DNA of 64,000 nucleotides, from positions 1 to 64,000 of the forward strand of contig PBOZ01000030.1 of NCBI GenBank assembly GCA_002724555.1, in the 5' to 3' direction. Positions 1 to 64,000 of the stretch are shown piece by piece. The notes beneath the pieces were generated by a model. It was not told the origin of the DNA and searched no databases. It saw nothing but the letters and a program-made list of their open reading frames with translations. Position numbers and translations under genes: made by a program. How positions within the stretch are numbered: position 1 is the first letter of the stretch; every line of letters begins with the position of its first letter. Source of the DNA: Rickettsiales bacterium. GTDB taxonomy: Bacteria; Pseudomonadota; Alphaproteobacteria; UBA8366.

Positions 1-312
1 AGGGTTGACGGTCTTTTGACCTTTGCGCAAACTGACTTTTGAAATGTCCGGCCAAGTCACGATAAAGAGCCACCTCCGATATATAGCTTGTCAAATCGGC
101 CAACAATTTCAGGTCACTCACAGTGAAGGGCGCCAGAACCCGGTATAAAGCAAAAAACACCTAAAGACGGGCCGAATCACTCTCTTCTCAAAACTATTTG
201 ATGCACCGATTCCGTAGTTACCTGGGCCTTAAAAGGGCCAACTCACCAGTCAAGGCGCCACGATGCAATTAGATAAAACTAAGCATTTCAGCCAGGGAAC
301 ATTTACCTCGCC

Positions 313-1536
313 GTGAGTACCACCGAGACACAACCCGCATTCAAGATCGAAGGGCAAAAAACCATCTACCTGGTCGGCTTAGGACACGCATCGACCCATT
401 GGGTCCATGCAATGATGATTTTCTTATTTCCCTACATTAAGCAAGATTTCAGTCTGACCTATACTGAAGTCGGATTTCTAAGCATGATCATGCATATCAG
501 CGCGCTTGCATGTAATTTTGGGAGCGGGCCGTTAGTCGACATGTCAGGCCGACGAATCGTTTTTCTTATGCTATCATTAATTGGCACTGGCGCTGCGCTC
601 TTTTTATTCGGTATAGCGCAGTCATTCTTATTTATCTGTATCTTGGTATCAATGGTCGGGGCGGCTAATAATTTATGGCATGCACCCGGCATTTCGTTTC
701 TATCGGAGACCTTTCCGAAGAACCGGGGATATGTTCTTGCCGTCCATGCGACCGGCGCTAATCTGGGCGATGCGGCAAGTCCATTCGTTGCCGGCTTCTT
801 GCTCCTTATTCTCACGTGGCAAGAAACCTCAATGGCAATGTCCTTACCGGTTTTTGTGGCACTCGCTATAATAACGTATTCCCTCTTACCTCGAGAAAAA
901 AAGCCACACACTAAAAGTGACAGCACGGGAATGAGTATCCGAGAATACGGCAGTGGCTTGGCGAGTATCCTACGTACTCCCGCCATTCGGAACCTTACCC
1001 TGGTCATCGCCGTACGAGGCATGGCCCAAGTTGGTGTCGTGCTTTTTGTGCCGCTTTACCTCGTTGACATTATGATGTTCAGCCCTGAGGGCCAGGGCAC
1101 CACGATGATGCTGATGCAGATAGGCGGTATGGTGGCAAGCATGATTGCCGGCACGATGTCGGACCGGGTGGGACGGCGGCCGGTAGTTTTCGCCGGTGTT
1201 ACAGCTACGACTGTTGTTATCATCGCGATTACTTTTATCTCGAACGATCTTTTGTTTATCGCTGGCGTCTCAGTATTGGGTTTCGTGCTTTTTGCCGTTC
1301 GCCCGGTAATGCAAGGTTGGATGATGGATCTGACGCCACGCGAACTCGGCGGTTCAGCCACCAGTGTTATGTTCGGCGTACAAGCGCTCTTCGGCGCCAC
1401 TGTGCCAATTCTCGGCGGCATCGTCGCAGACACCTGGGGATTGATCGAAGTCTTTTACATGTTGGCGGCCTTCATGCTCATTGCCAACGTTTTGATGTTC
1501 ACTTTGAGAGGCAAAGATGCTGAGGCAAGTGCCTAA
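313..1536 (+). CDS. MFS transporter
   Basis: 407 aa, GTG start, repeated hydrophobic segments, MFS-like motif 'GTMSDRVGRRPV'. Confidence 0.85.
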   Translation: MSTTETQPAFKIEGQKTIYLVGLGHASTHWVHAMMIFLFPYIKQDFSLTYTEVGFLSMIMHISALACNFGSGPLVDMSGRRIVFLMLSLIGTGAALFLFGIAQSFLFICILVSMVGAANNLWHAPGISFLSETFPKNRGYVLAVHATGANLGDAASPFVAGFLLLILTWQETSMAMSLPVFVALAIITYSLLPREKKPHTKSDSTGMSIREYGSGLASILRTPAIRNLTLVIAVRGMAQVGVVLFVPLYLVDIMMFSPEGQGTTMMLMQIGGMVASMIAGTMSDRVGRRPVVFAGVTATTVVIIAITFISNDLLFIAGVSVLGFVLFAVRPVMQGWMMDLTPRELGGSATSVMFGVQALFGATVPILGGIVADTWGLIEVFYMLAAFMLIANVLMFTLRGKDAEASA

Positions 1537-1598
1537 CGGCGATGCGTTAGCACCTTCAAATCAAGGCACTGATCATTATTTTCACCGCATAGGGGATT

Positions 1599-1638
1599 TC
1601 CATGCAACGCGGCTGCTATCCGCCTCACGTTGCATGGA
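1599..1638. repeat. Perfect 11-bp inverted repeat TCCATGCAACG / CGTTGCATGGA with 18-nt spacer
   Basis: Arms 1599-1609 and 1628-1638 read directly; inner CGG/CCG pairing also possible. Confidence 0.8.
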
Positions 1639-1906
1639 CCGTTTGTGATCTACAACCCCTACATGAAGGACAGGTGTGGATCGGTGTTTATCTCCTGGCG
1701 GCTTTGTCTCAATTGAGTTTGGTAATGGCCGTATCCTGGACATCAACCTTTCAAAATTACTTAAATGTTCGCTAAGAGCCAAAACAATCACAGAGAATGC
1801 TGATTTTTATGCCGTCCATCAAAAAACATCCCGCACTTAAGCCTTTCAACCGAAGGCATACGCTACACCGTTTGGAGCACCTGCACTTATACAAACCTAG
1901 AACGCA

Positions 1907-2794
1907 TTATGACGGCCTTGGATTCAAAATCCATTTCGCCATAGCCTCGACAACGCGTTCTTCAATCCCAGCGAATCCGTGATAGGACCGAGGCCCACAC
2001 AGGCGGCCCTTAGACACGCCACCCTCATGCAACTGAACGCCAAGTGGGTTAGCCTTTTTCACACGGCGCCGGAAGCGTGGAATTTCGCCGACGGGTGTCA
2101 ACCAACACCCATCATTGACGTGATGAACAAGCAAAATAGGCAATTCGACCTCTTCCCAAGAGAAATCGGAAACATTATCACCATTCGAAACATCCACAAA
2201 CATGGTGGAGGAAAGCACGATCCCATCTGGTTTATGGACTGCCAACTGTGTCAAAGCACTCGACACAGAAGTCGTCCCGCGGCTAGTTCCAAGCAGCCAG
2301 ATTGGCAGTCCATACCTACCACGAAGATGGGCAATCACCGCGCCAATATCCGTCGCATGAGCCATCGTGGACCGGAAACCGTGACGAAGGTCGAAAGACC
2401 TATCAGTTGGCCCATCAAATACCACCGTAGTAAAACCTCGTTTTAAGAAATGCGTGCGCGCGCGTATTAGGAAATTTTCTTTCGAAGCAAGTAATCTGCC
2501 ATCGTGAGTCAGTTTTGTGACGCCTTTGCCACCCGAAAAAAGAACCAAAACTGATTTGGCGTTCGCAGCGACTTCAACACGTACACGTGTGCGCTCACCG
2601 CGCACAAAAATATCGTGCACCTCTAGCGCCACAATTTTCGCTGCGGCATGCTCTGTCGTCACGGTCGCATTCTTGGTGACCACAGAAATGGTAGCGGGCT
2701 TGTCTGAGGTGATATCCGTTATATGCGTGTGCGTTTGACAGGCAGAGACGAGTGTTAGGAGAAGAACAACTGCGATTATTGGTTGCAATTTCAT
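1907..2794 (-). CDS. Putative lipoprotein, alpha/beta-hydrolase fold
   Basis: N-terminal MKLQPIIAVVLLLTLVSAC lipobox; GTSRGT nucleophile-elbow-like motif; ATGA overlap with serB. Confidence 0.65.
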   Translation of the reverse strand: MKLQPIIAVVLLLTLVSACQTHTHITDITSDKPATISVVTKNATVTTEHAAAKIVALEVHDIFVRGERTRVRVEVAANAKSVLVLFSGGKGVTKLTHDGRLLASKENFLIRARTHFLKRGFTTVVFDGPTDRSFDLRHGFRSTMAHATDIGAVIAHLRGRYGLPIWLLGTSRGTTSVSSALTQLAVHKPDGIVLSSTMFVDVSNGDNVSDFSWEEVELPILLVHHVNDGCWLTPVGEIPRFRRRVKKANPLGVQLHEGGVSKGRLCGPRSYHGFAGIEERVVEAMAKWILNPRPS

Positions 2795-3666
2795 TTAGCG
2801 TTGTTGACGAATTCCTCAAAGGCATAGCCTTGAATGAACAGCAGCGCGGTTAGGTCACCGTAATCAATCCTAACTCGCGCGGCATCAGCAACCAATGGTT
2901 TTGCTCGAAATGCGACGCCCATTCCAGCCGCCGACAGCATCTCGAGGTCATTCGCGCCATCACCCACGGTTATTGCATCCTTCATCGCAATGCCGAATTT
3001 TGCAGATAACATACTCAAGGCCTCTCTTTTAGCGCTGCTACCGAGAATTGGTGAGACAATCTCGCCTGTGAGTTTTTGGTCCGAAATGTCTAGTTTATTA
3101 GCTTGATCATAGTCGAAACCGAGACGTTTCCGAATGGTGCTGGTGTAGTAGTCGAAACCACCGGAAACGAGCGCGCAATAGGCACCGTGAGCGCGCATTG
3201 TCGCGACTAAAGTCTTCGCACCGGGCATAATTCGAATTTTCTTCTCCGCACGGGATAAAGCCGCGACCTCCAGTCCGGCCAGCATCCGAACCCTTTCCTG
3301 AATTGCCTCTTCGAAATCCAATTCTCCTCGCATCGCCCGCGCCGTTATCTCAGCAACTCTATCTTGCAAGTTCAATTCGGCAGCAAGTTCATCGAGCATT
3401 TCATTCTCGATGACAGTCGATTCCATGTCAGCTAAAAGTAGGCTTTTACGCCGGCCAGCTCGTTCCTGTGCCACAACGTCCACTGGTGCAGGACCGAGGA
3501 TTCGGCGAGCCTCCCTTTCTGCATCTTCCGGCAGGGCGTCACAATAGATATCAGCAGCACGGCCTTGGGCGAGCCAGACGGATTCACCACAAAGCCGGCC
3601 GCGAACAGCATCGCATTGCGAATCATGAATTGTGTTCGAAGAAATAAGTGTCACGACTGTGTTCAT
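2791..3666 (-). CDS. serB: Phosphoserine phosphatase
   Basis: 'LLLADMESTVIENEMLDELA' HAD motif I, 'VGDGANDLEML' motif; start trimmed from 3816 to the ATG at 3666 (MNTVVTLISS). Confidence 0.88.
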   Translation of the reverse strand: MNTVVTLISSNTIHDSQCDAVRGRLCGESVWLAQGRAADIYCDALPEDAEREARRILGPAPVDVVAQERAGRRKSLLLADMESTVIENEMLDELAAELNLQDRVAEITARAMRGELDFEEAIQERVRMLAGLEVAALSRAEKKIRIMPGAKTLVATMRAHGAYCALVSGGFDYYTSTIRKRLGFDYDQANKLDISDQKLTGEIVSPILGSSAKREALSMLSAKFGIAMKDAITVGDGANDLEMLSAAGMGVAFRAKPLVADAARVRIDYGDLTALLFIQGYAFEEFVNNAK

Positions 3667-3694
3667 AACGCTCCAAGCTCTATCTTTCCTTACA

Positions 3695-4645
3695 ATGACT
3701 ATCAACGGGCAAAATACGGTTCTTATTATATGCGGACCAACAGCCAGCGGAAAATCTGCGCTAGCTCTCGATATTGCGGTTGCTTTCCGCGGGACTGTCA
3801 TTAACGCCGACAGCATGCAGGTTTACCAAGAACTACCTATTCTAACGGCGCGTCCATGCCCCGCAGACGAAGCAAAGGTACCCCATCGTCTTTACGGGAT
3901 CAGATCGATCGCCAACACTTTTTCCGCCGGCCAGTGGCAGGTTTTAGCAGAACGGGAAATACGAGCGGCGCTCTTGGAGGGCTCGTTACCCGTCGTTTGT
4001 GGTGGTACCGGCCTGTATCTGAAGGCACTAATGCAAGGCCTCTCACCAATACCCGAAATACCAACCGAGATACGCGACCGAGTAAGACAACTACTAGCAA
4101 AAAAAGGCGCAGCCTGGTGCCATAACCGATTGGCAGCGTGTGATCCTAGTGCCGCAGAGCGTTTGGCACCGAATGACACGCAAAGGATTGCTCGGGCACT
4201 GGAAGTCTTTGAGGCCACAGGCAAACCCATAAGTGATTGGCAGGCGGTGGCGCCCAAAGGCCCTGACCCGAGCTGGCGGTTCTCAACAATTCTGATCGTC
4301 CCACCACGCGCCGCAATGAATAAAGCGATCGACCAGCGATTTGATGCCATGATAGATGCAGGCGCGTTAGACGAAGTTCGGTTGATAGCTGATCTAGATC
4401 CCTCCTTACCGGCGCTCAAAGCGTTGGGCGTTCCCGAACTTCGACGGTATCTCGCAGGCGAAATTTCTTTAGAGATAGCTGCGGACCATAGCAAAACTGC
4501 AACCCGGCAGTTTGCCAAACGGCAGATGACATGGTTTAGAAATCAGATCATTGCTGATAAAACAATAAATACGCAATATATGGAAAGTTTTAGGAAAACA
4601 ATCTTTTCATTTATTCGCAATAATGTGTTGACCGACTCCGATTGA
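3695..4645 (+). CDS. miaA: tRNA dimethylallyltransferase
   Basis: 'LIICGPTASGKSALALDIA' P-loop, 'NADSMQVYQELPILTARP', 'GGTGLYLKAL'; start trimmed to ATG 3695. Confidence 0.93.
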   Translation: MTINGQNTVLIICGPTASGKSALALDIAVAFRGTVINADSMQVYQELPILTARPCPADEAKVPHRLYGIRSIANTFSAGQWQVLAEREIRAALLEGSLPVVCGGTGLYLKALMQGLSPIPEIPTEIRDRVRQLLAKKGAAWCHNRLAACDPSAAERLAPNDTQRIARALEVFEATGKPISDWQAVAPKGPDPSWRFSTILIVPPRAAMNKAIDQRFDAMIDAGALDEVRLIADLDPSLPALKALGVPELRRYLAGEISLEIAADHSKTATRQFAKRQMTWFRNQIIADKTINTQYMESFRKTIFSFIRNNVLTDSD

Positions 4646-4729
4646 ACACCTATTGTCCGCGCTCGCGACGAGCTGAGCTCTGGGCGTTAACTACCTGGTA
4701 AGGGTAAATTGGCAATTAAAATTAAGGAT

Positions 4730-4751
4730 CGGGCGACGTTCGCGTCGCCCG
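4730..4751 (+). promoter_or_regulatory. Leader hairpin of ilv operon: 9-bp stem with UUCG loop
   Basis: CGGGCGACG-TTCG-CGTCGCCCG, 9 nt before the GGAG Shine-Dalgarno (4761-4764) of the acetolactate synthase gene. Confidence 0.6.
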
Positions 4752-4772
4752 CGGGCTTATGGAGTAAGACCG

Positions 4773-6545
4773 ATGAGGACACAAAAGACCATGACCGGAG
4801 CGGGCGTAATCATCCGTTCCCTCATCGATCAAGGTGTCGAGGTCGTCTTTGGTTATCCGGGCGGTGCGGTCCTCCCCATTTATGACGAAATTTTCAAACA
4901 GAACAATTTGCGTCATGTCTTGGTTCGGCATGAACAAGGCGCCGTCCATGCGGCAGAAGGCTATGCACGTTCAACTGGCAAGGTAGGCGTGGTACTCGTC
5001 ACTTCAGGACCTGGCGCTACCAATGCTGTCACGGGCCTCACCGACGCCCTAATGGATTCGATACCGGTCATCTGCCTGACTGGTCAGGTTCCAACGCATT
5101 TAATTGGCAATGATGCGTTCCAAGAATGCGACACCACCGGCATCACCCGCCCCTGCACCAAACATAATTACCTGGTAAAGGATACCGAATCGCTGGCACG
5201 AACGATGCATGAGGCTTTCTACGTTGCGTTGAGCGGCCGACCGGGACCCGTCGTAATTGACTTGCCAAAAGACATCCAATTTGCCGACTGTCCTTATGTC
5301 GGACCGGAGGAAGTGCAACACGCTAGCTATCGCCCGCAAACAAAGGGCAATCTGACTGCGATTGAAGAGGCAGTCGAGCTCTTAGTAAATGCAGAGCGTC
5401 CTATATTTTACGGCGGCGGTGGAATCATTAACTCAGGGCCGACCGCCTGCAAGAGGTTCACAGATTTCATCCGCGAAACCGGCTATCCGACAACCCTGAC
5501 TTTGATGGGGCTAGGTGCACTGCCTGGTTCGGATCCACAATTCGTTGGCATGCTTGGAATGCATGGCACTTATGAAGCCAATATGGCAATGCATCAATGC
5601 GACGTCATGGTTTGCGTTGGTGCCCGCTTTGATGACCGAATTACAGGCCGCGTCGACGCCTTTTCACCCAACTCAAAAAAAATTCACATCGACATCGATC
5701 CGTCCTCAATTAACAAGAACGTTCGCGTCGACGTTCCAATCGTCGGAGATGTTGGGACTGTCATCCAGCAAATGGCGAAAGTCTGGAAAATACGTAAAAA
5801 ACAACGGAGTAACAGCAGGGCCGTGCGCGCCTGGTGGAAACAGATAGAGGGATGGCAAGCCGTCGATTGTCTAGCTTATACCCAGGACCAAAAGACCATC
5901 AAACCGCAATACGCAATTGAACGCCTCTACCAGTTAACCAAGAAGCGCGACACTTTTATCACTACAGAGGTTGGCCAGCACCAGATGTGGGCGGCGCAAT
6001 TCTACAAGTTTGAGAAGCCAAACCGATGGATGACGTCCGGCGGGCTTGGCACGATGGGTTATGGCTTCCCAGCTGCCCTCGGCGTCCAAATGGCTTACCC
6101 AAATAAGCTTGTTGTTGATATCGCAGGCGAAGCCTCCATTATGATGAACATCCAAGAACTTTCGACGGCAATCCAACACCGGCTACCGGTCAAAATATTC
6201 ATCTTGAATAATCAATACATGGGTATGGTCCGGCAATGGCAAGAATTGCTGCATGGCGGCCGATATTCGGAGAGTTATACCGCCCCGTTACCGGATTTTG
6301 TAAAACTTGCCGAAAGCTTTGGCGCAGTTGGCTTACGCACTAACAATCCGTCAGAGTTAGACGACGTCATCAAGGAGATGATCTCAACCGACAAGGTGGT
6401 TATCGCAGACATAGGCGTCGACCAGGCAGAGAACTGTCTACCAATGATCCCGTCGGGATCGGCCCATAACGAAATGATCCTTGGCAGCGAGGCACAGTCT
6501 TTCGGGACTGATGGCGTTTCGGATGCTGGTAAGGTACTGGTCTAA
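4773..6545 (+). CDS. ilvI: Acetolactate synthase large subunit
   Basis: ThDP enzyme, 'VFGYPGGAVLPIYDEIF', 'TSGPGATNAVTGLTDALMDSIPVICLTGQV'; followed by the small subunit. Confidence 0.95.
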   Translation: MRTQKTMTGAGVIIRSLIDQGVEVVFGYPGGAVLPIYDEIFKQNNLRHVLVRHEQGAVHAAEGYARSTGKVGVVLVTSGPGATNAVTGLTDALMDSIPVICLTGQVPTHLIGNDAFQECDTTGITRPCTKHNYLVKDTESLARTMHEAFYVALSGRPGPVVIDLPKDIQFADCPYVGPEEVQHASYRPQTKGNLTAIEEAVELLVNAERPIFYGGGGIINSGPTACKRFTDFIRETGYPTTLTLMGLGALPGSDPQFVGMLGMHGTYEANMAMHQCDVMVCVGARFDDRITGRVDAFSPNSKKIHIDIDPSSINKNVRVDVPIVGDVGTVIQQMAKVWKIRKKQRSNSRAVRAWWKQIEGWQAVDCLAYTQDQKTIKPQYAIERLYQLTKKRDTFITTEVGQHQMWAAQFYKFEKPNRWMTSGGLGTMGYGFPAALGVQMAYPNKLVVDIAGEASIMMNIQELSTAIQHRLPVKIFILNNQYMGMVRQWQELLHGGRYSESYTAPLPDFVKLAESFGAVGLRTNNPSELDDVIKEMISTDKVVIADIGVDQAENCLPMIPSGSAHNEMILGSEAQSFGTDGVSDAGKVLV

Positions 6546-6559
6546 ACGGGCGAATAAAT

Positions 6560-7117
6560 ATGGCAAAGAACGCACAACCTGGCGCCGCTTACAACTTCAT
6601 CGATGTGGGGGATCAGGAAGAACGGCATACCTTCGCTGTTGTCGTCGCCAACGAACCGGGCGTGCTGGCGCGTGTAATTGGCTTGTTCGCCGGCCGTGGA
6701 TATAATATCGAAAGCCTGACCGTCGCCGCTGTATCCGAAGACGCATCCAAATCCCGGATCACAGTCGTAACAACCGGCACACCAATGATCATTGATCAAA
6801 TTCGGCACCAACTCGACCGCCTCGTGCCAGTGTTCAAGGTTCATGACTTAACTGAGGAAGGTCCGCATGTCGAACGAGATTTAGCGCTAGTGAAGGTACT
6901 TTCAAAATCACGCTCCCACGAACGTCGCGAATCCTTGCGGATTGCCGAAATATTCGGCGCTGAACCCGTCGATACAACAACCAATTCCTTTGTTTTCCAA
7001 ATGACTGGCTCACCCGCTAAAGTCGATGCCTTTATCGATCTTATGCGAGAGCTCGGCAAAATCGAAATCGTGCGCAGCGGTAGTGTTGCAATCGCCCGCG
7101 GCGCAAAGTCTATCTGA
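6560..7117 (+). CDS. ilvH: Acetolactate synthase small subunit
   Basis: ACT domain 'HTFAVVVANEPGVLARVIGLFAGRGYNIESLTV'. Confidence 0.95.
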   Translation: MAKNAQPGAAYNFIDVGDQEERHTFAVVVANEPGVLARVIGLFAGRGYNIESLTVAAVSEDASKSRITVVTTGTPMIIDQIRHQLDRLVPVFKVHDLTEEGPHVERDLALVKVLSKSRSHERRESLRIAEIFGAEPVDTTTNSFVFQMTGSPAKVDAFIDLMRELGKIEIVRSGSVAIARGAKSI

Positions 7118-8629
<1,512 letters not shown>

Positions 8630-9172
8630 CATAGGGGCAGCAGACAAAAATTTTAAAATGTGCGAATGCAACGTTCGAAATGCCAACGCCAATAGCGTAA
8701 AATAGAGTGAGGTTATGTGAACGAGCATGTTTTCAAAGCCGCATGGAGTTTCGCTTTGTCGGTCCAAAATCGCATTTCACCTCGCTGCCACGGGTTTTAC
8801 CTTAGCTAAGGCCACTTAATTCGAGGGGCTGCCGAATTCGCGTGGGATAAACTTTGGTCATTACCTAGAAACGGATTTGTCTTGCATAGAAGCTAAAAAT
8901 TCTTTTAACAAAGGTATTTAAGGGACTATTCTTCATCTTGGGTCCGGGTTTATAGTACTGAGGCATTGTGATTCTTAACTCATAAGGCAGGGGTGGATGT
9001 TGAGAGTAGTTTCATCCGTTGACTGAGAGTAACGGCGGAAGCTGTTTAATCATGGCGCAAAAAAGAAGTTTTATATTTGCGAAATTTTTTCACATTCACC
9101 GCCATGCGGCGCGAGGTTCAGCCTAATCGGCTGCTGTGCGTCGCCGGACTGTGTGATCGGGAAGGGTAATAG

Positions 9173-10219
<1,047 letters not shown>

Positions 10220-10259
10220 AACACTCAAAATTTTCACAATTTAATGCTCAGGCGATATC

Positions 10260-11144
10260 GTGCCGGAAAATACAGGACCTAAAGTACGAACAGCAGCTCC
10301 ACTGCGCGGATTTGCGCAGAGATGTGTTTTGTTGTTTTTACTTAGCGCATCTATCGGGCTTTTAATGCTTGGTCGGATGGACACTACGCTTCTCGAAGAG
10401 GCACGTATAGCACTCACTGATTCCACAGCCCCCATTCTTGAAGCACTATCTCGTCCAGCGGCAACTATCTCCGACATCGTTGGTAACGTGCGAGAGCTCA
10501 CAAATTTGAGACAGGATAACTTAGCACTTAAGGCAGAAAATGCGCGCCTCTTGCAATGGCAACAGGTAGCAAGAACGCTTTTGGCTGAAAACGATCAGCT
10601 GCGAACGCTTATGAATTTTACGAGCGATGCCGTCGTCAAATCAGTTGTCGGACGAGTTATCGGCGATACCAGCGGTCCTTTTATTCGAAGCCTGTTGGTG
10701 AATGCGGGTCTTCGAGAAGGCGTCAAACCTGGCCATGCCGCCGTAACGGCGGGCGGCTTACTCGGACGCGTGGCATCTGCCGGTGAACGATCGTCGCGCA
10801 TCTTGTTGATTAGCGACTTGAACAGTCGCATTCCTGTTCTAATCGAAAGCACTAGAGCCCGAGCCATGCTGACCGGCGACAATACACGCCGGCCACGCCT
10901 AACATTTTTTTCCGCAAATATTGAAATCGGAATCGGTTCACGTATCGCGACATCCGGCCATGGAGGTATGTTTCCAACCGGTATCGCCATAGGGACGGTA
11001 ACTGAAATTGGAGATGCTGGCATCCGAATCGAGCCGTTCTCAAGCCCAGATCAATTAGAATATGTCCGCCTGGTGGACTTTGGTCTTAACGGGATTATAA
11101 GCGAAAAGCAAACATCCCAATCACAGAGATTCGGCACTCCATAA
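10260..11144 (+). CDS. mreC: Rod shape-determining protein MreC
   Basis: GTG start; coiled-coil then beta domain ('VVGRVIGDTSGPFIRSLLVNAGLREGVKPGHAAVTAGGLLGRV'); position after mreB. Confidence 0.93.
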   Translation: MPENTGPKVRTAAPLRGFAQRCVLLFLLSASIGLLMLGRMDTTLLEEARIALTDSTAPILEALSRPAATISDIVGNVRELTNLRQDNLALKAENARLLQWQQVARTLLAENDQLRTLMNFTSDAVVKSVVGRVIGDTSGPFIRSLLVNAGLREGVKPGHAAVTAGGLLGRVASAGERSSRILLISDLNSRIPVLIESTRARAMLTGDNTRRPRLTFFSANIEIGIGSRIATSGHGGMFPTGIAIGTVTEIGDAGIRIEPFSSPDQLEYVRLVDFGLNGIISEKQTSQSQRFGTP

Positions 11145-11659
11145 TGAGGACGGCGGTCTGGCAAAGCCTGGACATTGCCGCACGCAAGTTCACACCATTT
11201 CTGGTTGCACTTGCCCTTGTAATCGTCAATCTGGTTCCGCTGCATCTACCGGGATATGCAACCATCTCACCGGACCTAGTGCTCATGGCCGTTTATTATT
11301 GGGCACTACACCGACCTTCACTGATGCCCGCGATTGCAGTATTTATTCTTGGCTTGTTTCAAGATTTTCTCTCGGGCGGTCCAATTGGACTGAGCGCCGG
11401 ATCACTCATCTTAGTATTTGCCGTCGCCGTTTCACAAGCCCGTTTCTTTTATGGTAAATCCTTCCTTGTCGTATGGTGGGGCTTTATGATGGTGTCGGTC
11501 GGCGTGGGCATCATTCAGTGGAGTGTAGCCTGCATTTTCTTAGGAAGGTTAATATCGCCGGATCCCGCTTTATTTGAATGCGCGATGAATATCGCTGCCT
11601 ATCCAATCTTAGGTTGGCTGTTTTTCCAGATACACCGCACTCTTCCTGCTGGAGATTAA
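11144..11659 (+). CDS. mreD: Rod shape-determining protein MreD
   Basis: Membrane protein, TAATG overlap with mreC, position. Confidence 0.88.
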   Translation: MRTAVWQSLDIAARKFTPFLVALALVIVNLVPLHLPGYATISPDLVLMAVYYWALHRPSLMPAIAVFILGLFQDFLSGGPIGLSAGSLILVFAVAVSQARFFYGKSFLVVWWGFMMVSVGVGIIQWSVACIFLGRLISPDPALFECAMNIAAYPILGWLFFQIHRTLPAGD

Positions 11660-11665
11660 ATAGAA

Positions 11666-13519
11666 ATGCAGCTGGAAAAACTGCGCTACAAAGCTTTTGG
11701 TCGACGGGCGGCTGTGCTGGGAATTGCCAAACTCCTCCTCTTAGGAGGTCTATGCGGCCGCTTGTATTATCTGCAGGTCGTTGAATCTAAGCGTTATAAG
11801 ATGTTGGCTGATGAGAATCGAATCAACTTACGGCTCTTGGTACCGCCGCGCGGTCATATCGTTGACCGGTACGGCGCGCCGCTCGCCGTGAACATCCAGA
11901 ACTACCGTGTCGTTATGGTGCCAGAGCAGGCGCTCAACGTCGAAGAATCATTAGCGCGCTTAAAAACCATCGTAGAGATCAGTGAGTATGATCGTCGCAA
12001 CGTTCTGAAGGAGGCCCGCCGCCGTCGAGCCTTCATGCCGATTACTGTTCGTGAAAACTTGGAATGGGACGAAGTGAGTCGGATAGAGGTCAATGCCCCA
12101 GATTTACCGGGAATCAGCATTGATGTTGGCCAGTCGCGTTATTACCCCAACGGTAAAGTCGCCGCACATGTGGTGGGGTACGTATCCGCAGTTTCCGAAA
12201 AGGATTTAACCGGCGACCCTTTGCTTGAATTGCCCGGTTACCGGATCGGCAAAAACGGCATCGAACGCCAACATGAACTGGAGCTTCGGGGCACGGCAGG
12301 TAGCAGTCAAGTCGAAGTTAACGCCGTAGGCCGAATCATCAAGGAGCTTAAACGAACCGAGGGCAGACCCGGGCAACGTGTGGTTCTTACCCTGAGCTTA
12401 AACTTACAAAAATTTATCACCGAGCGGATCGCTCGCTATAGGCGCGCGTCGGTTGTCGTCATTGACGTTCGCTCGGGTGAAATTTTATCGATGGTGTCAG
12501 TCCCTGCCTTTGACCCCAACGGTTTTAATCTTGGCCTCGACGCAAAAGCATGGAATGCACTTGCAGAAAACTCGGATGCACCGCTAAACAACAAGGCTAT
12601 TTCCGGACAGTACGCTCCCGGCTCTACTTACAAAATCGCTGTTATGCTAGCCGCACTAGAACATGGTATTTCTCCTGATCATAATGTTTTCTGCACCGGC
12701 TTTAGCGAACTCGGCAGCCAGCGTTTCCACTGTTGGCACAAGCACGGACACGGTTTGGTATCGATGATTGATGCGATGCGTGAATCCTGCGACGTGTATT
12801 TCTATGAGCTCGCACTAAAACTTGGCGTCGATCGCATCGCGCAAACCGCACGAAAACTGGGCCTGGGAGAAACTTTAGACCTCGAGCTGCCCGGTGAGAA
12901 GAATGGCTTAATCCCAACTCGGGCTTGGAAACAAAAGCACTTTGGAAAATCCTGGCTCAAGGGAGAAACCTTGGTTGCCGCAATTGGTCAGGGTTACGTG
13001 TTGACTACACCTCTTCAGCTCGCCGTTATGACGGCCCGTTGCGTCAACGGCGGGTACGCGGTGATGCCAAAGCTCACGCGCGATGCAATCGATGAGGGCA
13101 GCGACAGAGCAAATGCCGCAGATTTTCCGCCGGTTGGTATTTCAGCCCGGTCGCGGCAAATACTGATGCATTCACTTGACGAAGCTATGAACCATCCACG
13201 CGGCACCGCCTATAGGTCCCGCATTTCTGAACCGGGCCGCGTCGCTGGCGGTAAAACTGGAACGGCTCAGGTTCGTCGAATTACGATGATCGAACGTGAA
13301 AGCGGGGTTAAAAAGAACAAAGAAAAGCCATGGCGTGAGCGCGACCATTCGTTGTTCGTCGGATACGCTCCGGTTGATCAACCGCGCTATGCAGTGTCTG
13401 TCGTAGTCGAACACAGCGGCGGCGGTTCGAGGACTGCCGCTCCGATCGCCCACGATGTACTAAAGGAAGTTCAGCGCCTATACGCGCCCAGTCAATTAGC
13501 GAAACGCGGAGCATCTTAA
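11666..13519 (+). CDS. mrdA: Penicillin-binding protein 2
   Basis: 'PPRGHIVDRYGAPLAVN', 'SGQYAPGSTYKI' (SxxK), 'KTGTAQ'; 617 aa. Confidence 0.95.
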   Translation: MQLEKLRYKAFGRRAAVLGIAKLLLLGGLCGRLYYLQVVESKRYKMLADENRINLRLLVPPRGHIVDRYGAPLAVNIQNYRVVMVPEQALNVEESLARLKTIVEISEYDRRNVLKEARRRRAFMPITVRENLEWDEVSRIEVNAPDLPGISIDVGQSRYYPNGKVAAHVVGYVSAVSEKDLTGDPLLELPGYRIGKNGIERQHELELRGTAGSSQVEVNAVGRIIKELKRTEGRPGQRVVLTLSLNLQKFITERIARYRRASVVVIDVRSGEILSMVSVPAFDPNGFNLGLDAKAWNALAENSDAPLNNKAISGQYAPGSTYKIAVMLAALEHGISPDHNVFCTGFSELGSQRFHCWHKHGHGLVSMIDAMRESCDVYFYELALKLGVDRIAQTARKLGLGETLDLELPGEKNGLIPTRAWKQKHFGKSWLKGETLVAAIGQGYVLTTPLQLAVMTARCVNGGYAVMPKLTRDAIDEGSDRANAADFPPVGISARSRQILMHSLDEAMNHPRGTAYRSRISEPGRVAGGKTGTAQVRRITMIERESGVKKNKEKPWRERDHSLFVGYAPVDQPRYAVSVVVEHSGGGSRTAAPIAHDVLKEVQRLYAPSQLAKRGAS

Positions 13520-14670
13520 TGATCAGCCGTGACACTATTAATCCGGCTGTTATGACACTCGGCCAGCGACTTTGGCATTTGAACTGGTTTCTCATTCTTC
13601 TGATCTGCGCACTCGCAAGCGTCGGCTTCATGATGCTATATTCAGCTGGTAATGGCAGCTATTCGCCCTGGGCGGAGCGGCAAATGCTTCGATTTGGGCT
13701 CGGAATGTGTATCATGTTGGCGATTGCGTTGACGGATATCCGAATTTGGCTCAAATATGCATATTTATTCTATGCCGGTTCCTTGATCATGTTGATTGCC
13801 GTAGAGGCTGTCGGTACCGTGGGCATGGGTGCACAGAGATGGATCGACCTCAAAGTGTTTCACCTACAGCCGTCAGAATTAATGAAAATCGCATTAGTAC
13901 TGGCATTAGCACGTTATTTCCATGGATTGAGCTTAGACGAAGTTGCACGCCCGACCTACCTCGTTTTACCCACTCTTTTGGTAGCTGCACCTATAGCCTT
14001 GGTAATGCGCCAACCAGATCTTGGGACTTCCCTTTTATTACTCATGGGAAGCGGCGCGATGTTTTTCCTCGCCGGTGTACGTATGTGGAAATTTGTCTTG
14101 GTGGGCTTAACCTGCTTGTCCGCAATTCCAGTCATTTGGTCAATGCTGCATGTCTACCAGAAAAAGAGGATCATGACTTTCCTCTCACCTGAGAGTGATC
14201 CCCTTGGCGCTGGTTATCATGCGTTGCAGTCATTTATAGCTCTTGGCTCGGGCGGCGTATCGGGCAAAGGCTTCCTGAAAGGAACGCAAAGCCACCTCTC
14301 TTTCCTGCCCGAGATGCAGACGGACTTTATCTTTACCATGTACGCAGAAGAGTTCGGTTTGATTGGCGGGATATTACTTTTGGCGCTTTACACAATAGTG
14401 GTGGCCTACACCTTCGCCATTGCAATGCGCTCACGCAATCATTTCGGACGGCTCGTTTGTATGGGTATCGCGACTATGTTTTTCCTCTACTTCTTCGTTA
14501 ATATTGCGATGGTCACTGGCCTTACACCTGTCGTTGGTGTCCCGCTTCCACTCATCTCTTACGGCGGCACCGCCATGATGACTGTTTTGATCGGCTTTGG
14601 ACTAGTTATGAACGTCTCTATACACCGGGATATGCTTATTAGCCGCCATGGTGAAGTTTCAAATACGTAA
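13519..14670 (+). CDS. mrdB: Rod shape-determining protein RodA (SEDS glycosyltransferase)
   Basis: SEDS motifs 'LQPSELMKIALVLALARYFH', 'GLTPVVGVPLPLISYGGTAM'; TAATG overlap with mrdA. Confidence 0.94.
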   Translation: MISRDTINPAVMTLGQRLWHLNWFLILLICALASVGFMMLYSAGNGSYSPWAERQMLRFGLGMCIMLAIALTDIRIWLKYAYLFYAGSLIMLIAVEAVGTVGMGAQRWIDLKVFHLQPSELMKIALVLALARYFHGLSLDEVARPTYLVLPTLLVAAPIALVMRQPDLGTSLLLLMGSGAMFFLAGVRMWKFVLVGLTCLSAIPVIWSMLHVYQKKRIMTFLSPESDPLGAGYHALQSFIALGSGGVSGKGFLKGTQSHLSFLPEMQTDFIFTMYAEEFGLIGGILLLALYTIVVAYTFAIAMRSRNHFGRLVCMGIATMFFLYFFVNIAMVTGLTPVVGVPLPLISYGGTAMMTVLIGFGLVMNVSIHRDMLISRHGEVSNT

Positions 14671-14763
14671 GGCCTGTCGCAGCGGGCGGAAATGCGTGCC
14701 GAATCCTGATTCCGCTCTATCTACTATTCAGTTCAAAAATCAATTTCTAGACGGACGAATATT

Positions 14764-15552
14764 ATGCCTGACACCTCGAACACCGAAAACCTTGTCACCT
14801 ACACATCCAAAAATCAGATCGCGACGATCACGATCAATCGGCCGGACAAACTAAATGCATTATCGAACGGTGTCGTCGCACAGCTTCGCGATGCAATGTT
14901 GCGCCTCCAGGCAAGCAACGACATGTGTGCGATAGTCACCGCGACAGGCGACCGTGCTTTCTCAGTAGGGGCGGATTTACGGGATCCGCCGCGCGACCCC
15001 CAACTCTGGGAATGCATGCCCGGTGTTGGAGTTGATGTCGACAAACCGCTGGTGGCTGCAGTCTCGGGTTATTGCGTCGGCGGAGCCTTCTGCCTAGTTC
15101 AATTCTGCGATTTTGCCGTCGCCTCTGAAAGCGCCGATTTCTTTTATCCGGAAGCCCAGATTGGTTTCTGTGGAGGTTTGATTGCCGGCCTTGCAGCCCG
15201 GCTACCCCATAAGGTCGCCATGGAGTTCATGCTAACCGGCAAACATTTTAGCGCCGCGCGCGCCTATGAAGTTGGCATGGTGAATAAAGTCGTGCCGGTT
15301 GGCGAGCAAGTAAACGCAGCAATGGAATATGCCGAGATAATGAGAAATAGCGCCCCAATGGTGGTGCGCACCGTCAAACGCTTCGTGCGCGACACAGTCA
15401 TCAACCGCGGACCATCCGAACAAAGTGCCCTGGCCCAACGCGAACTACTCTCGATTAGCCGTGGTGAAGATCAACAGGAAGGCGGGCGCGCCTTTAAAGA
15501 AAAACGTAAACCCATCTTCAAAGAAGATTGGAATAAGCCGCCCCTATCGTAA
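14764..15552 (+). CDS. Enoyl-CoA hydratase/isomerase family protein
   Basis: Crotonase fold 'ITINRPDKLNALSNGV', 'FSVGADL', 'KPLVAAVSGYCVGGAF'. Confidence 0.88.
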   Translation: MPDTSNTENLVTYTSKNQIATITINRPDKLNALSNGVVAQLRDAMLRLQASNDMCAIVTATGDRAFSVGADLRDPPRDPQLWECMPGVGVDVDKPLVAAVSGYCVGGAFCLVQFCDFAVASESADFFYPEAQIGFCGGLIAGLAARLPHKVAMEFMLTGKHFSAARAYEVGMVNKVVPVGEQVNAAMEYAEIMRNSAPMVVRTVKRFVRDTVINRGPSEQSALAQRELLSISRGEDQQEGGRAFKEKRKPIFKEDWNKPPLS

Positions 15553-15623
15553 GCATACGATCAAATACAAGAACCATCGTTAACCGTCCGGGTTTTCTGC
15601 ATCCTCGCTTTTAAATTTGAACG

Positions 15624-15697
15624 GAGCGTATAGCTCAGTTAGCAATTCCGCTGACTTTGGAAATAAGAGTTCCAAAGTTCGAGCCCTTGTACGCTCA
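15624..15697 (+). other. Degenerate tRNA-like element (probable pseudo-tRNA)
   Basis: GAGCGTA (15624-15630) pairs perfectly with TACGCTC (15690-15696); T8A9, 'TAGCTCAGTTAG' D-arm start and 'GTTCGAGCC' T-loop present; D-stem and anticodon stem not intact; no CCA; 9-bp hairpin ACTTTGGAA/TTCCAAAGT inside. Confidence 0.55.
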
Positions 15698-15878
15698 TCA
15701 TGTTTAATAATTTAAACACGAATTTAATTTTTATGGATGTAGTGGTTGCTGAGGCTTCGAATGGGATGATTGTTAATTTGGGCGACGATTTAAACCAGAA
15801 ACGCGCAAATTCATAGGTTTGTATCTTGCTGTCTTTGGCCGGTGTGAGCAGAATTCGGGACGTAAGGAGCCGAACACG

Positions 15879-17120
15879 ATGGCAAAATTAAGTGACTTCG
15901 ACGAAATTGGTCGCGACTTCTACGAGTCGATGCCGATGCCCGAGTTTACTTACACACCTTGGGTAGTGCCTAAACCCATCGCTAAAGCGCGCGTCGCGAT
16001 TATCTCCACTGCAGGCCTGCAACTACGGGGGGACAGACCTTTTTCAGTTAATTCGACAGACTACCGAATTTTACCGAGTAATGCTTCGTCTGCGGATCTC
16101 GTAATGAGCCACATTTCAATCAATTTTGACCGAAGCGGCTTTCAAAAAGATCACAATGTTGCGTTGCCAATTGACCGGCTTAATGAGTTTGTTGCAGATG
16201 GCAAGATCGGCTCGGCCGCCGCCTTTCATTACTCATTCATGGGGGCAACGCACCCAGATAAATTAGAGTATGCTGCTAATCAACTTGCTGATGTTCTCAA
16301 GAAAGATCATGTCGATTCAGTTCTGTTAGTGCCAATTTGACCAGCTTGCACGCGCGCCGTGGGCGGGCTCAGCCACTATCTAGAACGCGCCGGTTTTGCG
16401 ACAGCAGGGATAAGTCTGATCCGACTGCACAGCGAAAGAATTCATCCGCCTAGGGCGCTTTGGGTACCGTTCGAACTTGGGCGCCCGTTTGGTGTTCCCC
16501 ACAACGCAGCTTTTCAAACTCGCGTTTTGCAGAAACTGATAGATTTGTTCGATAGTTCTGAGGGTCCAGTGCTTGTAGATTACCCAGAAGATGCGCCGAG
16601 TAGTGGGTCCAAGGATATGGGGGGACTTGTCTGTCCAGTACAGTTTGATGCTTCTAACATTGAAGACGAAACGTTAGAAATGGCGGTAAACCGTGAAATC
16701 ATCGAATTGTTTCCTTGGTATGACCTCGCCCGTAAGCGGCGCCAGCGCACTACCGTCGGTGTGACAGGACTGGGAATAGAAGAGGTTGCTCGTGCTCTAT
16801 CTAGGTGGTTGACTTCGTCTCCGCCAGAGGACGTCGTAAATGATCAAACGCCAGCCGCCATGTTGAAACTCGCCGTTGAAGATTTGCGGGCATTTTACTT
16901 TGAGGCCGCGGCTGGCCAGCCACACGGAGATTCAATCAGCAGCAAACAACTCGCTGATTGGTTCTGGGGTGAGACATCTGCAGCCAAACTGCTTTTGGCT
17001 TTGCGTGAGCGCCTTATCCTCGATGAAGATCCCGCGTTACAAATGTTAGGCCACAACAGCTTAGTTCCGCGGGAGCAGTGGACACGCTTCAACATTGATG
17101 ACCGCTGGTGGAATGATTGA
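15879..17120 (+). CDS. Selenoprotein of the GrdB/PrdB (glycine/sarcosine/betaine/D-proline reductase selenoprotein B) family, in-frame TGA read as selenocysteine at residue 154
   Basis: ORFs 15819..16340 and 16359..17120 share one frame, separated only by TGA 16338-16340; joined protein '...DSVLLVPI-U-PACTRAVGGLSHYLE...' with UxxC motif; AAGGAGC Shine-Dalgarno 15864-15870 before ATG 15879. Confidence 0.85.
16343..16369 (+). promoter_or_regulatory. Candidate bacterial SECIS element
   Basis: Just after the UGA: 16343-16351 AGCTTGCAC pairs with 16359-16369 GTGGGCGGGCT (9 bp including two G-U, 2-nt GG bulge), 7-nt loop GCGCGCC. Confidence 0.6.
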
Positions 17121-17411
17121 ATTGATCTGCTCTTCGAATTAATCGCGTCACTTTTCCTTAAAGCGATCTGCCTTTAACCATTAACTGGTGAATATAACGA
17201 ATAACCTATCTGCTAAGGGTAACTATTTAGGTGATTGAACACCGTAACAGGACTATCCGCACGTTCAGCCTATTTATTGAATAATTTACAAGATCTGGTA
17301 CGCAAGGGATGGCTGAATAACAGACCATCATGAAGAATCGCAGTCCCGAGACAAGAGCAAGACCTTTTGACAGCCGCAAGTGTTGGAAAACAAATCCTTA
17401 GGATCCGCAAG

Positions 17412-17427
17412 AGAGGCGATCGCCTCT
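17412..17427. repeat. Perfect 16-bp palindrome AGAGGCGATCGCCTCT
   Basis: Read directly; intergenic, downstream of the convergent maiA-like gene. Confidence 0.75.
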
Positions 17428-17471
17428 GGTCTGTTCTGTTGGTCACAGTAAAGGCAGCAACGCGTCACTGA

Positions 17472-18164
17472 CTAAACAAATCCCTCCGGGCTTTCCGGAT
17501 AGTCAGGCTGATTATAAGGCATCGCCTTTTCAAAAGCAGGGATTTCCTGACAACGTTGGTCAATGTCACATAATGTTGGATATGGAGATAAATCGATTTC
17601 AAACAAACGCGAATTATATAGTTGGGGAACAAGATAAATATCACCTATGGTTGGTTTATCATCATAACAAAAGGGCGTTTGCTCAGTACGCTGCGTCATA
17701 AGCGTCTCTAGAGTTTTATACCCATGATGTAACCAGTTTTCGTACCAAAGCCTCAACTCCTCTTTGGAAAAGCCATGCTTTTCCATTAGGTTGCGCCTTA
17801 TACGGCGGACCCCAACCGCATGCATCTCGCACGCAATAACCTGACTAAATGCACGCGATCTGGCACGGGCAATTAAGTCTTTGGGGAATAGAGACGGGCC
17901 TTCAAATGCATCCTCAATAAATTCAACTAGGGCAGAAGATTGCACAACACGCTCGCCATTTATAACTAGGGTTGGCATTAATCCCTGAGGATTTATCAAA
18001 TGATAGTCTTCTTTACTTATAGATTTACCAGCTTGCGGAACTAAACTGTCAATGCCAACTGTCTCGACCACGATATACTCATAAGGAATATTTTTAATAT
18101 TCAACGCGGTTCTAACTCGCTGACCAGCCGAGTTGCGATAGCGAGAATAAAGTTTCAAATCCAT
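17472..18164 (-). CDS. Maleylacetoacetate isomerase / zeta-class glutathione S-transferase
   Basis: 'YSRYRNSAGQRVRTALNIKNIPYEYI', 'NPQGLMPTLVINGERVVQSSALVEFI'. Confidence 0.82.
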   Translation of the reverse strand: MDLKLYSRYRNSAGQRVRTALNIKNIPYEYIVVETVGIDSLVPQAGKSISKEDYHLINPQGLMPTLVINGERVVQSSALVEFIEDAFEGPSLFPKDLIARARSRAFSQVIACEMHAVGVRRIRRNLMEKHGFSKEELRLWYENWLHHGYKTLETLMTQRTEQTPFCYDDKPTIGDIYLVPQLYNSRLFEIDLSPYPTLCDIDQRCQEIPAFEKAMPYNQPDYPESPEGFV

Positions 18165-18282
18165 AAGAGATTCATCCTAAAAATTCTAACGATAAAATTA
18201 TACTTACATTTCATATTGGATGGATCTTACCCACCAACTTTGGTACTATCGTATGGGCAAATTTCAAAGGATTTCTGATTAA

Positions 18283-18708
18283 ATGGAAACTCTCGATCCA
18301 TCAATCTATGGCTTCAATGTATCGGATTTAATTTCCTTCATAAAATATTTTTGCACCGCAGCAATTTTGATAGCAATTTATATAGGAATATACATCGCAA
18401 TAACGCCTCATGCTGAAATTAAACTCATAAAAGAAAACAATTCGTCTGCCGCAATCGCACTCTCTGGCAGCTTAATGGGATTTTCTTTACCTATAGCGAT
18501 CATCATTGCTCATTCATCAAGCCTACTAAGCTGTGTAGTATGGGGTATTATCGCACTAATAACACAGATAATAGTTTTCTATTTAGCCCGCTCTATTGTT
18601 CCCAAAATTTCCGATAAAATTGAAAATGGAGAAATCGCGAGTGGCATTTGGTTAGGTGCAGCGTCGCTTACTGGTGGAATTATTAATGCAGCTTGCATGA
18701 CATACTAA
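18283..18708 (+). CDS. DUF350-like small membrane protein
   Basis: Repeated TM segments with 'ENNSSAAIALSGSLMGFSLPIAIIIAHS' and a repeat-like second half. Confidence 0.65.
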   Translation: METLDPSIYGFNVSDLISFIKYFCTAAILIAIYIGIYIAITPHAEIKLIKENNSSAAIALSGSLMGFSLPIAIIIAHSSSLLSCVVWGIIALITQIIVFYLARSIVPKISDKIENGEIASGIWLGAASLTGGIINAACMTY

Positions 18709-18854
18709 TATTGTTTGCGCCAATAAATTTAAGGATGGAATAACGTCACGATTTCATCTCTTAGGAACAAGTGAGGTAATATTTCCGCTGCAGTGGCGAC
18801 CAGCAACTTTGAGATTGTTTGGCAATAAAATAAAGAGGGTGGAAGCAGAAAAAT

Positions 18855-19487
18855 TTATTTCCCCAACCGCACCGCGGTTTTGGCGTCTGCCGCAACCGTC
18901 CGCTCATAGGACGGAATTGCAGTTACCCGGTCGAATAAACCTTGCGCATAACTTGGCAAATCCGCCGTAACCATTCGGCAATATCCACGCATTGTATAGC
19001 AGATGCTGAGATCCGCAGCACTCATCGTATCACCTAAGAGGTAAGGCCGGTCCGCAACTGCGACATCGATAGCTTTAAGAGCCGAGGTCGCACGGCTTTT
19101 CATCTCTGCAACAACATCGTCGAGTTCTGGATTAAACTCACGACGGTGATTCACAATTTCACCAAGCGGGCGTGCGAAGGTCGCTTCAGCAAACCAACAC
19201 CATTGCAGGTAATGCGCATAGACCGAATCATTCTTCAGAGGCTGAAGTTTGCCATCGCCATAGCGGTCGAGCACATATTGCATCATTGCGCAGGACTCGA
19301 ACATCTTCATTTCACCATCTTTCATAACGGGCACTTTACCCGTTGAATTCATCGCTCGCCATTCCGGACGTGCACGATTTTCCGCCGAAAAATCGACTGG
19401 CTCGATCTCATACGGCACGCCTAACTCTTCGCAGGCCCAAATAACACGAAACCCGCGGGTTCCAGGGGAATGATAAATTTTTAGCAT
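18855..19487 (-). CDS. Glutathione S-transferase family protein
   Basis: 'LKIYHSPGTRGFRVIWACEELGVPYEIEPVDF', 'NSTGKVPVMKDGEMKMFESCAMMQYV'. Confidence 0.88.
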   Translation of the reverse strand: MLKIYHSPGTRGFRVIWACEELGVPYEIEPVDFSAENRARPEWRAMNSTGKVPVMKDGEMKMFESCAMMQYVLDRYGDGKLQPLKNDSVYAHYLQWCWFAEATFARPLGEIVNHRREFNPELDDVVAEMKSRATSALKAIDVAVADRPYLLGDTMSAADLSICYTMRGYCRMVTADLPSYAQGLFDRVTAIPSYERTVAADAKTAVRLGK

Positions 19488-19554
19488 GATCCTAGGCCTT
19501 CCAAAAAGTTGCGTTAGTCCAGTTCAATCACGGAATTAAGTGTTTCGAATTGCT

Positions 19555-20397
19555 TTAAACGACAGGGCTTCCGGCAATTTGGATACGCCGCATCAGACGC
19601 TCCGCATGACGGACATCGTGGACGGCAATATGCTTGACGCACCTGTTATCCCAGAACGCAAGCGATCCTTTCTCCCAGCGAAAGCGGCAAGTAATTTCCG
19701 GGCGGTGGCCCCACTCCATGAGCCAATCGAGAAGTGGTGCACTCTCTTGCTCCGTCATCCCCTCAAATGCAACTGAATAGGAATGATTGACAAAAAGACA
19801 TTTCCGGCCTGTTTCCGGATGAGTGCGAATCACGGGATGGCTGTTCTTCGTCTCTCGCCATGCATCGTCGAGGCGGACAGCGGTGGACCGTTTGAATTTA
19901 GCTACCCGCGAACCCGGACCAGCAACCTTACGGTCGGTATGAATGCAACGCATTTCGCCAAGCAATGCCTTCATGCCTTCGGAGAGGCTTTCATAAGCGA
20001 GATACTGATTGGCAAAGAGCGTATCTCCACCATAATCTGGCACATCAAGGGCATAAAGTAAGGCACCCATCGGCGGCTCTGCCATCATCGTTGTGTCAGT
20101 GTGCCAATCCTCGCCGACGATCAACTCGTCCGTTGGCTTCCGATGGATGGTCACTACTTCCGGGTCATGGTCGCCCGTATTAAAGTTGGGGTGAATAAAG
20201 ATTTCGCCAAACCGCCTTGCCAGGCATTTGTGCTGTTCGATGCTAATCTCCTGATCACGAAAGAAGATGACGCAGTAATCCAGTAAAGCTTGGCGAATCT
20301 CTGCAATTACGTTTGCACTCAAATTTTTGCCAAGATCGACGCCAGAAATCACCGCCCCGATGGCGCTGGAAAGTGGCTTAATAGAGATTGTTGTCAT
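19555..20397 (-). CDS. TauD/TfdA family Fe(II)/2-oxoglutarate dioxygenase
   Basis: 'IEIRQALLDYCVIFFRDQEIS'-like N-half, 'WHTDTTMMAEPPMGALLYALDVPDYGGDTLFANQ', 'FWDNRCVKHIAVHD'. Confidence 0.9.
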   Translation of the reverse strand: MTTISIKPLSSAIGAVISGVDLGKNLSANVIAEIRQALLDYCVIFFRDQEISIEQHKCLARRFGEIFIHPNFNTGDHDPEVVTIHRKPTDELIVGEDWHTDTTMMAEPPMGALLYALDVPDYGGDTLFANQYLAYESLSEGMKALLGEMRCIHTDRKVAGPGSRVAKFKRSTAVRLDDAWRETKNSHPVIRTHPETGRKCLFVNHSYSVAFEGMTEQESAPLLDWLMEWGHRPEITCRFRWEKGSLAFWDNRCVKHIAVHDVRHAERLMRRIQIAGSPVV

Positions 20398-20561
20398 GGC
20401 AATATCCGTTAAGTCTTATCGGTCTGAAAACAAACCCCATACCGACTAATGTATGAAAATTTCATTGTATTTTTTATTCCGCCGAAATTTTGCTGAAACA
20501 CAACAACTCTTTAAACGCAAATTAGCAAAATCGAAATGCTAAACATCCGATTCCATCTAGG

Positions 20562-22109
20562 CTATCTTGTAGCCAATACGGCGATCTCACCAACGACCCG
20601 CACCCGAGCCCTGACAGCATTACCAGGCAGATATGCAAGAGGCAGGTCTTCAACGTCGACCACTTCAAGCGTCGAAGGGTCAGCGCCAGCAAAAATCGCT
20701 CTATCACGCGCCATACGCTCGGCTTCCAACAAAAGTTCGTCGCGGGGCACGTCCCGGAAAACATGGTCCACTTCTCCACTTACCTGCGCCATAGCTGCGC
20801 CTACAGCATTAGCGACACCATGGTGAGGCACGCAGACGACTTCTGAAATACCATTCATTTCTTCGGGTGCAAGGACTGCGCCGCCGCCGACCGTAAGAAG
20901 TGGCTGTAAATTAGCGTTCGGCTTCATGCGATCTACACTTTCGAATATGCGCCGCTCTACTTCTTCGATTGTATTCTGAACCAGTTCGTAATCCAAATGT
21001 CGCACCGCACGTCGGTCGCCAATCTCCGCCAGGCCGGCTGCCACGGCAATGTCCGTTAAAGTGATCGTATTCCCACCAAAGACGAGGGCTGCTTCAGTTA
21101 AATTATAACCAACGCTCGTAGGGCCAATTTGCCCCGTTTTAGCATTGACAATTGTGCCACCGCCAAGGGCGATTGACGTGACGTCCGGCATCCGGAAAAG
21201 GGTCCGCACACCTCCAATTTCAACAATATTGTTAGCCTCACGTGGAAACTTGCCAACAAGGCATCCGACATCACTTGTAGTACCACCAATATCGAGGACC
21301 ATCGCATTCTCAATACCAGCGAGGAACGCTGCACCCCGCATGCTATTAGTCGGGCCCGACGCAAAACTCAAAACTGGCTCACGCCGCGCAACATCGACGG
21401 AAGCAACCGTACCGTCATTCTGCGTGATGTAGAGTGGGGCTGTAAGCCCACACTCCTTAAGCGCGTCTTCAAAAGCCGAAATGGTGAGGTCGGCAAGATC
21501 GGCAAGGCTCGCATTCAAAAGGGTAACATTCTCCCGTTCGAGAAGGCCGATCCGGCCCAATTTGCTCGACAGAGTAATTCGCAGATTCGGCACTTCGCTC
21601 ATAAGAATTTCGGCAGCTCGTTCCTCGAATTCAGCAGTGAGGGGCGAGAAAACAGACGTAACACCGACCGCATCGATGCCATCGGCCCTTATACTTCGGG
21701 CCGCTTCCACGATGGCCTTTTCGTCAAGCGACACGATCGGCTGGCCATTGTATTCGTGCCCACCTTCAATCAAATACACACCACCATTAACAAGTGCTGC
21801 AAGGTCTTCCGGCCAATCAACCATCGGTCGTAAACTGGCGCAAGCCGGCAAACAAATGCGGAGTGCTGCCGCCCGGTTAAGATGACGACGTTGCACCACC
21901 GCATTGACAAAATGCGTCGTCCCAATCATCACGGCTACGACTTCCCTCACTTGATCGCCATGGGCTGCAACCAAGTCGCGCAGCGCTTTTGTGATCCCCG
22001 AGGTTACATCATCAGTTGTCGGTGTTTTCTTGCCGCCAAGCACCCTACTACCGTCGATCAATACCGCATCCGTATTAGTGCCGCCTACATCAATGCCGAT
22101 CCGGATCAT
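20562..22109 (-). CDS. Hydantoinase/oxoprolinase (HyuA-like) family protein
   Basis: 'RIGIDVGGTNTDAVLIDG', 'AMVLDIGGTTSDVGCL', 'IALGGGTIV'. Confidence 0.88.
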   Translation of the reverse strand: MIRIGIDVGGTNTDAVLIDGSRVLGGKKTPTTDDVTSGITKALRDLVAAHGDQVREVVAVMIGTTHFVNAVVQRRHLNRAAALRICLPACASLRPMVDWPEDLAALVNGGVYLIEGGHEYNGQPIVSLDEKAIVEAARSIRADGIDAVGVTSVFSPLTAEFEERAAEILMSEVPNLRITLSSKLGRIGLLERENVTLLNASLADLADLTISAFEDALKECGLTAPLYITQNDGTVASVDVARREPVLSFASGPTNSMRGAAFLAGIENAMVLDIGGTTSDVGCLVGKFPREANNIVEIGGVRTLFRMPDVTSIALGGGTIVNAKTGQIGPTSVGYNLTEAALVFGGNTITLTDIAVAAGLAEIGDRRAVRHLDYELVQNTIEEVERRIFESVDRMKPNANLQPLLTVGGGAVLAPEEMNGISEVVCVPHHGVANAVGAAMAQVSGEVDHVFRDVPRDELLLEAERMARDRAIFAGADPSTLEVVDVEDLPLAYLPGNAVRARVRVVGEIAVLATR

Positions 22110-23197
22110 GGCAATTGGCCATCAAAGACGGATTTAAACTCAAGATCAAAGCCGAAGGCGCGCGGGCCAACATTGGCGAGACCTTTCGGGCTAAGAAACA
22201 CATTCGGGCTTGGCAGCGCCAAAACGGTAACCCGTTGGCCATACCGGATCACATCGGTACCAATTCCATCGCCACTAACCCTGTCGACAACGCAGATTAG
22301 ATCCGGCGTCATCACGATAGGTTTGGCATCTCTGTAACCCACCGAAAACTCATTCTGGAAATGCACAGTGAACGTCTCGTTCACGTTACCATCAAGCCCT
22401 TCGATCCGCGCCTGGCCCCGCAGAAAACCTTCGGTCGCGCGCCGCTCTACATCGACGACCTTGCCATCAAACAGCCGAAGTCCGCCACCAATTTCAACGA
22501 TGGCTTCGACAGGGTCTGCGTGGACACGCCGCGCTTCCATCACGGCGACGCCCAGATCGATGGCTTTTGTCGTAGTGTAGTGGATTGCGTGATCTTTCAC
22601 TTCGCGCCCGGTACGCGGTGCCTTGCAGGTCGCAGCGATCGAGCCCACCTCGGCACAGGCCTTCCGGCTAATCCGTTCCATCCATTTCCAGCTGGCCGCT
22701 CGCGGAATAATTACTTCATTATCGCGGATATCAGCGAGCGCCAGCGGATAACATTGGAGACCCGCCACAGCGACGCTAGTCATCTGCGCTTCCGGATAAG
22801 CTCGGCCCATCGTGTCCGCATCAACTACAGGATAGCCGGTCAGCGCTGCCACCATCAGCGGGTGAACACCATTGCCACCCCCGATTTCAAGCGGCATCAC
22901 TGCATCAAACTTCCGTCCGAGGTAGGCCTCCATAGCGTGCAGGGGCTTTGTCGCAAATGCCGGGTCGGCCAACCGTTCTTGACCTACCAATGGTGCGCCC
23001 ATATTGGAGAGCACAGCTACCAGTGCACTGTCAGGCAAGCTCATCGGATCAATCAGTGTGACTTCGTGACCCTCCCTATAAAGCTCCCGCATATTGAGAA
23101 GCCGGTGGTACGGTGTCCCACCACCACCAGTACCAAGAATCCAAGCGCCCAACGCTAGCGCTTCGATATCGTCGGACGTGAGAATTCGGGGATACAC
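22106..23197 (-). CDS. DUF917 family protein
   Basis: 'ALGAWILGTGGGGTPY', 'ALVAVLSNMGAPLVGQERL', 'MPLEIGGGNGVHPLMVAALTGYPVVDADTMGRAYPE'; 4-nt overlap with the HyuA-like gene. Confidence 0.88.
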   Translation of the reverse strand: MYPRILTSDDIEALALGAWILGTGGGGTPYHRLLNMRELYREGHEVTLIDPMSLPDSALVAVLSNMGAPLVGQERLADPAFATKPLHAMEAYLGRKFDAVMPLEIGGGNGVHPLMVAALTGYPVVDADTMGRAYPEAQMTSVAVAGLQCYPLALADIRDNEVIIPRAASWKWMERISRKACAEVGSIAATCKAPRTGREVKDHAIHYTTTKAIDLGVAVMEARRVHADPVEAIVEIGGGLRLFDGKVVDVERRATEGFLRGQARIEGLDGNVNETFTVHFQNEFSVGYRDAKPIVMTPDLICVVDRVSGDGIGTDVIRYGQRVTVLALPSPNVFLSPKGLANVGPRAFGFDLEFKSVFDGQLP

Positions 23198-23341
23198 AGA
23201 GGCCTCAAGCTGAAAGTAATACGAGTAATAATAGCGGGCACGGTCGTCGCTTCAAATCACGCGGCCAAAATCCGAAGATACCCTTGTCCTCGCTCTACCA
23301 AGGTCGACATCCTTAACGTTATAGAATGATGGAGATTATGG

Positions 23342-23692
23342 ATGGCTTGGACGAGGATGGTTATAGAGATCGGTATGGGAACCGATATTCGGGGTACCGA
23401 ACCCACAAAGGCAGCGGTGCGCGCATTGCGCGATGCGCTATGGCACAACTCGCTCAGCATAGCCAATGCCATTGGGCAGGATACCGACGCAATGAGGGTC
23501 GAGGTTAAAATTGGAGTCCCAAACCCGGAAAAAGTAGACGCCAAAAAGGTTATCGACATTCTGCCGCATGGAACGGGCACCTGCGAGGTGGTGGAAGGTG
23601 GCCTCAAAATTCCGAATGACACCGGCACCGATAATACACTAATCGCCCATGCCGCTGCTGTTGTCTATCTCGATCTGGCGGAGGGAGAATAG
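23342..23692 (+). CDS. Lin0512-family conserved protein, copy 1
   Basis: 'IEIGMGTDIRGTEPTKAAVRALRDALWHNSL'; tandem paralog of the next gene. Confidence 0.8.
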   Translation: MAWTRMVIEIGMGTDIRGTEPTKAAVRALRDALWHNSLSIANAIGQDTDAMRVEVKIGVPNPEKVDAKKVIDILPHGTGTCEVVEGGLKIPNDTGTDNTLIAHAAAVVYLDLAEGE

Positions 23693-23694
23693 TC

Positions 23695-24033
23695 ATGGCT
23701 TTACATCGTGCGATCCTAGAGATGGGCACCGGAAACGACCTCCATGGCGGAGACTACACGAAAGCGGCCATCCGCGCTGTAGAGGATGCATTGCATCACT
23801 CATCTCTGACCTTTATCCGCGCGCTTAACATCGATAAGGACACGCTGCAGGTCGACGTAACCATCGGCGTGCAGAAACCTGAAGAGGTTAATACCCAACA
23901 GGTGAAAGCCGCTCTCCCGGTCGGGAAAGTTTCCGTGCAAACCGTTAAAGGCGGGCTAGATGTAGAGGACGAGATCGCCGGCGACATTGTAGTAGTCGCC
24001 AGTGCCGCCATCGAAGTTCGTATAGAACGCTAG
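23695..24033 (+). CDS. Lin0512-family conserved protein, copy 2
   Basis: 'LEMGTGNDLHGGDYTKAAIRAVEDALHHSSL'; aligns by eye with copy 1. Confidence 0.8.
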   Translation: MALHRAILEMGTGNDLHGGDYTKAAIRAVEDALHHSSLTFIRALNIDKDTLQVDVTIGVQKPEEVNTQQVKAALPVGKVSVQTVKGGLDVEDEIAGDIVVVASAAIEVRIER

Positions 24034-24106
24034 ACATTCACGTCCCGATTTTTGATTTTGGAAAAGCGGTCTAACTCTCTTTACAGCAAAATTCGCGGGG
24101 GGCGTC

Positions 24107-24808
24107 ATGACAACGTTTTTATTGATCCACGGATCCTTTCAAGGTGGCTGGATTTGGCGGCCAACAGCAGAGGCCTTGCGCGCGAAAGGCCATACGGTCT
24201 ACGCGCCCACAATGGAAGGCTGTGCCGAACGGAAGCATGCCCTTCGTGCCGGGCTCACCGTGACAAGTGCCGGGCAGGAGATGGCCGAATTACTACGCTA
24301 TGAGGACCTGAACGACATCGTCTTGGTCGGCACCAGTTCTGGCGGCATGATCGCGGCAAAGACGGCCGAGCTCGCAAAAAGCAGGATTAGCCGTCTCATC
24401 TTCGTCGACGCCCTAGTGCCGAAGTCGGGTGAAAGCACGAAGGACATCGTACAGCGCGGCAATGCCGATCCCTATGAAATGACGGAGTTTGCACGTGGGC
24501 CTACCCAGAATGACCTTGCAAACCGGCTTTTTGCAGAACTCGAGGGGACACAAAAGGATTGGACCCTGAAGCGTGCGACACCGCACCCAAACGGTTTATC
24601 GGACGTAACCCCTAATGAATTGAAAACGTTTTGGTCATATAACTGGCCAAACAGTGCCGTTATCTACTGTATCCACAGTGAAAACCCACCAGAGGACCAC
24701 CAACGCCGCACAGCAGAAGCCCTGAATGCCCAGTGGATCGAAATGGATGCGGGTCACTACCCAATGTTAACCCACGGCGAAGAACTGGCTAACCTTCTCG
24801 CCAGCTAA
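24107..24808 (+). CDS. Alpha/beta hydrolase (esterase-like)
   Basis: 'FLLIHGSFQGGWIWRPTAEALRAKGHTVYAP', 'LVGTSSGGMIA'. Confidence 0.85.
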   Translation: MTTFLLIHGSFQGGWIWRPTAEALRAKGHTVYAPTMEGCAERKHALRAGLTVTSAGQEMAELLRYEDLNDIVLVGTSSGGMIAAKTAELAKSRISRLIFVDALVPKSGESTKDIVQRGNADPYEMTEFARGPTQNDLANRLFAELEGTQKDWTLKRATPHPNGLSDVTPNELKTFWSYNWPNSAVIYCIHSENPPEDHQRRTAEALNAQWIEMDAGHYPMLTHGEELANLLAS

Positions 24809-24835
24809 TCAAAAGAGTTCAAAGAGGATAGCGCC

Positions 24836-26020
24836 ATGACGCTCGAACCCGCATCAACAGTATTATCAAAATACAAAGTCCTTGATCTCACGCGCGCGCG
24901 CGCTGGGCCAACGGCAGTCAAGCAACTGGCAGATTGGGGTGCTTCAGTTATCAAAATTGAATTACCTGACACCGGCGGGCCTTCTGATTTTGCGGAACGC
25001 CATTCCCCGGACTTTCAAAATCTGCATCGCAACAAGCGCTCGTTGTCACTTAATCTAAAGGAGCCAAAAGGCATTGAAATATTTAAGAAGTTAGCAGCAA
25101 ACGCAGACGTTATTATTGAAAATTACCGTCCGGAAGTTAAAAACCGGCTTGGGATTGATTACGATACAATTAAGGCGATTAACCCCCGCATCATCTACGG
25201 TAGCATTTCAGGTTTTGGCCAATCGGGACCCTACCGCGATAGACCCGGCGTCGATCCAATCATACAAGGGATGGGCGGCCATATGTGGGTCACAGGTGAA
25301 CCAGGACGCGGGCCAATGCGATCCGGAGCAGCGATCTCCGACGTCACGGCCGGCTTGCTGCTCGCCAACGGCGTTTGCATGGCGCTTATCGAACGTGAAA
25401 CGTCAGGCGAAGGCCAATGGGTCCACACGTCACTCATTGAAGCGATGATCTTTTTACTAGACTTCCAAGCCGCACGCTGGACCATGAAAAAGGAACTTCC
25501 CGGTCAGGTCGGCAATAACCATCCAACCAATTCTCCAATGGGCGTCTTCAAATCCTCAGACGGCTATTTCACGATCGCCCCAACACCAGGGATGTGGAAG
25601 AAATTTTGCACGGCTATCGGGCGCGAAGACCTGATCAACCACCCCGACTATGGAACCGCAACGGACCGCGCAAAAAACCGGGAAAACCTAAACGCTGAAA
25701 TTGATGCTGCAACTAGCCAAAAGAAATCGATGGATTGGATCGAAGTAATGAACGAGACCGGTGTGCCGTGCGGTCCAATCTATACATTGGCGGAAACGTT
25801 CGCTGACGCTCAGGTGCAGCATATTGGGATTGCGCAATCAGTACCCTCGGATTCACTTGGCGAAGTCACGCTGATCGGACAAGCCATACACATGAGCCGA
25901 ACACCGAACAGGCTTGTTGCCGGGACTGCCGAATGTGGCGCCCATACGAAAGAAATACTAACAGAACTCGGGTACGACGACGAGCAAGTTTCGAGCCTAC
26001 GAGACGCTGGCGTTGTATAG
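24836..26020 (+). CDS. CaiB/BaiF family (family III) CoA transferase
   Basis: 'KVLDLTRARAGPTAVKQLADWGASVIKIE', 'HRNKRSLSLNLKEPKG', 'GFGQSGPYRDRPGVDPIIQGMGG'. Confidence 0.92.
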   Translation: MTLEPASTVLSKYKVLDLTRARAGPTAVKQLADWGASVIKIELPDTGGPSDFAERHSPDFQNLHRNKRSLSLNLKEPKGIEIFKKLAANADVIIENYRPEVKNRLGIDYDTIKAINPRIIYGSISGFGQSGPYRDRPGVDPIIQGMGGHMWVTGEPGRGPMRSGAAISDVTAGLLLANGVCMALIERETSGEGQWVHTSLIEAMIFLLDFQAARWTMKKELPGQVGNNHPTNSPMGVFKSSDGYFTIAPTPGMWKKFCTAIGREDLINHPDYGTATDRAKNRENLNAEIDAATSQKKSMDWIEVMNETGVPCGPIYTLAETFADAQVQHIGIAQSVPSDSLGEVTLIGQAIHMSRTPNRLVAGTAECGAHTKEILTELGYDDEQVSSLRDAGVV

Positions 26021-26040
26021 AACTATGCCCTCAAAAAGAA

Positions 26041-26078
26041 AAAGCCCCGCGTGAGAAATAACCACCCGGGGCTTTTTT
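26041..26078. terminator. Rho-independent, probably bidirectional terminator between convergent CaiB-like gene and cspA
   Basis: AAAGCCCCG-c-GTG...CAC-c-CGGGGC-TTTTTT with A-rich 5' flank and T-run 3' flank. Confidence 0.88.
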
Positions 26079-26094
26079 GTAACTTAGAACGTTT

Positions 26095-26304
26095 CTAGTC
26101 TGCGAGCTTCAAATTCTCTGCCGAAGACTTACCGTTGCGGCCCGGCTCCAAATCAAAAGAAACCTTCTGACCTTCATTTAATCCATTCAGGCCCGCACGC
26201 TCGACCGCTGATATGTGCACGAACGCGTCTTTGCCACCATCATCCGGCTCGATGAACCCATAACCTTTGGTCGGGTTGAACCACTTTACTGTACCAGTCG
26301 CCAT
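26095..26304 (-). CDS. cspA: Cold-shock protein
   Basis: '[39 protein letters not shown]'; start trimmed to the MATG methionine. Confidence 0.95.
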
Positions 26305-26544
26305 AATCTTTACCTCTAACAATGTAAATTCCGGTCATGAGATCACTCTCATATTTCCGGCGTGCCAACGCTCACAATGTCAGGGGAAACCAAGCAAACC
26401 CAAGCATGGGTTATTAGATATCTCTAACCATCTGCGAAACGTATCGAGTCACTTATAACGCAAATGCCAAAAAATTCAAGGTATACACTTCATTGATTCT
26501 CACTTGGCTCATCGAACTGCTATTTAGAACCTTAGCACTGATAT

Positions 26545-26958
26545 TTAAGTGGAGTGCACTGATACCGACCCCTCAGCGGGATTGACTGTTACCCTATCGC
26601 CGGTATGAATTATTTGGGTGATGTCCATTTCAAAACGGTCAATCATCGGGAAATCAGCAAAGGCTGCGCCCTGTGCCATAATTGGGTTGGCGTAATTAAG
26701 CAAAAGCGCAAGCGGGGCCACACCTGTCTCCATCATCGCGCGAAGCATCCAAGCTGTTGCCACGCCGCCTTTTGCTATATTGAGCACCAACACCTTACCG
26801 TCATAACTCTGCCCATATAGCGCATGGCTTTCTCGTGAAAATGTGCCATTAATGCGATCTAAATCATATCGTGCACTAAAATTATCCTGCGCAACAAGCG
26901 CCTCGCCGGTCACGGTAGCACCTATGCCGATATGTCCCTTGATCACACGTACGCTCAT
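26545..26958 (-). CDS. Aconitase X swivel-domain (DUF126-like) small subunit
   Basis: 'GHIGIGATVTGEALVAQDNFSARYDLDRINGTF', 'GKVLVLNIAKGGVATAWML'; start trimmed so that it overlaps the large-subunit stop. Confidence 0.82.
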   Translation of the reverse strand: MSVRVIKGHIGIGATVTGEALVAQDNFSARYDLDRINGTFSRESHALYGQSYDGKVLVLNIAKGGVATAWMLRAMMETGVAPLALLLNYANPIMAQGAAFADFPMIDRFEMDITQIIHTGDRVTVNPAEGSVSVHST

Positions 26959-28202
26959 TGGACGATTCTCCCTGCAACAGCAGATGCGACGCAATTCTCC
27001 ATAGAAGACAACACCGGTTCATAACCGTACCCACCAAGAATATTTACGATCTTAGCCGAATTACTCATCAGCCGCCGCCATCCGTTCGCTTCTCCAATCT
27101 CGCGCGCGTGCATATTATAAAAACAAACTCCTTCGAGAACGATACCGCCTGCATCCTCGATCTGAGCGGTGATACCCATCCTATCACAAGACTCCTTAAC
27201 CGCTGGCGCCGTGCAGGCAATCAATGCGACCTTCTCTGAGACACGCTGGTGATCAAGCAGATGGCCAAGCCGCCGCATCTCATCGAGAGACAGTTGCGGT
27301 GCTGCAAAAACCACGACATGAAGCACATCGTCGTTCGGTAAATATCTGCCGTAAAACCCTTTGACAGCTGCTTGATCCAACAAACGAGCGGTAGGCGGTG
27401 TACCGTCGACCACATCTCTTAAGTCTCGCGCCTCAGGCGTCACGCCAACCATATGAAATAGCGGTGTTGAGCCAAAAGATGCAAGTGCAGCGCCGAAATG
27501 TTTGAGTTCATCAGAAGTCGGCATCGATTCAATTCCATCAATTACCGGTACCTCCCAATAGGATTGCATCTCCCGTCCAACAAGGCCGCCAAGCACTCCC
27601 CAATCGCTGTATGTTGTTGGCTGTGCTGCAATCTGGAATAGCGTCGTACCGCGGCGGCACGCGTCGAGATGATATCCGTAGCGCGGCGTATGGCCCGTTA
27701 AGGCCGCCGCTAACGCAGACGGTCCCCCTTCAAAATTAGTACGCGCCCCGAGTACACTATTTGTATAAATGCTTGATCCTGTGTCACCGAAAGCAACATG
27801 CTCTCCAAAGACTGGCGGCATAAACACCTGATAGTTAATACAGGTATCGGTCATCATTACGTCGAGGAGACGGAGGGCGTTGACAGCACGCCGCTCAAGA
27901 CCAATAAACCGTTCATCATGCCGAATGCGCTTAAAAGAATTAAAATCAGCCCCACGCGGGTCGGTGACTGTCGGCACGCGGACGCAGCGGTCTTTTTTCG
28001 GATAGGACGCTGTTTCTTCTAAAAAACGCACACCGGCTTCACCCAAGGCCTCCGTATCCGCCATAATATGCACGTGTCCTATTTCGACCGTGTCCTCGGC
28101 ATCGAAGAAGCGACCGACCTGTAGCTGATGTTCCACCGCCTGGCGTCGTGGCTCGCCCATCTTTCCCGCCAACATTTCCTGTTCGATTTCGCTCAGTTTC
28201 AT
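26955..28202 (-). CDS. Aconitase X catalytic (DUF521-like) large subunit
   Basis: 'EQEMLAGKMGEPRRQAVEHQLQVGRFFDAEDTVEIGHVHIMADTEALGEAGVRFLEE', 'DTGSSIYTNSVLGARTNFEGGPSALAAALTGHTPRYGYHLD'. Confidence 0.87.
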   Translation of the reverse strand: MKLSEIEQEMLAGKMGEPRRQAVEHQLQVGRFFDAEDTVEIGHVHIMADTEALGEAGVRFLEETASYPKKDRCVRVPTVTDPRGADFNSFKRIRHDERFIGLERRAVNALRLLDVMMTDTCINYQVFMPPVFGEHVAFGDTGSSIYTNSVLGARTNFEGGPSALAAALTGHTPRYGYHLDACRRGTTLFQIAAQPTTYSDWGVLGGLVGREMQSYWEVPVIDGIESMPTSDELKHFGAALASFGSTPLFHMVGVTPEARDLRDVVDGTPPTARLLDQAAVKGFYGRYLPNDDVLHVVVFAAPQLSLDEMRRLGHLLDHQRVSEKVALIACTAPAVKESCDRMGITAQIEDAGGIVLEGVCFYNMHAREIGEANGWRRLMSNSAKIVNILGGYGYEPVLSSMENCVASAVAGRIVQ

Positions 28203-28264
28203 TCTATTTCCCGTTGAGTATTCAACCGCCCTCTGGGGCGAAAGACTATCCTATGGAGGACAGA

Positions 28265-29233
28265 ATGGAAACGCGACAACTCGGCCAACTATGGCCGGTT
28301 AGTGCGCTCTCTTTGGGTGGTGGTGGCATTGGGCAACTCTGGGGGAAAACGACCCGCGATGAATGCATTGCTACTGTTCAAAAAGCGATCGATCTCGGCA
28401 TTACACTTTTAGATATGGCGCCCAGCTACGGAAACGGCGAAGCGGAATTGGTTGTCGGTGCGGCATTCAATGGCAATCTGCCGGCCGGCGTTCGTGTTTC
28501 CACGAAACATAGGCTGGGCGAAACCAATCCAGACAAGATCGAACAGGATATCCGACGTGGGCTAACCGAAAGTTTAAAACGATTACGACTCGAGAGGGTC
28601 GATCTATTCTTCCTGCACTCGAACATCATTCCACACGACTTCGATGCCAGTGTCTACGTCACTCGCCCAGCGACGCGCTGGCGCGTTTATAAAGAACATT
28701 TCATCCCTACCTGCAAAAAACTGGTTGCCGAGGGCAAAATCGGAGCCTGGTCGATTACCGGCATCGGCGTTCCAGAGTGTCTAATCGCGGCTTTAGACCT
28801 TGATGATAAACCGGCCGCAGTTCAATGCATTGCCAATTTACTCGACTCGCCGGGGGACCTGAAATACTTCCCGGGGCCAAGCCGAGCACGTGAGATAATC
28901 AAGAAGACGAAATCAGTCGGGGCCGGCGTTCTTGGCATTCGGCCAGTCCAAGGTGGTGCTTTGACAGATGCGATCGACCGGGCATTGCCGGCGGAACATG
29001 GTGTTGTCACCGACTACGTCCTAGCAGCAGATTATCGTTTGCTCGCCAAGAAACTCGGCACAACACCGGCAGCTCTCGCGCATCGCTATGCACTTGCGAT
29101 GGAAGGCGTGGATACGGTTGTACTTGGGTGCAAGAATACAACGGAACTGCAAGAATGTGTCGCTGCAGCCACCCAAGGCCCGCTGGAACCGGAAATTATT
29201 GCACAAATTGATGCATCCATATCTCACACCTAA
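28265..29233 (+). CDS. Aldo/keto reductase
   Basis: 'GGGGIGQLWGKTTRDECIATVQKAIDLGITLLDMAPSYGNGEAE', 'LKRLRLERVDLFFLHS'; start placed at ATG 28265 preceded by GGAGG. Confidence 0.85.
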   Translation: METRQLGQLWPVSALSLGGGGIGQLWGKTTRDECIATVQKAIDLGITLLDMAPSYGNGEAELVVGAAFNGNLPAGVRVSTKHRLGETNPDKIEQDIRRGLTESLKRLRLERVDLFFLHSNIIPHDFDASVYVTRPATRWRVYKEHFIPTCKKLVAEGKIGAWSITGIGVPECLIAALDLDDKPAAVQCIANLLDSPGDLKYFPGPSRAREIIKKTKSVGAGVLGIRPVQGGALTDAIDRALPAEHGVVTDYVLAADYRLLAKKLGTTPAALAHRYALAMEGVDTVVLGCKNTTELQECVAAATQGPLEPEIIAQIDASISHT

Positions 29234-29269
29234 AATCCCCCAGTTACCAATACCGAAAGGATTGCTTAG

Positions 29270-30067
29270 ATGTCCGACCTACTCATTGATGTCACCGATG
29301 GTGTCGCCACCCTGACAATGAACCGGCCCAAAGCCCGCAACGCACTTTCGTTAGAAATGCGCAGCGACATGCATACGTTTCTTGACGAACACGAGAATGA
29401 CGACAGTGTGCGCTGCGTCGTGATAAAGGGCGCCGGCGAGCACTTCATGGCAGGAGGTGATGTAAAATCTTTTGCCCAGATGGCTAAGGAGCAGGAACCC
29501 GATGAATTGCGCCGCCATTTTCTGCGTCGGATCCACGATTTGCATGGATTTATTTCTGCCATGCGACGTTTCCCGAAGCCTATTATCGCGTCAGTACGCG
29601 GTGCAGCCGCAGGTGCTGGCGTTAGCCTAGCCGCAGCCTGTGACCTAATAATAGCGTCCGAAGATGCATTTTTTACATTGGCCTACTGTCATATCGGCAT
29701 TAGCCCCGATGGTTCGGCAACATATGCGCTACCGCGCATGGTTGGTGTTAAGAAGGCAATGGAGATGGTCCTCCTCGGCGACCGTTTAAACGCGCAAGCC
29801 ATGGCCAATGCTGGGTTGGTTAATATGGTGGTCTCAGATGCAGAACTTGATGCCGAAACCAATAAAATTGCCCAACGACTTGCGCAAGGCCCTACCCGCG
29901 CTTACGGTCACGCAAAACGACTGATGTGGGGTTCCGTTAATAACCAGCTAGAACATCAATTGCAGTTGGAAGCAGAAGCTTTTGCCGATTGTGCAGCTGG
30001 ACACGATTTCCGAGAGGGCGTTACCGCTTTCGTTGAAAAACGAAGTCCTAACTTTAAAGGCAGCTGA
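29270..30067 (+). CDS. Enoyl-CoA hydratase/isomerase family protein
   Basis: 'LTMNRPKARNALSLEM', 'GEHFMAGGDVKSF', 'KPIIASVRGAAAGAGVSLAAACDLIIAS'. Confidence 0.9.
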   Translation: MSDLLIDVTDGVATLTMNRPKARNALSLEMRSDMHTFLDEHENDDSVRCVVIKGAGEHFMAGGDVKSFAQMAKEQEPDELRRHFLRRIHDLHGFISAMRRFPKPIIASVRGAAAGAGVSLAAACDLIIASEDAFFTLAYCHIGISPDGSATYALPRMVGVKKAMEMVLLGDRLNAQAMANAGLVNMVVSDAELDAETNKIAQRLAQGPTRAYGHAKRLMWGSVNNQLEHQLQLEAEAFADCAAGHDFREGVTAFVEKRSPNFKGS

Positions 30068-30136
30068 ATTTCATAATCCTGCAACAGACTGCAAGAATAA
30101 TAGGCGCTTTCTTATTTCAAAACACGGATATACCCG

Positions 30137-31222
30137 ATGACTATTCGCGTTGGCATTAACGGCTTTGGCCGAATGGGCCGCTTGACGATGAGAGCCGCAT
30201 GGGGCTTCGATCCATCTAAACCTAAGAGCCTTACCCAGCAAAGCGGCCTATGGGGCGGTGGCGCCTTTGAAATCGTCCATGTCAATGAAATTAAAGGTGG
30301 CATTGAAACGGCAGCGCATCTTCTAAAATTCGATAGCGTGCACGGTACTTGGCCAGTCGACGTTGCAGTTGACGGTAACAACATTCGTATTGGGGACCAA
30401 AGGGTTAGCTTTTCCGAAGCAGCTACGCCAGGCGATGTCGATTGGGCGGCGCAGGGCGTAGACTTGGTAATTGAATGTACAGGCAAATTTAAATCGATGG
30501 AAACGCTATCGCCGTATTTCACGCGTGGCATCCAAAAAGTCATCGTTGCCGCTCCGGTCAAGGAACCAGAGGTTTTGAATGTTGTCATGGGCGTGAACGA
30601 CAACCTATACAATCCAGAAAAACACGCTGTGCTGACAGCCGCGAGTTGCACGACCAATTGTCTCGCACCGGTGATCAAAGTGGTGCATGAAGGGCTTGGT
30701 ATCCGCCACGGCAGCATTACGACTATTCACGATGTTACTAACACTCAAATGGTGGTCGATGGACCGCATAAAGATTTACGGCGTGCCCGCTCCTCACTTA
30801 TGAACCTAATCCCGACTTCGACGGGGTCCGCGACTGCCATCGGCATCATTTATCCAGAACTTCAGGGTAAGTTAAATGGATTGGCAATTCGGGTTCCGCT
30901 GCTGAATTCATCTTTGACAGATTGCGTCTTCGAGGTCGACCGCGAGACAACACCCGAAGAGGTTAATGAACTCATCAAGACCGCTGCAGAAGGCGCGCTC
31001 GCAGGCATCCTCGGATATGAAGAACGGCCCCTTGTTTCAACTGATTTTGTAAACGACGAACGGTCGTCTATTGTGGATGGTTTATCGACCATGGTCGTAG
31101 ACGGCACCCAGCTGAAGATACTTGCCTGGTACGACAACGAATATGGCTATGTTTGCAGAATGGCGGAATTGACTAACAAGGTAGCCGTAAGTCTGAGTAC
31201 TCCGCAGGCAAGAGTGGAGTAA
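30137..31222 (+). CDS. Glyceraldehyde-3-phosphate dehydrogenase, ArsJ-associated type
   Basis: '[12 protein letters not shown]', '[17 protein letters not shown]', 'STGSATAIG', 'WYDNEYGY'; immediately followed by an arsJ-like gene. Confidence 0.9.
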
Positions 31223-31235
31223 ACCGCGGCAAATT

Positions 31236-32465
31236 ATGGTCGACATTAAACACTATCTCGTCGTCACAACGGCTTATTGGGGTTTTACCTTGACGGACGG
31301 CGCGCTGCGCATGCTCGTCTTACTCCACTTTCACACACTGGGTTACACACCGCTAGAACTCGCCTTCCTATTTCTGCTCTACGAATTTTTCGGTGTTGTT
31401 ACCAATTTGCTTGCTGGTTGGATAGGCTCCCGTTTTGGACTGAAATTAACATTATATAGCGGACTTGGCATACAGGTCTTTGCCCTTTGGATGCTTTCGA
31501 TGCTCGACCCCACGTGGGGAAAGGTGTCGGCTGTGACGTTTGTCATCGCGGCACAAGGTCTCTCAGGCATTGCCAAAGACTTAACCAAGATGAGTTCCAA
31601 AAGCGCGATCAAACTGATGATACCGAGCGACGCTCACTCCACCCTTTTCAAATGGGTCGCATTATTGACCGGCTCGAAAAATGCCCTGAAAGGCATTGGT
31701 TTCTTCATGGGTACGGCTTTACTTACGAGTCTCGGTTTTGAGCAAGCCCTCTGGGCGATGGCGGCTGGTCTCTTCGTTATTCTCGTCACATCGATTTCTC
31801 TTTTACCGAGCGGTATTGGCAAGTCCAAGGCGAAGGTGAAGTTTACGAAAATACTATCGAAGACCCGCGCTATAAACCTATTATCTGCCGCTCGCTTCTT
31901 TTTGTTCAGTGCCCGCGACGTCTGGTTTGTGGTCGGAGTCCCAATCTTTTTGCATGAAGTGATTGGTTGGGGCTTTATGCAGGTCGGTACTTTTATGGCC
32001 TGCTGGGTTATCGGCTATGGCGGCGTCCAAGCCATCGCGCCGAAGATCATCCCTCGTTCGGAAGATGGCCGGTCCAATGAATCCCGCGCCGCGCAGTTGT
32101 GGGCCTTCATCCTCGCTGCTATTCCAATTACAATCGCGGCCTTAGTTGAAAGCAATGTCGCGCCATCAGTGACTATTGTCGTCGGCCTCGCATTGTTCGG
32201 CATCATCTTTGCTATCAATTCATCGGTTCATTCGTACCTCATCCTCTCTTTTTCAGATACGGAGAAAGTCGCCCTCAATGTAGGCTTCTATTACATGGCA
32301 AATGCCGCTGGCAGGCTCGTCGGATGTCTCTTTTCCGGCCTTTCATATCAACTTTGGGGCCTAACTGGCTGTCTCATAACAGCCAGCGCCATGGTGCTCG
32401 CTGCCGGGGCTTTCACGATAGTCCTCGCTGGCACACAGCGTAACAACAGCGCTGAGAAAGTATAG
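31236..32465 (+). CDS. arsJ: ArsJ-like organoarsenical (1-arseno-3-phosphoglycerate) efflux MFS protein
   Basis: 'YLVVTTAYWGFTLTDGALRMLVLLHFHTLGYTPLELAFLFLLYEFFGVVTNLLAGW', 'KDLTKMSSKSAIK'; directly downstream of GAPDH. Confidence 0.82.
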   Translation: MVDIKHYLVVTTAYWGFTLTDGALRMLVLLHFHTLGYTPLELAFLFLLYEFFGVVTNLLAGWIGSRFGLKLTLYSGLGIQVFALWMLSMLDPTWGKVSAVTFVIAAQGLSGIAKDLTKMSSKSAIKLMIPSDAHSTLFKWVALLTGSKNALKGIGFFMGTALLTSLGFEQALWAMAAGLFVILVTSISLLPSGIGKSKAKVKFTKILSKTRAINLLSAARFFLFSARDVWFVVGVPIFLHEVIGWGFMQVGTFMACWVIGYGGVQAIAPKIIPRSEDGRSNESRAAQLWAFILAAIPITIAALVESNVAPSVTIVVGLALFGIIFAINSSVHSYLILSFSDTEKVALNVGFYYMANAAGRLVGCLFSGLSYQLWGLTGCLITASAMVLAAGAFTIVLAGTQRNNSAEKV

Positions 32466-32560
32466 CACCCAGCCCCTTTCCGAAGCCGCGGCTAAACTCA
32501 TATTAGTCAACGATGCGCCCTGGCCGCGGTGCGCTAATATTTCCAACTAGGAGCGAGTGC

Positions 32561-34201
32561 ATGAAAGGCGGAGAAGCCGTTGTCGAGACCTTGATCACGC
32601 ATGGTGTGGATACCGCATTTACGGTACCAGGCGAAAGTTTCCTTTATGCCCTCGAAGGGATGCGAAAAAATGCCGATAAGATACGTGTTGTGTCCGTTCG
32701 GCAGGAAGGCGGTGGTGCCTTTATGGCAGAAGCTTATGGGAAGCTCACAGGTCGTCCGGCCGCGGTTTTCGTAAGCCGAGGTCCGGGATCCTCGAATGCC
32801 GCAATCGGCATTCATACGGCCATGCAGGATTCAACACCAATGGTCGTCTTCGTCGGACACGTGAATGCGAAATCAATGGGCCGGGAATCCTTTCAAGAAA
32901 TTAATCAACACGCTTTTTTTGGCGAAGTGGCAAAGGCCGTGCTTTCACCGAAGAACACTGACGACATCCCCCACGCCACAGCCGAAGCGATTCGTCTTTC
33001 AACGGATGGACGCCCGGGCCCAATCGTCGTTCAGATCCCTCGGGACGTATCCTCCATGGAGACCCACACGGCAATACCGGAGCCGACACCAAGAACGCCT
33101 CATACTCCTGACCTCAAACTGATTGATCAGGCAGCCAAAATAATCGATGCAGCGGAAGCCCCTTTGATCATCGCCGGAGAGATGATATCGAACCAAAATG
33201 CATCCACCGAATTGACCGATTTCGCTGCGACCGGAAGCCTACCAGTAATGAGCGCCTACCGGCGCCTCGATGTGATGGCTAATAGCCACGTTTGCTATGC
33301 TGGTCATCTCGAGATCAACCGGTTCGAGAGCCAACTGGCCGCAATCGAGGCTTGCGATCTGGTGGTCGCTATTGGCTCAAGATTGGACGGGATTACCTCC
33401 GCCGACGAAACGATGCTTTGCGTTGGCAAACCATTGGTTCACATTTATCCCGACTCAAATATCCTGGCTCGCTTTGAAAGCGATGTCTCCATTGATTCCG
33501 ACATGAAGCCCGCCCTCGATGCATTACGAAAGAAACTCGCCCCACCCAGTGCTGCCCGCATCGCACGCACTCAAGAATTGCACAACTCATTCCTGACCTT
33601 CTCTCAACCGGGCAATTTTACCGCCTATGGTGCCGTCGACCTTGCCCGTGTGATCGACACCATGGACCGGATAATCGACCAAGAAGCCACCATCGTCACA
33701 GATGCCGGAAGCTTCTCACGATGGATACATCGCTATCGACGGTTTGAACGGCCCCACACTAAAGCAGGCCCAATGTCAGGGGCCATGGGCTATTCAGTGC
33801 CCGGAGCTGTCGGCGCCAAGTTGGCGCGACCGGACCACGAAGTTATCGCCTTCGTTGGTGATGGTGGCTTCATGATGACGGGGCAAGAACTGGTGACGGC
33901 TGTCGAACAGAAACTACCAATCCGCATTATTGTTTGTGATAACGCCGTCCATGGATCAATCCTAGCTGGACAGGATAAAACTTTCGGGCCCGGGAACGAG
34001 ATCGCCACGGTCCTGCAAAGCCCCGACTTCGCGGCGATAGCCATCGCTTACGGTGCCGAAGCATATACTGTCACTCGGTCCGACGATTTTGAGGTCGCAT
34101 TCCAAAATGCGCGGGCGGCCAAAGGTCCATCCCTCATTCACCTGCTCACCGACCGGCGTGATATTGCGCCCTATGGCGAAAGCCGAGAGGCGGTACACTA
34201 A
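32561..34201 (+). CDS. ThDP-dependent enzyme, acetolactate synthase-like
   Basis: 'GGEAVVETLITHGVDTAFTVPGES', 'FVSRGPGSSNAAIGIHTAMQDSTPMVVFVGHV', 'FVGDGGFMMTGQELVTA'; start trimmed to ATG 32561. Confidence 0.88.
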   Translation: MKGGEAVVETLITHGVDTAFTVPGESFLYALEGMRKNADKIRVVSVRQEGGGAFMAEAYGKLTGRPAAVFVSRGPGSSNAAIGIHTAMQDSTPMVVFVGHVNAKSMGRESFQEINQHAFFGEVAKAVLSPKNTDDIPHATAEAIRLSTDGRPGPIVVQIPRDVSSMETHTAIPEPTPRTPHTPDLKLIDQAAKIIDAAEAPLIIAGEMISNQNASTELTDFAATGSLPVMSAYRRLDVMANSHVCYAGHLEINRFESQLAAIEACDLVVAIGSRLDGITSADETMLCVGKPLVHIYPDSNILARFESDVSIDSDMKPALDALRKKLAPPSAARIARTQELHNSFLTFSQPGNFTAYGAVDLARVIDTMDRIIDQEATIVTDAGSFSRWIHRYRRFERPHTKAGPMSGAMGYSVPGAVGAKLARPDHEVIAFVGDGGFMMTGQELVTAVEQKLPIRIIVCDNAVHGSILAGQDKTFGPGNEIATVLQSPDFAAIAIAYGAEAYTVTRSDDFEVAFQNARAAKGPSLIHLLTDRRDIAPYGESREAVH

Positions 34202-35256
34202 TGGCCATCAATAGATTTCCTTTATTTTACTTCAATCGATGGCAGCACCCGATCGGTCAAGAACTCCTTGATGAAACGGATGCATTTGACATCCGCTTCT
34301 TGAAAACCGAAATGCCCGAGACGGAGACTTGGCCTAAGATTGAAACGTCGCTCGGCTTCCAGATCGGGTCCGCACGTGACGAGTTGCCGGCGCAGTACCA
34401 TGTCAGCACAGCATTTCTAAAGAGAGCACCCACGCTGATTGCTATCTGCACGCATGGCGCCGGATACGATACAGTCGACTTGGACGCCTGTGCGCAAGCC
34501 GGGGTGCTGGTCTGCAACCAAACAGGCAAAAATGGTGAGGCGGTTGCAGAACACGCGCTTGGCATGATGCTATCGCTCGGCAAGAAGATCTTAGAAGCTG
34601 ACCGACGGATGCGAAGCGATCGTGATTGGGACCGCAATCTGTTCATGGGCCAGGATATGCTTGGCAAGACGGTTGGTGTTGTTGGACTTGGTAATATAGG
34701 CCGTCGGGTGGCTGAGCTGTGCGGACAATTGTTTCGAATGCGTGTTCTTGCTTACGACCCCTATCTTTCGCCTGCCGATTTCAAGGAACGAGGGGCTGAG
34801 CCGGTGCAGCTCGACGAACTCTTGCGCGAATCAGACTATGTCACCGTTCATACCCCGCGGACTGAAAAAACAAAGGGCATGTTTAGCACAAAAGAATTCA
34901 GTCTCATGAAGAAGAGCGCTTATTTCGTGATAACCGCCCGAGGCGGTATTGTCGATGAGGCAGCGCTTGCCAATGCTCTGAAGTCGGGCGGTCTTGCTGC
35001 TGCAGGGATCGATGTTTTCGAAGTCGAGCCGCCACCGCTTAATGATCCACTTATCGGATTGACCAACGTAATACTCACGCCGCATACAGCCGGTGTAACG
35101 TTGGACGCGCGTATGAATTGTGCACGGGGCGCGGCAGAGCAATGGATTGCACTTTCCGAAGGTCGCCGTCCAGATCGGATCGTCAATCCAGATGTGTGGC
35201 CTAAGTTCTGCAAACGATACGAGGCACATGTTGGTAAGCCGATGCAGCAAGGCTAA
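34201..35256 (+). CDS. D-isomer-specific 2-hydroxyacid dehydrogenase
   Basis: 'GKTVGVVGLGNIGRRVAELCGQ', 'FSLMKKSAYFVITARGGIVDEAAL'; TAATG overlap with the upstream ThDP gene. Confidence 0.9.
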   Translation: MAINRFPLFYFNRWQHPIGQELLDETDAFDIRFLKTEMPETETWPKIETSLGFQIGSARDELPAQYHVSTAFLKRAPTLIAICTHGAGYDTVDLDACAQAGVLVCNQTGKNGEAVAEHALGMMLSLGKKILEADRRMRSDRDWDRNLFMGQDMLGKTVGVVGLGNIGRRVAELCGQLFRMRVLAYDPYLSPADFKERGAEPVQLDELLRESDYVTVHTPRTEKTKGMFSTKEFSLMKKSAYFVITARGGIVDEAALANALKSGGLAAAGIDVFEVEPPPLNDPLIGLTNVILTPHTAGVTLDARMNCARGAAEQWIALSEGRRPDRIVNPDVWPKFCKRYEAHVGKPMQQG

Positions 35257-35613
35257 CAACAAACCTTAAAATGCTCATAGAACTGTCCATATTTGGATAC
35301 TCAAAGGCGACTGCTTATCACACGTCAATTGTGTGGGGTGCCGTCTCATGAAAAATACTAATAACATCACCTTATTACTGCAGTCTTTACCCCTATTTGT
35401 TGGCTCCCCAGCGGGCGACCATCGTTTGGCTACATGCGGCTATACTTGGTTCGTTTCAAATTTTTTCAGAAACCAACATGACGGCGATCGCACTTCAGCT
35501 AAATTAATTTAAGCTTGGTAATTTGCTGGATTGACGCGGCTATCGCTTTTGCCGAATGTACATCCGATCGGCCGAAAAAAAGGGCCGCTCTAGTTCACTC
35601 TGCGAGGCATTCC

Positions 35614-36849
35614 ATGTATGCGGAGATTCTAGCTCTGGGAGCCCTGATGGTTGGCATGTGTGGTCTCCTGTTGGGCAATGGTCTTTTTGGGACGCTCACC
35701 GCTTTGCGCATGACAGAGGAGGGTTTCGATCCGACAATTATCGGTGCCGTCCTATCCTGCCATTCGATCGGGTTCATTGTTGGCTGTCTTTACGGCCAAC
35801 GCATTATTCAACGAACCGGCCATATCCGCTGCTTTGCCGCCTTCGCGGCAATGCTCGCCGTCGTCTGCCTGGTCCTTCCAATGATGATAGAATGGTTCAC
35901 GTGGATCCCACTGCGCCTCGTCTTCGGTTTCAGTTCTGCCATGGTCTTCATGGTAGCAGAAAGCTGGCTGACAGGCGCCGCTTCCAGCGAGACTAAGGGC
36001 CGTGTGTTTGCCGTTTATATGGTAATCAACAAAGGGTCGTTTGGCGCCGGACAACTCCTGCTACTGCTTGGCGATCCGTCCGGCGACCGGCTCTTCATGC
36101 TGACCGCCATCTTATTCGGCATCTGTCTTGTCCCAATCGCACTCAGCGGCAAAGGTGCTCCGCCGAATATCGATACCGAGCGGATTGGTCTCCGCGAACT
36201 CTACCAACTTTCACCGGTCGGCGTAGTTGGGGCTGCGACTGCCGGTTTCACGAATGCGCCGTTAATGGGACTCGGTCCAGTCTTTGGTGCACAAGTAGGC
36301 CTCGGGATCGAAGGCGTTTCGTATTTCATGGCGATCTTCCTACTTGGCAGTCTCGCCTTACAGGTGCCGATCGGCCGTTTATCAGATAAATACGACCGAC
36401 GCGGTGTCTTGATTGGGGTCGCGGTCGCCTCGGCCATCTCCTGCGGAACCATGACGCTCCTTTCGACATTGGGTGCCTGGCCCATCCTGTGTATGAGTTT
36501 CGTCATTGGCGGCTTGAGCGCCGTCGTTTATCCAATCGCTATGGCGCACGCGAACGATCACACAAACCCGGAAGCGATGGTATCGATCATGGCCGGTCTC
36601 TTGCTTGCATTTGGCATCGGCGCCAGCATTAGTCCCTTCTTTGCGGCACTCGCAATGAAATGGATGGGACCAATCGGGTTATACCTATACTGCGCCATGG
36701 TTTACGCATCGCTTGCGGGTTTTATCATCTATCGGCGGACACGACGGGCACCAGTTTCCGAGACAACAGATTTCGTGGCGCAACCACAAACCTCACAGTC
36801 AAGTGCCGTTGTTGTTGGCTTGGACCCAAGGACAGATGACACTGAGTAG
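35614..36849 (+). CDS. MFS transporter
   Basis: 'LALGALMVGMCGLLLGNGLFGTLTALRMTEEGFDPTIIGAVLSCHSIGFIVG', 'RLSDKYDRRGV'; start trimmed to ATG 35614. Confidence 0.83.
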   Translation: MYAEILALGALMVGMCGLLLGNGLFGTLTALRMTEEGFDPTIIGAVLSCHSIGFIVGCLYGQRIIQRTGHIRCFAAFAAMLAVVCLVLPMMIEWFTWIPLRLVFGFSSAMVFMVAESWLTGAASSETKGRVFAVYMVINKGSFGAGQLLLLLGDPSGDRLFMLTAILFGICLVPIALSGKGAPPNIDTERIGLRELYQLSPVGVVGAATAGFTNAPLMGLGPVFGAQVGLGIEGVSYFMAIFLLGSLALQVPIGRLSDKYDRRGVLIGVAVASAISCGTMTLLSTLGAWPILCMSFVIGGLSAVVYPIAMAHANDHTNPEAMVSIMAGLLLAFGIGASISPFFAALAMKWMGPIGLYLYCAMVYASLAGFIIYRRTRRAPVSETTDFVAQPQTSQSSAVVVGLDPRTDDTE

Positions 36850-36877
36850 GACAGGAATGTGCCTACCTAAGTGTTAA

Positions 36878-37660
36878 CTATTCTTTGTAAGAGGGATCGA
36901 GGCGATCAGCCAATCGAATACAAGCTTCCCAATCTTTTCCGCCTTTCAAAAAATCGCCCGCGTCCATAAATTGGGAGTGTGCGTATTCGCAAGCTTCTTT
37001 CGTCGGAACAATGTAGTTCCCCTCGCCTGCCGCCAGAGCCGCGATCTGTCCCTGACAGGCCATTTCGAGCCAGTGATGATTAACAACACATTCCGGTGCG
37101 CTTTCGCCGCAGACCAATGCCCCATGGCTCTTCAGCAACATATATTTTCCGCCTTCAAGGTCACGCATTAGTTTACCCGTCATGTCCGGATCAAACTCGA
37201 ACCCTTCGAACTCGTGATACTTCATCTCACCATAGAACCGCATGGCATGTTGATTAATTGGAAGCAGCCCAAATTTATGCGCGCAAACTCCCATCACATT
37301 CGGCGTATGCGTATGTAACACAGCATTCAGGTCAGGACGCCCCTTTAGCAGTCCGGCATGGATAATCAGGGCACCACCACGAATTTGTGGACCGTCTTCC
37401 GGGATAAGCGGGTTGCCATCGAGATCACACTTGATCAGGGAGGACGCGGTAACTTCCATAAACATCCAGTCGGTGCGTTTTACAAGCATGGCTTCCGGCT
37501 CACCTGGCACGCGCAGACTAAAATGGTTGTAGGTCATATCATTAACACCGTAGTAAGCCAGGACACGGTGTCCAGCAGCTAACTCAATGCGCGCTTGCCA
37601 TTCCTCCGCACTCACTTGGTCCTCAACAGACCCTTTGCCTTTCACTAGTTGAACCGACAT
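36878..37660 (-). CDS. Class II aldolase/adducin family protein
   Basis: 'YNHFSLRVPGEPEAMLV', 'AVLHTHTPNVMGVCA', 'LLKSHGALVCGES'. Confidence 0.9.
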   Translation of the reverse strand: MSVQLVKGKGSVEDQVSAEEWQARIELAAGHRVLAYYGVNDMTYNHFSLRVPGEPEAMLVKRTDWMFMEVTASSLIKCDLDGNPLIPEDGPQIRGGALIIHAGLLKGRPDLNAVLHTHTPNVMGVCAHKFGLLPINQHAMRFYGEMKYHEFEGFEFDPDMTGKLMRDLEGGKYMLLKSHGALVCGESAPECVVNHHWLEMACQGQIAALAAGEGNYIVPTKEACEYAHSQFMDAGDFLKGGKDWEACIRLADRLDPSYKE

Positions 37661-37973
37661 TGTTGTCTCTCCTGTTGCAGTGCGGGTTTTCCCATGAATA
37701 TGAATTTAGAAACAACCTATGCCGACATCAAAATTGGAAAAGCGTAAGACACAGCGTGCACCGCACGAAAGAACGCAAAAAGTCCTTCGTTCAAAGCCGA
37801 ATAGGCTTATCAAAGAAAAATTCAACAGTGGGCTCTTCAACCATATTTTAATCAAAATCATCGAGTAGGTTAGTTTCCGCTGGACCCGAAGAGCTAGGCC
37901 CCTATCTTTCCTATCAAATGCTAGCTGGAAAGCTGGCACTTATCGCAATTCAATTTCAAGGATCACGCGGATC

Positions 37974-39152
37974 ATGAGTATTAAGGGCAAGGCCTATATT
38001 GCGGGGATATATGAACATCCCACGCGAAAGGCGATTGATAAGTCCGTCGCCCAGTTACATGCGGAGAGCGCTGCTGGTGCACTTGCAGATGCAGGACTGG
38101 GACCAGATGACGTCGATGCGTATTACTGTGCAGGCGATGCGCCGGGCCTCGGCCCGCTATCTATGATTGACTACATGGGGCTTAAGAATGTCCGCCATAT
38201 GGATTCGACGGAAACCGGTGGCTCCTCCTACGTCGTCCATATCGGCCACGCAGCCCAGGCCATCGCTATGGGAAAAGCAAACGTCTGCCTGATCACTTTA
38301 GCTGGACGCCCGCGCGCCGAGGGTATGGCGACCGGGACCGCACCACGGAACTACGGCTCGGACGCCCCGGACGTGCCGTTTGAGTATATTTATGGCCCCA
38401 CCGTGGTAAATATGTATGGAATGGCTGCCCGTCGGCACATGCACGAATATGGCACAACCAGCGAACAACTCGCCTGGATCAAAGTGGCCGCCTCACACCA
38501 CGCACAACACAACGAACACGCTATGCTCCGCGATGTCGTCTCAGTGGAAGACGTGGTCAGTTCACCGATGATTGCCGATCCGCTGCACCGTCTCGATTGC
38601 TGCGTGATTTCAGATGGCGGCGGGGCCTTCCTTGTTGTCAGTCCGGAAATTGCTAAATCCCTCGACCGAGATTGCGCAAAAATTTTAGGCCACGGCGAAT
38701 CGCCAAAAAATATTATAAATGGTCAGGTTGACCTTACCTACACTGGTGGACATTACTCTGGGCCCCAAGCATTCGAAGAAGCAGGCATTAAGCCAGGTGA
38801 CATTGACTATGCCTCAATCTATGACAGTTTCACGATCACGGTGCTAGAGACAATTGAAGACCTCGGCTTCTGTGAAAAAGGCAAAGGCGGAGCCTTTGTA
38901 TCCGACGGAAATCTGATTTCGGGCCAAGGCAAGCTCCCATTCAACACCGACGGCGGAGGGCTTTGCAATAACCACCCAATGAACCGGGGTGGTCTCACCA
39001 AAGTCCTGGAAGCAGTCCGCCAATTGCGTGGTGAAGCGCATCCAGCCGTGCAGGTAAATGACTGCCAACTGGTATTGGCGCACGGCACCGGCGGCTCACT
39101 TGGCACCCGCATGGGGAGTTCAACCGTTATCTTGGGGAGGGAAGACGCATGA
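37974..39152 (+). CDS. Thiolase-family (lipid-transfer/SCP-x-like) protein
   Basis: 'YIAGIYEHPTRKAIDKSVAQLHAESAAGALADAGL', 'IDYASIYDSFTITVLETIEDLGFCEKG', 'NTDGGGLCNNHPMNRGG'. Confidence 0.88.
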   Translation: MSIKGKAYIAGIYEHPTRKAIDKSVAQLHAESAAGALADAGLGPDDVDAYYCAGDAPGLGPLSMIDYMGLKNVRHMDSTETGGSSYVVHIGHAAQAIAMGKANVCLITLAGRPRAEGMATGTAPRNYGSDAPDVPFEYIYGPTVVNMYGMAARRHMHEYGTTSEQLAWIKVAASHHAQHNEHAMLRDVVSVEDVVSSPMIADPLHRLDCCVISDGGGAFLVVSPEIAKSLDRDCAKILGHGESPKNIINGQVDLTYTGGHYSGPQAFEEAGIKPGDIDYASIYDSFTITVLETIEDLGFCEKGKGGAFVSDGNLISGQGKLPFNTDGGGLCNNHPMNRGGLTKVLEAVRQLRGEAHPAVQVNDCQLVLAHGTGGSLGTRMGSSTVILGREDA

Positions 39153-39541
39153 GCGCGGAACGCGTCATTCCGGCACCGCCGGAAAATATTGAACACACAG
39201 AGTTTTGGGCCGCTTGCAACAACGGCAAACTGATGCTGCCCCGATGCAAAGACACGAATCAATTCTTTTGGTACCCACGCAAGACCAGCCCATTCACGCT
39301 CAGCGGCAATGTCGAATGGGTGCAGGCCTCGGGCAAGGGTGAAATATACACCTACTCCGTGATGCGTCGCTCCGACCCGCAATACGTCATCGCCTATGTG
39401 CGCTTGGAGGAAGGGATCACGATGATGACCAATATCGTCCAATGCGATCCCGACACCCTCTCAGTCGGTCAAAAGGTCGAATTGGTTCTGCAGGAATCGG
39501 AAGGCGGCCAAAAAGTTCCAGTCTTCAAGCCTGCAAACTGA
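39149..39541 (+). CDS. Zn-ribbon/OB-fold (DUF35-like) acyl-CoA-associated protein
   Basis: 'FWAACNNGKLMLPRCKDTNQFFWYPRKTSP', 'GEIYTYSVMRR'; paired with thiolase, 4-nt overlap. Confidence 0.83.
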   Translation: MSAERVIPAPPENIEHTEFWAACNNGKLMLPRCKDTNQFFWYPRKTSPFTLSGNVEWVQASGKGEIYTYSVMRRSDPQYVIAYVRLEEGITMMTNIVQCDPDTLSVGQKVELVLQESEGGQKVPVFKPAN

Positions 39542-39568
39542 TCCGCGGATAAAATCGGAGACCGGCGG

Positions 39569-39985
39569 ATGAAACGCGTGACATATGAAAACCCGGAGGG
39601 CGCAGCACCGGCGCAAGGCCTGTATTCGCATGCGGCGCGCGTCACCGCCGGTGACCTCCTCTTCGTTGCCGGCCAACTCGCCGTGGCGCCCGACGGCGGC
39701 GTTGTTGGCAAGAATGACTTTGCTGCACAGTTCCAATGCGTATTCGACAATCTCGGCGACGTGTTGGAGGGTCTTGGTGCGGGATGGACAGATGTTGCGA
39801 AATTTACAACCTACATGGTGCATTCGCAAGATTTGGAAGAGTTCATGAGCTTAAGGGAAGAATTGTTTCCCAAATTGTTTGGCGGCACTATTTTCCCACC
39901 AAATACACTTCTGATGGTCGACCGGCTGGTCAAAGAAGAGTTCCTTTTTGAAGTCGAAGCGATCGTCGCCGTACCAGGTGCATAA
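39569..39985 (+). CDS. RidA/YjgF family protein
   Basis: 'GLYSHAARVTAGDLLFVAGQLAVAPDGGVVG', 'VFDNLGDVLEGLGAGWTDVAKFTTYM'. Confidence 0.88.
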   Translation: MKRVTYENPEGAAPAQGLYSHAARVTAGDLLFVAGQLAVAPDGGVVGKNDFAAQFQCVFDNLGDVLEGLGAGWTDVAKFTTYMVHSQDLEEFMSLREELFPKLFGGTIFPPNTLLMVDRLVKEEFLFEVEAIVAVPGA

Positions 39986-39988
39986 TAC

Positions 39989-40462
39989 GTGATCAGCGGA
40001 CTCAAAAAACTACTGTTTGGCAACGATGACGATGCAGAAGCGGTCGCACCAGGAGCCCATGCGGATCCAGCATTGCATCATGCCGCAGCAGGCCTCTTAG
40101 TCGAGGCAGCACTGCTGGACGGCGACTATCACGATGAGGAAAAACAGCGTATCGAAATCCTTCTGCGCGAGCGTTTCGAGCTTGAACAATCGGCAACCAG
40201 CAAGTTGATGGCAGCGGCTGAAGAGGCTGCAGCGGATCGCGTCGAGCTGCATACAATTACAAAGACCGTGCGCAATCACTTTTCCGAAGAAGAACGTGTA
40301 AAGATGATCGAGATGCTATGGGAAGTCGTCTATGCGGATGGGGGTTTAGACGATTTCGAAGCCAATATGATGCGTTCTGTTACTGGCCTTCTATATGTAA
40401 GTGACCGTGAAAGTGGCGACGCCCGCAAACGCGTCTTGGCGCGCCGACCTCCGTCAGCGTAA
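39989..40462 (+). CDS. TerB-like (tellurite-resistance B / DjlA N-terminal-like) protein
   Basis: 'HHAAAGLLVEAALLDGDYHDEEKQRIEILL...IEMLWEVVYADGGLDDFEANMMRSVTGLLYVSD'; GTG start. Confidence 0.78.
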   Translation: MISGLKKLLFGNDDDAEAVAPGAHADPALHHAAAGLLVEAALLDGDYHDEEKQRIEILLRERFELEQSATSKLMAAAEEAAADRVELHTITKTVRNHFSEEERVKMIEMLWEVVYADGGLDDFEANMMRSVTGLLYVSDRESGDARKRVLARRPPSA

Positions 40463-40473
40463 CGGCCACCACA

Positions 40474-41448
40474 ATGCGTTTCATTATTTACGGCGCAGGT
40501 GGGGTCGGCGGCACAATTGGCGCAGAGCTCTTCATGTCAGGTGAAGATACTGTTTTGATTGCGCGCGGTGCCCATCTCCGGGCCATCCAACAGAATGGTC
40601 TTCGCTATATGACGCCGTACCGCGAGGAAACACTGCAAATCCGCTCGGTTGGCCACCCGGACCAGATTGAGTTTCTAAAAGATGACATCATTATCCTTAC
40701 TGTAAAATCGCAACATACACTCGGAGCCTTGGAAGACTTACGGGCGGTCGCCGGCGACAGTATTCCTATCATTTGCTGCCAAAATGGTGTTGCAAATGAA
40801 GCCATGGCGTTACGCCGCTTTAATCGTGTCTACGCAATGGCGGTCTATTTGCCGGGCGAGTTACTGGTCCCCGGTGAAGTGCGGTGTCATTCGATTAAAA
40901 AGATCGGTATTCTCGATGCAGGTGTCTACCCGCATGGCACTGACGACCTGATCACTGAGGTCGCCGCTCGATTGGAAAAAGCGAATATCGTCAGCGTTCC
41001 CACGGCTAATACGATGGCTTGGAAATACGCCAAGCTTGTAATCAATACAGGCAACTCGCTCGGTGCCGCATTCCCAAAAGGAACAGATACCAAAGCGCTG
41101 CGTGAACGTCTAAACGCAGAAGCCTTCGCCACCTTCGACGCCGCCGGTATCGAGTATAAAACTTTGGAAGATATGCGCGAACGTCGCAAAGGCCTTATGG
41201 AGACTGGCAAAATTGATGGGGTTGGACGTGCTGGCGGCTCGACGTACCAATCCATCGCCAATGGTAAAGCTGATATCGAGACTGATTACTTGAATGGCGA
41301 GATCGTCAAACTTGGCCGTCTTCACGGCGTCCACACACCGGCTAATGCGGCGATGCAGAAGCTGATGACGCGGATGATCCACGAACGCATGGAAGCGCGC
41401 CGGTTCAGCCTAGAAGATATCGACGCATTGATTTCAGCCGAAGGATAG
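40474..41448 (+). CDS. Ketopantoate reductase-like (ApbA/PanE family) dehydrogenase
   Basis: 'IIYGAGGVGGTIGAELFMSGEDTVLIARG', 'NTMAWKYAKLVINTGNSLGA'. Confidence 0.87.
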   Translation: MRFIIYGAGGVGGTIGAELFMSGEDTVLIARGAHLRAIQQNGLRYMTPYREETLQIRSVGHPDQIEFLKDDIIILTVKSQHTLGALEDLRAVAGDSIPIICCQNGVANEAMALRRFNRVYAMAVYLPGELLVPGEVRCHSIKKIGILDAGVYPHGTDDLITEVAARLEKANIVSVPTANTMAWKYAKLVINTGNSLGAAFPKGTDTKALRERLNAEAFATFDAAGIEYKTLEDMRERRKGLMETGKIDGVGRAGGSTYQSIANGKADIETDYLNGEIVKLGRLHGVHTPANAAMQKLMTRMIHERMEARRFSLEDIDALISAEG

Positions 41449-41533
41449 ATTTTCGATCAAATTATTATAAACTCGTTACAATTTATTTTGCCGAGAGACC
41501 GACACGACAAACACAGTGACGAAGGGAAGTTTC

Positions 41534-42559
41534 ATGCAAATTGACAGCATGATGTGGGATATCGGACTTCAAGACGCTGCCAGCTACGGGCAGATGTGCG
41601 AGCGGATCGGTTATGACTGCGTCTGGACCTACGAGGCGGCTCACAACCCATTTATGCCCCTGGCGCAGGTCGCAGCGGCCACAAAGAACATCCATATAGG
41701 CACCAATATCGCCGTAGCCTTCGCCCGCAGCCCCTATGCGATGGCTCAAGCCGCCTGGGATCTGGCCGATGTGAGTAACGGCCGCTTTCACCTCGGCGTC
41801 GGCAGCCAGGTGCGAGCCCATGTAGAACGTCGGTTCTCCGCCGAATTCGATCGTCCCGCCGCGCGTCTCACCGACTACATTAAATGCGTGAAAGCCATCT
41901 GGGACAGTTTTCAGAATGGTACTAAGCCGAACTATCAAGGCGAGTTTTACCGCTACGTCCTAAACAATCCGATGTTTAACCCAGGTCCAATCGACCATCC
42001 AAACATCCCAGTCTATGTTGCCGGTGTTAATCCGCGTATGTGCCAAGTCGCCGGTGAAGCCGCGGACGGCATGCATGTCCATCCGATGCATTCAGTCTCA
42101 TACCTCCGTGACGTCGTTCGCCCTGCTGTGGAGAAAGGCGCTAAGCTAAGCGGTCGTAACATACAGGATATCGCTTTTTTTGCGCCAGTCTTCGTTATTA
42201 CCGGCGAGAACGAGGCGGAAAGAGCGGAAGCCGAAAAGAATATTCGTTATCAGATCGGCTTCTACGGATCGACCCCGAATTACCGTGCCCTATTAGAGCA
42301 TCATGGCTACGACACGCTCGGCAAGGAACTAAGCGCAGCCACCCGCGCAGGTGAATTTGACAAGCTGCCCGGCCTCGTACCGGACGAACTTCTTCAGGCT
42401 TGCTCTGTCACTGGTGAGCCAACGGAGATCGCCCCAATCCTTCGCAAACGCTACGAGGGTGACCTGATGCAGCGCGCGTCATTGTACTTCTCGATGGGGA
42501 AGGATGCGCCCGAAGGTAAATGGCGTGAATTCATACAGGCCTTCAAATTGGCGGTATAA
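41534..42559 (+). CDS. Luciferase-like (LLM class) monooxygenase, TIGR03617-like
   Basis: 'DAASYGQMCERIGYDCVWTYEAAHNPFMPLAQVAAATKNIHIGTNIAVAFARSPYAMAQAAWDLADVSNGRFHLGVGSQVRAHVERRF'; start trimmed to ATG 41534. Confidence 0.87.
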   Translation: MQIDSMMWDIGLQDAASYGQMCERIGYDCVWTYEAAHNPFMPLAQVAAATKNIHIGTNIAVAFARSPYAMAQAAWDLADVSNGRFHLGVGSQVRAHVERRFSAEFDRPAARLTDYIKCVKAIWDSFQNGTKPNYQGEFYRYVLNNPMFNPGPIDHPNIPVYVAGVNPRMCQVAGEAADGMHVHPMHSVSYLRDVVRPAVEKGAKLSGRNIQDIAFFAPVFVITGENEAERAEAEKNIRYQIGFYGSTPNYRALLEHHGYDTLGKELSAATRAGEFDKLPGLVPDELLQACSVTGEPTEIAPILRKRYEGDLMQRASLYFSMGKDAPEGKWREFIQAFKLAV

Positions 42560-42862
42560 ACGCCCTACCCTACCGTGGATTTGTTCCAGTTATTTAGACG
42601 GAGCCAGGCTACCACCGTAACAGCCGCCGGTGAGGTGCGAACTGGGCCCAGCCAATGCCGTCACAAGAACGACGTTTTTCTTTTTTAGCCGGCAGCCATT
42701 GCGCCCCAGTGCGATGCCGTCTTCGATCATTAAGTTAGACGGTCAATCTGATTGTTGATTACCACCCAGCATGGTCGGAACGGTCCCGCGACACAACTTA
42801 ATATAGACAGTTGGTGTGCTACTTACCGCGAATAGATGGACCCCAGTGACCACAGTGTTCAA

Positions 42863-43852
42863 ATGAAATTTGGCTTGTTTATATCGACGCAATTCAACGC
42901 AGACCAGAATTTAGGCGGCGCGATAAAGTTTATGACCGAAGAAGCCCAAATGGCTGCCGATTGCGGCTTTGAATCAATCTGGTGTCCACACCACTACGTC
43001 ACCGACCCAATTCGGATGTTCCAACCACACGAAACCCTGGCGCGCCTCTCAGCCAGCGTTCCAAATCTAAGGATTGGGACCGGGATCCTGCTTCTATCAA
43101 TGATGAATCCAGTCCAAGTTGCGGAGCAGGCAGCAACGCTCGATTGGATGACGGACGGTGGTTATGTATTAGCCGCCGGTTTGGGCTACCGCCAGGAAGA
43201 ATTTCAATCTATGGGCGTAAATCCGAAACATCGCCTAAGCCGCTTTGTTGAGGCCATCGAAGTAATTCGCCGCCTCTGGACAGAGGAACGCGTCACCCAC
43301 CATGGTCAGCATTTCCACTTGGATCAGATAGGCCTTTCCGCCCGCCCAAAAAAACCAGAGGGCTGTCCTATCTGGATCGGCGGGGCTGTCCCGCCTGCAG
43401 TGGAACGCGCGGCAAATCTTGGGGATGCCTGGCTAGCTAGTTTTACAACCGAACCCAATACCATGCGGGCCCTCTTTGAGATCTATCGCAAAGCTCTTCC
43501 GAAGAGTAAAACTCCAGAAATGCCAATGTGCCGGGAATGCTTCCTCGGCGATAGCGAAGCCGATGCACTTGATAAATGCGCAGAGACCTTGATAGAAAAA
43601 TACGCAGCCTACGCTTCATGGAACAACCAACATGTCGCCAATGAACGACCGTTTGCAGAACGATTTGACGAGTATCGACGTAACCGGTTCTTGATTGGTG
43701 ACGCCGCCCAGTTAACGGACGAGGTCGCCCGTTACCGCGATGAACTTGGCGTAACAACTCTAATGTTACGTATGAATTGGCCAGGAACTAATTTCGCGGA
43801 TTCGCTCTCAAGCATCCGCCGTTTCGAGACCGTAATTAAGCAGTTCGCATAA
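42863..43852 (+). CDS. Luciferase-like (LLM class) monooxygenase
   Basis: 'MKFGLFISTQFNADQN', 'ADCGFESIWCPHHYVTDPIRMFQP', 'GYVLAAGLGYRQEEFQSMGV'. Confidence 0.87.
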   Translation: MKFGLFISTQFNADQNLGGAIKFMTEEAQMAADCGFESIWCPHHYVTDPIRMFQPHETLARLSASVPNLRIGTGILLLSMMNPVQVAEQAATLDWMTDGGYVLAAGLGYRQEEFQSMGVNPKHRLSRFVEAIEVIRRLWTEERVTHHGQHFHLDQIGLSARPKKPEGCPIWIGGAVPPAVERAANLGDAWLASFTTEPNTMRALFEIYRKALPKSKTPEMPMCRECFLGDSEADALDKCAETLIEKYAAYASWNNQHVANERPFAERFDEYRRNRFLIGDAAQLTDEVARYRDELGVTTLMLRMNWPGTNFADSLSSIRRFETVIKQFA

Positions 43853-43933
43853 CAGAAACGGACTTTAAAAATGCTTGTTATTCCACCCGAAGAAACTCAT
43901 TACCCACCTCAAGCTGATGGAAGGATTAAGGTC

Positions 43934-44947
43934 ATGTCCCAACACGACAAATGGCTCGCACAAGTACAAGAAGAGACGCTGGAGCCGACCCTGCCAATCA
44001 TCGATCCACATCACCACCTTTGGCATTTTAAACATCCGGATGGCGAGCACCGTTATCTCTTGGAGGACCTCCTGGAGGACACGAGTTCCGGACACAACAT
44101 TTTAGCAACAGTATTTATTGAGTGTTCGGCCATGTGGCGCGCAGATGGACCAGAAGAAATGAAGGTCGTCGGGGAAACCGAGTTTGTGAACGGTATCGCC
44201 GCCATGAGCGCTTCCGGCACATATGGCGACACTCGTGTAGCAGCCGGCATAGTCGGCACTGCTAACTTAAATGTCGGAACGCGCATCAGCGAGGTGTTGG
44301 ACGAACACATGAAGATCGGTGGTGATCGGTTTCGCGGCATCCGATATCTGTCTTCTGCCGATCCACATCCCGACATCCGAAACGGCTACACCAACCCACC
44401 ACTCGGGATGTTCGGTGAGGCGAAGTTCCGGGAGGGATTTGCCGAGCTTGGCAAGCGCAATATGAGCTTCGAAGGTTGGCTGTTTCACCCACAAATACCG
44501 GATCTCACCAGTCTAGCGAAAGCCTTCCCCGACACAGTGATCATACTCGATCATTTCGGCGGGCCGCTCGGTATTGGTCCCTATGCAGGCAAACAGGACG
44601 AAGTTCTGGAAGTTTGGAGGAAGAACATTGCGGAATTGGCGGAGTGCGAAAATGTAGTAGCCAAACTTGGTGGCATAAATATGAAGGTCAATGGATTCGA
44701 ATGGCATAAAAAGCCCAAACCGCCGACCAGCAAAGAACTCTGTGAAGCAACTCGCCCCTATTACGAGTACACTATTGAACAGTTCGGTGTGGACCGCTGC
44801 CTGTTTGAGTCGAACTTTCCAGTCGACAAGATCAGCTGCAGCTACAATACACTGTGGAATTCATTCAAGGTATTGACGGCCAACTATTCTGCAGACGAGA
44901 AAGCAAAATTGTATCATGACAATTCCGCCCGGGTGTACCGGCTCTGA
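43934..44947 (+). CDS. Amidohydrolase family protein (amidohydrolase_2), copy 1
   Basis: 'LPIIDPHHHLWHF', 'VIILDHFGGPLGIGPYAGKQDEV', 'RCLFESNFPVDK'; start trimmed to ATG 43934. Confidence 0.88.
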   Translation: MSQHDKWLAQVQEETLEPTLPIIDPHHHLWHFKHPDGEHRYLLEDLLEDTSSGHNILATVFIECSAMWRADGPEEMKVVGETEFVNGIAAMSASGTYGDTRVAAGIVGTANLNVGTRISEVLDEHMKIGGDRFRGIRYLSSADPHPDIRNGYTNPPLGMFGEAKFREGFAELGKRNMSFEGWLFHPQIPDLTSLAKAFPDTVIILDHFGGPLGIGPYAGKQDEVLEVWRKNIAELAECENVVAKLGGINMKVNGFEWHKKPKPPTSKELCEATRPYYEYTIEQFGVDRCLFESNFPVDKISCSYNTLWNSFKVLTANYSADEKAKLYHDNSARVYRL

Positions 44948-44965
44948 GAAGGAAAGGCGAAGACA

Positions 44966-45988
44966 ATGGTTGAAAAGGCAACAAATCAGAAATGGCTCGA
45001 CAGTGCAGAAGAAGAAGCGCTAGAGCCGGACCTACCAATCATCGACCCGCACCACCACCTCTGGGATTTTAAGGTTGAACGCGTAAACCCGCGCTATTTC
45101 CTTGAAGAGATGTTGGAAGACACAAATTCAGGCCACAACATCCTTGCCACAGTTTTCATCGAATGTGGCGCGATGTTCCGCGAAGACGGGCCGGATGAGG
45201 AAAAGCCACTTGGCGAGACAGAGTTCGTTAATGGGATCGCAGCGCAGAGCGCCTCCGGCCTTTACGGGCCAACACGTGTCGCTGCCGGAATTGTCGGCAC
45301 AGCACCGCTGCACATCGGCGAGCCGGTAAAAGATATCCTCGAGCAACACATCCAGCTTGGTGGCGGCCGTTTTAAGGGTATCCGCGTAGGTGTCACCTGG
45401 GACGCGAGCCAGGAAGTAGAAAACCATAGAACAGCTCCACAGCCCAACATTCTGATGGGCGAAAAATTCCGTGAGGGCTTTTCGCAGCTCGCGCACTACG
45501 ACCTCAGTTTTGAAGCGTGGTGTTATCACCCCCAAATTCCCGAAGTTACCGATCTGGCCCAGAAATTTCCAAACAACCGAATTATTCTGGACCACTTCGG
45601 CGGTCCCATCGGCATAGGCCCATATGCGTCACGCAAAGACGAAGTATTCGAAGAATGGAAAAAAAGTATCGACCACCTTGCCAAATGCGAAAACGTTTCG
45701 GCAAAGCTTGGCGGTCTGAATATGTTCGTCAATGGATATTTCTGGCAGGACAAGCCCAAACCGCCTAACAGTGAAGAGCTTTGTGAAGCAACACGCCACT
45801 ACTTCGAATATACGATTGAAAAGTTTGGCGTCGAACGCTGCCTATTTGAGTCCAATTTTCCCGTCGATAAGCTGAGTTGCAGCTACGTTGTGTGCTGGAA
45901 CTCATTCAAGCGGCTTACCGCAAACTATTCGGCAGGTGAAAAAGCAAAGCTATATCACGACAACGCCAAACGCATTTACAAGCTCTAG
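44966..45988 (+). CDS. Amidohydrolase family protein (amidohydrolase_2), copy 2
   Basis: 'LPIIDPHHHLWDF', 'IILDHFGGPIGIGPYASRKDEV', 'RCLFESNFPVDK'; tandem paralog. Confidence 0.88.
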   Translation: MVEKATNQKWLDSAEEEALEPDLPIIDPHHHLWDFKVERVNPRYFLEEMLEDTNSGHNILATVFIECGAMFREDGPDEEKPLGETEFVNGIAAQSASGLYGPTRVAAGIVGTAPLHIGEPVKDILEQHIQLGGGRFKGIRVGVTWDASQEVENHRTAPQPNILMGEKFREGFSQLAHYDLSFEAWCYHPQIPEVTDLAQKFPNNRIILDHFGGPIGIGPYASRKDEVFEEWKKSIDHLAKCENVSAKLGGLNMFVNGYFWQDKPKPPNSEELCEATRHYFEYTIEKFGVERCLFESNFPVDKLSCSYVVCWNSFKRLTANYSAGEKAKLYHDNAKRIYKL

Positions 45989-45993
45989 AAGCA

Positions 45994-47049
45994 ATGCGGG
46001 TCGTATATCACATCCCAAACAACGATCTTAGAGTTGCAGCGGAAGCAGCCCGGGCAGCTGAAACAGCTGGTTTTGATGGTATCGTCGCCCTGGAGAACGC
46101 CCACGGACCCTTCCCACCCCTCTCGGTCGCTGCCATGGCGACAGAACGCATTCAGATTGGAACTGGCGTTGCTATCGCGTTTCCGCGCAGCCCAACCATT
46201 ATGGCCCATGCCGCTTGGGACCTGCACAAGGCAAGTGGCGGACGGTTTTATCTTGGGATCGGCAGTCAGGTGAAAGGTCATAATGAGCGCCGCTACGGCA
46301 TTGAGTGGACGCCACCCGCCCCCCGAATGAAAGACTATATTGGCGCGGTGCGGGCGGTGTGGCAGGCCTGGGAGACGGGCGCGCAGATCGATTATCACAG
46401 CAATCATTACACTCTAACGCTGACAACACCGAATTTCGCACCGCGCCCATCTGAGCTACCGGCAATACCAATCGCCATGTCCGCAGTCGGCCCCGCCATG
46501 CTACGGGTGGCCGGTGACACAGCAGATGGCGTCCGATTGCACCCATTCAGCACGAAGAAGTACCTAGCCGAAGAAAGCCTGAAACATATTAGTGAGGGCC
46601 TAACGCGCAGCGGTCGTTCACGCCAAGACATCGAAGTCGTGTCCGGCGCCTTTCTCGCTACAGGTAAGGACGAAGAAGCAGTCTCGAAGATGCGGGAGTA
46701 TATCCGCTTCCGCATTTCGTTCTACTGTTCGACCCGCTCCTATTGGCACGTGCTTCGCCTTCACAATTTGGAAGAGCTTGGCGAACGGCTTCGACCTTAT
46801 CCAAAGGAGAACCGGTGGGACAAAATGGCAGCGGAAATTTCTGACGATGTGTTGGAGTTATTCGCCACCGTTGGCACTTATGACGAAATCGGCAGTAAGA
46901 TCGCGAACCGTTACAAAGGTCTTGCCGACACGTTATCGCTGTTCGTACCGACAGACACCATGCCAGGACCTCTAGGTGAGATTTTACAAGACATACAAAA
47001 AATTCCATCCCAATTTTTGGCTCATAGGTCGAAATGGGGCACTGCGTAG
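45994..47049 (+). CDS. Luciferase-like (LLM class) monooxygenase, TIGR03617-like paralog
   Basis: 'AAETAGFDGIVALENAHGPFPPLSVAAMATERIQIGTGVAIAFPRSPTIMAHAAWDLHKASGGRFYLGIGSQVKGHNERRYG'. Confidence 0.87.
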   Translation: MRVVYHIPNNDLRVAAEAARAAETAGFDGIVALENAHGPFPPLSVAAMATERIQIGTGVAIAFPRSPTIMAHAAWDLHKASGGRFYLGIGSQVKGHNERRYGIEWTPPAPRMKDYIGAVRAVWQAWETGAQIDYHSNHYTLTLTTPNFAPRPSELPAIPIAMSAVGPAMLRVAGDTADGVRLHPFSTKKYLAEESLKHISEGLTRSGRSRQDIEVVSGAFLATGKDEEAVSKMREYIRFRISFYCSTRSYWHVLRLHNLEELGERLRPYPKENRWDKMAAEISDDVLELFATVGTYDEIGSKIANRYKGLADTLSLFVPTDTMPGPLGEILQDIQKIPSQFLAHRSKWGTA

Positions 47050-47087
47050 TTATTTGAGTTCGAACCGGAACCGGGCAACCTCAGACC

Positions 47088-47885
47088 ATGAAACGGCAAT
47101 ATAAAAGAGCTCTGATAACGGGTGCCACAAGCGGGATCGGCAAAGCCTTTGCCGATGTAATTCCCACAAGTACCGACCTATTTCTGACCGGGCGCAATAC
47201 AAATATGCTTCAAGAATTGCAGACCCGCCTGGCAATCAACGGGCGAGCGGTCGAAGTCTTAGAAGCGGATCTCCGTGTAAAGGCTGATCGACGGTTACTC
47301 ATCGACCAAAGTGAAGCCCTTGATATCGATCTGTTCATCAATAATGCCGGACTTGGATATTTTTCGAATTTCACGGAGACGTTGTCCGAAGATGAATCTG
47401 CCATGGTCGACGTCAATGTTGTTGCGGTCCACGAGCTGACCCATGCCCTCCTCCCCGGAATGATCAAACGAGCAAAAGAGAATGGGCAGCGAGCGGGGCT
47501 AATTGTCGTTTCCAGCGTCGTCGGCCATTTGCCAATGCCCTATTTCGCAACCTACGCCGCGACAAAAGCCTTCGATTTGGCTTTTGCGGAAGGTCTAGCG
47601 GAAGAGTTGTCCCAAGAGCCGATAGATATTCTCGCTCTATGTCCGGGCGCTACAGCGACTGACTTCCAAGCTCGGGCCGGCGCGCCCAATGACATGTTTG
47701 ACCGCGCTGAATCGTCAATCTCGGTTGCGCGAAAAGGGATGCGGGCGCTCGGTCGTCGACGCGTTCTCATCTCACAGATCCCAATGCGGTTCGGTTTATT
47801 TTATAACACCGCAATACACCGTATAGCCTCCACCGGAGCGAATGCCTATTTCAAGCGATTAATGCGCCACGGCTCTAAACAATGA
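47088..47885 (+). CDS. Short-chain dehydrogenase/reductase
   Basis: 'ALITGATSGIGKAFADVI', 'LFINNAGLGYF', 'YAATKAF'. Confidence 0.9.
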   Translation: MKRQYKRALITGATSGIGKAFADVIPTSTDLFLTGRNTNMLQELQTRLAINGRAVEVLEADLRVKADRRLLIDQSEALDIDLFINNAGLGYFSNFTETLSEDESAMVDVNVVAVHELTHALLPGMIKRAKENGQRAGLIVVSSVVGHLPMPYFATYAATKAFDLAFAEGLAEELSQEPIDILALCPGATATDFQARAGAPNDMFDRAESSISVARKGMRALGRRRVLISQIPMRFGLFYNTAIHRIASTGANAYFKRLMRHGSKQ

Positions 47886-49528
47886 ATTTGGTTGCTATCG
47901 ATTACATTCCGCCAAATCGCAACAAGGATGGCCAAATTATTGGTATCGACGTTGCTGTCCGTACTTTTTTGGACGCATATTTACGTTATTCACGCGCCGA
48001 AACCATATACTGTCGGACGCACGAACACGGGGCTTTCGACCAATTCCAAAATCGCATGATCGAAATTGGCGTCGACCCAGCTCGTTGCCAGTTTCTGGCA
48101 GAGGGCGACGTCAATACAATGGCTAACGTCTCGACCCTTTTCCGCGCAGACCCTAATATCAACACCGCACTTTCCAGGAGACTAAACGCAAATGCCTATA
48201 GCATTTGCGGCTTAAGCCACACAATGTCTTCTATGCAAGTGATGAGCACGGTTGCAACAGCCATCACAGAGCAACTGTCACCTTGGGACGCTATAGTCTG
48301 TCCATCCAACGCGATCCGCTCGGTAGTCGAAGCGCTTTGGGATTCGGCCGGGCAAGGTGCCCCGCGTCCACCAGCCCAGTTACCCGTCATACCACTCGGT
48401 ATTGACACCTCTCACTTCACTTCATTAATTGATGCGAATAAACGCTCAGCGCAACGAAACGTGCTCGGTATAGGCGAAAATGACACAGTAGTCCTGGCGT
48501 ATGGGCGCCACTCATATCACAATAAATCACATCCATTACCCCTTATGCTCGCCGCCGAAGCCATTGCGAAAAAACGCACTGCGGCCGGCAGAGCCGGCAA
48601 GATTGAAATTATCTTCTTCGGGTATTTCACCGCAGAATCATTTCGTGATGACTACGCCAAGGCAGCAAGCAGTATCTGCCAGACAGCCAATGTCACGTTC
48701 ATTGAAAATCATGACCCACGCTTTCCGGACGCACTCTGGGCCGGTTCCGATATATTCGTCTCTCTGGTCGATAATATTCAGGAGAGTTTCGGTTTAACAC
48801 CGATCGAAGCGATGGCCTGTGGATTGCCAGTATTGGTTGCTGATTGGGATGGATACCGAGATACGGTGCGAGACGGCATCGATGGCTTCTTGGTGCCCAC
48901 CCTTGCGCCACCACCAGGCAGCGGGCAAGAATTGGTCCGGCGATACTTGGCAGAAGAAGACGTCTACGGAGAATATCTTGCCGGAGCGAGCCAATCAATC
49001 GCCGTTAACGTGGATGCGACAACAACACATCTGGAACGCTTAGTCGAAAGCCCCGCGTTGCGCCGCGAGATGGGTGCCACGGCGCAAGCTCGTGTCCGCG
49101 CAGACTACGATTGGGCAACAATAATTCCCACTTATGAGGACTTGTGGCAGGAGCTTGACGTCATACGTCATACAGACGCATCCAGCCCGCGCCATGTGGA
49201 ACATGCGATAACTGGCCCCAAGGAGCTTGATCCCTACTTAGTGTTCCGTTCATTCCCAACACACACGCTGCTCGAATCGGATCGTATCCAACTTGTCGAC
49301 CGGGCCGCAGTTCTTCTTACAGAGCGATTGCAGCACAGGATGAATATGATTGCGCCAGTAAATCTTATAACACCGGACGAATTACCACGGCTTCTTGCTA
49401 CATTAAACCGCACACATACAGTTGGCGGGACCTTGGCCGAATGGCCAGATGCCGTCCGTAGCCGACTACTGCGTACACTCGTCTGGCTCACAAAGATGGG
49501 GGTTGCGCGCCATTATCCCGCTGAATAA
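47882..49528 (+). CDS. Glycosyltransferase, GT4-like
   Basis: 'SLVDNIQESFGLTPIEAMACGLPVLVADWDGYRDTVRDGIDGFLVPT'; ATGA overlap with SDR. Confidence 0.86.
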   Translation: MNLVAIDYIPPNRNKDGQIIGIDVAVRTFLDAYLRYSRAETIYCRTHEHGAFDQFQNRMIEIGVDPARCQFLAEGDVNTMANVSTLFRADPNINTALSRRLNANAYSICGLSHTMSSMQVMSTVATAITEQLSPWDAIVCPSNAIRSVVEALWDSAGQGAPRPPAQLPVIPLGIDTSHFTSLIDANKRSAQRNVLGIGENDTVVLAYGRHSYHNKSHPLPLMLAAEAIAKKRTAAGRAGKIEIIFFGYFTAESFRDDYAKAASSICQTANVTFIENHDPRFPDALWAGSDIFVSLVDNIQESFGLTPIEAMACGLPVLVADWDGYRDTVRDGIDGFLVPTLAPPPGSGQELVRRYLAEEDVYGEYLAGASQSIAVNVDATTTHLERLVESPALRREMGATAQARVRADYDWATIIPTYEDLWQELDVIRHTDASSPRHVEHAITGPKELDPYLVFRSFPTHTLLESDRIQLVDRAAVLLTERLQHRMNMIAPVNLITPDELPRLLATLNRTHTVGGTLAEWPDAVRSRLLRTLVWLTKMGVARHYPAE

Positions 49529-49565
49529 TCCACCAGCGTAGAGATCGCGTTCAATCGCAAAAAAC

Positions 49566-49784
49566 TTACTTAAAGCGGTAAGAAATACGACCCTTCGACA
49601 TATCGTAGGGGGTCATTTCAATAGTCACTTTGTCACCTTGTAGGATTCGAATGCGATGTTTACGCATTTTCCCCGACGTATGGGCGAGTATTTGGTGTTC
49701 ATTTTCGAGTTCTACTCGGAACATAGCATTCGGCAACACCTCGGTCACCGTGCCATTGAATTCAATGGGTTCTTCTTTAGCCAC
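49566..49784 (-). CDS. infA: Translation initiation factor IF-1 (GTG start)
   Basis: '[72 protein letters not shown]'; GGAG Shine-Dalgarno 5 nt before the GTG. Confidence 0.93.
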
Positions 49785-49884
49785 GTAAACTCCAAAAGTC
49801 ATGGTTGACGCTGCGAAAGCAGCGCCACATATACTTCAAATATAAGTCCGAACCTGACCAAAAAGCAAGGCCACGTGCGTCAAA

Positions 49885-50370
49885 TCAGCCGGATTGATTA
49901 TCAAAAACAGGTAGGGCTGTTCGGTATTTCACCTGCTTCAAAGCGAAACTAGAACGGATATTGGCGACCGCAGGCACCCGCGTTAGGTGGTCCATCAGAA
50001 AGCGCTCGTATGCTTCGAGGTTGGCTACAACAACACGTAACATGTAATCTGCATCACCTGTCATCAGATAACACTCCATCACTTCCGGGCGCTCAAGTAT
50101 GGCGTCCTCGAAGACTTCAAGCGCGTATTCAACTTGTTTTTCAAGCGAAACCTGTATGAAGACGCTCACTGGCAGGCCCACGGCAGCCGGATTGACGAGG
50201 GTCACATACTGCGAAATGACACCGGCGCGCTCCAACTCGCGGACCCGGCGCCAGCAAGGCGACGCGGAAACACCGGATAACTCGGCAAGTTCGACATTGG
50301 AAACACGTGCGTTATCCTGGAGTACCGCCAAAATCCGACGATCTATCGCATCTAAAGACATTTCAGGCAT
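49885..50370 (-). CDS. Lrp/AsnC family transcriptional regulator
   Basis: '[47 protein letters not shown]'. Confidence 0.93.
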
Positions 50371-50379
50371 ATTCTTTCT

Positions 50380-50395
50380 ATTATTAGATAATAAT
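50380..50395. promoter_or_regulatory. Inverted repeat ATTATTA-GA-TAATAAT in the lrp-like/mdeB-like divergent intergenic region; candidate operator
   Basis: Perfect 7-bp arms with 2-nt spacer, 10 bp upstream of the lrp-like start. Confidence 0.5.
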
Positions 50396-50494
50396 TAGCA
50401 TATTTTACCTCTAATTGAACAAATTTACGCAATATCCGCAAGGATCATCCATGGGAAACAGGATATTCTTAAATGAAGTAAAGGGAGCGCTTCC

Positions 50495-52870
50495 ATGTCC
50501 TCGCCACCGCAGCTCGTCGAGCCCAATAGCAACGCAATCGTGCCGGCGCAGCGCCTCCAAATGTTACGGGAATTAGAGAAGAAAGTACTCTGGCTCTCTG
50601 CATGGATGATACACAATGCCAATCATGTGCGCCCGGCGCGCGATGGCTTAAAAGTGGGAGGACACCAAGCGAGCTGCGCTTCAGCAGCCACGCTCTTAAC
50701 AGCGCTCTACATGGACGTGCTTCGCCCGGAAGACCGTGTCGCCGTCAAACCACATGCCAGCCCGGTCTTTCATGCCATCATGTACCTGCTTGGCCGCCAG
50801 ACACAGGAGAAGATGCAGGATTTCCGAGCACTTGGCGGCGTGCAGTCCTATCCCTCTCGAACAAAAGATACCAATGACGTTGACTTTTCGACTGGCTCAG
50901 TCGGACTTGGCGTCGCAACCACGCTGTTCGCCTCCTTGATCCAAGACTACGCAGAGGCCCATGGCCAAATGGCAGAGGGAGTACGCAAGGGTCGAATGGT
51001 CGCCCTCATGGGTGACGCGGAGTTAGACGAAGGCAATGTCTTCGAAGCACTGCTCGAAGGTTGGAAGCAGAAAGTTGGAAATCTGTGGTGGATCATCGAC
51101 TACAACCGTCAGAGCCTCGACGGTGTCATCAACGAATTTCTATTTACAAAAATTCAAGACTTCTTTGGCACAATGGACTGGAACGTCGTAACTCTCAAAT
51201 ACGGAAAAAAGTTGGAGACGGCATTTAAAGGACCAGCCGGTGAAGCCCTAATGCGCTGGATCGACGAGTGTCCAAACGATCTATACTCCGCCCTTACATT
51301 CAAAGGCGGCCCTGCCTGGCGAGATCATTTGAAGCGGGACCTCGGCGGAACATCCGGACTGAAGGTGTTACTCGATAGCCACGACGATGACAGCCTGCAT
51401 ACGCTTATGACAAACCTTGCCGGCCATGATATGGAATCAATCCTGGAGGCGTTCTACGCCGCCGACCAGGAAGATCAGCCACAATGTTTCGTCGCATACA
51501 CAATCAAAGGCTTCGGCATGCCGTTGCAAGGCCATAAGGACAATCACGCCGGCCTGATGAGCCCGGAACAGATGGCCGAGTTCAAGGAACACATGGCTGT
51601 TTTGGACGGAGAGGAATGGGACCGATTCGCCGGTCTCTCTTCTGACGCGAGCAAGCTTTCTAATTTCTTGGAATCCGTTCCCTTCGCGGCTTCGGGTGAG
51701 CGCCGGCACAATGCGCCAAAGGTACACATCCCCCGACGTTTTGAGACGAAGCCAACAGAGAGGGCGGCAACCCAATTCGCATTTGGCCAAATTCTTTACG
51801 ATATTGCTCGCCACGATGATGCGTTAGCAGATGCAATCGTCACAACTTCGCCGGACGTTACGGTTTCAACTAATCTTGGCCCTTGGGTCAATCAGAAAGG
51901 TATCTTCAACCGGATAGAGCGCGCCGACGTCTTTCGGGAAGAGCAGGTTGCGTCAGCCCAGAAGTGGGTAAGGACGCAGAAGGGAAAACATTTTGAACTC
52001 GGCATAGCCGAGAACAACTTATTCCTAATGCTGTCCGCTGCTGGGTTATCTGAACCTCTGTTTGGCGCGCGTGTGCTGCCGATCGGCACGCTCTATGACC
52101 CCTTTGTAAATCGCGGCCTCGATGCTCTCTTTTATGCTTGCTATCAAGACTCCCGTTTTATGGTGGTCGGCACACCCTCCGGAATCACACTCGCGCCGGA
52201 AGGTGGCGCACACCAATCAGTCGGCACGCCGCTTGTCGGTATAGGCCTCGATCGGCTCGCCTATTTCGAACCAGCATATGTCGACGAATTGGCTTCGATC
52301 ATGGCCTGGGGGTTTCGGCACATGCAGGAGAAGGACGGAGGCTCAGTCTATTTACGCCTCGCTACACGGCAGATCACGCAGCCGCAGCGTGAGATAACGG
52401 ATGCGCTCCACGAAGATATCTGCCGCGGCGGCTATTGGTTGAAGCCGCCAGCCCCCGGTTCGGAGCTCGCGATCGTCTACACGGGCGCCATCGCGCCCGA
52501 AGCCACGGAAGCGCATGAATCATTATTAGAAGATGTGCCCGGCGCAGGATTACTTGCAATCACGTCGCCAGACCGCCTGCACGACGACTGGATGGGTGCA
52601 CGCCGACAGCGTGAACAAGGAAACCCTACGCGTGCGCATATCGAAAAACTACTCTCGGATCTTGACCCTCGGGCAGCGCTCGTGACCGTTCTAGACGGCC
52701 ACCCGGCGACCCTTTCCTGGATTGGTTCCGTTGGTCGCCAGCGGGTAGCCCCCCTTGGTGTTGAGAGTTACGGCCAATCGGGTGATATCCCAGATCTCTA
52801 TAAGGCGGCCGGTATCGACGTTGATGCAATTATCGATGCCGCAGCGTCGGCCTGTTTGGCGCGTTTATAG
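50495..52870 (+). CDS. Pyruvate dehydrogenase E1-like / MdeB-like 2-oxoacid dehydrogenase (homodimeric, transketolase-like)
   Basis: 'KVGGHQASCASAATLLTALYMDVL', 'GRMVALMGDAELDEGNVFEALLEGWKQKVGNLWWIIDYNRQSLDGV'; divergent Lrp-type regulator. Confidence 0.85.
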   Translation: MSSPPQLVEPNSNAIVPAQRLQMLRELEKKVLWLSAWMIHNANHVRPARDGLKVGGHQASCASAATLLTALYMDVLRPEDRVAVKPHASPVFHAIMYLLGRQTQEKMQDFRALGGVQSYPSRTKDTNDVDFSTGSVGLGVATTLFASLIQDYAEAHGQMAEGVRKGRMVALMGDAELDEGNVFEALLEGWKQKVGNLWWIIDYNRQSLDGVINEFLFTKIQDFFGTMDWNVVTLKYGKKLETAFKGPAGEALMRWIDECPNDLYSALTFKGGPAWRDHLKRDLGGTSGLKVLLDSHDDDSLHTLMTNLAGHDMESILEAFYAADQEDQPQCFVAYTIKGFGMPLQGHKDNHAGLMSPEQMAEFKEHMAVLDGEEWDRFAGLSSDASKLSNFLESVPFAASGERRHNAPKVHIPRRFETKPTERAATQFAFGQILYDIARHDDALADAIVTTSPDVTVSTNLGPWVNQKGIFNRIERADVFREEQVASAQKWVRTQKGKHFELGIAENNLFLMLSAAGLSEPLFGARVLPIGTLYDPFVNRGLDALFYACYQDSRFMVVGTPSGITLAPEGGAHQSVGTPLVGIGLDRLAYFEPAYVDELASIMAWGFRHMQEKDGGSVYLRLATRQITQPQREITDALHEDICRGGYWLKPPAPGSELAIVYTGAIAPEATEAHESLLEDVPGAGLLAITSPDRLHDDWMGARRQREQGNPTRAHIEKLLSDLDPRAALVTVLDGHPATLSWIGSVGRQRVAPLGVESYGQSGDIPDLYKAAGIDVDAIIDAAASACLARL

Positions 52871-52973
52871 CGCAAGCGTTTCATGATAGGCTTCTTAGCA
52901 ATGCATTTAGACCGTCAATTCTCCGCCTCATGATGCAAACGAACAATGCGCAACGCAATCTGGACAGATTGAA

Positions 52974-53090
52974 GTGAGTTCGCGCCTGAAACACCTAGCC
53001 ACCTTCGTCATTCTCATCGCAGCCTGCGACCAATACTCCTTAGCGACTGATGAGTTCCACCCAACGTTAAAGGAAAGAGCGCTTATTTAA
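52974..53090 (+). CDS. Putative very short lipoprotein (38 aa)
   Basis: GTG-initiated MSSRLKHLATFVILIAACDQYSLATDEFHPTLKERALI* with signal-like N-terminus and IAAC lipobox; below the ORF-track size cutoff. Confidence 0.4.
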   Translation: MSSRLKHLATFVILIAACDQYSLATDEFHPTLKERALI

Positions 53091-53261
53091 CTAAGCTGTG
53101 AGTGCAATTGAAATGAGTTGGCCCAACCAATTGCGTTTCGCAATCTCGTAGCGATCAATTAAAAAGGCCTTACGCTAAAAAACCTCTCTGATAGCCCAGA
53201 ATTTCCTGCAAACTGGATTCCCGAAAAACCGGCTTGTTAAAGGGACATTATCTATTCTATT

Positions 53262-54926
53262 TTATCGCGCTTCCCGACTAATCGTAATTCGCGGCGGGCG
53301 TGCTTCAGGATCGATGATGACGTCGATGATGGAGGGCTCGCCTGACGCCAGTGCACCTTTTAAGGCATCGCCGAACTGTCCTGGCTTATCTACACGAAAA
53401 CCTCGGCAGTCAAATAATTCAGCAAGCTTTGCAAAATCAGGATTGCCATGGTCGACGCCAATAACAGGGCCATAGGCTTCCACTCGTTTCCTTTGCGAGC
53501 CAAGCCTAAAATTGTTAAAGACAATGAGGATGGCGTTCAAGCGTTCACGTGCCATAGTTTCCAAATCGCCAAGCTGAAGCATTAGGTCACCATCCCCAAT
53601 ACAAGTAATCACCGGCTGGTCAGGTCGGGCCCATTTAGCCCCCATTGCCATGCCAAGAGCACAACCCATGGCGCCGAGGCGCGTTGAAACGAGATGGGCG
53701 CCTGGCGGGTCGACCGGCGCCATGAAACCGTAAAAACCGTGATCTCCAGCCCCATGGGTGTAAATAGTCTCCGGTGGCTGCCGGCACAAAGCAGCTACGA
53801 TCTCCTGTGGTTGGACGTGCCCATTTTCAGGCGACGACGCCAACCAGGCGTTACGCCAGGCTGTATATCGATCGGCCAAGGAAGCCGTCCAGTGCCGCCG
53901 TGCGTCCGGGATCGGTGAAGGGTCGGCCTCAAGAATTTCATTAAGCGCATCCGCAAACGCTTTCGCATCGGAGACGATTCCAACCATTGGCGGGTATTCT
54001 TTTCCGAGCGCTACCGCATCGATATCGACTTGTATGATAGGTGCATTCGCGGGCAACAGTTCTCCGCGCGACGTTTGAATGTCGGACAATCGAGAGCCAA
54101 TTGCGAGCACAAGATCTGCTTCACGAATCGCATCGCCGACAGGTTCGTACCCGATAATCCCGGCACAGCCGAGAACGAGCGGATTCGATTCCGGGAGCAC
54201 GCCGCGCGAGGTTGGCGAATTGACGACGGGCGCACCCATCCGTTCGGCAAGTTGTATTAAGGCGGTACCTGCGCCGGAATAATTCGCGCCACCACCGATC
54301 AAAAGAACGGGCCGGGCCGCCTTTCGGAGAAGTTTTGCAGCTTCTTCCACCAAGGCTGGGTCCGGAAATAAGCGAATGTGTGGTGTGGTCACACGTACCG
54401 GCTTTGGGACATTATCGGCGCCAAGTTCTTCTGTCGAAACATCGATGGGAATGTCAATCTGCGCGACACCAGGTTTGCCGCTGACACTTTCACGAAGCGC
54501 ATCCCGCACCGCCGCAACGGCCTGATCGGGCCGCTCAACCCGAGTCTGAAACTTAACAAAATCGGCGACGGGCTTCTGTACGTCTAACGTCTGCCACCAG
54601 CCGTTCTCCATTGCCTTCCGCTCTTGCGTCGCGCTGAGAACGACCATCGGCGTACAATCCAGCGCAGCCGACCCGATTCCAAGACTGGCCGCGAGCAAAC
54701 CGGAGCCACCATGGACCATCAAACAACCAGGCTGACCGGTGAGACGGGCGGTTGCATCAAGGATTGCCGCCGCCACCTGCTCGTGCCGAATGCCCACGTA
54801 GCGAGCCTGATTCTGTGCGGCAAGTGCGGACGCATAAGGGGCCGAAGTCGAGCCCACCATACCAGCGAAGTGTGTAAGCCCCGCGCCGAGTAATTGATCC
54901 AGTACTGCTTCATAAACTTTCATCAC
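53262..54926 (-). CDS. ThDP-dependent enzyme, acetolactate synthase-like
   Basis: 'LLGAGLTHFAGMVGSTSAPYASAL', 'VHGGSGLLAASLGIGSAALDCTPMVVLSA', 'ITCIGDGDLMLQLGDLETM'. Confidence 0.87.
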   Translation of the reverse strand: MMKVYEAVLDQLLGAGLTHFAGMVGSTSAPYASALAAQNQARYVGIRHEQVAAAILDATARLTGQPGCLMVHGGSGLLAASLGIGSAALDCTPMVVLSATQERKAMENGWWQTLDVQKPVADFVKFQTRVERPDQAVAAVRDALRESVSGKPGVAQIDIPIDVSTEELGADNVPKPVRVTTPHIRLFPDPALVEEAAKLLRKAARPVLLIGGGANYSGAGTALIQLAERMGAPVVNSPTSRGVLPESNPLVLGCAGIIGYEPVGDAIREADLVLAIGSRLSDIQTSRGELLPANAPIIQVDIDAVALGKEYPPMVGIVSDAKAFADALNEILEADPSPIPDARRHWTASLADRYTAWRNAWLASSPENGHVQPQEIVAALCRQPPETIYTHGAGDHGFYGFMAPVDPPGAHLVSTRLGAMGCALGMAMGAKWARPDQPVITCIGDGDLMLQLGDLETMARERLNAILIVFNNFRLGSQRKRVEAYGPVIGVDHGNPDFAKLAELFDCRGFRVDKPGQFGDALKGALASGEPSIIDVIIDPEARPPRITISREAR

Positions 54927-55043
54927 TCACTCCAAAATTCCACACCGCTTACGCTCTTAGTATCGCTTCAACGGCAATCTCACCAGACACCGTGGTTATT
55001 TCTGCCACTCGCGCATAAATAATTTAGAAGGAGGACTTCAACT

Positions 55044-56678
55044 ATGGAATGGTACGCAAAAAGGCGCTTCGGGGATTTAGCTGATGATGCCGCAGAAAAA
55101 TTTGGTGACCGCGAAGCATTGGTCTTTAAAGACCAACGCTACAGTTTCAACGAACAAGCGCAAGAGATCAATCGCACGGCAAAAGCGTTGATCGCCAGCG
55201 GGGTCCAGCACGGCGACCATGTAGCTCTCTGGCTCAATAATTGCGCGGATTGGGTTTTCTTTAATTTCGCGCTCGCCAAGATCGGCGCCGTAATGGTGCC
55301 CATCAACACGAGATTCCGAACCAACGACCTCGACTACGTGCTGCGACAGTCGGACAGTCGCTTCTTGATTACCCACGACACGTCGGGGCCCATCGGCTAT
55401 CTCGAAATGGTTCGTGAAGTTATCTCTTTACCAAACACAGGCGACTCTGTCGACGATCCGAGTTTCCCCAAGTTGCGGCGTGTCTTAATCACCGAAGAGG
55501 TCGAGCCAAATGGTGTGATGACCTGGACCGCCGCTTTGAAAGCCGGACAGTCGGTCAGCGATGACCAATTAGCGGCACGATCTGCCGCCGTCGATCCTGA
55601 TGATCCCGTATTCATAATGTACACGTCCGGCACAACGGGATTCCCGAAAGGCGTCGTCCACAGCCACAAACTTATACGAAATGTCGAGGAACGCGGCTTT
55701 CGTATGGCGGTCTCAGACCGCGATACGATACTGAATTACCTTCCAATGTTTCACGCCTTTGGCTACTCGGACGGAATTCTGATGGCGCCGATCACCGGAG
55801 CCCGCCAAATCGTCACAGAGACTTTCGATTCAGATGAGTGCCTCGACCTTATTGAGAGCGAAGGCGCTTCAATAATGCATGGATTCGAGGCGCACTTTAA
55901 GGCGTTGACGGAAGCACAAGAGGCGTATCCACGGGATGTCTCATCACTCCGCACTGGCATATTTGCGGCAGGCATGCACAGCGCCACACCGGTAATACGG
56001 CAAGGCAATCAGGTCCTCTCGCCGATACGTTCGGTTTCCGGCTACGGCATGACGGAAATTTGGCTTGGCGCCGCGATTGGTGCCCTGGACGAAGACGAGA
56101 CGTTGCGCTGGGAATCTTCAGGTGAAACGGGTCTCGGCTACGAATTAAAAATTGTTGATCCAATCACGCGTAAGGATCAACCGGTAGGCGTGCCAGGCGA
56201 ACTTCTCGTAAAGGGCTACAGCCTTATGCTGGAATATTACAAGAAGCCCGAGGAAACAGCGGCCGCTTTCGATAAGGACGGCTGGTTCATAACAGGCGAC
56301 TCCGCCGTTTGGCTGGAAAATGGCTACATGCGGTTTTTGGGCCGTTATAAAGATATGCTAAAGGTTGGCGGCGAGAATGTTGATCCGATGGAAGCGGAGG
56401 GCTTGCTGCTCGAGCATCCGGAAATCCACCAAGTCGCCGTAGTGGGGATGCCGGATGATAAACTATCGGAAGTTGGCGTCGCATATGTACAACTCGTCCC
56501 CGACTCTTCGATGGATGCTGAAGCCGTCATCGCGCATTGCCAAGGCAAACTTGCGAGTTTCAAGATTCCTCACCATGTTGTCTTCGTCGAAGATTTCCCG
56601 ATGACCGCAAGTGGTAAAATACGCAAAGTGGAATTGCGCGAAGACGCAAAAAAGCGCGCTTCGCAGAATGCAGAGTAG
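55044..56678 (+). CDS. AMP-binding acyl-CoA synthetase/ligase
   Basis: 'FIMYTSGTTGFPKGVVHSH', 'DGWFITGDSAVWLENGYMRFLGRYKDMLKVGGENVDPMEAE', 'PMTASGKIRKVEL'. Confidence 0.93.
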   Translation: MEWYAKRRFGDLADDAAEKFGDREALVFKDQRYSFNEQAQEINRTAKALIASGVQHGDHVALWLNNCADWVFFNFALAKIGAVMVPINTRFRTNDLDYVLRQSDSRFLITHDTSGPIGYLEMVREVISLPNTGDSVDDPSFPKLRRVLITEEVEPNGVMTWTAALKAGQSVSDDQLAARSAAVDPDDPVFIMYTSGTTGFPKGVVHSHKLIRNVEERGFRMAVSDRDTILNYLPMFHAFGYSDGILMAPITGARQIVTETFDSDECLDLIESEGASIMHGFEAHFKALTEAQEAYPRDVSSLRTGIFAAGMHSATPVIRQGNQVLSPIRSVSGYGMTEIWLGAAIGALDEDETLRWESSGETGLGYELKIVDPITRKDQPVGVPGELLVKGYSLMLEYYKKPEETAAAFDKDGWFITGDSAVWLENGYMRFLGRYKDMLKVGGENVDPMEAEGLLLEHPEIHQVAVVGMPDDKLSEVGVAYVQLVPDSSMDAEAVIAHCQGKLASFKIPHHVVFVEDFPMTASGKIRKVELREDAKKRASQNAE

Positions 56679-56812
56679 CCCCTTCCTTGACATTGTTATC
56701 AAGAAGGCGCATTCAAAGCGTCAGAATCGCCCAGATCGCGCGAACCGCTGCGATTTTTGATAAGAAGAACAAAGCAACGAGTCCGGGCCGTTCCTCATTT
56801 TGACATACCGTT

Positions 56813-58171
56813 ATGTCCAGTTGCGCGTGGATGACGGCGACGCGGCAGATTTGCGTGCGCTCTCGCGACCGTCTGTTTGACGCAAAGGAATATACCGATT
56901 TGACAAAGACTGACTTCACGGGTCTCGGCTTAATCGAGCCCCTCACCCGCGCCTTGGCGGCGCAGAATTACTTAACGCCGACACCGATTCAGGAAAAAGC
57001 AATCCCGCAGCTCCTAGAAAATGCCGACCTTCTCGGCATTGCACAAACTGGCAGCGGTAAAACGGCCGCATTCGTTCTTCCAATACTACAACACCTTAGC
57101 AGCGATGGTCTGCGCCCTTCGCCGAAAGGCACGCTTGCTCTCATTCTCGCACCAACCCGGGAACTAGCGCTACAAATTGGGAATTCGGTAAAAAATTACG
57201 CCAACCATCTCCCAATTCGCCATACGGTGATCCTCGGCGGCGTCAATCAAAATTCGCAAGTAAAAGCGCTGGCGAGAGGTGTAGATGTCCTCATTGCAAC
57301 ACCGGGTCGGCTGCTCGACCTCATGGATCAAGGCTACGTTCATCTGAACGATGTAGAACACCTAGTTCTAGATGAGGCCGACCGGATGCTCGACATGGGT
57401 TTCATTCACGATGTTCGTAAGATAGTTAAGGCAGTGCCAGATGAGCGCCAGACACTCCTTTTCTCCGCAACCATGCCGAAGGAAGTGGCCAAACTTGCCA
57501 ATAAAATTCTTTTCGCCCCAGTACGGATAGATATCGCACCGAAAACCGTTGCACCGGACCGGATAAAACAACGCGTCATCCACGTCCCGGCCTCCAAAAA
57601 GGGAGCGCTTTTGCAGGACTTGTTAGCGGACCCCTCCTTCTACCGAGTGATCGTCTTCACACGCACCAAACACCGGGCGAACCGGGTAACAAAGCAGTTA
57701 GGACAGGCGGGTATTGAGGCGGCGGCCATTCACGGCAACAAATCGCAGGCAGCCCGCCAAAGGGCCTTGGATGGTTTCAAAGCCAACAGAGTGCGGGTCC
57801 TTGTCGCAACGGACATTGCGGCGCGTGGGATTGATGTCGACGGCATTACCCACGTCATCAACTTTGATTTACCGAACGAAGCGGAAAGCTATGTCCATCG
57901 AATAGGCCGCACCGCCCGTGCAGGCGCGAAAGGAATGGCCTACTCGTTCTGTGATCAGGCAGAGCAAGCCCACTTCCGTGGAATTGAACGCCTCATTAAG
58001 CGGACAATCGAGGTTCAGGAGCATAACCTAAGCGAACTGACAGCCAATCAAAGCCAACCCGAACGACAACGTACAAACCGGAAACAGAAGCCGCACGGAA
58101 ATCGCCCAGCAAACGGAAACAGCAGGCCACGTCGACGCCGCCGAAACCGTAAACCCGCAAAGGCAGCCTAG
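56813..58171 (+). CDS. DEAD-box ATP-dependent RNA helicase, RhlE-like
   Basis: 'AQTGSGKTAAFVLPIL', 'VLDEADRMLDMGF', 'SATMPKE', 'HRIGRTARAGAKG', basic C-terminal tail. True start may be TTG 56900 (LTKTDFTGLGL). Confidence 0.93.
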   Translation: MSSCAWMTATRQICVRSRDRLFDAKEYTDLTKTDFTGLGLIEPLTRALAAQNYLTPTPIQEKAIPQLLENADLLGIAQTGSGKTAAFVLPILQHLSSDGLRPSPKGTLALILAPTRELALQIGNSVKNYANHLPIRHTVILGGVNQNSQVKALARGVDVLIATPGRLLDLMDQGYVHLNDVEHLVLDEADRMLDMGFIHDVRKIVKAVPDERQTLLFSATMPKEVAKLANKILFAPVRIDIAPKTVAPDRIKQRVIHVPASKKGALLQDLLADPSFYRVIVFTRTKHRANRVTKQLGQAGIEAAAIHGNKSQAARQRALDGFKANRVRVLVATDIAARGIDVDGITHVINFDLPNEAESYVHRIGRTARAGAKGMAYSFCDQAEQAHFRGIERLIKRTIEVQEHNLSELTANQSQPERQRTNRKQKPHGNRPANGNSRPRRRRRNRKPAKAA

Positions 58172-58801
58172 TTAAAAACGGCCTCATCTGCCGTCCGCCT
58201 ACCTTGGAACAGGATCATGGATAGGCAGGTAGAGGCCGAATGTATCGTACCTTTTTGAATAGCTTCTAAATCCTGAAAACTGCCGAGAGGACGCTGAATA
58301 ACATTTATCAACTGATGGTATTCAAGTCCCCAATTGCAGCCGGCAGGCTGGCGAGATCGACGGCAGCAACTCGGTTTTTGTAGTCCCTCATCAGAGTGCA
58401 TCCAGTCTTGATATTTGCAGCAGGCAGTAAACGCGGGGCTTCACGACCATGCGAGCCGCACGAGTGGTGCCGATTCTGGCCATTCCCGCGCCATTAAATA
58501 AAAACTACGACCGGACCACGTCTGGTAACTTGCGGATAAGTCCAATTGGCGGGTGAAGTTTTGCAAACCCTTACTACAATCTAACCATCAAATCATCATT
58601 ACAATGACGATTGTGCTAAGATACTGAACTGATAGTTGGGGAATATACACCTTTTTCCCCTCTGGCTATTGGTCGGATTACGCGAATTCGTATCCGTAAT
58701 CGTTTTTTCACGCGAGGAACAAACGACAAGGAGCTGAAAAAATTAAAATACTTTATCGCATACTCTGCGTTTGCAGGGATTTCACATCATAACGGATCAC
58801 A

Positions 58802-59860
58802 TCAAATATCCAAAACAGCGAGATCATCTTGATCCGCGGCGTTGTAGTTCGCATCGTACCACCAAGTCATATAGTCGCTATAGGTGATTGGCGGGTACCT
58901 CGGCGGGTTTCCATTATTGGTACAGGTTGGCAGACAGGCGATCTCCGTATTCAAATGTGGTCCCAGAAAAAAAGGAATTGCGTATCGATGTCGGTCGACC
59001 GGTGGCAGCGCACGGTGCGGTGTCGAGAGATAACGCCCATTGCTCCATCGGTGCAGCGTATCTCCAGTATTTATAACGAACGAGTTTGGTACGTAGGGGA
59101 CATCAAGCCACTTGCCGGGCGCCGTCGCAATCTGCAAACCCGGTACCTCTGATTGCGGCAAAAATGTCATGAAGTTCAAGTCTGTGTGCGGTGCTATGCC
59201 GTAAAGGCCCTCTGTGCGCTCAACAGGCGGATAGTGCGATAGCCGGAACGAAAACTGACTCTCTTCGAAGGGCTGTTCGAAGTAGTCGGCTTTAAGATTA
59301 AGAGACAACGCCAGGGCGGGCATCAACCGTTTTGCCATCGCATCTATTACATCACAGTATTCTAGGACGTTCTCACGGAATCTCGGAAGATTTTCAGGCC
59401 AAATATTTGGCCCAGCAAATCGCCTTTTGGTCAAAACCAACGGGTCATCAGCCGGGCGTTCGCGCTTCAAAAAAAATGCTTCATTCGCATCCGGTTTGAC
59501 CGATTTTTCACTCACGCGCGACGTGCGAACGTTGTAACGTCCTTCCGCCATGTAACCGTTATTGTGTCCGTTCATCCGCAATGCGCGCTTTTCCTCTATT
59601 GCCTGTGCATGGAAACGCCGGGCCTCATCGAAGGTTCGCGCGATGAGGCCCGGCGGGACACCATGATTAACGATTATCAAGAAACCAACATTCTCAAGCG
59701 CATGATTCAACGCACTTGCAACTCGACGCGCTCCGTCCAAACCATCGCGCAACGGCGCTAGATCAATCAAAGGAATGCCATCGCTCACATAGGTTCTCCC
59801 GTAGATGTCGCAAATAGTGCGTTCTTGCCGCAAGCCAAACAAGCATCTTAAATTAACCAA
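58802..59860 (-). CDS. Fe(II)/2-oxoglutarate-dependent dioxygenase (isopenicillin N synthase-like)
   Basis: 'IPLIDLAPL', 'VGFLIIVNHGVPPGLI', 'APHTDLNFMTFLPQSEVPGLQI', 'FVINTGDTLHRWSNGRYLSTPHRAL'. Confidence 0.9.
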   Translation of the reverse strand: MVNLRCLFGLRQERTICDIYGRTYVSDGIPLIDLAPLRDGLDGARRVASALNHALENVGFLIIVNHGVPPGLIARTFDEARRFHAQAIEEKRALRMNGHNNGYMAEGRYNVRTSRVSEKSVKPDANEAFFLKRERPADDPLVLTKRRFAGPNIWPENLPRFRENVLEYCDVIDAMAKRLMPALALSLNLKADYFEQPFEESQFSFRLSHYPPVERTEGLYGIAPHTDLNFMTFLPQSEVPGLQIATAPGKWLDVPYVPNSFVINTGDTLHRWSNGRYLSTPHRALPPVDRHRYAIPFFLGPHLNTEIACLPTCTNNGNPPRYPPITYSDYMTWWYDANYNAADQDDLAVLDI

Positions 59861-59884
59861 GTAAGCTATATAGGAGCGAAAAAC

Positions 59885-60385
59885 ATGTCCGAACTAGACG
59901 CCTGCCGCGGCCATGCGGTCGTCATGCAACCAGATGAAGGCCCTTCTTATTGGCAGCCAAAACCAGCCAATGGCTATTCCAGTCCAAAACTCTTTCCTGA
60001 GCTTACAAAATTCAACGGATTCTCAATGGGCTATCAATCGATCGCGCCGCATAGCAATATTCGGGCGCATTCACACACGGATCAGGTCGAGTTGCAGATA
60101 TGCTTCTCCGGTCGCGGCTATGTACTCGTCGACGGAAAGCGGCATGAGCTAGTGCCAGGGACCGCCTGTTTCATTGGACCAGATGTCACTCATGAAATCT
60201 TTAACGATAGGGAGGAAGATCTGGTGCAACTCTGGGTGATCGGTCCTGCTGGGCTTGAAGATTTCTTTAAGACCATTGGCCGCGACCGCGCACATGGTGA
60301 CGCCGCACCCCAGAATTTCGACCGTCCGGACGACGTCGCCACCATCGAGCGCCACATGGGATTTGATAAAACGGCGGCCAGCTAG
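59885..60385 (+). CDS. Cupin-domain protein
   Basis: 'IAPHSNIRAHSHTDQVELQICFSGRGYVLVDGKRHELVPGTACFIGPDVTHEIFND'. Confidence 0.88.
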   Translation: MSELDACRGHAVVMQPDEGPSYWQPKPANGYSSPKLFPELTKFNGFSMGYQSIAPHSNIRAHSHTDQVELQICFSGRGYVLVDGKRHELVPGTACFIGPDVTHEIFNDREEDLVQLWVIGPAGLEDFFKTIGRDRAHGDAAPQNFDRPDDVATIERHMGFDKTAAS

Positions 60386-61596
60386 GCGAGCTGTCCCTGG
60401 CGCAATTTCAGGATTGTGAAAATCGCCAGCGCGTAAAGGCCGCCGATCACAAGAAATACTTCGTTATATAGCCCGCCATCCATCAAATAACCAAAATATA
60501 GTGGCCCCAAGGCACCACCGAGATCCAGACCAGAATAGACGAAGCCGAATGTCTTACCCGATGCACCAGTGGGCGCGGCGCCTTTAACTAAAATATCGCG
60601 GGACGGCTGGGTAATGCCGCTCCAAAATCCAACGGCACACATAATGCCAATGATCATGGTAATCGACATGTCAAAGAGGCCAATGCTAAACATCAGAGCG
60701 GCTGCGAGCGCCAATCCACTGCTCGCAATTAGGGCAGGATAACGGAACCGGTCTGCAATCTCGCCACCCAATAAAATTCCGACGGCACCACCGAAAAAAT
60801 ACGCCGTCACGCCAGCTGCCGCGAGATGCAGTGGGGTGTCGAAGCGCTCCACAAGCGCAGTCACCGTAAATCCCTGCATCCCAGCCAATGCCGCTGCGAC
60901 TAGCACAAAATAGAAGAAGGCCGACATCAAGGGGACGCTTGTAACGAGATTACGATAGAATTTGATATCCGCTTTCCCACCGCGCTCTTTCACGTGCCCT
61001 GGATTTTGGCGCGTTATCTGAAGGACAAAACGGTAACGCCAAATAAGCAGCGCTGCTGCAAGGCCAATAAGACCCGCAACGATCAGTCCAGACCGCCAAC
61101 CCGCAATACTGGTCACGCCGTAGTAGACGACAATCGGAGAGAAAAAATAGCCGCACGTGCCGCCAAATCCATGAATAGCAAACGCCCGCCCGAGGCGGCT
61201 TGGATGAACTTTTTGGGACAGGATCGATAGGTCAGCCGGATGAAAGACGCTATTGCCAAGCGCCGCTAGTGCCACAAGCGGCAGCAGCACCCAAAAAGCC
61301 GGCGCAAAGCCCATTAAGAGGACCGCGGTCGACATAACCACGACACCTAAAAGCATCAGCCGGTCGCCACCGTAGCGGTCAACTAAAATTCCTACAAACG
61401 CCTGACACACACCAGACACGCCATAAAGAACGGATATCGTCAGGCCAAGTTCAGTATAACTTACACTGAATTCTTCTTTTAATAACGGGAAGAGTGGCCC
61501 AAGGACAACTTGATAGAAATGCGATAACAAATGTGCGAACGCAACCAAACTAATGACAAGCGTATCGGAACGTCCCGTAACTTGGGGGCCGGTCAT
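60382..61596 (-). CDS. MFS transporter
   Basis: 'SLVAFAHLLSHFYQVVLGPLFPLLKEEFSVSYTELGLTISVLYGVSGVCQAFVGILVDRYGGDRLML'. Confidence 0.88.
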   Translation of the reverse strand: MTGPQVTGRSDTLVISLVAFAHLLSHFYQVVLGPLFPLLKEEFSVSYTELGLTISVLYGVSGVCQAFVGILVDRYGGDRLMLLGVVVMSTAVLLMGFAPAFWVLLPLVALAALGNSVFHPADLSILSQKVHPSRLGRAFAIHGFGGTCGYFFSPIVVYYGVTSIAGWRSGLIVAGLIGLAAALLIWRYRFVLQITRQNPGHVKERGGKADIKFYRNLVTSVPLMSAFFYFVLVAAALAGMQGFTVTALVERFDTPLHLAAAGVTAYFFGGAVGILLGGEIADRFRYPALIASSGLALAAALMFSIGLFDMSITMIIGIMCAVGFWSGITQPSRDILVKGAAPTGASGKTFGFVYSGLDLGGALGPLYFGYLMDGGLYNEVFLVIGGLYALAIFTILKLRQGQLA

Positions 61597-61718
61597 TTAC
61601 AATATCGTTGGCAAAGGTGATCCAGAAACAAAACTTTCTCCTCATATAGAGCGTTCGCTCTTCCCATCAGGATATTTTTCGATAAGGTCCTAAAAACGAT
61701 AATTCCAGGGAGCAATCG

Positions 61719-62354
61719 ATGGCAGAAGGTATCCAAGTACAAACCGTGGCGCACGTCGTTTTCGAAGGGTTTACGACACTCGATATGTATGGTCCGGTCC
61801 AAGCATTTGCCAGCTGCCGCGTCCCCGATGGCGAAGGTGGTTGGCATCGTTTCTTTAACCAATTCACCATAGGTTCCAAAACTAACGCTGTGAAATCAGG
61901 TGAGGGGCCCTTAACAATGGTCGACTACAGTTTTGAGGACGCGCCCGACTTTGATATTCTGCTAATCCCGGGCGGATTTGGAACCCGAGCGGCTGTCTCA
62001 AACGATGCCTTGTTGGGAAAGATCGCAGCAATGAGTGAAAAAGCGCGCGTTACCGCGACCGTATGCACTGGTTCCGCTGTCCTCGCGCGGACCGGCCTTC
62101 TCGACAGCCGCCCAGCAACATCTAATAAATTGGCTTGGGACTGGGTTCTGGAACAAGGTCCCCACGTTGATTGGAAACGACAGGCTCGTTGGGTCGATGA
62201 CGGCGATATCATTACTTCATCCGGTGTTTCTGCCGGGATCGATATGACCCTCGACCTGATTGCCCGCTTGCGCGGTGAGGAAACCGCCACTAATTCCGCA
62301 AAATTTATGGAGTACATCTGGAACCGAGTGCCTACCAACGACCCATTTTCCTAA
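61719..62354 (+). CDS. DJ-1/PfpI family protein
   Basis: 'FDILLIPGGFGTRAAVSNDALLGKI', 'ATVCTGSAVLARTGLLDSRPATSN'. Confidence 0.88.
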   Translation: MAEGIQVQTVAHVVFEGFTTLDMYGPVQAFASCRVPDGEGGWHRFFNQFTIGSKTNAVKSGEGPLTMVDYSFEDAPDFDILLIPGGFGTRAAVSNDALLGKIAAMSEKARVTATVCTGSAVLARTGLLDSRPATSNKLAWDWVLEQGPHVDWKRQARWVDDGDIITSSGVSAGIDMTLDLIARLRGEETATNSAKFMEYIWNRVPTNDPFS

Positions 62355-62415
62355 AAACCTAAAACATCGCCACAAAGATCGTCGCTCACATTCGTATAAC
62401 GAGGAGGCAAAGAAA

Positions 62416-63021
62416 TTGGAACGATCCCAGCAACTTCAAAAATTTCTTAAAGCGACCCAGAACGCGTTCTCGGCCTCTGGTGCAAAAATGGATGCACTAG
62501 TGGTCGCAGATAAGATTTTCTCAATAGCAGATGCAAAATCCGGCGTAGCGGCAAAACCAGATGCGGTTGAGTTACCCGCTTGTAAATACCTTGGCGTCGC
62601 TTTGGAAAGTGCTAAGGCGGAAGGCGGACCCATAGCGAATCTCGCTCTCGCACTTGAAGGCATTGCTCCTCATCTAAAGTGGGGCTTGCGTCCAAATGGC
62701 GAAAATGACGACGCGACGTTCAAAGCATGTCATGCAAATGCCGTTGTAGTTGGCAAAGATGGCCTCGAAGAACGTTACGATATCCGTATCGGCATGAGCC
62801 TATTGGCGCCCGAAACCAGGTATCCGGACCACCGTCATCCCCCAGAAGAAATATACACCGTCCTGACACCTGGCGAATGGAAACAAGGTACAGATGGCAA
62901 ATTCAAATCGCCCGGTATTGGCGGTTTCGTTCACAACGTACCTAATATCGTGCACGGTATGCGTTCGAAGGATGTGCCGTTATTGGCCGTCTGGAGTTTA
63001 TGGATGGGAGACAACGCATGA
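62416..63021 (+). CDS. DMSP lyase-like cupin protein (TTG start)
   Basis: 'YPDHRHPPEEIYTVLTPGEWKQGTDGKFKSPGIGGFVHNVPNIVHGMRS' cupin; GGAGG (62403-62407) 8 nt before in-frame TTG 62416; about 201 aa. Confidence 0.72.
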   Translation: MERSQQLQKFLKATQNAFSASGAKMDALVVADKIFSIADAKSGVAAKPDAVELPACKYLGVALESAKAEGGPIANLALALEGIAPHLKWGLRPNGENDDATFKACHANAVVVGKDGLEERYDIRIGMSLLAPETRYPDHRHPPEEIYTVLTPGEWKQGTDGKFKSPGIGGFVHNVPNIVHGMRSKDVPLLAVWSLWMGDNA

Positions 63022-63902
63022 GCCTTACATCACCAAATGATGCCCGCGTCACGCACCATTATGCCGACGTAGGAGATGTACTCTTACACTATGTAACGGC
63101 GGGCGATGGCTTCCCTGTCGTAATGATCCACGGGTATCCACAAACTTGGTGGGAATGGCGCCATCAAATCCCAGTACTGGGGGAAAAGTATACCGTAATT
63201 ACACCAGACATGCGAGGTCTTGGCGACAGTTCCCGTCCAATCTCAGGTTATGATAAAAAAACCATTTCAGACGATATTTGGCGTGTCGTAAACAGTGAAC
63301 TTGGGCATGAATCGTTCTATTTAGTTGGCCATGACTGGGGCGGACCAACAGCCTATGCACTTGCCGCGGCCCATCCAGAAGCGGTAAAGCGTCTCGTTAT
63401 CATCGACGTACCAATCCCCGGATGCGGCGGCGATTTCTCACAAGGCGGCCGCCGCTGGCACCATCAGTTCCATATGACACTCGATTTACCGGAAGCACTC
63501 ACCGCGGGACGAGAAGACATCTATCTATCGTGGTTCTATCGTACTTTCGCTTATCGCCCCGATGCGATCGACCAAACCGATCTTAAGGAATACGTGCGCA
63601 CTTATTCGCAGCCCGGCGCTATGCGGGCCGGTTTCAACCTTTACCGGGCGGCTGTACAAGACGTTGAAGACAATCAGGCCAACATCGCACGACAAAAACT
63701 GGCCATGCCGGTTCTGACCATCTCCGGTGGGAAAAGCTATCCCCACGCCCGCGGCCGAATAAGCGAGACCGAAGATTCATTAAAACGCGTGGCAACCGAT
63801 GTGCGAGGGGAAATCGCTCCAGAAAGCGGCCATTTCGTACCTGAGGAAGCGCCAGATTTCCTAAATGAGCGGCTTTTGTCGTTCTTCGCAGAAGACGACT
63901 AA
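63018..63902 (+). CDS. Alpha/beta hydrolase (epoxide hydrolase/haloalkane dehalogenase-like)
   Basis: 'VVMIHGYPQTWWEWRHQIPVL', 'YLVGHDWGGPTAYALAAAHPEAVKRLVIIDVPIPG'; ATGA overlap with the cupin. Confidence 0.88.
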   Translation: MSLTSPNDARVTHHYADVGDVLLHYVTAGDGFPVVMIHGYPQTWWEWRHQIPVLGEKYTVITPDMRGLGDSSRPISGYDKKTISDDIWRVVNSELGHESFYLVGHDWGGPTAYALAAAHPEAVKRLVIIDVPIPGCGGDFSQGGRRWHHQFHMTLDLPEALTAGREDIYLSWFYRTFAYRPDAIDQTDLKEYVRTYSQPGAMRAGFNLYRAAVQDVEDNQANIARQKLAMPVLTISGGKSYPHARGRISETEDSLKRVATDVRGEIAPESGHFVPEEAPDFLNERLLSFFAEDD

Positions 63903-64000
63903 ACTGGGCAGAAGATTCGGTATGCAAATATCCCTCGACCCAGAGCTTTGCGAAGCTATCGCCGCCGCCGCGGCTGGGATAGAAGGGACGCGCCGAATTC

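Follow-up and report, generated by a model that had tools for sequence, protein, structure and literature searches.

A tRNA-Lys(CTT) pseudogene downstream of rodA and ahead of a selenoprotein gene in a Rickettsiales bacterium

Introduction

A tRNA-length element lies ahead of a selenoprotein gene in a stretch of 64,000 nt from a Rickettsiales bacterium (contig PBOZ01000030.1; the whole stretch is called the window below). The question is whether it is a structured RNA with a present role or the remains of a tRNA gene and, if so, of which one. The original prediction had described a decayed tRNA, with tRNA-Lys as a guessed ancestor, and had named the acceptor strands GAGCGTA and TACGCTC, T8A9, the D-arm start GCTCAGTTAG, the T-arm CAAAG-TTCGAGC-CCTTG, a hairpin and an inverted repeat, all of which were found. 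The element and its neighbours are the following.

13519-14670, + strand: rodA (mrdB), a cell-shape gene and the syntenic anchor
14764-15552, + strand: enoyl-CoA hydratase/isomerase gene between rodA and the pseudo-tRNA, not beside rodA in relatives
15624-15700, + strand: full-length pseudogene of tRNA-Lys(CTT) in which TCA replaces the 3' CCA, identified by homology and by synteny downstream of rodA
15624-15630, + strand: 5' strand of the acceptor stem, 7/7 pairs with 15690-15696
15641-15670, + strand: decayed core by comparison with intact orthologs (G18 of the D-loop, 3' half of the D-stem, anticodon arm, variable loop)
15654-15678, + strand: 9-bp hairpin ACTTTGGAA-ATAAGAG-TTCCAAAGT, standing, in the predicted fold, where the anticodon arm would be
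15673-15689, + strand: T-arm with the loop TTCGAGC, 4/5 pairs and one A-C mismatch
15690-15696, + strand: 3' strand of the acceptor stem, paired with 15624-15630
15701-15718, + strand: AT-rich inverted repeat TGTTTAA-TAAT-TTAAACA directly 3' of the pseudogene (-5.4 kcal/mol, z -1.3, not significant), which may be an eroded terminator
15879-17120, + strand: PrdB/GrdB-like selenoprotein gene with an in-frame TGA at 16338-16340, a neighbour outside the element

Combined, the features of the element are far beyond chance, though each alone is near the chance level. Perfect 7/7 pairing at tRNA spacing occurs at 6 of 63,927 window positions, and six perfect hairpins with arms of at least 9 bp occur in the 64 kb, so neither feature is rare by itself. 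Among perfect hairpins with a short loop, the longest of the window is a different one, of 15 bp, at 59616-59655 (CGCCGGGCCTCATCG...CGATGAGGCCCGGCG), possibly a terminator.

Results

Homology of the element to tRNA-Lys(CTT)

The general Rfam tRNA model scored 15624-15700 at 27.0 bits (E 0.0013), just under its gathering score of 29. A covariance model made from 13 rodA-linked tRNA-Lys(CTT) genes scored it at 33.0 bits (E 7.8e-6) over the full length, positions 1-76. In a blastn search of 60 related genomes, matches of 74% identity were obtained with E values down to 9e-6, and the best four were all intact tRNA-Lys(CTT) genes. Alphaproteobacterial tRNA-Lys(CTT) could be aligned with the element over its whole length, from the first base through the CCA, at 73-74% identity; the alignment shows a single base inserted near the anticodon loop of the element, and TCA where the tRNA has CCA. 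The guess at a tRNA-Lys ancestor was thus right and can be sharpened to tRNA-Lys(CTT), whose gene many Alphaproteobacteria carry behind rodA. Two of the earlier statements held only in part. The span is tRNA-length as described, but the part homologous to a tRNA ends at 15700, short of 15718. The canonical CCA is lost, but its position is not simply empty, as TCA stands in register at 15698-15700.

The view that the element is not selC was borne out, with no match to the selC tRNA-Sec model (RF01852) at this place and neither the long variable arm nor the TCA anticodon of a tRNA-Sec. The genome has a proper selC elsewhere (G000:C64:5603-5693, 79.8 bits, backed by ARAGORN), in keeping with the PrdB/GrdB-like selenoprotein gene downstream of the element, and selC or a second tRNA-Sec was rejected as an identity of the element. 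ARAGORN lists the element itself as tRNA-Val(gac), and with an acceptor stem of 7/7 pairs and a T-stem of 4/5 it might be taken for a working but aberrant tRNA. The anticodon called by ARAGORN is, however, about four bases off and lies in the broken anticodon arm, so that tRNA-Val(gac) is an artefact; only 1/4 pairs are left in the D-stem and 2/5 in the anticodon stem, G18 is lost, the 3' tail is TCA and the Rfam score stays below the gathering score. A working tRNA is therefore exceedingly improbable here, and an annotation based on ARAGORN should be read with caution at this locus, as the label would not be real.

Synteny downstream of rodA

When public genomes were scanned with the protein of the neighbouring gene mrdA, 38 loci were obtained, 11 of which, all alphaproteobacterial, have an intact tRNA-Lys(CTT) gene downstream of mrdA-rodA on the same strand (L160, L162, L163, L164, L165, L166, L180, L190, L192, L194 and L195). 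L161 also has one, but its sequence repeats that of L160 and it was left out of the 11. The gap between the end of the rodA match and the tRNA gene was 80-221 bp in 10 of the 11 loci; in L195, rodA was aligned only in part. Within the family, an intact tRNA-Lys(CTT) gene follows rodA on the same strand after about 0.2 kb in G007 and after about 1.9 kb in G003. In the window, the element stands 0.95 kb downstream of rodA with the enoyl-CoA hydratase gene in between. Since relatives carry the intact gene downstream of rodA on the same strand, the element is read as its in-place, decayed ortholog, and the synteny with rodA is the decisive evidence for this.

The rodA-downstream genes of L160, L192, L180 and G007 share with the element full-length homology (73-74% for the closest), the strand and the rodA neighbour. 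The element differs from them in its broken D-stem and anticodon stem, its 1-nt insertion, the loss of G18, the change of CCA to TCA and the enoyl-CoA hydratase gene before it. In G003, G008 and G009, the relatives that were checked, the orthologs of this last gene lie behind a CoA-transferase-like gene, so the gene has moved and was of no use for synteny. The congeners G001 and G002 have no rodA in their assemblies, the contig of G002 stopping after mrdA. In a RodA tree, the row of the window stood on a long branch, placed outside its family, and the tree gives no count of losses.

A tRNA-Lys gene in this position could also have served as the target of an integrating element, of which the present sequence would be a leftover att site. 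Genes for tRNA-Lys seem to be integration targets in relatives. At L043 (G009:C64, 1300-1570), the end of an integrase-like reading frame lies beside the 3' part of a tRNA-Lys with a degenerate 5' part, which looks like an attachment-site remnant. At L160, a partial second copy of tRNA-Lys (11206-11250, tRNA positions 32-76, 89%) follows the intact tRNA-Lys(CTT) at a distance of about 1.35 kb and may mark an integrated element. In the window, however, the element retains the two strands of its acceptor stem, and no part of it recurs elsewhere as a copy of at least 12 nt; an att site is barely conceivable as the explanation.

Decay of the tRNA core

The description as a decayed tRNA was confirmed by the full-length tRNA homology, by the location at the same place as intact orthologs and by the broken D-stem and anticodon stem. 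Among the 13 intact orthologs, 57 alignment columns are invariant, and the element breaks 13 of these within positions 18-46, including G18 (G18G19 reads AG), as well as C74. At 16 positions it has a letter that no ortholog among the 13 shows; 13 of the 16, and the insertion, fall within positions 18-46, a region that is nearly invariant among intact tRNA-Lys(CTT) genes. The changes thus amount to 13 of 29 core positions versus 3 of 47 elsewhere (Fisher p 1e-4, with the borders drawn post hoc). In the acceptor stem, both sides of the pair G2-C71 are changed to give A2-U71, which is seen in 0 of the 13 syntenic tRNAs. The clustering and the two-sided change could reflect a lasting constraint on the outer half of the element.

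The element failed the tests for a functional tRNA, with no cloverleaf that includes a D-stem and an anticodon stem and with the Rfam score under the gathering score. On sequence and model grounds, 15624-15700 could serve neither as a tRNA in translation nor as a lysine decoder. It is an ordinary tRNA pseudogene of clear descent, what is left of a normal lysine tRNA gene that has died.

Predicted fold of the element

The predicted fold of the element consists of a long closing stem and two hairpins (-29.7 kcal/mol, z -5.6), and its stability is comparable to that of the intact orthologs (-28.5 to -33.7 kcal/mol). When the decay of a hypothetical pre-decay gene was simulated, equal stability was reached in 3% of runs with evenly spread changes and in up to 14% with changes confined to the core. 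The outer stems survive, and so the overall stability of the fold is unremarkable. A 9-bp hairpin arose in 0.1-0.5% of the simulated runs; the one in the element is uncommon, was picked post hoc and may stem from palindrome-directed copying or from selection. At 15654-15678, the perfect 9-bp palindrome stands in the place of the anticodon arm, and neither of its arms is the same as in the intact gene; here a decaying tRNA gene may have undergone palindrome-directed mutation. A literature search for palindrome-directed mutation in bacterial tRNA genes found nothing useful.

The selenoprotein gene downstream

A tRNA remnant with this fold might have been re-used as the leader of the selenoprotein mRNA. 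The best hint of a function comes from the yjdF riboswitch (RF01764), which is a reported homolog of tRNA-Lys and whose T-arm pairs with the ribosome-binding site, a precedent for the control of translation by tRNA-Lys-derived leaders (PMC9142559). The element is likewise derived from tRNA-Lys and lies upstream of a gene, on the same strand and 178 nt ahead of its start codon. The 3' half of its T-arm (15677-15689) is complementary to the ribosome-binding site (15863-15875); pairing of the two would be the off state, and the compact fold, stable as its z score is, would free the ribosome-binding site. The predicted duplex is GTTCG-A-GC-CCTTG against TAAGG-A-GC-CGAAC (-14.7 kcal/mol). Of the 31-nt stretches in the window, 1.1% reach this strength, and of 50 starts of long ORFs none does. 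However, across the ensemble of folds of the complete leader only 0.02 T-arm:ribosome-binding-site pairs are expected; with the element embedded, this leader is not unusually structured (z -0.8), and the ribosome-binding site pairs just as well (-14.6) with an intact tRNA-Lys taken from an unrelated locus. The D-loop GG conserved in yjdF, which contacts the T-loop, reads AG in the element, so that the needed counterpart of G18 is lost, and the predicted fold is not a cloverleaf. An Rfam scan of the element (E up to 10) gave only tRNA and an insignificant Methylobacterium-1 match, with no yjdF (RF01764).

The association with the selenoprotein gene is not conserved either. None of 27 loci of related selenoprotein genes in the family has a Lys-tRNA-like element upstream; the single match was a genuine tRNA-Pro at L089, and a link of the element to the selenoprotein family was rejected. 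Taken together with the evidence in its favour, we regard a leader function as very unlikely, and the position of the element before the selenoprotein gene looks accidental. The selenoprotein gene itself is 43-49% identical to the best copies in the family, nearly all of which have the in-frame TGA as well. Several copies occur per family genome, some of them in tandem (G003:C14, G007:C55 and G009:C24).

Conservation and expression signals

Searches of IMG/VR, of plasmids and of 43 further genomes from the order gave no copy of the element core. The search for copies in the genome and its relatives, proposed with the original prediction, likewise gave no second copy, the element being in no other genome searched, and a mobile or repeated element was rejected. 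Between 15400 and 16000, neither a sigma-70-like promoter nor an intrinsic terminator was found. These results bear on the idea that the element is an independent pseudo-tRNA or small RNA which, like tRNAOther in Bacillus cereus, does something other than serve translation. Deletion phenotypes are known for transcripts that contain a pseudo-tRNA, and tRNAOther, transcribed within a larger RNA, is kept in other strains of its group (PMC3399842). The element resembles it in being derived from a tRNA and in not being a tRNA of translation, and the retained acceptor stem and T-loop and the stable alternative fold would suit such a role. It differs in having no counterpart in the other genomes searched, and with no promoter- or terminator-like site found around it, a small RNA would be slightly less probable even than a leader. 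The earlier argument that the intact acceptor stem suggests retained structure did not hold up: recent decay could leave the stem by chance, no relative searched has the element and the selenoprotein link is not conserved.

Loss of tRNA-Lys(CTT) in the family

Lysine tRNAs were recognisable in eight genomes of the family. In six of them (G001, G004, G005, G008, G009 and G010) tRNA-Lys(TTT) was present and tRNA-Lys(CTT) was not, and only G003 and G007 have kept both. No lysine tRNA was seen in G002 (65% complete) and G006 (70% complete), nor any at all in the window's own genome assembly (65% complete). The regions after rodA in G004, G005, G008, G009 and G010 yielded no tRNA or relic. tRNA-Lys(CTT) thus appears to be absent from most of the family, with tRNA-Lys(TTT) alone left. 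Both lysine codons are used in ten window genes (AAA 74, AAG 43). Modification of U34 enables tRNA-Lys(TTT) to read AAG as well as AAA, and we infer that the loss of tRNA-Lys(CTT) is tolerable for this reason; the pattern in the relatives is supportive.

Discussion

The element is very probably the non-functional remnant, still in place, of the tRNA-Lys(CTT) gene downstream of rodA. The enoyl-CoA hydratase gene now stands between rodA and the tRNA. The middle of the tRNA (3' half of the D-arm, anticodon arm) has been scrambled, and sequence and models show that what remains can neither work as a tRNA nor decode lysine codons. The anticodon arm may have been partly rewritten by a local palindrome-directed copying error. 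The loss would have been borne through the reading of both AAA and AAG by tRNA-Lys(TTT), as the relatives suggest. The tidy alternative fold would be a by-product of an acceptor stem and T-arm that have so far escaped erosion, and we propose no present function for the element.

Bacterial tRNA pseudogenes are tRNA-like loci that in all likelihood cannot yield a functional tRNA (PMC9858662). The element is like them in this respect and differs in that its parent and syntenic intact orthologs have been identified. If the leader reading were true, the locus would be a second independent case, after yjdF, in which a tRNA-Lys became a leader RNA; unless that reading proves right, the element is biologically ordinary. 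What the locus offers is a tRNA gene death in place, with a known parent, with intact orthologs at the same locus and in a lineage from which tRNA-Lys(CTT) has apparently been lost elsewhere too.
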